Origin: a bacterium
GTDB taxonomy: Bacteria > Cyanobacteriota > Vampirovibrionia > Gastranaerophilales > Gastranaerophilaceae
DNA: 38,562 bases
Direction: 5' to 3'
Assembly (NCBI GenBank): GCA_017403285.1
Contig: JAFQOI010000019.1
Coordinates: 1-38,562 of the forward strand
In this document: positions 1-38,562 of the stretch, in pieces
How the letters are laid out: each line of letters begins with the position of its first letter
Position numbering within the stretch: the stretch's first letter is position 1
Notes under the pieces: model-generated
What the model was told of the DNA's origin: nothing
The model's input: the letters and a program-made list of their open reading frames with translations, nothing else
Database searches by the model: none
Translations under genes and position numbers: made by a program

Positions 1-204
1 GATAGTTTTTTGCTTTCAAATCAAGTTATTGAATTGAAAATTAATAATCTAGTTTCTTTGAAACGTTTTGATGAAGCGAATAGAGTACTTGTTCAATTCA
101 GTGATTTATTGAAAGAAAATTTTGCAGGTAGTTTATATGCTACGTTAAATGAAAAAATTAAACTGTATGAAAAACTTCGCTATTCTGGATTAAAAATAGT
201 ATAA
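1..204 (+). CDS. 3' end of an unknown gene, possibly TPR-like (partial)
   Basis: The reading frame is open to the left edge of the window, so this is the carboxy-terminal 67 residues of a longer protein, ending in TAA at 202-204. The visible part is helical and charged. It includes a stretch of the form LKINNLVSLKRFDEANRVLV, which has the spacing of a tetratricopeptide-like helix pair. An internal TTG at 10 could be read as a start, but nothing upstream supports it. A flippase-like gene follows 28 bases later on the same strand, so the two may be co-transcribed. The function cannot be told from this fragment. Confidence 0.55.
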   Translation, partial: DSFLLSNQVIELKINNLVSLKRFDEANRVLVQFSDLLKENFAGSLYATLNEKIKLYEKLRYSGLKIV

Positions 205-232
205 TTAATTGTCCAAGTATTAGGTAGGAGTT

Positions 233-1246
233 ATGAGAAAGAGCATAAAAGGTTTTATTCTATTATTAATAACCTTGATATTTTTGTATTTTGTTTTTGT
301 AAATGTTGATTTTGTTGAACTTGCAAAAATATTTAAACGTTTTGAATACAAATATATTATTTTTCTCATTATTTCAATGACAATTTCATTATCTTTTAGG
401 GCATTGTGTTTTAAACAGTTAATACAAAAAACAATTCCTGATGCAAAATTGATTAATTTAATTCCAATTTGTTTGACAGGTGCAGGGCTTAATATTGCAT
501 TACCTGCAAGAGCAGGGGATATTTTTAGGGCATATTATGTTGGTAAAAAACATAATATGGACAAGATGAAAATTTTCGGCAGTGTTATGTTTGAACGACT
601 TTTTGATGTCATTATAATATTCTGTTTACTTGCTGTTGCTGTTTTCATTTATCATAGAAATCCATTGGCGATGAAGCTTTGTTTTTTTGCTGGAATTTTG
701 CTTGTTTTGGGTATTTCTTTTGCTGTGTTTTTCTATAAAAACAACTATATTGGTAAATTTTGTGAATTTATAAATAAAAAAATTGATAGTTTACCGTTTA
801 GAGCATTTTTAAAAAATAGTGTTGATTTTATCAACAAAAAAAGCCTTTCATTTTTTAATGGGTTTGAGGTTATAGATTCACCTCGACGTGTTTTGGGTGC
901 AATGTGTGCTTCATTTGGTATTTGGTTTTTTGAGTGTGTTAATTATTGTATTGTGATACAAGGTTTCGGCTATGATATTCATTGGTCAGTTGTTTTGTTT
1001 GTTATAGGTTTTATTGCTCTTGCTTGCATGATCCCTTCAACATCTATATTTATTGGACCATATCAAGTGGCTGTAATTGCTGCATTTTCTATATATGGTA
1101 TTGAGAAAGAATCTGCACTTGCAATATCTGTTTTGGAACAATCAATAGTTACTATCTATTTGTTAACCATAGCATTTTTATTTTTAGTTAAAAACAATAT
1201 ATCTTTTGGAAAATTGAAAAAAGATATTACAGAAAAATTTGAATAA
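233..1246 (+). CDS. Flippase-like integral membrane protein (LPG synthase transmembrane / UPF0104 family)
   Basis: A 337-residue protein with about eight hydrophobic segments and an arginine-rich patch early on (ALPARAGDIFRAYYVGKKH, about residues 88-106). This patch is typical of the lysylphosphatidylglycerol-synthase transmembrane family (AglD/UPF0104). Members are predicted flippases or accessory proteins in lipid or glycan export; many lack the catalytic MprF domain, as this one does. The ATG at 233 is preceded by TAGGAG with good spacing. It follows the unknown partial gene by 28 bases and ends inside a bidirectional terminator shared with the convergent gltD-type gene. The family call is reasonable; the substrate is unknown. 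The upstream neighbour might give the pathway but is cut off. Confidence 0.8.
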   Translation: MRKSIKGFILLLITLIFLYFVFVNVDFVELAKIFKRFEYKYIIFLIISMTISLSFRALCFKQLIQKTIPDAKLINLIPICLTGAGLNIALPARAGDIFRAYYVGKKHNMDKMKIFGSVMFERLFDVIIIFCLLAVAVFIYHRNPLAMKLCFFAGILLVLGISFAVFFYKNNYIGKFCEFINKKIDSLPFRAFLKNSVDFINKKSLSFFNGFEVIDSPRRVLGAMCASFGIWFFECVNYCIVIQGFGYDIHWSVVLFVIGFIALACMIPSTSIFIGPYQVAVIAAFSIYGIEKESALAISVLEQSIVTIYLLTIAFLFLVKNNISFGKLKKDITEKFE

Positions 1247-1276
1247 AAAAAGAACCCTTAAGTAGGGTTCTTTTTT
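1245..1276. terminator. Bidirectional Rho-independent terminator
   Basis: AGAACCC at 1251-1257 and GGGTTCT at 1265-1271 form a perfect stem around a seven-base loop. The stem is flanked by an A-run on the left and a T-run on the right, so it can stop transcripts from either side. It lies exactly between two convergent genes and overlaps the stop codon of the flippase-like gene. Confidence 0.9.
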
Positions 1277-1289
1277 ATCTAATCAATAT

Positions 1290-2663
1290 TTATATTGTTT
1301 CAAGATATTCATTAATTGCTTTTGCTGCACGTTTGCCAGCGCCCATTGCATTGATTGCGGTTGATGAGCCAGTTGGAGCAACGTCACCACCAGCATATAC
1401 CTTATCAACTGAAGTAGCACCTGTTTCAGCATCAATGATAATATATCCTTTTGGATTTGTTTCTAGTTTCATATTATCTCTGAGCATAGAAGCTTGAATA
1501 GTAGGATTTGGACCAGTTCCTAATGCGACAATTACTGTATCAACATCTAAGTCAACTGTTTTTCCTGTTGAAACTGGTTTTCTTCTTCCTGATTCATCAG
1601 GTTCTCCTAGTTCCATAATTTCAAATTGCATACCAGCAACATAGCCATCTTTATTGTAAATTTCTTTTGGCGCATGAAGGAATTTAAAAATAACACCTTC
1701 TTCTTTTGCGTGGCGAATTTCTTCAAGACGAGCAGGAAGTTCAGTTTCTGTTCTTCTATAAACGATGTAGACTTCTTTGAATCCAATTCTTACGGCAACC
1801 CTTGCTGCATCCATTGCAACGTTACCACCACCAATAATTGCTACTTTTTCTCCAACTCTAATTGGAGTAGGAGTTTCTTCCATGTTTGCTTGCATTAGGT
1901 TAACTCTTGTCAAAAATTCATTTGCACTAAATACTCCATTAAGGTTTTCGCCAGCGATTCCCATCATTTTGGGCAAGCCTGCTCCAGAACCAATAACAAT
2001 AGCATCAAAGCCATCTTCTTCAAGTTGTTTGATTGTTATTGATTTACCAACTACAACGTTAGTTATAAATTTAACGCCCATATCTTTTAAGTTTTTGATT
2101 TCTTTATCTAAGAAAGTTCTTGGTAATCTGAAAGGAGGAATACCATATCTAAGTACACCACCTAATTTATGAAGTGCTTCAAATACAACAACTTCGTGAC
2201 CTGCTTTTCTCAAGTCTGCTGCTGCTGTGATACCAGCACATCCAGAACCTACGATAGCAACTTTTTTACCTGTTTCTTTTATTTCTCCAATTTTAATATT
2301 TGTTGCATCACCAACATATCTTTCTAATGCTCCAATTGCGATTGGTTCTGATTTAATACCAAGTATACATTTCCCTTCGCATTGACGTTCTTGAGGGCAA
2401 ACTCTTCCGCAAACAGATGGCAATAAACTTGATTCTCTGATGACTTCACCTGCTTTTTCAATATTTCCTTCTTTTATTTCTTTTATGAAAGCAGGGATAT
2501 TTATATTGACAGGGCAACCATCAACGCATTTAGGATTCTTACAATTTAAGCATCTTGATGCTTCTATTTTTGCTTGTTCATCTGTTAAATTAGACTCAAC
2601 TGCATCAAAGTTTGTGCGTCTTATCATTGGGTCTTGTTCGTGTTGTCTTTGTCTTACTGCCAT
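1290..2663 (-). CDS. gltD: NADPH-dependent glutamate synthase small subunit-type oxidoreductase (GltD / NfnB-like)
   Basis: A 457-residue flavoprotein. Two cysteine clusters at the amino end (C38, C41, C46, C50 and C85, C89, C95, C99) are the 4Fe-4S ligands of this family. An FAD-binding GxGxxG motif (VGSGCAGITAAADL, near 138) and an NADPH-binding GGGNVAMDAAR motif (near 275) follow. The family includes the GltD subunit of glutamate synthase, single-subunit 'GltA-type' enzymes and NfnB/SudA transhydrogenase subunits; sequence alone does not separate these. No large GltB subunit or NfnA partner is in the window, so it is an orphan here. The ATG at 2663 has AAGGAT just upstream. It is transcribed alone, divergently from dapL. 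Expected role: electron transfer from NADPH in nitrogen assimilation or redox balance in the cytoplasm. Confidence 0.85.
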   Translation of the reverse strand: MAVRQRQHEQDPMIRRTNFDAVESNLTDEQAKIEASRCLNCKNPKCVDGCPVNINIPAFIKEIKEGNIEKAGEVIRESSLLPSVCGRVCPQERQCEGKCILGIKSEPIAIGALERYVGDATNIKIGEIKETGKKVAIVGSGCAGITAAADLRKAGHEVVVFEALHKLGGVLRYGIPPFRLPRTFLDKEIKNLKDMGVKFITNVVVGKSITIKQLEEDGFDAIVIGSGAGLPKMMGIAGENLNGVFSANEFLTRVNLMQANMEETPTPIRVGEKVAIIGGGNVAMDAARVAVRIGFKEVYIVYRRTETELPARLEEIRHAKEEGVIFKFLHAPKEIYNKDGYVAGMQFEIMELGEPDESGRRKPVSTGKTVDLDVDTVIVALGTGPNPTIQASMLRDNMKLETNPKGYIIIDAETGATSVDKVYAGGDVAPTGSSTAINAMGAGKRAAKAINEYLETI

Positions 2664-2751
2664 TTTTTATCCTTTTTGTTTTTATTCATCTATGATATTA
2701 AATTATAATATAATAATATTTTTTGTATAATACTTTATACGAGGTGAAATC
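2664..2751. promoter_or_regulatory. Divergent promoter region gltD-type gene / dapL
   Basis: This 88-base, very AT-rich gap separates two divergent genes. On the plus strand a TATAAT box lies about 25 bases before the dapL ATG and is followed by a clear GAGGTG ribosome binding site. On the minus strand a TATAAT is also present within the A/T-rich middle section. No convincing -35 element or operator was seen for either direction, so this is a candidate only. Confidence 0.5.
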
Positions 2752-3933
2752 ATGAATATAAATAAAAATTATCTAAGTTTGGAAGACAGTTACTTGTTTT
2801 CAACTATCGCAAAAAAAGTTGCAGAGTTTACTAAATTAAATCCAGAAAAGAAACTTATTAAAATGGGGATTGGGGATGTAACACTTCCTTTGGCACCTGT
2901 TGTTGTTGATGCAATAAAAAAAGCAGCCGATGAAATGGGTGTTCAATCATCATTTAGAGGTTATGGTCCAGAACAAGGTTATGATTTTTTAAGAGCAGAA
3001 ATAAAAAATTACTATTCTCGTAAAAATGTTGATTTGGAACTTAACGAAATATTTATTTCAGATGGGGCAAAAAGTGATTTGGGCAATATACTAGACATTT
3101 TTTCTCTTGATAATATAGTTTTAGTTCCTGATCCTGTTTATCCAGTTTATGTTGATACTAATGTAATGGCAGGTAGAAAGATAGTATTTGCTGATGCAAA
3201 TGAAGAAAATGGATTTTTGCCAATGCCAGATGAGAATGTAAAATGTGATATTATTTATATATGTTCTCCAAACAATCCAACAGGTGCAGTTTATACAAAA
3301 GAGGCATTAAAAAAATGGGTTGATTATGCGATAAAAAATGATGCAGTTATTCTTTTTGATGCTGCTTATGAATGTTTTATAAAATCAAAGGAACTTCCAA
3401 GCAGCATATATGAGATAGAAGGTGCAAAAAATTGCGCTATTGAATTTTGTTCTTTCTCTAAAACAGCAGGATTTACTGGCACAAGATGCGGATATACAGT
3501 TGTTCCCAATAATCTTGAACGTCAAGGCTGTAAATTGAATAAGTTTTGGACAAGACGTCAAACAACTAAATTTAATGGAGTTCCTTATATTGTACAAAGA
3601 GCGGCGGCTGCTATATTTTCTGAAGAAGGGCAAAAACAAATAAGAGAAAACCTCGCATATTATAGTGAAAATGCAAAAATTATTGCAGATACAATGGATA
3701 AAAAAGGAATATTCTATACTGGGGGTAAACACTCTCCATATATCTGGTTAAAGTGTCCAAACAATATGAAATCTTGGGATTTCTTTGATTATCTTTTGAC
3801 AAATATCGCTGTTGTTGGAACACCAGGTGCTGGTTTTGGTAAAAATGGAGATGGTTATTTTAGATTAACTTCTTTCGGAAATAGAGAAAATACGATAGAA
3901 GCAATGGAAAGATTTTCAAATTTAATTAAGTAA
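2752..3933 (+). CDS. dapL: LL-diaminopimelate aminotransferase
   Basis: A 393-residue class I/II aminotransferase that converts tetrahydrodipicolinate directly to LL-diaminopimelate using glutamate and PLP, feeding lysine and peptidoglycan synthesis. The opening (LIKMGIGDVTLPLAP) and the PLP-lysine block CSFSKTAGFTGTRCGY, with the Schiff-base lysine at about K237, are characteristic of DapL rather than aspartate aminotransferase. Length matches the family (about 400-410). The ATG at 2752 follows GAGGTG. It is a single-gene unit: divergent from the gltD-type gene and closed by a strong terminator. DapL is shared by plants, Cyanobacteria and some other bacteria, and its presence supports the proposed cyanobacterial-relative host. 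Confidence 0.93.
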   Translation: MNINKNYLSLEDSYLFSTIAKKVAEFTKLNPEKKLIKMGIGDVTLPLAPVVVDAIKKAADEMGVQSSFRGYGPEQGYDFLRAEIKNYYSRKNVDLELNEIFISDGAKSDLGNILDIFSLDNIVLVPDPVYPVYVDTNVMAGRKIVFADANEENGFLPMPDENVKCDIIYICSPNNPTGAVYTKEALKKWVDYAIKNDAVILFDAAYECFIKSKELPSSIYEIEGAKNCAIEFCSFSKTAGFTGTRCGYTVVPNNLERQGCKLNKFWTRRQTTKFNGVPYIVQRAAAAIFSEEGQKQIRENLAYYSENAKIIADTMDKKGIFYTGGKHSPYIWLKCPNNMKSWDFFDYLLTNIAVVGTPGAGFGKNGDGYFRLTSFGNRENTIEAMERFSNLIK

Positions 3934-3934
3934 T

Positions 3935-3961
3935 AAAAAGGAGGCAATAAGCCTCCTTTTT
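3935..3961. terminator. Bidirectional terminator after dapL
   Basis: A perfect 11-bp stem (AAAAAGGAGGC at 3935-3945 with GCCTCCTTTTT at 3951-3961) around the loop AATAA. It works in both directions and overlaps the stop codon of the convergent 108-residue gene (TAA read from 3962-3960). Confidence 0.92.
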
Positions 3962-4286
3962 ATTTTGTAGGTCTTCTTGTTGGACCGTATATTACTTCTA
4001 ACATTTCCATTTTTACAGATGGTTGTTGATACCAATCTCTTATGTATCTGTCTATTCCGTAGCAATTACCTTGTTCTTTTAGACCATCTTCAATGTTGAA
4101 TTTTGCTTCCATCATTCCGATTTGAACAGAAAATGTTATATGTTTTAGGTTTCTCGTATCGATTTTAAGAGCGAGCGCTTTAACTCTTCTTTCTCCACCA
4201 TTAACTTTTTCTTCAATATCTTTTTTTCTAAGTAAGAAATTGATTAAGGATTGTTCAAGTCCTTGTACCTTTTCAGTTTCTGCCAT
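3960..4286 (-). CDS. Conserved-looking unknown protein, 108 residues
   Basis: I do not recognise this protein. It is 108 residues, charged, without signal peptide or membrane segment. The amino half is predicted helical (VQGLEQSLINFLLRKKDIEE) and the carboxy half mixed, ending in a basic tail GPTRRPTK. The ATG at 4286 has AGGA upstream at acceptable spacing. Codon use resembles its neighbours and it ends in a proper terminator, so it looks like a real gene. It lies 17 bases downstream of the serine dehydratase remnant on the same strand and probably shares its transcript. No function is proposed. Confidence 0.65.
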   Translation of the reverse strand: MAETEKVQGLEQSLINFLLRKKDIEEKVNGGERRVKALALKIDTRNLKHITFSVQIGMMEAKFNIEDGLKEQGNCYGIDRYIRDWYQQPSVKMEMLEVIYGPTRRPTK

Positions 4287-4303
4287 ATTGTTAATTCCTA
4301 TAT

Positions 4304-4570
4304 TTAAATAAATAACTTGTTTATATTTTCATTAATTAACTTCCCACTTTTTGTGGTTGCTAAACCGCCTTGAGAGGTTTCTTTTAATAGAGGAGACCTT
4401 AATTGTCCAGTTTGTATCATAGTATCTACAACCTCATCGGGTGAAATTTTTGTTTCTATTTCAGATAAAGACAATTCTGCTTGACAACCAGCAACTGCTC
4501 CTGCTGTATGAGAACTTGAAGAACCAGTCATAATAGGCGAAATAATATCAAACAATGAACGCTGTTTCAT
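4304..4570 (-). pseudogene. L-serine dehydratase remnant (internally deleted, frame kept)
   Basis: This 88-residue frame (ATG at 4570; a TTG at 4618 gives 104 residues) looks like pieces of an iron-sulfur L-serine dehydratase joined in order. Residues 1-25 (MKQRSLFDIISPIMTGSSSS then HTAGA) match the start of the beta domain. A short GCQAE piece matches the iron-sulfur region in the middle of the alpha domain. The rest (IETKISPDEVVDTM ... LKETSQGGLATTKSGK) matches the carboxy end of alpha. The full enzyme is about 450-520 residues, so most of both domains is missing, including most cluster ligands. It cannot be a working deaminase. Order fits a fused beta-alpha gene or tandem sdaAB-sdaAA. The frame has no stop or shift, so either a young in-frame decay product, a retained mini-protein, or an assembly collapse. 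Confidence 0.7.
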
Positions 4571-4577
4571 ACCGGTT

Positions 4578-4606
4578 ATTATATTAAATTTTCGTGCTTT
4601 TGTCCT
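4578..4606 (-). promoter_or_regulatory. Candidate promoter of the serine dehydratase remnant
   Basis: On the minus strand a perfect TATAAT (4583-4578) is preceded, 17 bases upstream, by AGGACA (four of six matches to TTGACA). The ATG at 4570 comes only seven bases after the -10 box and lacks a Shine-Dalgarno sequence, so any transcript would be leaderless. Confidence 0.4.
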
Positions 4607-4616
4607 GAATTTTTTC

Positions 4617-4643
4617 AAAAAAAAAGCTCTTTTGAAAAAGAGC
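4617..4643 (-). terminator. Leftward Rho-independent terminator with no recognised gene before it
   Basis: GCTCTTT at 4626-4632 pairs with AAAGAGC at 4637-4643, followed (reading leftward) by a run of nine T on the minus strand. It would stop a transcript moving left, coming from 4644-4845, where no confident minus-strand gene exists. It may end a small RNA or a very short gene, or be the remains of a lost gene. Confidence 0.75.
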
Positions 4644-4648
4644 GTTAA

Positions 4649-4735
4649 CTAGGTTAGTTTTGGTAGATAGTTGTTCAGTTTAGACTTTATGAGTCTTTCA
4701 TTTGCTCTAATGCTTGTAAATATTTTTCTATGCAT
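4649..4735 (-). other. Possible 28-codon small ORF
   Basis: On the minus strand an ATG at 4735 opens 28 codons (MHRKIFTSIRANERLIKSKL, then eight more residues) and stops with TAG at 4651-4649, five bases before the leftward terminator. The product would be basic. There is no Shine-Dalgarno sequence and no convincing promoter. An overlapping frame (EKYLQALEQMKDS, then stop) looks just as protein-like but has no start. Either could be the tail of a lost gene, or noise. The rest of the gap 4619-4845 holds only this, the terminator and the comM promoter. Confidence 0.2.
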
Positions 4736-4760
4736 ATATGTTATAAAATTGTTACATTTA

Positions 4761-4790
4761 TTTACATAAATATTCTAATTGTTATATACT
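4761..4790 (+). promoter_or_regulatory. Candidate promoter of the comM-like gene
   Basis: TTTACA at 4761-4766 and TATACT at 4785-4790 are separated by 18 bases, about 55 bases before the TTG start. A short imperfect repeat around GAGTCTAAAGC lies between this promoter and the start. Confidence 0.5.
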
Positions 4791-4845
4791 TCAATGAGTC
4801 TAAAGCTTAATTTTTTCAGTGCAAAAAAGGTAAAAGAGGTAAATT

Positions 4846-6387
4846 TTGATTTCACGAATTTTAACTGCAACAGTAATTGGACTTGATGTTTATAAAATTC
4901 TAGTAGAAGTTGATATTAATAATTCGCTTCCATTAGTTTCGATTGTTGGGCTTCCAGATATTTCTGTTAATGAAGCAAAAGAAAGGGTTCGTTCTGCTAT
5001 AAAAAATTCTGGATATGAATTTCCAAATAAAAAAATAGTCGTAAATTTAGCACCAGCAGATATTAAAAAGATTGGAAGTTATTATGATTTACCTATTGCT
5101 GTAGGAATTTTGTCAAAGACTGGTATTATTCCTCAAAATGATTTTGAAGATACTGCTTTTGTTGGAGAATTATCTTTGGATGGTTCTTTAAGGGCTGTAA
5201 CTGGAATTCTTCCGATTGCTGCAGGTTTAAAAGAACAAGGAGTTAAAACATTGATGGTTCCTTTTGACAATGCGAAAGAAGCGGCAATCATAAATGGATT
5301 AAACGTAATTGGGGCTAAAAATCTTTGTGAAATTGTAAATCACTTTAACCCCAATTTGCCAAATCATAAGCAAATACAATACACACTAGCAGAAGATTGT
5401 GATTGTATTGGAAATGAATGTGAGCAACAAGGATATTTTGATTTTAAAGATGTAAAAGGACAAATAAAAGCAAAAAAAGCAATGGAAATTGCAGCGGCAG
5501 GGGCTCATAATTTGTTAATGTCTGGACCTCCGGGTTCTGGTAAGACGCTTCTTGCAAAATGTTTTCCATCTATATTGCCACCTTTAACATTTGAAGAATC
5601 TATTGAGTTGACTAAAATATATAGTATTTCTGGGCTTATTAATCCTCAAACGCCTTTGATAACTCAAAGACCATTTCGAAGTGTACATCATACGGCTTCT
5701 GCTGTTGGAATAATTGGCGGTGGTTCTAATCCAAAACCAGGAGAGATAACACTATCTCATAGAGGAGTTTTATTTTTAGATGAATTCGTTGAATTTCCAA
5801 GAGCAGTGTTGGAGGTTTTAAGACAACCATTGGAAGATGGTAAAATTGTTATTGCTAGAGCGAGAACAAGGTTAGAATTCCCTTCTGATTTTATTTTGCT
5901 AGCCGCTATGAATCCTTGTCCTTGTGGTTATTTGGGCGATAGTGAGAAAAATTGTACTTGTAGTGATTTTCAAATAAGGCAATATCGTTCAAAACTTTCT
6001 GGTCCATTGTTAGATAGAATTGATATTGTTGTTGATGTTCCAAGACTTAAACTTGATGAACTTACAGATAAATCTGAAAATGTTGCAGAGTCTTCTGCTT
6101 CTATTAGAGAAAGAGTTGTAAAAGCAAGAAATATTCAACTTGAAAGATATAAAGGGCTTGGAATTTATACAAATTCTGAACTTACACCTAAACTTATAAG
6201 AAAGTTTTGTACAACAGATGAAACTTCAACGATTATGCTTAAAGAGGCAGTAAAAAAATTTAATCTTTCGGCAAGAGCATATGATAGATTGTTGAAGCTT
6301 TCAAGAACAATTGCTGATTTGGACACAAGTGAAAATATTGAAGCAAAACATGTCGCTCAGGCTATACAATATCGTTCTTCTATATAA
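4846..6387 (+). CDS. comM: YifB/ComM family Mg-chelatase-like AAA+ ATPase
   Basis: A 513-residue AAA+ protein with the typical layout: an amino-terminal Lon-like ChlI fold (ILTATVIGLDVYKILVEVDI, then about 150 residues), a Mg-chelatase ATPase core with Walker A GPPGSGKT at 227-234 and Walker B GVLFLDEF, a cysteine-rich insert (NPCPCGYLG ... CTCSD) and a carboxy-terminal helical domain. In naturally competent bacteria ComM helps branch migration when imported DNA recombines; elsewhere the role is less clear. The start is TTG at 4846, chosen because the next residues match the family's first strand and AGAGGT lies just upstream. It is followed by a 138-base gap before lepA. The family is certain; a role in competence is an inference. 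Confidence 0.92.
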   Translation: MISRILTATVIGLDVYKILVEVDINNSLPLVSIVGLPDISVNEAKERVRSAIKNSGYEFPNKKIVVNLAPADIKKIGSYYDLPIAVGILSKTGIIPQNDFEDTAFVGELSLDGSLRAVTGILPIAAGLKEQGVKTLMVPFDNAKEAAIINGLNVIGAKNLCEIVNHFNPNLPNHKQIQYTLAEDCDCIGNECEQQGYFDFKDVKGQIKAKKAMEIAAAGAHNLLMSGPPGSGKTLLAKCFPSILPPLTFEESIELTKIYSISGLINPQTPLITQRPFRSVHHTASAVGIIGGGSNPKPGEITLSHRGVLFLDEFVEFPRAVLEVLRQPLEDGKIVIARARTRLEFPSDFILLAAMNPCPCGYLGDSEKNCTCSDFQIRQYRSKLSGPLLDRIDIVVDVPRLKLDELTDKSENVAESSASIRERVVKARNIQLERYKGLGIYTNSELTPKLIRKFCTTDETSTIMLKEAVKKFNLSARAYDRLLKLSRTIADLDTSENIEAKHVAQAIQYRSSI

Positions 6388-6490
6388 TTTTGTAGTGCAA
6401 GTTATTGGGAAAGAAACGATTATTTCAACTTTATTGAATATTGTTTAAAGATGTTACTTCTGAAATTTTGCTCGGGCAAATAAAATGTGA

Positions 6491-6519
6491 TTGGCAAATA
6501 CTTTTTTCTGTAATAGACT
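6491..6519 (+). promoter_or_regulatory. Promoter of lepA, possibly leaderless
   Basis: TTGGCA at 6491-6496 and TAGACT at 6514-6519 have the ideal 17-base spacing. Only six bases (AAAATT) separate the -10 box from the lepA ATG, and no Shine-Dalgarno sequence precedes that ATG. Transcription would be expected to begin at or next to the A of ATG. The rest of the gap 6388-6490 shows only a weak hairpin (TTTGC/GCAAA around 6467-6479). Confidence 0.55.
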
Positions 6520-6525
6520 AAAATT

Positions 6526-8328
6526 ATGAAAAAATATATTGAGAATGTAAGAAATTTTTGTATTATAGCACATATTGACCACGGAAAATCCACGCTTGCC
6601 GACAGATTGCTAGAGCAAACAGGTACAATTGCTGAGCGTGATATGCAAGCGCAATTGCTTGATACTATGGATATTGAGCGTGAACGTGGTATTACAATAA
6701 AATTAAATGCTGCAAGAATGAATTATAAAGCAAAAGATGGAAAGGAATATGTTCTTAATTTAATTGACACTCCTGGTCATGTGGATTTTTCTTATGAAGT
6801 TTCACGTTCTCTAGCGGCTTGCGAAGGTGCTCTTTTAATTGTTGACTCTACACAAGGGGTAGAAGCGCAAACACTTTCTAATGTTTATTTGGCAGCAGAA
6901 CAAAACCTTGAAATTATTCCAGTTATCAATAAAATTGATTTGCCATCTGCTGATGTTGAAAGAGTTAGAGCGGAAATTGAAGAAGTTCTTGGGATTGATG
7001 CTTCTATGGCAATTCCTGTAAGTGCAAAAGAAGGTATTGGAATTCCAGAAGTATTAGAGGCGATTGTTGATTTTGTTCCTCCTCCAGAAGATACCTCTGA
7101 TAAACCTTTAAGAGCAATGGTATTTGATAGTGCTTATGACCAATATCTTGGCACACTTTGTTTCTTTAAAGTTGTAGACGGAAATATCAAACTTGGCGAT
7201 AAGATTAAATTTATGGCAACTGGAAAAGAGTATGAAATTACTGAACTTGGCTATTTGAATCCAAATCGTGTTCCAGTAAAAGAACTTAAAACAGGTGATG
7301 TTGGTTATATGGGTTGTTCTATCAAAGAAATAACAAGATTTGTTGGTGATACAATAACTCACGTCGAAAATGGAGCAAAGGAACCATTAGAAGGTTATAA
7401 AGAGGCGCTTCCAATGGTATTTTCGGGTCTTTATCCTGTGGAAAATGACCAATATCAAGATTTAAAAGAGGCACTTGAAAAATTGAAATTAAATGATTCA
7501 AGTATAACTTTTGAACCTGAAACTTCTTCTGCTTTAGGCTTTGGATTTAGATGTGGTTTTTTGGGTATGCTCCATATGGAAATTGCTCAAGAACGGTTGG
7601 AAAGAGAATATAATTTATCTCTTGTTACAACAGCGCCGAGCGTTATTTATAGAGTGCATAAAACTAATGGAGAAGTTGTAGAAATCGATAATCCTGCAAA
7701 TCTTCCAGATGCCCAATTTAGAGATTATATTGAAGAACCTTATGTTAGAACGACAATTATTACACCTAATGAATATGTTGGCTTGTTAATGGAATTAGCC
7801 CAATCTAAACGTGGAATATTTGTTAATATGACCTATATTGATAAAATAAGGGTTTCTTTGCATTATGAAATTCCTTTAAGTGAAGTTATAACAGATTTCT
7901 ATGATCAGTTAAAATCACGTTCTAAGGGATATGCAAGTATGGACTATGAATTTAGTGAATATAAACGTTCAGACCTTGTTAAGTTAGATATATTGTTAGC
8001 AGGTGAAATTGTTGATGCTTTAAGTGCTATAGTCCATAAAGATAGTGCATTTTATATGGGGCAAAAATTAACATCAAAATTAAGAGATATAATTCCTCGC
8101 CAATTATTTGAAGTTGCAATTCAAGCAGCGATTGGTGGAAGAATTATTGCTAGAACGAATATAAAAGCGCTTAGAAAGAGCGTTCTAGATAAATGTTATG
8201 GTGGTGATATTTCTCGTAAGAGAAAATTGCTAGAAAAACAAAAACGTGGTAAAAAACGTATGAAATCTGTTGGACGTGTCGAAGTCCCACAAGAAGCATT
8301 TATGGCTGTTTTAAGTTTAGATGAATAA
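6526..8328 (+). CDS. lepA: Elongation factor 4 (LepA), ribosome back-translocase GTPase
   Basis: A 600-residue translational GTPase of the usual LepA length. The G1 motif AHIDHGKST (residues 15-23), [14 protein letters not shown] and NKIDLP are all intact. The carboxy-terminal LepA-specific part is complete, with the family's [14 protein letters not shown] close to the end. LepA binds stalled or mis-translocated ribosomes and remodels them under stress and during ribosome assembly. The ATG at 6526 fits the family start ([20 protein letters not shown]). There is no ribosome binding site; see the promoter entry. It is followed after 11 bases by glgC, whose Shine-Dalgarno sequence directly follows the lepA stop, so the two are likely co-transcribed. 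Confidence 0.97.
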
Positions 8329-8339
8329 AGGAGGCAAAA

Positions 8340-9575
8340 TTGGCACTTGATACCTCTCTTGTTATGATTTTAGCAGGTGGAGAAGGAAAACGTTTATTCC
8401 CTTTGACGCGTGATAGAGCAAAACCTGCGGTTCCTTTTGGTGGAAGATACAGAATTATTGACTTTGTTATTAATAATTTTATAAATTCTGGTTTTTACAA
8501 AATTAAAATTTTAACTCAGTATAAATCAGATTCTTTGAATCAGCATATAGCGAGAAGTTGGCCAGTATCTCCAATATTGGGACAATACATTGATTTGGTG
8601 CCTGCTCAAATGAGAACCGATGGTAATTGGTATCAAGGTACAGCAGATGCGGTGTATCAAAATTTGACACATATTAATGATGAAAATCCTAAACACGTTT
8701 GTGTTTTTGGGGGCGACCATATATACAGAATGGACGTTTCTCAAATGATGAGATTTCATAAGGCAAAAAATGCTGTTCTTACAATTTCTGCAATTCCCAT
8801 TCCGATAGAAGAAGCAAGTGAGTTTGGGATTATAGAAGTTGATGAGAATTGGAAACTTATTGGTTTTCAAGAAAAACCACAAACGGCACCTAAGTCTATA
8901 CCAAATAGACCTGATATGTGTCTTGCTTCAATGGGTAATTATATTTTTGAAACAGAAAACCTTATCGAAGAAATTGTTGCTGATGCAAAAGATTCGAACT
9001 CAAGTCATGATTTTGGTAAAAATATAATACCTAAAATGCTTCAGGATGGAAAAGAAATATATGTCTATGACTTTTCTCAAAATGAATATACCGGAATGTC
9101 TGAATCTGAACGTGGCTACTGGAGAGATGTTGGAAGCATTGATAGTTATTGGCAAGCAAATATGGATTTATTGTCATATACGCCAGAATTAAACTTATAT
9201 TGTACAGATTGGCCATTAAGAACATACAATTATAATCTTCCTCCTGCAAAATTTATTTGGGAAGAAGGCGATAGAGTTGGTATGGCTACAAACTCAATGG
9301 TGTCTGAAGGTTGTATTATTTCTGGTGGTAGTATTTCTAGATGTATTTTGTCCCCTCAAGTTAGAATAAATAGTTTTTCGAATGTTACAGATTCTATATT
9401 GATGGAAAATGTAAATGTTGGCAGATATTCTGAAATAAGGAAGGCAATTATTGATAAAAATGTAGATATCCCTCCATATACAAAAATTGGAGTAAATCCA
9501 GAAGAAGATAGAGCAAGAGGATTTCTTGTTTCTGCTGGTGGAGTAACAGTTGTTCCAAAGGGTGCTAAATTATGA
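8340..9575 (+). CDS. glgC: Glucose-1-phosphate adenylyltransferase (ADP-glucose pyrophosphorylase)
   Basis: A 411-residue enzyme making ADP-glucose from ATP and glucose-1-phosphate, the committed step of bacterial glycogen synthesis. The nucleotide-binding loop GGEGKRLFPLTRDRAKPAVP (13-32) begins the catalytic domain, FGGDHIYRMD carries the metal-binding aspartate, and the carboxy third is a left-handed beta-helix (SEGCIISGGSISRCILSPQV), which completes the family architecture. The TTG start at 8340 is set by a strong AAAGGAGG eight or so bases before it and by the family opening. It overlaps the next gene by four bases (ATGA). No other glycogen gene is in the window. Allosteric effectors cannot be read with confidence. 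Confidence 0.95.
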   Translation: MALDTSLVMILAGGEGKRLFPLTRDRAKPAVPFGGRYRIIDFVINNFINSGFYKIKILTQYKSDSLNQHIARSWPVSPILGQYIDLVPAQMRTDGNWYQGTADAVYQNLTHINDENPKHVCVFGGDHIYRMDVSQMMRFHKAKNAVLTISAIPIPIEEASEFGIIEVDENWKLIGFQEKPQTAPKSIPNRPDMCLASMGNYIFETENLIEEIVADAKDSNSSHDFGKNIIPKMLQDGKEIYVYDFSQNEYTGMSESERGYWRDVGSIDSYWQANMDLLSYTPELNLYCTDWPLRTYNYNLPPAKFIWEEGDRVGMATNSMVSEGCIISGGSISRCILSPQVRINSFSNVTDSILMENVNVGRYSEIRKAIIDKNVDIPPYTKIGVNPEEDRARGFLVSAGGVTVVPKGAKL

Positions 9576-10060
9576 AAAAAAAGTTTTTTATAGGTTTATT
9601 TGTATTTGCTGCGATTGGCTTATTTGTTTTTGCAAATATTGTCTTAAATAAAAATGTGCCCAAATATGAACCACAACAAAATATAAAAGCACCTATTGAA
9701 ATTCCTTCTAACATTATTGTTCAAGACTTTTCAACTTTATCTACAACAAAAAAGCCATCAGTTATTATGTTTTATGTTGATTGGTGTACTTATTGTAGAA
9801 AGTTTATGCCAGTTTTTGGTGAAATTTCTTCGCAGTATAAAGATAAGTATAATTTTATTGCTATAAATTGTGATAAACCTGAAAATTTAAAATATGTTGA
9901 AGAGTATCATATTATGGCTTTTCCTTCTTTATATATGTATGACAAAGAAGTTAATCATAAATTTAGTTTTAATATGGCGGTGACGGTTAGTGACAAATTC
10001 TTTAAAGAAGAACTTGATAACTACCTAAAAGTAAGACAGAAATTTAATTTAAATAGGTAA
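9572..10060 (+). CDS. Membrane-anchored thioredoxin-like protein
   Basis: A 162-residue protein with an amino-terminal membrane anchor (about residues 5-25, IGLFVFAAIGLFVFANIVL) and one thioredoxin domain facing out of the cytoplasm. The active site is WCTYC at 71-75, followed by a FPSLYMYD strand with the family's cis-proline. CTYC is not the standard CGPC, so the redox potential may differ. There is no cytochrome-maturation insert typical of ResA or CcmG. The start overlaps the glgC stop (ATGA), so translation is probably coupled. It may reduce or oxidise extracytoplasmic disulfides; the pilin further along has four cysteines, but a link is speculation. It could also be a TlpA-like protein. 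Confidence 0.82.
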   Translation: MKKKFFIGLFVFAAIGLFVFANIVLNKNVPKYEPQQNIKAPIEIPSNIIVQDFSTLSTTKKPSVIMFYVDWCTYCRKFMPVFGEISSQYKDKYNFIAINCDKPENLKYVEEYHIMAFPSLYMYDKEVNHKFSFNMAVTVSDKFFKEELDNYLKVRQKFNLNR

Positions 10061-10067
10061 TTTTTTA

Positions 10068-10125
10068 TTGACAAACAATTGATTTTAAATAATAATAGTC
10101 CATATTGGGACAATTGTGTTGTCGA
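10068..10125 (+). promoter_or_regulatory. Promoter and probable MarR operator of the efflux operon
   Basis: TTGACA at 10068-10073 and AATAAT at 10091-10096 have 17-base spacing. Two inverted arms frame the core promoter: TTGACAAACAATTG (10068-10081), covering the -35 box, and CAATTGTGTTGTCGA (10111-10125), which reads TCGACAACACAATTG on the other strand. The arms differ by one inserted base and one substitution. A smaller palindrome GTCC...GGAC sits between them (10099-10112). The next gene encodes a MarR-type repressor, so autoregulation through these arms is likely, but untested. Confidence 0.55.
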
Positions 10126-10146
10126 TAAAAGTGAGGATATTTACAC

Positions 10147-10578
10147 TTGAATAAGCTGAAATTAGAAGAAGTTTCTGAGTTGATAAGGCAAACACATATA
10201 GCGGTATCTGGCTTTTATAATGAGTTTGCGAAGTCAGTTGGAATGACTTTAGCGGAGTTTAAGGTTCTTGCTATTATATGGAAAGAGGAAACTTCTACAC
10301 AAAAAAGAATTACACAAATGACTTATTTACCAAAACAAACGGTAAATGCAATAATTATGGGATTCTTGAAAAAAGGATTTATAGAGTTAATGGAATCTAA
10401 TTTAGATAAAAGAAATAAGGTCATTTCCTTTACTAATATGGGTCAAAAATATGCTGATAAGATAATTTTGAAGGCTAAAGAAATAGAATATAATGCACTT
10501 TCTGCTTTAGGTGAAGAAAGGATAAAACTATTTTTAGAAGCAATAACAATGTACAAAAATAATTTAAAAATGGAATAA
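10147..10578 (+). CDS. MarR family transcriptional regulator
   Basis: A 143-residue winged-helix protein with the MarR layout: helical amino end, a recognition helix region (QKRITQMTYLPKQTVNAIIM), a wing (IELMESNLDKRNKVISFTN) with the family's conserved D-R-K pattern, and a carboxy-terminal helix that completes the dimer. The start is TTG at 10147, placed after GAGG; the first residues NKLKLEEVSELIRQTHIAV fit the family's first helix. It is the first gene of a four-gene efflux operon, 11 bases ahead of the membrane-fusion protein gene. Regulators in this position usually repress the operon and are released by a small ligand. The ligand is unknown. Confidence 0.9.
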   Translation: MNKLKLEEVSELIRQTHIAVSGFYNEFAKSVGMTLAEFKVLAIIWKEETSTQKRITQMTYLPKQTVNAIIMGFLKKGFIELMESNLDKRNKVISFTNMGQKYADKIILKAKEIEYNALSALGEERIKLFLEAITMYKNNLKME

Positions 10579-10589
10579 AGAGGTTAAAT

Positions 10590-11756
10590 ATGGGTTATTT
10601 AAAAAATAAAAAACATAGATGGGTATTATTCTTAATAGTATTTATACTAGTGCCTATAGCGCTAAGACAGGTAACTAGTTATTATGCGGGATATATGCAA
10701 CAAAAAGCAGCGAAAATGCCGAAAGCAGTTCAAACAATTAACCCTATTGTTCAAGATGTATATTCTGAATCAAGTTCATCAGGTAGGGTAGAAGCAAAGT
10801 ATTCTGTTGACATTGTTGCAAGAATTAATGGATGGTTGCAAAAAAGTTATTTTGCTGAGGGTGCAAAAGTTCAAAAAGGACAAACATTGTTTTTAATTGA
10901 ACCTGACCAATATCAAAACTTGGTTAATACAGCAGCAGCTAATGTGAGACAGGCTCAAGCATCTTTGGTTAATGCAGAAAAAGAATTGATAAGAGCACAA
11001 GAATTAGTTAAGAATGACTATGTAAGTAAATCATATTATGACCAAGCAATTGCAACTCGTGATACAAGTAAAGCGGCTTTGGATGCTGCTAAAGCTCAAC
11101 TTGCAGATGCAAAATTAAATTTGAGTTATACAAAAATTGTTTCTCCTGTTGATGGTAAAATTGGTAAAATCATCATTACTGAAGGAAACTTAGTTAACAC
11201 TGCAACAGGTCCTATTGCTAGAGTTGTTAGTACAAGTCCAATTTATGTGTTATTTAACTTAAAAAGTAGCGAATTTATGAAGTTCAAAAAAGGTGGTTCT
11301 AGTAACTTAGACCATATGGAAGTTAAACTTCAATTAGCTGATGGTAGTATTTATGATGAAGTTGGAAAGATTGAATATGTAGGCAACGAAGTAAATCAAA
11401 CAACCGGTACTATTGATTTGAGAGCAACTTTTGAAAATGCTAATGAATTATTAGTTCCTGGTGATTTCGTAAGCGTTATAATTAAATCAACTCAACCAAG
11501 AGAAGCACTTGCGGTGCCACAATCTGCCGCATTAAATGATGCACAAGGATATTATGTTTGGATTGTTGATACTGAAAATAAAGCACAAAGAAAAAATATT
11601 AAAGTTTCTCAAGAAATCAATAAAAATTGGATAGTTGAAGAAGGTCTTGATGCAACTGATAATATTGTTGCAAAAGGCATTCAGAGTATTCGTATGCCAG
11701 GGCAAGTTGTTAAGCCAAGTCCTCTAGCAACAGAAACAGTAGAAGAAACAAAATAA
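10590..11756 (+). CDS. RND efflux membrane-fusion (periplasmic adaptor) protein
   Basis: A 388-residue adaptor of the AcrA/MexA/MdtA type that bridges the RND pump and the outer-membrane channel. An amino-terminal hydrophobic anchor (WVLFLIVFILVPIALRQV, about 11-28) holds it to the inner membrane; there is no lipobox cysteine. It is followed by the barrel-sandwich half motif (SVDIVARINGWLQKSYFAEG), a helical hairpin rich in Ala/Gln, the second half motif (IVSPVDGKIGKIIITEG), and the beta-barrel and membrane-proximal domains (LLVPGDFVSVIIKS). The ATG follows AGAGG. Fourteen bases separate it from the pump gene. Confidence 0.93.
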   Translation: MGYLKNKKHRWVLFLIVFILVPIALRQVTSYYAGYMQQKAAKMPKAVQTINPIVQDVYSESSSSGRVEAKYSVDIVARINGWLQKSYFAEGAKVQKGQTLFLIEPDQYQNLVNTAAANVRQAQASLVNAEKELIRAQELVKNDYVSKSYYDQAIATRDTSKAALDAAKAQLADAKLNLSYTKIVSPVDGKIGKIIITEGNLVNTATGPIARVVSTSPIYVLFNLKSSEFMKFKKGGSSNLDHMEVKLQLADGSIYDEVGKIEYVGNEVNQTTGTIDLRATFENANELLVPGDFVSVIIKSTQPREALAVPQSAALNDAQGYYVWIVDTENKAQRKNIKVSQEINKNWIVEEGLDATDNIVAKGIQSIRMPGQVVKPSPLATETVEETK

Positions 11757-11770
11757 TAGGTAGAATATAA

Positions 11771-14700
11771 ATGGAAGATAATAAGAAGAAAAAGGGATTA
11801 TATTTCTTTATTACAAAACCTCGTTTTGCGATGGTTATATCAATCTTTATTACTATTGTAGGTTTAGTATCAATGTTTGGATTGCAACTTGAAAAATATC
11901 CAAATATTACACCACCACAGGTAACAGTATCTGCTTCATACCCTGGTGCAAGTGCTTCCGTTATTGAATCATCAGTAGCATCACTTGTTGAATCACAGGT
12001 TAATGGTGTTGAAAATATGCTATATATGTCATCAACTTGTTATGATGAAATGTATCAATTAAATATTTTCTTCAAGGTTGGCACGAATAAAGATATTAAC
12101 CTTGTAAACGTACAAAATAGATTGCAGCAAGTTGAACCTTTGTTGCCTGAAGATGTTAAACGTTTAGGGGTAACTGCTACAAATAAGGTGGCAGGTGCAG
12201 GTGCTTGTATATTAAATCTTGTTTCTAATAATGGTTCTTGGAGCCAACTTGATTTAACAAACTATGCAACTATTTATATTAAAGACGAAATTAAACGTTT
12301 AGATGGGGTTGGAGAGGTTAACGTATTTGGTGCTGGTGATTACAGTATGAGAATATGGCTTAACCCAAGCAAAATGGCCAATTTAAATGTTTCAGTGTCT
12401 GAAATTAGGGCTGCAATTGCGGGGCAAAACGTTCAAGTTTCATCAGGTGCATTAGGTGCATTGCCTAGTAAAACAAATCAAACATTAAGAATGACGTTGA
12501 TGACAAAAGGTCGTTTGATAGAACCAGAAGAATTTGAGGAAATTATTGTTCGTTCTAATACAGATGGTTCTCAAATTAGAATTAAAGACATTGCTAGAGT
12601 TGAACTTGGTGCATATTCTTACGATAAAATTGGTTTGATTGGTGGTAAACCAGCATCAGTTATCCAAGTTGTTCCTCTTCCTGGTGCAAATACAATTGAA
12701 GTAGTTAATTTAGTAAATAAGAAAATTGAACAAATTAACAAAACACTTCCTGATTCATTAGAAGTAAAAATGATGCATGATGATTCTAAATTTATTCGTG
12801 AATCAATGAAAGAAGTTTTCTTCACAATTATGTTGACTTCACTTATCGTAATTGTGGTAATTTTTACATTCTTAGGTGATTGGCGTTCAACATTAATTCC
12901 GTTTGTAACCATTCCAGTATCATTAGTTGGTGTATTTGCGGCATTGCCGATGTTTGGTATGTCGATTAACCTGCTGACGTTGTTTGCGATGGTACTTGCG
13001 GTAACGGTAGTAGTTGATGATGCTATTGTAGTAATTGAAAACGTAAAGCGTCACTTAGAAGAGGGTAAATCGCCAATAGAGGCAACACAGCTTACAATGC
13101 AAGAAGTTGGTGGAGCATTAGTTGCTATGGCAATGGTTCTTATGGCCGTATTTGTTCCTGTTTCATTTGTTGCAGGATTATCCGGCTTGATGTATAGACA
13201 GTTTGCTGTTTGTATTGCAGTATCAATTGCATTATCAGCAGTTTGCGCATTGTCTTTATCTCCTGCTATGTGTACAATGGTGCTTCGTGCAGAAGATCCT
13301 AATAGAAAACCAAGTAATTTCTTTACTGCTTTTATAAATAGAGTATTCGTTGCTTTTGATAAAAGATTTGATGAAATTACAAAGTGGTATTTAGAAGTTG
13401 TTAAAAAATTCGTATTCAATAAAAAATTAACTATTACTTTATATACAATTTTCCTAGTTTTAATGGGATTTTTGTTCAAAATAATTCCAACAGGATTTAT
13501 TCCAGATGAAGACCAAGCAGTATTGATGTCTCAAGTTGTGTTACCTCCTGGTAGTGCTTTAAACAAAACTCAAGAAGTATTGTTAAAAATGACAGAGGAA
13601 GCAAAACAAATTGAAGGTATTGAAACTGAAAGAATTATTACATTCGCTGGTATAGGACCAACAAACCAAGCATTTTGTATTACTCCATTAAAAGAGTGGC
13701 ACGAAAGACAAGTAAATCCTATTCAGTGGGTGATTAGAAAAATACAAGGTAAACCAACGGATTTATCTCATAACGGTATATTAAAAGAATTAAGAACAAG
13801 GTTTGCAAAGATTAACGAAGCACAAATTGCTTGTTTTTCTCCTCCTGCTATTTCTGGTATGAGTATGTTAGGTGGTTTTGAGTTCCAAATGTTATCAAAA
13901 GGAGAACACTCGCTTCAAGATATAGAAGGATTTGCGCAAAAGTTAATGGTTGCAGCAAATCAAGACCCAAGTTTGAATAACGTTTATACAACATTCCAAG
14001 CAAACGTTCCACAATATAGATTAAATATTGATTATGCTAAGGTTCTAGCGCAAAATGTTGACATACAAGAATTGTATGCAACAATGGCTTCAACTTTAGG
14101 CTCATATTATGTAAATGACTTCAATAAATTAGGTCGTGTATTCAGAGTTCAACTTCAAGCAGAAGATGATTTTAGAAATAAAGCAACTGATATTGAAAAG
14201 ATTTACGTTAAAAACATGAGAGGACAAATGGTTCCTCTAAGAACAATGGTTAGCTTAGAACAAACCGTTGGTGCGGCGTCTATTACGAGATTTAACCAAT
14301 ATAGAAGTGTACAATTTTCAGGTCAACCTTCTGCGGGAAAATCATCAGGTGAAGCAATGGTTGCTATGGAAAATGTTTCTCAAAAAGTTCTTCCTCAAGA
14401 TGTAGGTTATGACTGGTCTGGTACATCAATGCAAGAAAGAGAATCATCAGGACAAACTGGTATAGTAGTTGCTTTGGCATTGACTTTCGTATACTTGTTC
14501 TTGGTTGCATTGTATGAAAGTTGGTCAATTCCAGTAGCGGTATTATTAATTGCTCCAATTGCTGCGTTAGGTGCTTTGATTTTCCAAATGATGATGGGAC
14601 TATCTTTCGACTTATATGCTCAAATTGGTATGATTACTTTAATTGGGGTTGCGGCAAAACAATCTATCTTGATTGTAGAGTTTGCTAGAGATTTACATGA

Positions 14701-14983
14701 ACAACAAGGTTACAGTATTGAAGATGCAGCGATAGAAGCAGCAAGATTGAGATTTAGAGCGATTATGATGACAGCGTTAGCATTTGTATTTGGTGTGTTG
14801 CCAATGGTATTTGCAACTGGTGCTGGTGCACAATCAAGAATTGCTGTTGGTTCAACAGTATTTGGTGGTATGGTTGCTGCTGCTACAATTGGTACAATCT
14901 TAACACCAGTATTCTACGTTGTAGTTCAGTCTATGGTAGAAAATGCGGCAAAGAAAAAAGCGTTAAAACAATCGAATAATTAA
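11771..14983 (+). CDS. RND multidrug efflux pump, HAE-1 family (AcrB-like)
   Basis: A 1070-residue inner-membrane antiporter, close to the usual 1030-1050 with a slightly longer middle loop. It has the twelve-helix RND plan with two large periplasmic loops. The proton-relay aspartates in helix 4 are present ([21 protein letters not shown]416 and D417), as is the helix 10 lysine ([15 protein letters not shown]963). The opening [20 protein letters not shown] and the ALNKTQEVL-type porter domain fit the hydrophobe/amphiphile branch. It exports drugs, bile salts or other amphiphiles through the downstream channel, driven by proton entry; bile is a plausible substrate for a gut bacterium but this is inference. 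The gene has more C-ending codons than its neighbours, suggesting good expression. Confidence 0.96.
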
Positions 14984-15007
14984 AACTTATAGAGTAGAGT
15001 GGATAAA

Positions 15008-16702
15008 ATGAACAAAAAATTATTTATATTTATGTTTTTAGTAATGTCTGGAGCGGCTTTTGCTCAAGATGTTGTGCAAGAAGATGTGGTTGTTAATGAG
15101 GCAAGACCAACTCTTGAAGAAGTTGCTGGTCCGACTGTTGTACAACCAACTTTTTCTCAAAGAGTAAAGGATATTTTTTCTTGGAAACCAGAAAAAAATA
15201 GCGCTAATTTAGGGCAGGAAGCAGATGCTGTTGAAGTTGATAATGATGTTCTTTTGAAAGAACAAAAGAAAGCGGAAAAAGAACTTAAAAAACAACAAAA
15301 ACAAGCAGAAAAAGCCGCTAAAAGAGCTGAAAAAAAGGCACAAAAAGAATTAGAAAAAAATATAGAAAATGTTGAAAATGCAGTTGTGTTACAAGAAGAA
15401 ACTCCAGCGGTAAATCAAGGTGATGATAATACTGTATTGACTGATACTGCATATCACGCAAGCATCAATACTAATAGAATTATGAAAGTTGATGAATGTG
15501 TGAAAATTGCTTTGGAAAAACATCCGTTAATACATTTGGCTATGAGTAATTCAGAAATATACAAAAGTAGAATTGCGCAAGCGTGGGCAAATTATTTTCC
15601 TACATTCTCTGCTGGTTTGAGTTATTCAAGAAACGATATGCAAGTTGCAAACTTTGCATTTCCAACTCAAAAATATGATATGTTCTACACTCCTACTGTT
15701 TCTGCAAATATGCTTTTATTCGATTTTGGTAAGACAAAAGCGCAAGCAGATTTGGCAAAAAATACTTATGAATCTTCGCAATTCCAATTGCAAAATAGTA
15801 TCAATACTGTAATTTTTACAGTTAAACAATCATATTATAATTTGTTATTTGCTCAACAACAGGTAAAAGTATACGAAGATACAGTTGCTGATTACACTTT
15901 GCATTTAGAACAAGCAAAAGCATATTATGATATTGGAACAAAGGCGAAAATAGATGTTTTGACAGCCGAGCATAATCTCGGTAAAGCAAAATTGGGTCTA
16001 ATTCAGGCAAAAAATACATTAAAGATTGCGTATGTTCAATTAAGTAATGCGATGGGGACTCCTGATGTAAGTGATTATGATGTTACTGATGATTTAACTA
16101 CAAAAGCTTATGATATTCAGGTTGAAGATGCTGTTAATACTGCATTTGAAACTTCTCCAGAGCTACAGGCTGCAAAGAAGAAAGCAGATGCTTCTGGAAT
16201 ATTAGTTAGGGCTTCAAAAAGAGCATTTTTGCCAGATGTTAGAGGATTTGGTGGATATACTCGAGGTGGTAAAAAAATTGATACTGACTATGGTTATCAA
16301 TTTGGTGCCGAACTTGCATATAAAAATGTCAACTTGTTGCTATTGAAAAAACAAGTTGATGAAGCAAGAGCAACTTATAAAAAAGACTTAGCAGATTTTG
16401 AAAATACAAAACAAAATATTTATTTTGAAGTCAAACAAGCATATATTAATTTGACTAATGCTCAAGAAAGTATAGTAGTAGCAAAATTATCTATGGATCA
16501 GGCAAAAGAACAATATGATCAGGCATCAGGAAGATATAAAGTTGGCTTAGGTGATGCAATCGAACTTAAAGATGCAGAAACCACATATAGAAATTCACAA
16601 CTAGACTATTACAATACTTTGTTGAATTATCATGTGTCGGCTGCAAATTTGGAAAAATTGATGGGAGTTCCACTTCAATCGACTGATATAGACATACTTT
16701 AA
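15008..16702 (+). CDS. TolC-like outer-membrane efflux channel with a long charged linker
   Basis: A TolC/OprM-family protein of 564 residues from ATG 15008; an in-frame GTG at 14999 would add three. The signal peptide (KKLFIFMFLVMSGAAFA, cut before QD) is followed by about 130 residues that are not part of the TolC fold, including a lysine/glutamate/alanine-rich helix (about 80-115, KKAEKELKKQQKQAEKAAKR and on). The channel domain starts near residue 150 (MKVDECVKIALEKHPLIHLA) and contains both OEP repeats, ending normally. TolC relatives are about 430-490 residues, so the extra length is this linker. It is the last gene of the efflux operon. The presence of an outer-membrane channel shows a diderm envelope. 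The linker may span or bind peptidoglycan; that is a guess. Confidence 0.9.
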   Translation: MNKKLFIFMFLVMSGAAFAQDVVQEDVVVNEARPTLEEVAGPTVVQPTFSQRVKDIFSWKPEKNSANLGQEADAVEVDNDVLLKEQKKAEKELKKQQKQAEKAAKRAEKKAQKELEKNIENVENAVVLQEETPAVNQGDDNTVLTDTAYHASINTNRIMKVDECVKIALEKHPLIHLAMSNSEIYKSRIAQAWANYFPTFSAGLSYSRNDMQVANFAFPTQKYDMFYTPTVSANMLLFDFGKTKAQADLAKNTYESSQFQLQNSINTVIFTVKQSYYNLLFAQQQVKVYEDTVADYTLHLEQAKAYYDIGTKAKIDVLTAEHNLGKAKLGLIQAKNTLKIAYVQLSNAMGTPDVSDYDVTDDLTTKAYDIQVEDAVNTAFETSPELQAAKKKADASGILVRASKRAFLPDVRGFGGYTRGGKKIDTDYGYQFGAELAYKNVNLLLLKKQVDEARATYKKDLADFENTKQNIYFEVKQAYINLTNAQESIVVAKLSMDQAKEQYDQASGRYKVGLGDAIELKDAETTYRNSQLDYYNTLLNYHVSAANLEKLMGVPLQSTDIDIL

Positions 16703-16722
16703 TATTAATAAATGTAATGTTT

Positions 16723-16751
16723 TTGACTATTATGTGTATTTGTTGTCTAAT
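16723..16751 (+). promoter_or_regulatory. Promoter of the smc operon
   Basis: TTGACT at 16723-16728 and TCTAAT at 16746-16751 (five of six matches each) are 17 bases apart. The predicted leader is about 30 bases and carries no Shine-Dalgarno sequence before the ATG at 16788. A second, weaker pair (TTGTTG 16740-16745, TAGACA 16762-16767, spacing 16) overlaps it. The 13 bases starting with this -35 box recur at the pilin promoter. Confidence 0.55.
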
Positions 16752-16787
16752 TATTATAGTCTAGACAATGGGTATCATTAAGTTTAA

Positions 16788-19700
16788 ATGTATATAAAAG
16801 AACTTGAAGTTGACAACTTTAAATCTTTTGCGAATGATGTTACAATCCCGTTTTTAAAAGGGTTTACGACTATAGCGGGCCCAAACGGTTCGGGGAAAAG
16901 TAATATCATTGACAGTATTTTGTTTGCACTTGGGCTTGCGAGTGCAAGAAATTTGCGTACAGAACAGTTGTCAGATTTTATTTCTACCCATACAAAGAAG
17001 AACGAAGCTTATGTAAAAGTTGTTTTTGAACCTGACGATAAAACAGAAGAAGCGATTACTGTTGCGAGAAAAATTAGAAAATCTTCACAAGGATTTAACA
17101 GTGTTTATTATTTAAATGGTCAAGTTTCTACTTTGACTGAAATACATTCTCAACTTGAAAAATATAGAATTACTCCTAATAGCTATAATGTAATTATGCA
17201 AAGTGACGTTATGAGTATTGTTAATTGCTCAAATGTTGAAAGAAGAAAAATTATTGATGAAATTGCTGGAATTGCGGATTTTAATAGACGTATTGAAAAA
17301 GCACAAGATGAGTTATTAACTGTTGAAGAAAGAGTTGAAAACGCTAATCTTATTTTGACTGAAATTGAATCTAATATTGAAAGATTGGCTCAAGAAAAAG
17401 AAACTGCTTTAAAATATCAAAAATTAAAAACTGAAAAATTTCAATTAGAAAGTCAAATAACAACTGTTAAATATTTTGATATTAAACGTAATTTGGAACT
17501 TGCTCACCAAAATATTTTGGAATTTAACAAGAAGAAAAAAGATGAAGAACTTAATCTTAAAAAACTTGAAGAAAAGCTTGTTGAAATAAAAAAACGTTAT
17601 GGCGAGATTTCTGAACTTGTTAAAAATAATGGCGAAGCAGAACAAATTGAAACAAAGAAACAACTTGAAGAATTAAAAGGGCAAATTCAAAGAAAAGAAC
17701 TTGCTATTAGCGCTGTTGAAAAAACAATTCACGATAACTTAAAAACAATTGAAAATTCTAAGAATGGTATTGAAAACCATAAAGAAAAAATTGAAAAAAT
17801 AACTTTAAAAATTGAAGAAAAGAAAGTTGAAATTTCCCAAATTGAAGCAAATATTAAGATCCAAGAAAAAGAATTAACAAAGATTTTAGAAGAAGTTTCT
17901 GGATTAAATCAAAATGCTGATAAACAATTAGAAGAAAGAAACAACTTAAAGAAAGAATTAGAAAAATTAAAAGAAGAAGAATGGGATATTAAATCTGGTT
18001 CTATTCCATTGGAAACAGAGTTGGCTTCTTTAAAAAGAGATATTGAAAATGCGAAAAAGACTCTTAATGAGTTGATTTCATTTAAAGCTAATTTTAAAGA
18101 CAATCAAGATAAATTAAATCTTCAGGTGGAAGAATTAACAAAGGAACTTGGGGATTGTAAACTTGCTCAAGAAAATATTATGTATAATCTTGATAAAAAT
18201 AAAAATGAAATATCAGATATTATGCATGATATTCAAATGGCGCAAAGGAAGATTGTTACTATTGAGGCGCAAAAAAGTGCCTATGAAGAAATGAATTTAG
18301 GCAAAGCAATTGATTCTATCATAAGAGCAAAAATCAAAGGTGTTCACGCTCCATTATTGCAATTGGGAAGTGTTGAAAAAGAATATTCAACCGCTCTTGA
18401 AGTTGCAATGGGTGCAAGAATGAAAAATATTGTAGTCGATGATGAAGATGTAGCAAGAGTTTGTATTGATTATTTAAAATCTGCTAGAGCGGGTAGTGCT
18501 ACATTCTTACCTTTGAACAAAATAAAGAAAGCGCCTTCAAGTTTAAAGGTTCCAAGAGAAAAAGGAATTGTTGATTTTGCTATCAACTTAGTTGATTTTG
18601 ATGATAAGTATGTAGATGCGTTTTATTATGCGTTGGGTGATACTTTGATTGTTGAAGATTATGATTGTGCTAAAAGGTTAATCGGTAAATATCGTTTGGT
18701 AACTTTAGATGGTAGTTTATTTGAAAAATCTGGTGCTATAACGGGTGGTGATAGACAAAGTTCAGGGCTTAAATTTAGCCAAAATCAAGATGAAGAACTT
18801 TCTAAATTTAAAGCACGTTTTGCAGATTTACAAAAACAATATGCTGCTCTTGAAAAAACTCGTGAAGAACTTCAAACAAAACAAGAAAAAATTCGTTCTA
18901 ATTATTCAAATACAATGACAGCATTAAATGGTGCAAAAATAGAGTTGAATAACTTGAATAATAATGCTAAAAATAATGAACAACGTATTGAAGAATGCAA
19001 TAAAATAATCAAAGAAGCAACGCCAAAAGTGGCAAATATTGAGAAAAAACTTGAAAAATACGAAGAAAAACTTATTTCTTTAAATGATAAAATGCTTGTG
19101 CTTCAAGATAAGATTGCTGAAATTGAAAGTAAAATGACAGAGGGTGAACTCAAAAAATTAAAAGAGATGACTGCTGCCATTGAAAATCAAATCAAAGAAT
19201 ATCAAAATAAAATTTTAAAATGTAATAATGAAATTAGTGAAGCAAATAGAGACATTGATTTTAATAAAGAATTAATTAAGGCCAAAGAAGAGCAAATCCA
19301 AAGATTAATAAAAGATAATGAAATTGCTGCTAATGATAAAGTTAAGTATGCTGAAGAAATTAAAGAAATTGAAGTAAAAGCTGTTGAACTTGAAGAAAAA
19401 ATTAAGGTGTTAGGCGAAAAACTTATTGAACTTCAAAAACAACGTGATTTAGTTCAAGAAGAACTTTTAAAGGCTGAAACAGAAAAGAATAAAATTTCAA
19501 ATGAAATAGAAAAAATCGCAGAACAGGTAGAGTCGTTCAAAACAAGAAGAGCAGAACTTGAACCTCAACTTGCCGAAATAAGGGCTGAACTTAAAGATAA
19601 TCAAATTGATATAGAATCTTTAGTTCCTACAGAAATTTCAACGGAAGAGATTAACAATAAAATCCATCGTTTACAAAAGAGAATGGAAGAGATGGAACCT

Positions 19701-20279
19701 GTTAATATGCTTGCGATTGAAGCGTATGATGAGGTAAAAGCTCGTCAAGAAGAAAAGAAAGAACAAATTGCTACTTTAACAAATGAACGTAGACAAATTC
19801 TTGAGAAGATGTCTGGTTATGAGCAAATTAAAAAAGAAACATTTATGAAAACGTACAATAACATAAATGAACATTTTAAAGATATTTTTGCTCAATTGTC
19901 AGAAGGTGAAGGAAGTTTAGAGCTTGAAAATCCTGAAAATCCTTTTGATGGTGGAATGACGATAAAAGCGCAAATAAGAGATAAAACGAAACAAAAGCTA
20001 GGGGCAATGTCTGGTGGAGAGAAATCGCTCACTGCTCTTGCATTGGTTTTTGCTATCCAAAAATATCTTCCAGCACCATTCTACGCATTAGATGAGGTTG
20101 ATGCCAGCCTTGATGGTATTAACTTGGCGCGTTTATCAGATATAATAAAAGAACAAGCAAAAAATACGCAATTTATAGTAGTTACTCACAAGCAAAATAT
20201 GATAAAATCTGCTGATAGAACGATAGGTGTAACTCAAAAAGAACATGGAAGAACCCTTGTAACGGGGATTAGAAATTAG
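16788..20279 (+). CDS. smc: Chromosome segregation protein SMC
   Basis: A 1163-residue condensin ATPase of normal length. The Walker A motif GPNGSGKSN is at 31-39. Long heptad coiled coils (about 170-500 and 660-1000) flank the hinge (about 510-640; GVHAPLLQLGSVEKEYSTAL, ITGGD). The ABC signature SGGEKSLTALALVFA starts at 1075 and Walker B with its catalytic glutamate is FYALDEVDASLDG (D1102, E1103). The protein entraps DNA and, with ScpA and ScpB, extrudes loops to compact and separate the chromosome. The ATG at 16788 fits the universal MYIKELEVDNFKSF opening. It is followed nine bases later by scpA and then scpB, so all three condensin subunits are encoded together. Confidence 0.98.
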   Translation: MYIKELEVDNFKSFANDVTIPFLKGFTTIAGPNGSGKSNIIDSILFALGLASARNLRTEQLSDFISTHTKKNEAYVKVVFEPDDKTEEAITVARKIRKSSQGFNSVYYLNGQVSTLTEIHSQLEKYRITPNSYNVIMQSDVMSIVNCSNVERRKIIDEIAGIADFNRRIEKAQDELLTVEERVENANLILTEIESNIERLAQEKETALKYQKLKTEKFQLESQITTVKYFDIKRNLELAHQNILEFNKKKKDEELNLKKLEEKLVEIKKRYGEISELVKNNGEAEQIETKKQLEELKGQIQRKELAISAVEKTIHDNLKTIENSKNGIENHKEKIEKITLKIEEKKVEISQIEANIKIQEKELTKILEEVSGLNQNADKQLEERNNLKKELEKLKEEEWDIKSGSIPLETELASLKRDIENAKKTLNELISFKANFKDNQDKLNLQVEELTKELGDCKLAQENIMYNLDKNKNEISDIMHDIQMAQRKIVTIEAQKSAYEEMNLGKAIDSIIRAKIKGVHAPLLQLGSVEKEYSTALEVAMGARMKNIVVDDEDVARVCIDYLKSARAGSATFLPLNKIKKAPSSLKVPREKGIVDFAINLVDFDDKYVDAFYYALGDTLIVEDYDCAKRLIGKYRLVTLDGSLFEKSGAITGGDRQSSGLKFSQNQDEELSKFKARFADLQKQYAALEKTREELQTKQEKIRSNYSNTMTALNGAKIELNNLNNNAKNNEQRIEECNKIIKEATPKVANIEKKLEKYEEKLISLNDKMLVLQDKIAEIESKMTEGELKKLKEMTAAIENQIKEYQNKILKCNNEISEANRDIDFNKELIKAKEEQIQRLIKDNEIAANDKVKYAEEIKEIEVKAVELEEKIKVLGEKLIELQKQRDLVQEELLKAETEKNKISNEIEKIAEQVESFKTRRAELEPQLAEIRAELKDNQIDIESLVPTEISTEEINNKIHRLQKRMEEMEPVNMLAIEAYDEVKARQEEKKEQIATLTNERRQILEKMSGYEQIKKETFMKTYNNINEHFKDIFAQLSEGEGSLELENPENPFDGGMTIKAQIRDKTKQKLGAMSGGEKSLTALALVFAIQKYLPAPFYALDEVDASLDGINLARLSDIIKEQAKNTQFIVVTHKQNMIKSADRTIGVTQKEHGRTLVTGIRN

Positions 20280-20288
20280 GGTAAGTTA

Positions 20289-21152
20289 ATGTTAAATCCA
20301 AAGGATGCGGAAAATTTTTATATACACAGCCATGAAGAAGCATTGGGACATAATTTCAGTGTAGATTCTATTTTAGATACACCATCAGAAGAACTTGATG
20401 GCATTGAAGTATTGGTTCAAATGGCAAAACAAGGTAAAATTGACCCTTGGAATATTGATATTGCAGATATTGCAGACAAGTATATGCTTCATATTTCAGA
20501 AAGTAAATCTAATAATTTAAGATTGAGTGGAAGAGCATTATTCTTTTTGGCAGTATTGTTGAAGTTGAAATCAAACGTTTTGGTTGGTATTGATCCTATT
20601 CAATTTGAGCCAATCGCTCCTATTGACCCTGAATATGATGATAGTGATGATTCTAGATTTTCTGATGATATGTATTATCAAGATTTGCCAGATAATGTTA
20701 TTCCTATTGAAGATATTATTCAAAGAAGAACAAGCGTAAAATTAAATAGGAATAGAATTGTAACTTTAAAAGATTTAATTAGGCAGTTAGAATTTTATGA
20801 AGAATTAGATAAAAAACAGGCTTTAAAAAATTCTTTAGAGCGTGCAAAAAGACGTGTTCAAAGTTATAAAAATATGTCTAATGAAGATATCATTAATTTA
20901 GCTCAGGAAGAATATATAGAAACAAGTGTTAAAGTCCTTCAAGAAAATCTTACAAAGATTTTTGAAAAGGAAGAGAAGGTTGAACTAAACACTTTAACAT
21001 TGTTGGGGCTTGATAAAATAACTGCATATATTGCTTTGTTATTTTTATCTGTTAAAAGTGAATTTGATATACAACAAGAAGAATTTTATTCAGATTTGTA
21101 TGTGGTAAAAGGGCAAATGCCTGTTGAGCAATTAGGGGAGCAAACAGCGTAG
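20289..21152 (+). CDS. scpA: Segregation and condensation protein A (kleisin)
   Basis: A 287-residue kleisin that closes the Smc ring. The core block is typical (DGIEVLVQMAKQGKIDPWNI, then LRLSGRALFFLAVLLKLKS), and the carboxy-terminal winged helix that binds the Smc head is present (LGLDKITAYIALLFLSVKSE, then YVVKGQ). The middle is long and acidic (DPEYDDSDDSRFSDDMYYQD), which separates the amino-terminal helices from the winged helix and makes the protein a little longer than the 245-265 usual. The ATG comes nine bases after the smc stop, with TAGGGTAAG between; scpB follows after seven bases. Confidence 0.95.
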   Translation: MLNPKDAENFYIHSHEEALGHNFSVDSILDTPSEELDGIEVLVQMAKQGKIDPWNIDIADIADKYMLHISESKSNNLRLSGRALFFLAVLLKLKSNVLVGIDPIQFEPIAPIDPEYDDSDDSRFSDDMYYQDLPDNVIPIEDIIQRRTSVKLNRNRIVTLKDLIRQLEFYEELDKKQALKNSLERAKRRVQSYKNMSNEDIINLAQEEYIETSVKVLQENLTKIFEKEEKVELNTLTLLGLDKITAYIALLFLSVKSEFDIQQEEFYSDLYVVKGQMPVEQLGEQTA

Positions 21153-21159
21153 GGGTAAT

Positions 21160-21675
21160 ATGGATTTAAAAGCAAGAATAGAAGCTGTATTATTCGTAAC
21201 TGGTAAGGCCGTCAATATAAAAGATATTGCGCAAATTCTTGAAGCGGATGAACAAGAAGTTGAAGAGGCAATGCTTGCTTTGATTTTTGATTATTCTTCA
21301 AGAGAAGGGGCTCTCGAGATTGATGATGAAAATGGCTATATTATTCAAGTTAAAAATGAATATATGGATATAGTTGAGAAGCTTTGTCCTGTTGATATTT
21401 CAAATGCTGTTTTAAAAACACTTACAGTTATTGCCTTAAAAGAACCGATAAGACAAGCAGAACTAAAAGAATTGCGTGGTTCAACCGCTTATGATCACGT
21501 TCATGAGCTCATTGAAAAAGGTTTGATAAGTAGAAAAAGAGATAAAAATGGTCGTTCATTTAATTTAAAAACGACCCCTAAATTCGCCGAATACTTTAAA
21601 ATGAAAGGGAATTCGGAGATATTATCTAAGATAGAAACAACAAGACTGTCTGAGTTATTGGAATTAAATAAATAA
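21160..21675 (+). CDS. scpB: Segregation and condensation protein B
   Basis: A 171-residue protein made of two winged-helix domains that pairs with ScpA and modulates Smc ATPase cycling. The opening LKARIEAVLFVTGKAVNIKD and the second domain (LKTLTVIALKEPIRQAELKE, RGSTAYDHVHELIEKGLISR) match the family; the usual motif IAYKQPITR is here IALKEPIRQ. It is at the short end of the family (about 170-200), lacking a disordered tail. The ATG at 21160 follows AGGGGT. It sits seven bases after scpA and 15 before the TPR/matrixin-like gene, so all four genes probably form one transcript. Confidence 0.93.
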   Translation: MDLKARIEAVLFVTGKAVNIKDIAQILEADEQEVEEAMLALIFDYSSREGALEIDDENGYIIQVKNEYMDIVEKLCPVDISNAVLKTLTVIALKEPIRQAELKELRGSTAYDHVHELIEKGLISRKRDKNGRSFNLKTTPKFAEYFKMKGNSEILSKIETTRLSELLELNK

Positions 21676-21690
21676 CAAAGGGATATTTTC

Positions 21691-23223
21691 ATGGATGAGA
21701 ATAGTGAAAGTAAGCGAGATAAAGACCTTGCTTTGCAAAAGGAAAGAAGAGCGCGCAAATTAAAACGTCAAAAAATGCTTGATGAGCAAAGAAAGCGTGA
21801 AGAAGAAAAAGCAAAGCAGATTAGAAGAACAATAGTAACATGTTCTTTTTGGGGCACGTTAATTCTACTTGGGGCTGGTTGTTGGTTTGCTATTAATAAT
21901 GGGATAGCTTCTGATTTTTTATCTCATCAGGGACAAAAGTATCTTGAAGTAAAAGAATACGACAAGGCAATAAGAATGCTTAAAATAGCAGAAAGCATGA
22001 ATCCTGTAGATGAAAACATTGTATATTTGCAAGTAATGACTCTTTCTAGAATGCCTATTACATACGAAAATATGAAAAAATTATATGAAATTTCACAATA
22101 TGAAGATTTTGATGAAGCAAGTGAGTATGCTTTTCGGGTTCTTAGATATATAAGACAACAAGTTGATGCAATGGTTGGGGCAAATTATGTTGATTATGTT
22201 TTGCATGATGATATAGTTTATAGATGGAATAATACTCAGCCGATAAAATATACAGTACAAGTTGGTAATAGTTTGCCATCTTCTTATATGACTGAAATAA
22301 AAAGAGCATTTACTGCTTGGTCTAGTTTGAGTAATGGGGCTATTATTTTTAATGAAGTTAATAATGTTGCGGAAGCAGATATTGTTGTTTCAATGGCTAA
22401 TACGTTGCCGACAGTAGATCCAAATGATACGCTTCGTAGCGCAGTAACTATTCCTGTTATTAATGATGATATTTTAAACAGAGTTGATATAATTATAAAA
22501 CCAATTGATAGTTCACAGTTAGAACAAGGTTCTGGTGCTTTTGGTTCTGTAATGAAAACTCAAATAGGACATGCTTTAGGAATTGCTGGTTATAGTTCTA
22601 ATGAAGCAGATGTGATGCATTTTTCTGGTGATTATATTTCAAATGTTCTTCCAAATAAAAATCTTACAGCAAGAGATGCAAATACTTTGACTCTTTTATA
22701 CAAAATGGTGCCAGATGTTATAAATGAACCATTGGCTCCTGAAGAGTACGATGATTTATTTTTCCACGCTGCAATTACGTCTGTCCCTGGAGATGGCATA
22801 GATAATGATGTGCGTGAATTGATGAACAATTTAAGTAATGATGTTCAAGATATTCCTAAATGGGTTGATTTGGCAACTAAATATGCATCAAAACAACACT
22901 ATAAGCACGCAAATGCTATATTGATAAATGTACTTCCTAATGTACAAGATAATCCTCAAAATAATTTTGTTATTTTGTATAATATAGCAGTTAATTATTA
23001 TAAACAAAAAGACTATTCAAATGCATTAAGATATATATATGCAGCAAGACGTATAGATGCTACTGATATTGATGCTATTGTTTTACAAACATTTGTTGAA
23101 CTAAGAACTGAACATAAAGATGTTGCAATGCAAAGATTAATCAGTATCAATAAAAAATATCCTGAACGAGAAGATGTTGCAAAAAAACTTGATTATTTGA
23201 ATAGGAAAAATAAAGGGAAATAA
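21691..23223 (+). CDS. Membrane TPR protein with a degenerate matrixin-like (M10) domain
   Basis: A 510-residue protein with a very basic cytoplasmic tail (1-45, coiled, many Lys/Arg/Glu), one membrane helix (47-68), TPR-like helices (about 75-140), a central domain (about 165-345) and carboxy-terminal TPRs (about 385-505). The central domain reads like a matrixin: a YTVQVGNSL strand, an AFTAWSSLSNGAIIF helix-strand, then TQIGHALGIAGYS (290-302), DVMHF and LTARDANTLTLLY. Active matrixins have HExxHxxG...H at the zinc site; here the first His and catalytic Glu are T290 and Q291 and the last His is Y301 (or G300), leaving only H294. It is therefore probably not a peptidase. It follows scpB by 15 bases; the basic tail could face the nucleoid. 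Function unknown; the domain reading is inference. Confidence 0.75.
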   Translation: MDENSESKRDKDLALQKERRARKLKRQKMLDEQRKREEEKAKQIRRTIVTCSFWGTLILLGAGCWFAINNGIASDFLSHQGQKYLEVKEYDKAIRMLKIAESMNPVDENIVYLQVMTLSRMPITYENMKKLYEISQYEDFDEASEYAFRVLRYIRQQVDAMVGANYVDYVLHDDIVYRWNNTQPIKYTVQVGNSLPSSYMTEIKRAFTAWSSLSNGAIIFNEVNNVAEADIVVSMANTLPTVDPNDTLRSAVTIPVINDDILNRVDIIIKPIDSSQLEQGSGAFGSVMKTQIGHALGIAGYSSNEADVMHFSGDYISNVLPNKNLTARDANTLTLLYKMVPDVINEPLAPEEYDDLFFHAAITSVPGDGIDNDVRELMNNLSNDVQDIPKWVDLATKYASKQHYKHANAILINVLPNVQDNPQNNFVILYNIAVNYYKQKDYSNALRYIYAARRIDATDIDAIVLQTFVELRTEHKDVAMQRLISINKKYPEREDVAKKLDYLNRKNKGK

Positions 23224-23232
23224 TTATTATTC

Positions 23233-24537
23233 CTAAAAGGTTCCTGTTAAGTCGTATTCATTTGCACCGGTTATTTTAACAGTAACAACATCCCCCGGAA
23301 TCACATCCTTATCTGTTCCTATATAGATAAGTCCATCAACTTCTGGTGCGTCTTTATATGTTCTTGCTGTTATAATGCCATCTTCTGAAATGGTTTCTAT
23401 TATGCAATCTATTTCTTTCCCAATTAGTTTTTTATTGATGTTTTTTGAAATTTGTTGTTGTAATTCCATTAATAATTTTTTGCGCTGTTTTTTTACTTTT
23501 GCAGTTATTTGGGGTTTGAGTTTATATGCTTTTGTATTTTTTTCCTTTGAAAATTCAAAAACACCGACTCTATCCAGTTTCATATTTTTTATAAAATTAT
23601 AAAGTTCGTTAAAATCTTCTTCGGTTTCGCCAGGGTAGCCAACAATGAAAGTTGTTCTTATTGCGGCGGATGGAATGATTTTTCTAATTCTTTTTATAAG
23701 TTTAGAATAGTCCTCAACGGGTCTATTCATAAGGGCTAGTACGTTTTTGCTTACATGTTGAAGTGGAACATCAATATATTTCACTATTTTTTCAAGCCTA
23801 TTAACAGCTTCAAGGACATCATCGGTCAACAGAGATGGATAAGTATATAAAATTCTAATCCAACTTAGGTCTTCAATTTCGTTTAGTTTTTCCAAAAGGC
23901 TTACAAGAGATGGTTTTCCATATAAATCTTTTCCGTAACTTGTTGTGTCTTGAGCAATAAGACAAATTTCTGTAACTCCTTTTTTTGCAAGATTTTTTGC
24001 TTCGTTAACAATATTTTCTATTTTTCTTGATGTATAAGGACCTCTTAATGCAGGAATTATGCAATAACCGCAATTAAAATTACAACCTTCTGCTATTTTT
24101 ATATAAGAACTAGCGCCTACAGTAATTTGTTGGCGTTCAATATTTTCAGGATAAATGTATTTTGGATTTTCATTGACCGCATATACCTTAACTTTATCTT
24201 TTGTGACTTTTTTTACTGTATCAACTATTTTATCTATATCCGATGTCCCCAAAAATGCGACTGCTTCTGGAATTAATCCTTTTAATTCTTGTTTGTATTT
24301 TTGAGATAGACAACCTGCTATAATGATTTTTTTTCCATTTTGAATCATATCAAATATTGATGCAACAGATTCTTTTTCTGCATCATGAATAAAAGAACAA
24401 GTATTAATAATTACAATATCTGCTTTTGTTTCATCAAGGGTTATCTGGTATCCATTTTGTGCAAGTTTACCTAACATAAGTTCAGAATCAACAAGGTTTT
24501 TTGCACATCCGTGGTTTATTAGAGCAATTTTGCGCAT
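23233..24537 (-). CDS. rimO: Ribosomal protein S12 methylthiotransferase RimO
   Basis: A 434-residue radical SAM enzyme that methylthiolates an aspartate of ribosomal protein S12. It has the amino-terminal MTTase domain with cluster cysteines (INHGCAKNLVDSE, C11; INTCSF; IAGCLSQ), the radical SAM motif C152-x3-C156-x2-C159 (EGCNFNCGYC) and a carboxy-terminal TRAM domain. The start NHGCAKN with VDSE is specific for RimO over MiaB. ATG at 24537; a few bases upstream is the stop of the GT-C-type gene (three-base gap), so it is the last gene of a mutS-GT-rimO unit. It converges on the matrixin-like gene with nine bases between stops and no clear terminator. Confidence 0.95.
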   Translation of the reverse strand: MRKIALINHGCAKNLVDSELMLGKLAQNGYQITLDETKADIVIINTCSFIHDAEKESVASIFDMIQNGKKIIIAGCLSQKYKQELKGLIPEAVAFLGTSDIDKIVDTVKKVTKDKVKVYAVNENPKYIYPENIERQQITVGASSYIKIAEGCNFNCGYCIIPALRGPYTSRKIENIVNEAKNLAKKGVTEICLIAQDTTSYGKDLYGKPSLVSLLEKLNEIEDLSWIRILYTYPSLLTDDVLEAVNRLEKIVKYIDVPLQHVSKNVLALMNRPVEDYSKLIKRIRKIIPSAAIRTTFIVGYPGETEEDFNELYNFIKNMKLDRVGVFEFSKEKNTKAYKLKPQITAKVKKQRKKLLMELQQQISKNINKKLIGKEIDCIIETISEDGIITARTYKDAPEVDGLIYIGTDKDVIPGDVVTVKITGANEYDLTGTF

Positions 24538-24540
24538 ATT

Positions 24541-26058
24541 TTACTTTCTTTCATATATTTTTATAGTATCTTTTTCTTCAACTAATTTATATTCGTTATC
24601 AATCATCTCACAAAAACGTTGAGCATAACTGCAAAAATTTCTGTATCCATATTCAGTTGTGGATATTGGTAATATTACAATGTAGTCCATAATGTTGTTT
24701 GTCGTGAAATGATTTATTACTTTTTCTTCGTTAAAAGTATCTAAATAATACAATGGGTCAAGGTTTATATATTGATTATCTGTTTCTTTATCAGTTGCAT
24801 AGTTTATAAATGCACCCTCTGGTACAACAAGCACTTTATCATCTTTTTTTGCATTATTGATAATGAAATTAATGGGAATTTCCATCATCATCTTGTCTTT
24901 AGAATAAGTATATACATTTCCTTTTGGTGTTTCTAATAAATGAGTTTTTAATTTAAGTGAATTGAAATCTGCATAAGCAAAAATTATCACTAAATATGAT
25001 AGGAATAGATAATTAAAGAGTTTAGAAAATTTTTCGTTTGCAAGGACAAAGAATGTTAAAAAACAAAGTGGGAAGAAAAATGCACCCATATGGTCTATTT
25101 TTAAAAATATAGTAAATTTAAAAGCAGCAAAAACAGAAATTATGCAAAATATTAGTTTTGCTTTGTCTTGTTTTAGTTTTTTTAAGAATACTAGAGATAA
25201 TATGATATTGATAAGAGGTAGCATGCCAAAAAATGTATAAATAGGACTTTTGGTTATAAGTTTAAAATAATTTTTTGGGTCAAAGAAGCAACCATGCAGA
25301 GAATAAAAATGGTTCATTGTTTCTGATTTTGCCATAGTAGACATTATGTTGTATGCACTTGTTACGTCTAATATTGTTAATCCTTGAACAAATAAAAATG
25401 CAAATGAAATAATTGGAAAACTTATAAAACATAAAAATGATTTAAATATGTCTTTTATTTTTAAAGGTTTTAAAAATAAAAATACGATTAATAAAGCAAG
25501 TGGATGTAGTATAAATTCATATTTATTGATAATACTTATACCTGCAAAAATACAAGAAAAATATGCATAATTAACTTTTTCGGATTTAATGTATTTTATT
25601 AAAAACAGTGCAGAAACTAAAAATGTTGAAAGTCCATAAATTAATCCATAAGAATATGTGATATTTGAATTAAACAAAAATGTCTGAAAAACAAGAGAGA
25701 ACATTGTTATAATTGTTATTAATAAAGAATATTTTGTGTTTAAGAATTCTTTTGCTAATAAATAAATTGAAGTGAGTATGAAAAATGAATTTACAATTCC
25801 AAAAATATATAAAGTATTTATGCTCTCTCCAAAAATAAGGAATAAAAGGGCATTTAATTGATATGCAAAAGGTCCATATATGTTTAAAATGTCTTTGTAT
25901 AAAACATTCCCTTGTGCAACTTGTTGAGAAATGTATAATTCTCTTCCAGTATCAATGGTAAAAAGTCCTTGGTGTAGAAAAAAGAAAGGTAGAATGCAAA
26001 GAAAAATCACAAGTATTGATAAGATAGCGAAAATATCAGTCTTAGTTGATTTTAACAT
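24541..26058 (-). CDS. Multi-pass membrane protein, probable GT-C-type glycosyltransferase
   Basis: A 505-residue protein with about ten to eleven hydrophobic helices followed by a soluble carboxy-terminal part of some 130 residues. The first outer loop has an acidic motif (FTIDTGRELYISQQVAQGNV, then LYKDILNIYGPF) of the kind found in dolichyl-phosphate-mannose mannosyltransferase / ArnT-like GT-C enzymes, where an aspartate or glutamate is catalytic. These use lipid-linked sugars to decorate lipids, glycans or proteins outside the membrane. The donor and acceptor cannot be told. The ATG at 26058 has AGGAT, which overlaps the end of mutS; the spacing of nine bases implies co-transcription with mutS and rimO, though no functional link is obvious. 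Confidence 0.72.
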   Translation of the reverse strand: MLKSTKTDIFAILSILVIFLCILPFFFLHQGLFTIDTGRELYISQQVAQGNVLYKDILNIYGPFAYQLNALLFLIFGESINTLYIFGIVNSFFILTSIYLLAKEFLNTKYSLLITIITMFSLVFQTFLFNSNITYSYGLIYGLSTFLVSALFLIKYIKSEKVNYAYFSCIFAGISIINKYEFILHPLALLIVFLFLKPLKIKDIFKSFLCFISFPIISFAFLFVQGLTILDVTSAYNIMSTMAKSETMNHFYSLHGCFFDPKNYFKLITKSPIYTFFGMLPLINIILSLVFLKKLKQDKAKLIFCIISVFAAFKFTIFLKIDHMGAFFFPLCFLTFFVLANEKFSKLFNYLFLSYLVIIFAYADFNSLKLKTHLLETPKGNVYTYSKDKMMMEIPINFIINNAKKDDKVLVVPEGAFINYATDKETDNQYINLDPLYYLDTFNEEKVINHFTTNNIMDYIVILPISTTEYGYRNFCSYAQRFCEMIDNEYKLVEEKDTIKIYERK

Positions 26059-26067
26059 TGTTTTATC

Positions 26068-28644
26068 CTATTCAAAGGTTAATGATAATTGTGGAACATC
26101 AATAGTTGAATTTTTTGTTTTTCTAGAAGATAAGTCTTTAGAAAAATCTTTCTGCATTTTGTTCATAATCGTTTGTGCTTTTGAAATAACAGAATCTGGA
26201 AGTCCTGCCATTTTTGCGACTTGAATACCATAACTTTTGCTAGCAGAGCCTTCTATAACTTTTCTTAAAAATCTAATTTCACCATCTTCTTCGGTCAAAG
26301 TTATTCTATAATTTTTAATTTGTTCTATTGACTTTGGCATAACATTTAGTTCATGGTAATGTGTTGCAAAAATCGTTCTTGCTTTAATATTTTTTGCAAT
26401 ATGTTCTGCAACAGACCAAGCAATAGCAACGCCATCGTACGTAGAAGTGCCTCTTCCAATTTCATCAAGTAAAATTAAACTTTTTTCAGTTGCACTATTT
26501 AAAATAAATGCCGTTTCATTCATTTCAACCATAAACGTTGATTGTCCGAGTGATAAATCATCGACAGCGCCAACTCTGGTAAAAATTTTATCTACAATAC
26601 CAATTCTTGCATAATCTGCTGGTACGAAAGAACCAATTTGTGCTAATAATACAATAAGGGCATTTTGTCTCATATATGTTGATTTCCCTGCCATATTTGG
26701 ACCAGTTAAAATCATAAATTGAGTGTCTTCATAATTATGAATATCAGCAACAAGTTTCAAATCGTTAGAAACATATTCTCCCATAGGCAAGAGTTTTTCC
26801 ACAACAGGATGCCTACCGTCTTTTATGTATAATTCGTTTGAGTTTGTAATTTCTGGTTTCGTGTAGTTTGATTCTATAGCAACATTCGCAAATGATAATA
26901 AAACATCAACTTTAGATAGAAAATGAGCAGTTTCTTTTAATACATCAACAAAAGCTTTTGAGTATTCTGTCATATCTGAAAATATACGTTGCTCAAGTTC
27001 AACAGATTTGTATCTAGAGGAGAATACGTCATTTTCGTGTTTTTTGAGCTCCTCAGTTGTATATCTTTCAACATTTGTAAGTGTTTGTTTCCTTACATAG
27101 TACATTGGAACTTGAGATAGGTTTGATTTTGTTATTTCTATAAAAAAACCAAAATTATTATTGTAAGAAACTCTTAAATTTTTAATTCCAGTTTTTTCTT
27201 TTTCTTGTTCTTCAAATTTTTGAAGCCATTCCTCGCCACCAGATAAAAGACCTTTGTAATAATCTAATTCTGCGCTGACACCTTCTTTTATAATTCCACC
27301 TTCTTTTGTACTTGTTGGTGGGTCATCAACAATTGTTCTATTTATAACAGAAGCAAATTCCATCAAATCTTCAGTTTGAGTGGTGAATTTTTTGAGATAA
27401 TCATTGTTGAAATTTTTAAAAATGCTTTCAAAGTTAGGGATAAGGAATAAAGTATCTTTAAGTGCAATAAAGTCTCGAGGATTAATACTTCCATTACTTA
27501 ATTTAACGCTCAAGCGTTCAACATCACATATTCTTGACAATAAATTTGCAAGATTAATTCTGTCTTTGGGATTATTTATTAGTTCTTCTACTGCATTTTG
27601 TCTTTGTTTTATTTCTTCAATATTTTTTATTGGTTGAGTTAGCCAATTTTTTAAAAGTCTAGAACCCATCGGAGTTTTGACTCTGTCAATTGCCCATAGA
27701 AGACTTCCAAATTTTTGTTTGTCTTTTGATGTTTGTAAAAGTTCTAAGTTTTTTCTTGTATTTGAATCTAGAGAAACAAAATCATCTAATGAATATGGTT
27801 TGATTGTGTCAAATTTAGGTAAAACTCCTTTTTGAGTTTCAATTAGATATTCAACAATTGCACCTGCTGCAAGAAAAGCAGGCTTAAATTCAGCAAATCC
27901 AAATGACTCTAATGATACAATTTTGAACAAATCTTTAATATTTTTTACTGCTCTATCCTCATCAAAAGATGAACTAGCTACTTTTGTACATGGATAAATT
28001 GATGTTATTTCATCTGGCAAATTAATTTTTTCATCTGGAACAATTTGAAATGGTAATATTTTTTGTTGTTTGATAGGTGCGAGAATTTCAGCAGGTTTAA
28101 TCCTTGCAAGTTCAGAAAGAATATCGTTTAAACTTCCTTTTGTAACTTTAAATTCCCCTGTTGAAATATCCGTATATGCGAGTCCAAATGTGTTATTTAC
28201 ATTAATAACAGATGCTAAATAGTTGTTGCCAGTTGGCTCTAATAAGTTTAGTTCAGTTATTGTTCCAGCCGTAATTGTTTTAACTATATCTCTTTTTACA
28301 AGTTTTTCAGCACTTTCTTTTGGGTCTTCTAGTTGTTCACATACGGCAACTTTTATATTTTTTTCAAGCAGTTTTGGAATGTAGTTATTTACTGCTTTAA
28401 CTGGTATTCCTGCCATTGGAACTTTTCCAAGTTTTCCACCATCTTTATGTGTTAAGGTTAACCCTAATTCTCTTGAAAAAAGAATTGCGTCTTCAAAAAA
28501 ACCTTCATAAAAATCTCCAAGACGATATAATAAAACAGTTTCTCTATATTTTCTTTTGATTTCCAGAAACTGTTTAAACATTGGAGTAGCAAGACTTATG
28601 TCTACATCACAACTATTCGCGTTCTTGATTTCTTCATCCATCAT
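26068..28644 (-). CDS. mutS: DNA mismatch repair protein MutS
   Basis: An 858-residue MutS1-type protein from ATG 28644 (an ATG at 28641 is equally possible; a TTG at 28683 would add 13 unlikely residues). The mismatch-reading phenylalanine motif is FYEGFFEDA with the GDFYE core, after TPMFKQFLEIKRKY. The connector, lever and clamp domains follow, then the ATPase with Walker A TGPNMAGKST (647-656), the DDLSLGQSTFMVEM block, Walker B LILLDEIGRGTSTYDG and ATHYHEL. Length fits the family (about 850-890). No Shine-Dalgarno sequence is visible. It is first in a leftward group with a GT-C gene and rimO, divergent from the anchored unknown protein. No mutL is in the window. Confidence 0.97.
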   Translation of the reverse strand: MMDEEIKNANSCDVDISLATPMFKQFLEIKRKYRETVLLYRLGDFYEGFFEDAILFSRELGLTLTHKDGGKLGKVPMAGIPVKAVNNYIPKLLEKNIKVAVCEQLEDPKESAEKLVKRDIVKTITAGTITELNLLEPTGNNYLASVINVNNTFGLAYTDISTGEFKVTKGSLNDILSELARIKPAEILAPIKQQKILPFQIVPDEKINLPDEITSIYPCTKVASSSFDEDRAVKNIKDLFKIVSLESFGFAEFKPAFLAAGAIVEYLIETQKGVLPKFDTIKPYSLDDFVSLDSNTRKNLELLQTSKDKQKFGSLLWAIDRVKTPMGSRLLKNWLTQPIKNIEEIKQRQNAVEELINNPKDRINLANLLSRICDVERLSVKLSNGSINPRDFIALKDTLFLIPNFESIFKNFNNDYLKKFTTQTEDLMEFASVINRTIVDDPPTSTKEGGIIKEGVSAELDYYKGLLSGGEEWLQKFEEQEKEKTGIKNLRVSYNNNFGFFIEITKSNLSQVPMYYVRKQTLTNVERYTTEELKKHENDVFSSRYKSVELEQRIFSDMTEYSKAFVDVLKETAHFLSKVDVLLSFANVAIESNYTKPEITNSNELYIKDGRHPVVEKLLPMGEYVSNDLKLVADIHNYEDTQFMILTGPNMAGKSTYMRQNALIVLLAQIGSFVPADYARIGIVDKIFTRVGAVDDLSLGQSTFMVEMNETAFILNSATEKSLILLDEIGRGTSTYDGVAIAWSVAEHIAKNIKARTIFATHYHELNVMPKSIEQIKNYRITLTEEDGEIRFLRKVIEGSASKSYGIQVAKMAGLPDSVISKAQTIMNKMQKDFSKDLSSRKTKNSTIDVPQLSLTFE

Positions 28645-28673
28645 ATATATACTTAATGTAATACAAATTGCGG

Positions 28674-28697
28674 TATAATTCAACGGAATATAAAGGA
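28674..28697 (+). promoter_or_regulatory. -10 box and ribosome binding site of the anchored unknown gene
   Basis: TATAAT at 28674-28679 is followed by AAGGAG at 28692-28697 and the ATG at 28704. No good -35 element is visible at the expected place. The gap to mutS is only 59 bases and must hold promoters for both directions. Confidence 0.45.
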
Positions 28698-28703
28698 GTT
28701 TTA

Positions 28704-29306
28704 ATGAAAGGTTGTTTTAGTTTTATTATCAAGACAATAATTGTAATTTTAGTCTTTTTTGGACTAGTTCATTTGGGTGTTATTGATTACATAAAAACTA
28801 AAATTAGTGAGAAAAAATCTGTTTCACAAAAAGAAATGGTTGATAAAACAAAAGACGTTGTGGATTTGTCTGGTATAGATGATGAATACAAAATATCTAC
28901 AAATTTTAAATTTTTAAAACATAGAATGATTGTGGCAGATCATGGTGCATCTTCACAAAAGATGATAATTATTGAAACTCCAAAACAAGACATTCTTACA
29001 AAAGATGATATTAAAGGTGATAATGCTCAAGAAAAAATTCAAAAAGCATTAGAGGATTTTAAATATAAACCGGTAAAATTTAGCAAAATAGAAGTGACCA
29101 AAAAAGGTGAATTTACGGGTTTAGGACAGAAAATACCTTATGCAAAAGTTGATGTTGAAATAGCAAATCTTCCTATAAAAGATATGGAAGGAATTGTTGG
29201 AGTGGTTGAACTTGAAAATGGAAAAAATCTAGTTGTTATTTCTGCTAACGAAAAAGGGAAATACTCTCAAATCATAACAGATGCTTTTTATGAGAAAGTA
29301 AAATAA
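28704..29306 (+). CDS. Membrane-anchored unknown protein, 200 residues
   Basis: I do not recognise the family. The ATG at 28704 is preferred over upstream in-frame codons because AAGGAG lies seven bases before it. An uncleaved hydrophobic helix (about 6-27, FIIKTIIVILVFFGLVHLGV) is followed by a charged, mostly beta/alpha soluble domain on the outer side with many lysines. The carboxy part (VVELENGKNLVVISANEKGK) resembles small two-layer domains but has no catalytic motif that I can name. Its stop overlaps the ribD start by one base (TAATG), so the two are translationally coupled; ribD is soluble and unrelated in role, so the coupling may be only economical. Confidence 0.7.
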   Translation: MKGCFSFIIKTIIVILVFFGLVHLGVIDYIKTKISEKKSVSQKEMVDKTKDVVDLSGIDDEYKISTNFKFLKHRMIVADHGASSQKMIIIETPKQDILTKDDIKGDNAQEKIQKALEDFKYKPVKFSKIEVTKKGEFTGLGQKIPYAKVDVEIANLPIKDMEGIVGVVELENGKNLVVISANEKGKYSQIITDAFYEKVK

Positions 29307-30400
29307 TGCAGAATCAGTATAAACGCCTTATGAGAAAATGTATTACTCTTGCAAAAAAAAGTTATGGAAGAGTTTCACCAAATCCTCTTGTTGGATGCGT
29401 TATTTTTGATGATGATTTTAATATTGTTTCAGAAGGTAGACATGAAAAGTATGGGGAAAATCATGCTGAACGTAATGCAATATTGAATGCTCCTTGTGAT
29501 GTTAAAGGTTTGTCTTTAGTAGTTAATCTAGAACCCTGTTGCCATCATGGAAAAACACCGCCTTGTGCCGATTTGATTATAGAAAAAGGAATTAAAAAAG
29601 TTGTAATTGGGATGGTTGATCCTAATCCTGTTGTTGCAGGGAAAGGAATTGAAAAACTAAAAAAAGCAGGGATTGATGTTGTTGTTGGTGTATTAGAAGA
29701 TGAGTGTAGAGAATTAAATAAGATTTTTATTAAAAATCAAGTAGTGAAAAAACCATATATCACGATAAAAACAGCAACGACTCTTGATGGGAAAATAGTT
29801 GGCAGAACAAGAAAACCAGAAAAGATTACGGACGAAGTTTCAAGGTATGAGGTTCAAAAATTAAGAAACCAATATGATGCTATTTTGACATCTTCCAAAA
29901 CAGTTATAAATGATAATCCTTATTTGACTTGTCGGATGAAATCTGGAAGAAATCCTATTCGTGTCGTTCTTGATACAAATCTTTCAACGCTAGCGAGTAG
30001 CAATGTATACAACAATGACGGTACAAAAGTCATTATCATGACTTCTGACAAGATATCAAACGAAAAAGTAAAACAATATCCTGAGAACATAGAAGTTATA
30101 AAATGTGGAACAAAAAATAACCATATAGATCTTAACTGTGCTATGGAAATTTTGTATAAAAAAGGCATTAAAAGTATTCTGGTTGAAACAGGTGCAATAT
30201 TGAATAAATCCTTTATAGAAGAAGATTTAATGGATGAATTAATTCAATTCATTGCTCCTAAAGTAATGGGTGATGATACTGCCATAAATTGGGTTAGTGG
30301 ATTTGATAGAGAATACATATCAAAATGTAACAATTTAAAAATCATGTCGACGAAAATCTTAAAAAAAGATATAATGATTGTCTGTAAGAGTAAAAACTAA
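29306..30400 (+). CDS. ribD: Bifunctional riboflavin biosynthesis deaminase/reductase RibD
   Basis: A 364-residue two-domain enzyme for the second and third steps of riboflavin synthesis. The amino-terminal cytidine-deaminase-like domain has the zinc site H53-A-E55 and C78 / C87 (EPCCHHGKTPPC). The carboxy-terminal reductase domain starts near 150 (KTATTLDGKIVGRTRKPEKI) and contains DAILTSSKTVINDNPYLTCR and the LVETGAILNKSFI block that closes the NADPH pocket. Length is standard. The start overlaps the previous stop by one base. No other rib gene is nearby and no FMN riboswitch was seen upstream, so the pathway's remaining genes are elsewhere. Confidence 0.95.
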   Translation: MQNQYKRLMRKCITLAKKSYGRVSPNPLVGCVIFDDDFNIVSEGRHEKYGENHAERNAILNAPCDVKGLSLVVNLEPCCHHGKTPPCADLIIEKGIKKVVIGMVDPNPVVAGKGIEKLKKAGIDVVVGVLEDECRELNKIFIKNQVVKKPYITIKTATTLDGKIVGRTRKPEKITDEVSRYEVQKLRNQYDAILTSSKTVINDNPYLTCRMKSGRNPIRVVLDTNLSTLASSNVYNNDGTKVIIMTSDKISNEKVKQYPENIEVIKCGTKNNHIDLNCAMEILYKKGIKSILVETGAILNKSFIEEDLMDELIQFIAPKVMGDDTAINWVSGFDREYISKCNNLKIMSTKILKKDIMIVCKSKN

Positions 30401-30420
30401 GTTGTCTTTCAAGGAGGCAT

Positions 30421-30750
30421 ATGATTAGACCGGTTTCTGGAACAGTTAACTTTGGGGCGACACAACAAAATCCTCAAAATAAAGTTGATTCAGGGAAGGT
30501 AAATAAAAATAGTTCCTATCCCGTACGCTATATGGATTCGTTTGTAAAACATTCGGTTTCGTCTGTGCCGACACTTGGTGCTTTGACGGTTTTTTGGTCA
30601 TTTGTAGATAAAACTAGATATGGTTCAGTTCCTAAAGCTTTAGGACATAATATAAAAACATTTATGTTGCCTGTTATGGTTATTACTTCTGCTGTAACTG
30701 CTTTTATTGAAAATAAAGGACCGAAAAAAGAAAATCCTGTCAAAGAATAA
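30421..30750 (+). CDS. Small membrane protein of unknown function, 109 residues
   Basis: The ATG at 30421 is backed by a strong AAGGAGGC eight or so bases upstream. The first 40 residues are polar (MIRPVSGTVNFGATQQNPQN), and two hydrophobic stretches follow (about 48-66 and 82-99, FMLPVMVITSAVTAF), then a charged tail. I do not recognise it. The opening with a short NFGA-type motif resembles the starts of other lineage-restricted small proteins that I associate with gut Melainabacteria; this is from memory, not a search. It sits 20 bases after ribD and ends 22 bases before the next start, whose promoter overlaps its last codons. Confidence 0.65.
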   Translation: MIRPVSGTVNFGATQQNPQNKVDSGKVNKNSSYPVRYMDSFVKHSVSSVPTLGALTVFWSFVDKTRYGSVPKALGHNIKTFMLPVMVITSAVTAFIENKGPKKENPVKE

Positions 30751-30766
30751 AATATTGTAGTATAAT
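30737..30766 (+). promoter_or_regulatory. Promoter of the diguanylate cyclase gene, possibly leaderless
   Basis: A perfect TATAAT at 30761-30766 is preceded by CTGTCA (30737-30742) with an 18-base spacer that spans the stop of the previous gene. Six bases (GCAACT) separate the -10 box from the ATG at 30773, and there is no Shine-Dalgarno sequence. Confidence 0.5.
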
Positions 30767-30772
30767 GCAACT

Positions 30773-32380
30773 ATGTCAGAAGATTTAGCTGAAAAAATAT
30801 ATAGTTTACAAAAAAATGTATTGGAATTGCACAACCTATTTGATGTTAATATGGTTGCAAATCAATCGCGTTCTATGGAAGACTTGCTTGCAAAAGTGTC
30901 TTCTTTAATTAGTGCTTCCTTAGGTATTGCTGATATAAGGTTTTTTATTAACAATAATGGTATTTTTCAAACAAAAAATATTATATCTGACAGTAGTGAA
31001 AATTATGAATTTAATGGGGATAATGCTCCATTTTTGCAAACTTTGACAGATGAAATTGTTAAACTTACCAATGATGATGGCAGTTATATATACAAAGCTT
31101 TTTGGAATACTAATAATCTCAATAGTTTAAATGGTGATTATTTGAGAATTTTTCATCTAGATGAAAATCCTTTCTGTGTGGCATTTTTTGGTAAAAAAAG
31201 TGGAAATTCTGATTTTTCTGAAGAGGATATGAACTATATTAAGCAAATATTTGCTTGTATAGAACCTGCGCTTAGGAAATTTGTCCGTAATAAAGAACAA
31301 GAAATGAAAATTATGGATTTGAATAAAACCATTCATAATCTTTCAATTTTGTATAATATTTCTCAAGCAGTTAATTTTATTGATGATTTAAAACGTTTAA
31401 TTAGTGTTATTCTTGATAAGGCAATTGAAACTGTTAATGCGGAAAAAGGTTCTTTAATGCTTTATGATAAAACTGATAATATGCTACAAGTAAAAGTAGT
31501 ATATGGTTTAAAAGATAAAGAACATGAAGATGCAATTAACAATGGACTTGTTGAATGTCAAAAAATCAGTCCAAATACTGGTATCGCTGGAAAAGTATAT
31601 TCGGAAAGGAAATCTATCATTACAAATTTGGGTGGAAATGACCCTAGATTTTGTATGATGAAAGGTGATAAAGAAAATATTTCATCTTTAATTTGTGTTC
31701 CTTTGATTGCAAAAGGTGAATGTATTGGGATTATAAACATCACTAATAAGAAGAATGGTAAACTTTTCAATAAAAAAGATTTAGAATTTGTTGAAGCACT
31801 TGCAAATCAGGCGGCTATTGCAGTTGATAATGCGCAATTGTATGAACTTGCTACAAAAGATGGTTTAACAAAATTATATATACATAGACATTTTTATTTC
31901 TTGTTAGAGTCAGAAATAAACAGAGTTCATAGATATCATCATGTACTTTCACTTCTGATGCTAGATATAGATGAATTTAAAAATGTTAACGATACTTATG
32001 GTCATTTGGTTGGTGATATGGTGCTTAAAGAAATTGCTAACGTAATTCAAAAAACTATCAGGCATGTCGATATTGCTGCAAGATATGGTGGTGAAGAATT
32101 TACTGTTATTATGCCTGAAACATCCATTTTAACTTCACTTGTTATAGCAGAAAGACTAAGACAAAAAATAAGTGAAATTGAAGTTAAAGTTGATGAAAAT
32201 ACAATTATAAGACCGACAGTAAGTATGGGCATTGCAGAATATCCGAATGCCGCTGATAACATAAAAGATTTAATAGATTGTGCTGATAAAGCGCTTTATA
32301 TGTCAAAACAAAATGGAAAAAATTGTATCCATTACTATTTTGACGATAATTATCAACGTTATGTACCTCAACATGTATAA
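30773..32380 (+). CDS. GAF-GGDEF diguanylate cyclase
   Basis: A 535-residue cytoplasmic signalling enzyme that should make cyclic di-GMP from two GTP. The amino-terminal third (about 20-175) looks like a divergent GAF-type sensor; a clear GAF domain follows (about 200-355, NAEKGSLMLYDKTDNMLQVK ... ICVPLIAKGECIGIINITNK). The GGDEF domain (about 365-525) has LMLDIDEFKNVNDTYGHLVG, the active-site GGEEF at 439-443 and an intact inhibitory RxxD site (RHVD, 430-433), so it should be active and product-inhibited. No EAL or HD-GYP partner lies in the window. The signal sensed is unknown. c-di-GMP could influence surface structures such as the pilin; that is inference. Confidence 0.93.
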   Translation: MSEDLAEKIYSLQKNVLELHNLFDVNMVANQSRSMEDLLAKVSSLISASLGIADIRFFINNNGIFQTKNIISDSSENYEFNGDNAPFLQTLTDEIVKLTNDDGSYIYKAFWNTNNLNSLNGDYLRIFHLDENPFCVAFFGKKSGNSDFSEEDMNYIKQIFACIEPALRKFVRNKEQEMKIMDLNKTIHNLSILYNISQAVNFIDDLKRLISVILDKAIETVNAEKGSLMLYDKTDNMLQVKVVYGLKDKEHEDAINNGLVECQKISPNTGIAGKVYSERKSIITNLGGNDPRFCMMKGDKENISSLICVPLIAKGECIGIINITNKKNGKLFNKKDLEFVEALANQAAIAVDNAQLYELATKDGLTKLYIHRHFYFLLESEINRVHRYHHVLSLLMLDIDEFKNVNDTYGHLVGDMVLKEIANVIQKTIRHVDIAARYGGEEFTVIMPETSILTSLVIAERLRQKISEIEVKVDENTIIRPTVSMGIAEYPNAADNIKDLIDCADKALYMSKQNGKNCIHYYFDDNYQRYVPQHV

Positions 32381-32413
32381 GTAAAATATCAAACTTATTT
32401 TTTAATTGTAAAA

Positions 32414-32468
32414 AATCATAAATATTTGCTAGTTGGGAATAATACTAAATTTATGATTGCAATATAAT
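32414..32468 (+). promoter_or_regulatory. Inverted repeat and -10 box upstream of coaD
   Basis: AATCATAAAT (32414-32423) and ATTTATGATT (32449-32458) form a perfect 10-base inverted repeat with a 25-base spacer, five bases before a TATAAT (32463-32468). The right arm occupies the place between -35 and -10, and no standard -35 box is visible, so a regulator could act here. The repeat is all but A/T only and could be chance; it lacks the T-run of a terminator. Confidence 0.35.
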
Positions 32469-32503
32469 TATCATGTAAGTATTTGAGTCAAAAGGTAAAG
32501 AAA

Positions 32504-32986
32504 TTGAAAACGGCAATATATCCGGGCAGTTTTGATCCTATAACTAAAGGTCATTTAGACGTACTTAAAAGAGCTGCAGATATTTTTGATAAAGTAATAA
32601 TTGTAGTTTCGGTAAATGTAAATAAAACTAGTTTTATACCTTTAGAAGACAAAATAATGCTTATAAGAGAGGCTTGTAAAGACTTAAAAAATGTCGAAGT
32701 TGATAGTTTCGATGGATTGACAATTGAATACGCAAAGAAAAGAAATGCAAATGTGTTAATAAGAGGTCTTAGAGCGGTATCGGATTTTGAATATGAAATG
32801 CAAATGTCACAAGCAAATAGTGCGTTATGTTCAGATATTCATACAGTATTCCTCATAACAAAGCCAAAATATAATTTTATATCATCAGGTACAGTTAAAG
32901 AAATAGCAAGAATGAATGGCGATATTTCAAAATTTGTGCCGGAACCAGTGGCAAAATATTTAGAAGCAAAATATACGAAAGGTTAA
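32504..32986 (+). CDS. coaD: Phosphopantetheine adenylyltransferase
   Basis: A 160-residue enzyme making dephospho-CoA from 4'-phosphopantetheine and ATP, the penultimate step of coenzyme A synthesis. It has the nucleotidyltransferase signature AIYPGSFDPITKGHLDV with its H-x-G-H variant (TKGH), the RGLRAVSDFEYEMQM block and the ISSGTVKEIA motif. The start is placed at TTG 32504 because AAAGGT lies seven bases before it and it yields the standard 160-residue protein; an upstream TTG at 32483 would add seven residues without a ribosome binding site. The next gene follows after four bases. Confidence 0.94.
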   Translation: MKTAIYPGSFDPITKGHLDVLKRAADIFDKVIIVVSVNVNKTSFIPLEDKIMLIREACKDLKNVEVDSFDGLTIEYAKKRNANVLIRGLRAVSDFEYEMQMSQANSALCSDIHTVFLITKPKYNFISSGTVKEIARMNGDISKFVPEPVAKYLEAKYTKG

Positions 32987-32990
32987 AATC

Positions 32991-33569
32991 ATGACAGAAC
33001 TTAGAGTAAGTCATTTAATAGACGAAGCAGATGAAATGTTGGATAACAAGTTTCATGTTGGTAGTTACTGCTTTTTTATGAACATAGATGATGTTCAAGA
33101 TATTTTGAGCAAGATAAGAGCAATTTTGCCAGAAGAAATCAAAACAGCAGAAATGATACTCAAAAGACGTGATGATATATATATGGAAGCACAAAGTAGA
33201 GCAGATAGAATTATAAGCGAAGCTCAAAATACTGCTTCTAATATATTGAGTGAATCTGAATTAATTAGAGCGGTTAGAGAAAAAGCAACAAAAATACAAG
33301 AACAAGTAAAAGAGAGCTGCGAAGAAATGAAAAATAAAGCAGCACAAGAAGCTGAAGATATGCGTAGAGCAGCGTTAAAAGAAGCAATTGAAACAAAAGA
33401 AGGTGCTCAAGCGTACGCACAACAAGTTCTTGATAATTTAGATCGTAATATTGCTGAAATACATAGAATTGTTAAAAACGGACGTGAATATTTGTCTAAT
33501 CAAAAAGATAGACGTAGAGAAATGCCTGTTCGTGAAACGCAAAACGAAAAAGCATACACTGAACAATAA
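32991..33569 (+). CDS. Coiled-coil protein, DivIVA / ATP-synthase-subunit-like
   Basis: A 192-residue, highly charged protein that is almost entirely helical, with a long heptad coiled coil (about 55-160) rich in Ala, Glu, Lys and Arg, e.g. RADRIISEAQNTASNILSES. The pattern resembles DivIVA and the stalk subunits of rotary ATPases, which share only this general form. There is no membrane segment. It follows coaD by four bases with AAAGG inside the coaD end, and precedes dnaB. A similar coiled-coil gene next to coaD is familiar to me from some Clostridia. A role in cell-pole or division organisation is possible but not shown. Confidence 0.65.
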   Translation: MTELRVSHLIDEADEMLDNKFHVGSYCFFMNIDDVQDILSKIRAILPEEIKTAEMILKRRDDIYMEAQSRADRIISEAQNTASNILSESELIRAVREKATKIQEQVKESCEEMKNKAAQEAEDMRRAALKEAIETKEGAQAYAQQVLDNLDRNIAEIHRIVKNGREYLSNQKDRRREMPVRETQNEKAYTEQ

Positions 33570-33604
33570 TTGGGAATGGATAAATAATAATATTTGGAGG
33601 TCAC

Positions 33605-34969
33605 TTGGCAAATAAGGTTACAAGGCAAGCGGATAATAGCATGCTAAAATTGTTGCCACAAAGCGTGGAAGCAGAAGAAGCAGTACTTGGTGCTGTTTTA
33701 GTAAATCCTCAGTCTTTAGGCCGTATTGTTGAGTTTATTAATCCTGAAAGTTTTTATAAACCCGCACATAGAATTATTTATCAAACAATGTTAGATTTGT
33801 TCAGAAGAAATGAGCCTATTGATATTGTTACAGTCTCGGAATGTTTAAGAAATGATGAAAAACTTGAAGCTGTTGGAGGAAGGGCATACATAAATGACTT
33901 GGCATTAAATGTTGTAACCACTGCCAATGTTGAATTTTATGCCAAAATTGTTCAAGAAAAAGAGATTAAAAGAGCATTAATCAACGCTGGTTCTGAAATT
34001 GTTTCTATGTCGTATGAAAATGAAGATACAAGTGTTGTTCTTGATAATGCGCAAAAGTTAATATTTAACATTGCCGCTCAAAAAGATGTTGGTGATATGG
34101 TTCCAATTGCTGATTTAATAGTATCAAGTTATGAACAGATTGAATCAAGATACAACAATAAAGACGAACTTGTTGGAATTACAACTGGTTTCTATGACTT
34201 GGATGAAGTGACATCTGGACTTCAAAAATCTGATTTAATAATACTTGCTGCACGTCCTTCTATGGGAAAAACCGCATTTGCACTTAACTTGGCTCAAAAT
34301 GTTGCAATGAAGGCAAAAAAAGGCGTTGCTATTTTCTCTTTAGAAATGCCTAAGATACAAATTGCCAAACGTATGTTGTGTGCAGAGGCAGAAGTGGATA
34401 CAAGAAGAACAAATAATGGACACGTCGATTTAAAAGATTTCCAAAAATTAACAGAAGCAATGGAAAGATTGGCAGACGCAAGATTGTATATTGATGATAC
34501 AGCAGGCGTTACAGCAACTGATATTAAGGCAAAATGCAGACGTTTAATGCTTGAAGAAAAAGATTTGGGTCTTATTGTAATTGACTATTTGCAACTTATG
34601 GAAGGTGGCGGAAATCCTAACGATAGAAACCAACAAATATCTGCTATTTCTCGTTCTCTTAAAGGGCTTGCTAGAGAACTAAATGTTCCTATAATTGCGC
34701 TTTCTCAATTGTCAAGAGGAGTGGAAGCGAGAACAGATAAACGTCCTATGCTTTCTGACTTAAGAGATTCTGGTGCAATTGAGCAAGATGCTGATATTGT
34801 AATGTTTATCTACAGGGATGAATATTACAATAAAGATGAAGTTGAGAATAAGGGTAAGGCAGAACTAATTATTGCAAAACACAGAAATGGACCTGTTGGT
34901 ACTGTTAATTTATTGTTCCAATCTAATATTACTAAGTTTAAAAATCAGACAAAAACAACAGAATTTTAA
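33605..34969 (+). CDS. dnaB: Replicative DNA helicase DnaB
   Basis: A 454-residue hexameric helicase that unwinds DNA ahead of the replication fork. The amino-terminal domain (LPQSVEAEEAVLGAVLVNPQ) binds primase and loader; the RecA-like domain has Walker A ARPSMGKT (216-223), IFSLEMPK, Walker B LIVIDYLQLM and the arginine-finger region (SRGVEARTDKRPMLSDLRDS). No intein is present, unlike in several cyanobacterial DnaB proteins. The TTG start at 33605 follows a strong GGAGGT. It ends five bases before the stop of the convergent 76-residue gene, with no visible terminator. Confidence 0.97.
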   Translation: MANKVTRQADNSMLKLLPQSVEAEEAVLGAVLVNPQSLGRIVEFINPESFYKPAHRIIYQTMLDLFRRNEPIDIVTVSECLRNDEKLEAVGGRAYINDLALNVVTTANVEFYAKIVQEKEIKRALINAGSEIVSMSYENEDTSVVLDNAQKLIFNIAAQKDVGDMVPIADLIVSSYEQIESRYNNKDELVGITTGFYDLDEVTSGLQKSDLIILAARPSMGKTAFALNLAQNVAMKAKKGVAIFSLEMPKIQIAKRMLCAEAEVDTRRTNNGHVDLKDFQKLTEAMERLADARLYIDDTAGVTATDIKAKCRRLMLEEKDLGLIVIDYLQLMEGGGNPNDRNQQISAISRSLKGLARELNVPIIALSQLSRGVEARTDKRPMLSDLRDSGAIEQDADIVMFIYRDEYYNKDEVENKGKAELIIAKHRNGPVGTVNLLFQSNITKFKNQTKTTEF

Positions 34970-34974
34970 TAGTT

Positions 34975-35205
34975 TTATACTTCTATGAATAATCTTCTTC
35001 CAACAATATTTGGTTGGCCATTATAGTATCCTGCAAAATAACCACCTTTAACTGGTTTATTTACAGCATAGTTGTTGCTTGTTGGTGATTGAATAAATGG
35101 ATTTTCAAACGGATTATACTCGCTTTTTGTCTCAATTGCTGTTGTTTGAGTTGTTGCTGGAGCATAAAATACTTGAGATACTAAACTTTTTAAACTGTTA
35201 ATCAT
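34975..35205 (-). CDS. Small unknown protein, 76 residues, with a Gly/Tyr-rich end
   Basis: The ATG at 35205 has AAGGAA about nine bases before it. The product has a short helix-like opening (MINSLKSLVSQVFYAP), a Thr/Pro/Asn-rich low-complexity middle and a distinctive carboxy end (KPVKGGYFAGYYNGQPNIVG, then RRLFIEV). There is no signal peptide or membrane helix. I cannot name the family. The structured end contrasts with the disordered middle and may be the conserved part, perhaps a short beta-hairpin or sorting/binding element. It is alone on its strand, convergent with dnaB. Confidence 0.6.
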   Translation of the reverse strand: MINSLKSLVSQVFYAPATTQTTAIETKSEYNPFENPFIQSPTSNNYAVNKPVKGGYFAGYYNGQPNIVGRRLFIEV

Positions 35206-35616
35206 AAAATAATTCCTTTATACACATATTCTGTTTAATGAAATATTTTAATATGTCATTATTATAGATGTATTTACTTAAAAAAGTTTAATATTTTAAA
35301 AAAATACTGCGTTTGTATGAATTGGAATATCTATAATTCAAAAAATGGGTTTGAGTTTTTTTAGAACTGGGAACAATACTTCTATAAATCATAGAAACAA
35401 ATAAAATATACGAAATAAATAAAAACTTTTTAGATATAACTAGAAAATGTGGCCTGACATAATCGCAGGTTTGAATTGAAAAAGAACGTTATAATTGACT
35501 TAAGGCTTGTTTGTTATTGTGTATGAATTTGTTTGAATGTGATTGATTTTACATAAAAGTAAAATATAAATGATATATAGAAAAAACATAAACTTTTCAT
35601 ATAAAACCGAATATCT
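35206..35616. other. Non-coding gap with no recognisable gene
   Basis: This stretch of about 410 bases is extremely AT-rich, has stops in all frames and holds no ORF longer than about 15 codons. It must carry the promoter of the 76-residue gene (minus strand). Isolated -10-like and -35-like boxes occur (TATAAT near 35491), but I could not assemble a convincing transcript. A GGTTTGAAT at 35468-35476 resembles a tRNA T-loop but has no stem. It may hold regulatory DNA, an undetected small RNA, or debris of a lost gene. Confidence 0.4.
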
Positions 35617-35652
35617 CTGTAAACTCGCTTACGCACTGCTTAAGCGATACAG
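35617..35652. repeat. Hairpin-forming inverted repeat upstream of the pilin promoter
   Basis: CTGTA (35617-35621) and TCGCTTA (35625-35631) pair with TAAGCGA (35641-35647) and TACAG (35648-35652), giving a 12-bp stem with a three-base bulge and a nine-base loop (CGCACTGCT). It is the most GC-rich patch of the gap. There is no following T-run, so it is not an intrinsic terminator. It abuts the left arm of the next inverted repeat exactly. Confidence 0.6.
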
Positions 35653-35705
35653 ACTTTTGTTACAATTCGTTACCTATTGACTATTATGTAACAAAAGTAT
35701 ATAAT
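35653..35705 (+). promoter_or_regulatory. Pilin promoter with an 11-bp perfect inverted repeat (candidate operator)
   Basis: TTGACT (35677-35682) and TATAAT (35700-35705) have a 17-base spacer, the best promoter in the window. ACTTTTGTTAC (35653-35663) and GTAACAAAAGT (35688-35698) are perfect inverted copies; the right arm fills most of the -35/-10 spacer and the left arm lies just upstream of -35. A GTTAC direct repeat (35659-35663, 35669-35673) is also present. A protein binding both arms would block RNA polymerase. The Crp/Fnr-type regulator downstream is a possible binder, unproven. Predicted leader about 46 bases. Confidence 0.65.
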
Positions 35706-35757
35706 AAACTGGTATTTATTTGAATTAAGTTTCGAAAAAGATGAAAGGCAAAAGAAT

Positions 35758-36378
35758 ATGAAAAAATTAGGTTTTACTTTGGCCGAAGTTTTAATTACTT
35801 TGGTAATCATTGGTGTAATCGCTGCTATGACAGTTCCTACATTGATGAACAACACAAATGCACAAGAATTTCGTTCTGCATTGAAAAAAGCTATTGCTGG
35901 TACTAACCAAGCATTAACTCTTCACTATGCTTTAGAAGGTTTGTCTGCTCAAGACTATACAACTGGTGAAGCATTAGTTGATGGTATCTTCAAAACAAGA
36001 ATGAGCACAATCGAAGGTGATGATACTTTCACTACTGACGATTGCGAAGGCGATGTATTTACAACTGCTGATGGTATGATGTTCTGCGTATCATCTAACT
36101 ACTCTTCAGCAAATGATGATGATGATGCATCTGCTTGTGACTCTTACAACATCAATCCTTGTGCTACATCAAACGCTGCTCCAAACCTTTGGATTGACGT
36201 AAACGGTGTTAAAAAACCAAACGTAGCTACAACTTCTTCAAAGAGACCAAAAGACGTATACCAAGCTATGATTTACTCTCAAAAAGTTGTTCCATTCGGA
36301 ACACCAACTCAAGAAGTTATGTTTGAAAGAGGTACTTCTGGTTCTGGTCAAAACGCTACAACTGGTTCTGGTTCATAG
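35758..36378 (+). CDS. Type IV pilin-like protein (prepilin cleavage/methylation domain)
   Basis: A 206-residue prepilin: MKKLG, then FTLAEVLITLVIIGVIAAMT, cut after G5 by prepilin peptidase, with the key glutamate at mature position 5. The hydrophobic helix is followed by a soluble head of about 150 residues with four cysteines, an acidic run (ANDDDDAS, about 118-125) and a Gly/Ser/Thr-rich end (GTSGSGQNATTGSGS). It could be a pilus subunit, a pseudopilin of a type II-like system or a competence pilin; no assembly ATPase or secretin gene is in the window, so this cannot be settled. Many C-ending codons, a strong promoter and a strong terminator point to high expression from a one-gene unit. 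AAAGGC lies about nine bases before the ATG. Confidence 0.88.
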   Translation: MKKLGFTLAEVLITLVIIGVIAAMTVPTLMNNTNAQEFRSALKKAIAGTNQALTLHYALEGLSAQDYTTGEALVDGIFKTRMSTIEGDDTFTTDDCEGDVFTTADGMMFCVSSNYSSANDDDDASACDSYNINPCATSNAAPNLWIDVNGVKKPNVATTSSKRPKDVYQAMIYSQKVVPFGTPTQEVMFERGTSGSGQNATTGSGS

Positions 36379-36394
36379 TTGATAGTATAAGTTT

Positions 36395-36437
36395 AAAAGA
36401 AGACAGAGCACATTACATGCCCTGTCTTCTTTTTTTT
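36395..36437. terminator. Terminator after the pilin gene
   Basis: A perfect 12-bp stem (AAAAGAAGACAG at 36395-36406 with CTGTCTTCTTTT at 36422-36433), extended inside by GCA/TGC, ending in a run of T. It stops the pilin transcript and, with the A-run on its left, could also serve the convergent regulator gene. Confidence 0.92.
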
Positions 36438-36453
36438 ATTAAATTTAAAAATT

Positions 36454-37086
36454 TTATAAAAATTCAAAATGATTTTTATTAAATCTTAAAATACCTTCAT
36501 CCCTCATTTTACATAGTTCTCTAGACATTGCGCTTCTATCTATGCATAGAAATTTAGCCATTTCTTCACGAGAATATGGGATAGAAAATATACCTTTTTC
36601 AGTTTTATAGTTTTCTAATAACGCTAAAATTTTCTCTCTTGTTGTTTTTTGCCCTATGATATCAAGTTTATCATTAAGTAGAGAATTTCTTTTTGAAATC
36701 ATTTTCATAACATTTTTAATTAATTGAAGATGGTATTTACATAGTTTATTACAAGGTGTAATAACTTTTTCAAATGGCAATAAAAGCACTTCGCAGTTTG
36801 TCTTTGTAATTACATCGACTGGGCTTTTGTTTTGACCTAAACAAACTATATTATGACCAAAAATATCATCTATCTTTAAATTTTCTATAATGCGTTCTCT
36901 ATTTAGAAAATCATTTTTTATTATTTGAGCGTTTCCTTCAAGAATAACACCTAGATAATCAATTTTTTCTCCTGTCTTTAAAATATAGGAATTTTGTTTA
37001 AATTTTTTTGTTTTAATTCCTATACATTTAAGGAGTTCTAGGATTTCGTTATTATTAATATTTTCAAAAAAAGCGATATCAAGCAT
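36454..37086 (-). CDS. Crp/Fnr family transcriptional regulator
   Basis: A 210-residue protein from ATG 37086, chosen over an upstream TTG at 37131 because it avoids overlap with the preceding gene and fits the family opening (LDIAFFENINNNEILELL). It has an amino-terminal cyclic-nucleotide-binding-type beta-barrel (about 15-125) and a carboxy-terminal winged helix (IPYSREEMAKFLCIDRSAMS, then RELCKMRDEGIL) of the usual recognition-helix form. There are scattered cysteines but not the amino-terminal FNR cluster, and the cAMP-contact arginine/glutamate pattern is not obvious, so the signal is unknown. It follows the VirB10-like gene by 13 bases and converges on the pilin gene, making pilin a candidate target. 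Confidence 0.87.
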   Translation of the reverse strand: MLDIAFFENINNNEILELLKCIGIKTKKFKQNSYILKTGEKIDYLGVILEGNAQIIKNDFLNRERIIENLKIDDIFGHNIVCLGQNKSPVDVITKTNCEVLLLPFEKVITPCNKLCKYHLQLIKNVMKMISKRNSLLNDKLDIIGQKTTREKILALLENYKTEKGIFSIPYSREEMAKFLCIDRSAMSRELCKMRDEGILRFNKNHFEFL

Positions 37087-37099
37087 TATATTTTTTTCT

Positions 37100-38227
37100 T
37101 TACTTTTTATTCTTCTTTTTTTGTTTTTCAAGGTCAGAAATATTTAATTTGCTTTTTGCATTATCAATAGATATTTTTGCAAGTGGTTTATGATTTTTTT
37201 TATCATAAAAAACAAGCCAATGTTTTCTTTTAGGGTCATCAACAGAAAAAGATAATATACCAGAAACCTGTTCTCCTTTTTTTATTGTTTTCATTGCAAG
37301 CGAGTTTCTGTAATCAGTAAATATAGATGGATTATAATTTGTTCTCAAATCATTGATTAGAGCAATATCAAAAGTTGAAAAGTCTTTGTCTGAGTAATTT
37401 TTGATAATCAAATCAATAGAAATTGTATTTAATTTTCCAAAAGGGTCTTCTTCTAGGAAAATATCTGTTATATTAACGGTCAAACCATCATAGGCAATTT
37501 CTTTTTGTACCAAAGCTTCACGACGCATAACAGGAATTTCTTCTGTACTTTTAATTTTAACTTTTATTTCATCTCCTGGAGCAATAAGAACATCTTTTCC
37601 TTTCCTAAAAAGACTTAAGCCAAGAGCAATTGCACCGCCAATAGCAACACCACCTAAAACAGAATAACCTTGGCTAAGAACAGCACCTTCAAGTCCTAGA
37701 ACTTCAACTGCAGCAACTGCTCCATATACTCCGCCTGCTGCTGTGTATGCAATATTTTCTCCTACTGCTTTTGGCAAAGATTTTGCTGGCGTGAGTTTAG
37801 ATGTCATTCCGCCTTCTATTGGAATTTCTCTTCCATCTGGAGTTATTAAATAATCAAAAGAAAGTTCTATATATCCATCTCTGCCGAGTCTTTTAGGGTC
37901 AACGATATTTTTTATTGTTCCGTGAGCAACTGTTCCTACAGGAAGCAGAACGCCACTATCTGCTAATACATCTTCTGATACAACTGCGAAAAACTCATCC
38001 CCTTCAATGGATGTTGTGCCAGCGAGTACTTGAGAAACTGTTAAATTTATTGTTTTATTTTCTTCAATCTTTTCTACTTCATTTGTAAATATTTGACCAT
38101 TATCTAGATTTTTTATATCAGTTTCTTCAATATGACCTTTAAATGGAGAAGATGCGATTGCAGCAAGTTCAACATTTGGTATACATAATCCCACAAGAAT
38201 AAATAGTGTTAACAGTTTCTTTTTCAT
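37100..38227 (-). CDS. Secreted protein with a VirB10/TrbI-like domain
   Basis: A 375-residue protein from ATG 38227 (ATG 38233 adds two residues). A signal peptide (MKKKLLTLFILVGLCIPNVE, then LAAIAS) precedes a domain (about 90-230) with the pattern of the VirB10/TrbI beta-barrel: VLLPVGTVAHGTIKNIVDPK, DYLITPDGREIPIEGG, a Gly/Ala-rich hydrophobic stretch (about 150-205) and LIAPGDEIKVKI. A second beta domain (about 245-350) resembles DUF4352/immunoglobulin-like folds. The tail is basic and lysine-rich (KQKKKNKK). VirB10 spans the envelope in type IV secretion, but no other secretion gene is here and the amino-terminal membrane anchor of VirB10 is replaced by a signal peptide. It probably acts in the periplasm or outer membrane. 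The family reading is inference. Confidence 0.68.
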   Translation of the reverse strand: MKKKLLTLFILVGLCIPNVELAAIASSPFKGHIEETDIKNLDNGQIFTNEVEKIEENKTINLTVSQVLAGTTSIEGDEFFAVVSEDVLADSGVLLPVGTVAHGTIKNIVDPKRLGRDGYIELSFDYLITPDGREIPIEGGMTSKLTPAKSLPKAVGENIAYTAAGGVYGAVAAVEVLGLEGAVLSQGYSVLGGVAIGGAIALGLSLFRKGKDVLIAPGDEIKVKIKSTEEIPVMRREALVQKEIAYDGLTVNITDIFLEEDPFGKLNTISIDLIIKNYSDKDFSTFDIALINDLRTNYNPSIFTDYRNSLAMKTIKKGEQVSGILSFSVDDPKRKHWLVFYDKKNHKPLAKISIDNAKSKLNISDLEKQKKKNKK

Positions 38228-38233
38228 ATACAT

Positions 38234-38262
38234 ATTTTACTACATATAAACAGTGATTACAA
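38234..38262 (-). promoter_or_regulatory. Candidate promoter of the VirB10-like gene, possibly leaderless
   Basis: On the minus strand TTGTAA (38262-38257) and TAAAAT (38239-38234) are 17 bases apart. The -10 box is followed by six bases (ATGTAT) and then the ATG at 38227, with no Shine-Dalgarno sequence. Confidence 0.4.
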
Positions 38263-38302
38263 AATAATTTAAATTTTATAATGTTTATAATAGAATATTT
38301 CA

Positions 38303-38308
38303 TATAAT
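38303..38308 (+). promoter_or_regulatory. -10 box of typA
   Basis: TATAAT at 38303-38308 lies 27 bases before the typA ATG, followed by a weak AGGGAA as possible ribosome binding site. No clear -35 box was found. Confidence 0.4.
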
Positions 38309-38335
38309 TTACGCTAACATTAGGGAATATTAATA

Positions 38336-38562
38336 ATGGATAATACAAATATTAGAAACGTTGCAATTATTGCACACGTTGACCATGGTAAAACAACTTT
38401 GGTTGACAGTATATTGAAACAAACAGGTGTATTTCGTGATCATAAACAAGTACAAGAAAGGGTTTTAGATTCGAATGATTTAGAAAGAGAAAGAGGAATT
38501 ACTATTCTTTCTAAAAATGTATCTGTTAATTACAAAGGATATAAAATAAATATCGTTGATAC
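38336..38562 (+). CDS. typA: Translational GTPase TypA/BipA (5' part, cut by window end)
   Basis: The first 75 codons of a ribosome-binding GTPase. The G1 motif [20 protein letters not shown] (about 11-30), [17 protein letters not shown] for G2 and the beginning of G3 (NIVDT) are visible. The combination [18 protein letters not shown] is typical of TypA/BipA and separates it from EF-G and LepA. TypA acts in ribosome assembly and stress adaptation. The ATG at 38336 gives the family opening ([17 protein letters not shown]). It is divergent from the VirB10-like gene. The rest lies beyond the window. Confidence 0.93.

Follow-up and report, generated by a model that had tools for sequence, protein, structure and literature searches.

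The closest described proteins to the one studied here are the bacterial matrixins (M10A), of which karilysin (PDB 2xs4) shares with it the fold (residues 168–339), the Met-turn, the closing helix and PF00413. Compared with karilysin, the present protein is without zinc ligands and the general base, and it has a membrane helix, TPRs on both sides of the domain and a place behind scpB; in the active-looking orthologues of its gene, the motif is longer by one residue, placed ahead of the third His (HExxHxxGxxGH). Pseudo-peptidases are already known among the metzincins, e.g., the ADAM pseudopeptidases, which likewise have substituted zinc and base residues, a retained Met-turn, a membrane anchor and active close relatives (PMC11266112). 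In contrast to these, the present protein is bacterial, belongs to the matrixin branch, has TPRs instead of disintegrin domains and is encoded in a condensin operon. The CLCA zincins likewise show repeated, independent loss of the active site within one family, with E to Q as a common replacement (PMC3650047); the present family differs from them in family, domain set and genomic setting. With other smc-scpA-scpB operons the locus shares its first three genes, and the difference here is a fourth gene for a predicted extracytoplasmic matrixin-TPR protein. A search of open-access literature turned up no account of the gene, its position in smc operons or matrixins in Gastranaerophilales.

The window, i.e., the whole stretch of DNA analyzed, was 38,562 bp long and came from a metagenome-assembled genome of Candidatus Gastranaerophilales, a non-photosynthetic sister lineage of cyanobacteria. 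All four genes of the cassette lay on the + strand: smc (16788–20279, 1163 aa; PF02463, 3.9e-46; SMC hinge, 3.9e-31), scpA (20289–21152, 287 aa; PF02616, 3e-14), scpB (21160–21675, 171 aa; PF04079, 1.4e-38) and the fourth gene (21691–23223). The last was an uninterrupted ORF of 510 aa, and Pfam and the structural model pointed to a membrane-anchored TPR-matrixin-TPR protein, a putative pseudo-peptidase in the window species. The distance from the scpB stop to its ATG was 15 bases, and no terminator-like site was seen in this interval. The Pfam neighbors and the spacing agreed with the first-pass annotation, which had placed the gene in the smc-scpA-scpB operon 15 bases past scpB. On the 5' side of smc, the region 11771–16702 held a probable RND-type efflux gene (named from size and context) and a TolC-like gene (OEP, PF02321); in other genomes, mostly other genes occupied this flank.

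The protein began with a basic tail (residues 1–47; 21691–21831) predicted to be cytoplasmic from hydropathy and charge. A hydropathy scan gave residues 48–66 (21832–21888) as the best hydrophobic segment, also a helix in the model, and the preceding 20 residues carried a charge of +8/−5. Membrane topology was read from hydropathy and flank charge only; a single N-terminal hydrophobic helix with a positive flank on the cytoplasmic side corresponds to a single-pass, N-in protein. The positive-inside charge therefore places the TPRs and the matrixin domain outside the cytoplasm, and the window protein is predicted to span the inner membrane once, with the bulk of it extracytoplasmic. The helix was followed by N-terminal TPR-like helices (residues 71–162, 21901–22176; model helices 72–162), a matrixin-like domain (residues 165–345, 22183–22725) and C-terminal TPRs (residues 370–506, 22798–23208), in which TPR families of Pfam, among them PF00515, matched residues 428–456.

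The AlphaFold2 model, built from 14 sequences, had a mean pLDDT of 83.8. Its top VIA-align match was the karilysin catalytic domain 2xs4 (Z 15.9, rmsd 3.0), with 154 residues aligned at 21% identity over model residues 168–339. Karilysin and the MMPs together gave Z values of 14–16 over about 154 aligned residues, as expected for a matrixin/metzincin fold, and the C-terminal part matched TPR proteins and formed TPR superhelices. PF00413 (Peptidase_M10) covered residues 178–337 with 24.4 bits, marginally above the cut-off of 24; the orthologues scored up to 67 bits, and a profile built from them found MMP-12 (macrophage metalloelastase) by sequence at 1.7e-8. The matrixin assignment thus holds by both sequence and fold. 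The matrixin fold, single membrane helix and TPRs named in the first-pass annotation were all recovered by Pfam, hydropathy and the match of the model to karilysin, including by the structure prediction and M10 profile search that it had proposed. NCBIfam had no specific family for the window protein, and a first scan of genome contigs with this single protein matched no relative.

The zinc site was altered. In the alignment, orthologues carried H, E, H, H and Met at positions 290, 291, 294, 301 and 309; the window protein had T290, Q291, H294, Y301 and the Met-turn D307-V-M309. The changes H290T, E291Q and H301Y removed the general base and two of the three ligands. The orthologue motif was HEIGHALGxxGHSxxxxD(I/V)MY, and that of the window was TQIGHALGIAGYS....DVMHF. 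The altered segment TQIGHALGIAGYS (residues 290–302, 22558–22596; HEIGHALGxxGHS in orthologues) thus departs from the zinc consensus HExxHxxGxxH. The Met-turn DVM (residues 307–309, 22609–22617) was retained: D307 and M309 were invariant in the orthologues, M309 throughout the genus alignment. The non-catalytic motif residues GHALG, Met-turn and RD..T...Y were also kept. The sister species G014 (56% identity, independent assembly) had SQIGHALGIAGYS....DVMHS, with H290, E291 and H301 replaced and H294 and the Met-turn kept, as in the window. Sequencing error was ruled out, since the independent assembly of G014 showed the same kind of changes and two further species, G009 and G022, shared theirs.

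The HE..H......H motif was intact in 31 of the 36 species of the genus that have the gene. Each of the 32 aligned sequences from the family's other genera had an intact HExxHxxGxxGH, and the zinc site was also intact in relatives at the level of the order. Three species (G009, G022 and G016) had HQ for HE and kept all three His. On a species tree built on SMC, ScpA, ScpB, MiaB-like and MutS, loss of the glutamate fell on three separate lineages (window and G014; G009 and G022; G016), always from E to Q, and loss of catalytic residues was seen only in these lineages, within the genus of the window. E to Q is the common replacement in substituted HExxH motifs and independent losses are known from CLCA proteins (PMC3650047), so the direction of change is unremarkable in itself. 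Across 383 genomes of the order, the pattern QIGHALG occurred five times: four of the matches were known members of the genus, and the fifth (G273) lay in no open matrixin frame. The window protein apparently derives from active homologues, whose activity is read from their motif, and has since lost catalytic residues. The first-pass annotation had called the domain a probably dead matrixin, with T290, Q291 and Y301 in place of the first His, the Glu and the last His. Its numbering was correct by translation and orthologue alignment, and the description fits the window protein; it does not fit the family as a whole, in which nearly all orthologues keep HExxHxxGxxGH.

An apparent motif loss in whole genera (g31, g32, g39 and g25, "no GHxLG") was a pattern artefact: alignment showed HExxH and the third His intact, and the variants were HEIFHALG, HEAAHALG, HEIAHALG and HEIGHAMG. 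In g31 (L153, L173–L178) and g32 (L158, L196–L197), the motif read HEIFHALG, HETAHALG or HEAAHALG, in which another residue takes the place of the normally constant Gly preceding the second His, with the ligands unchanged.

Compared with the metzincin consensus, intact members had an additional residue in the stretch from the Gly to the third His. This longer spacing was found in all orthologues (e.g., L053, L141–L159) and in the cyanobacterial relatives L114 and L118, and the canonical HExxHxxGxxH in the small paralogues and in archaeal matches; HExxHxxGxxGH may mark a Vampirovibrionia/Cyanobacteria subfamily. The small paralogue is a second matrixin of about 260 aa with canonical HE.GH..GLGHS, present in most genomes of the genus, that of the window included, and usually near a PMT-like glycosyltransferase gene (L127, 1887–2663, G000:C37; L128–L131, L135, L137, L139).

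Retention of H294 and the Met-turn in both the window and G014 is what would be expected if H294 and other residues still bound a metal and acted on a different substrate. Some metal site, residual or altered, may persist around H294; that the protein is a metal enzyme with a changed site is very improbable, since the general base and two of the three ligands are gone and no obvious replacement ligand set was seen at the site in either member of the pair.

Pairwise estimates (NG86) of dN/dS in the matrixin domain were 0.34 for the window and G014 and 0.13 for G009/G022, the HQ pair; seven pairs of active-looking orthologues gave 0.27–0.38. These values are rough because whole-gene dS is high; for the window and G014 it was near saturation, with pS at 0.67. 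Branch lengths relative to housekeeping genes, with the species topology fixed, were 0.99 (window), 1.70 (G014) and 1.69 (their stem) for the domain, and 2.06, 2.06 and 2.47, respectively, for the C-terminal TPRs. The domain ratios being lower, the altered domain is not relaxed relative to its own C-terminal TPRs; constraint is moderate, because the family evolves fast. By the pairwise estimate, made at high dS, the altered domain of the window and G014 appears to be still under purifying selection.

These values bear on whether the protein is a decaying remnant, whose protease role was lost in the window lineage and which persists through its TPRs or by inertia. In the domain, the stem of the window and G014 was about 1.7 times as long as expected from housekeeping genes, and an orthologue was missing in G008, G033, G061 and G062 of the genus, as decay would predict. 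However, the frame is open at full length in both species, the domain has a dN/dS equal to that of active pairs and evolves more slowly than its own C-terminal TPRs, and GHALG, the Met-turn and RD..T...Y are kept; we regard decay as unlikely. Orthologues had been proposed as a check for recent decay at residues 290, 291, 294 and 301: these proved mostly intact in orthologues, but the reading as recent decay did not hold, since the altered site recurs in G014 and the domain remains under constraint.

Of 41 species of the genus, 35 (34 relatives and the window) had the gene on the same strand as scpB and 9–17 bases beyond its end. Among the rest, G008 and G033 had scpB without the matrixin/TPR gene, G061 and G062 had small paralogues only, the G063 contig ended before scpB, and in G019 neither scpB nor the gene was found. 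The linkage had seemed limited to the genus in an initial sample that lacked the family's other genera, but the family search overturned this: the smc-scpA-scpB-matrixin/TPR cassette was present in 19 of 31 sampled genera. In the 18 further genera (g47, g41, g33, g28, g31, g18, g21, g20, g52, g50, g45, g22, g24, g25, g26, g27, g29 and g23), the gene adjoined or overlapped scpB. It was not at scpB in g30, g32, g35, g36, g37, g38, g39, g40, g42, g44, g48 and g51, each sampled by one to three genomes, and in g32, g39 and g51 an orthologue lay elsewhere. Conservation of the smc-scpAB linkage, raised as a check by the first-pass annotation, thus extends far beyond the genus, with these 12 sampled genera as exceptions. 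To our knowledge, it is rare for an accessory gene to be locked to smc-scpAB across many genera.

Outside the family, the gene was absent from the scpB loci examined in families f2, f3, f4, f6, f7 and f8, and no scpB match was found in f5. Relatives in other families of the order sat at unrelated places away from smc, and when their neighbors were clustered, the only conserved association was a short tandem arrangement in f6. Tandem pairs of relatives were seen at L032–L034 (f6) and at L044 and L049 (f7). The window protein descends from a zinc-peptidase-like family whose members occupy the fourth position of the cassette in most of the genera sampled from the family of the window. The ScpB tree was compatible with one gain at the family base and several losses, although ScpB alone resolves deep branches poorly; a single origin of the cassette followed by several losses is probable.

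Absence from the scpB loci examined in other families and repeated loss within the family are consistent with a linkage that is only historical, i.e., one landing behind scpB at the family base, kept by inertia or a shared expression level. Against this, both cassette flanks vary between genera, yet the four-gene order and orientation are constant and the junction with scpB is kept, often with overlapping frames. A purely historical linkage is a serious possibility that we hold tentatively; it concerns the linkage alone and is compatible with a pseudo-peptidase.

The same cassette, kept in 19 genera with changing flanks, together with the basic tail of the window species, could be taken for a condensin membrane tether, in which the tail binds DNA or SMC-ScpAB and ties segregation to the envelope, a tie that the first-pass annotation had suggested. 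But the tail was the least conserved part of the protein (residues 1–70, 40% identical between the window and G014); in many genera only a few residues preceded the helix, and the sister clade had a tail of about 120 aa. Most members of the family resemble active proteases located outside the membrane, and 12 sampled genera have scpB without the adjoining gene. SMC-ScpAB is kept in the family genomes without the gene at the operon, so the gene is not needed for SMC function there. Given how short the tail is in many genera and how little of its sequence is kept, we do not favor a direct tether and consider it distinctly doubtful. The suggested segregation-envelope tie found no support so far, in view of the lineage-specific tail, the several SMC-ScpAB genera without the gene there and the position of other families' orthologues away from smc.

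The explanation that we consider probable is a maintained pseudo-peptidase that evolved from an active membrane protease and now serves as an extracytoplasmic binding protein, co-expressed with SMC-ScpAB. With the base and two ligands lost, the window protein would no longer cut; the fold, the active-site helix and the Met-turn remain, and would suit a non-catalytic binding or scaffold role in the envelope. The retained groove and the TPRs may hold a peptide or partner that the active relatives would process. Most members would be membrane-anchored envelope proteases, with TPRs that may select substrates. The spacing suggests that the protein is made together with SMC-ScpAB, and its amount would then follow growth and chromosome replication; for such a pseudo-peptidase, direct contact with SMC would not be required.

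A bolder reading, which we think improbable, is that the condensin of this family works with a fourth partner of its own, a matrixin-TPR protease of the envelope that is co-expressed with SMC-ScpAB. This protease would couple chromosome processing to an envelope step, and in some species it would have become a non-cutting receptor by repeated E to Q change and ligand loss. An extracytoplasmic protease locked to smc-scpAB would offer a testable link between chromosome organization and the envelope. In this genus, a bacterial metzincin appears to have lost catalytic residues several times while active-looking sisters survived, and intact, E-to-Q and ligand-less domains form a natural series within one genus.
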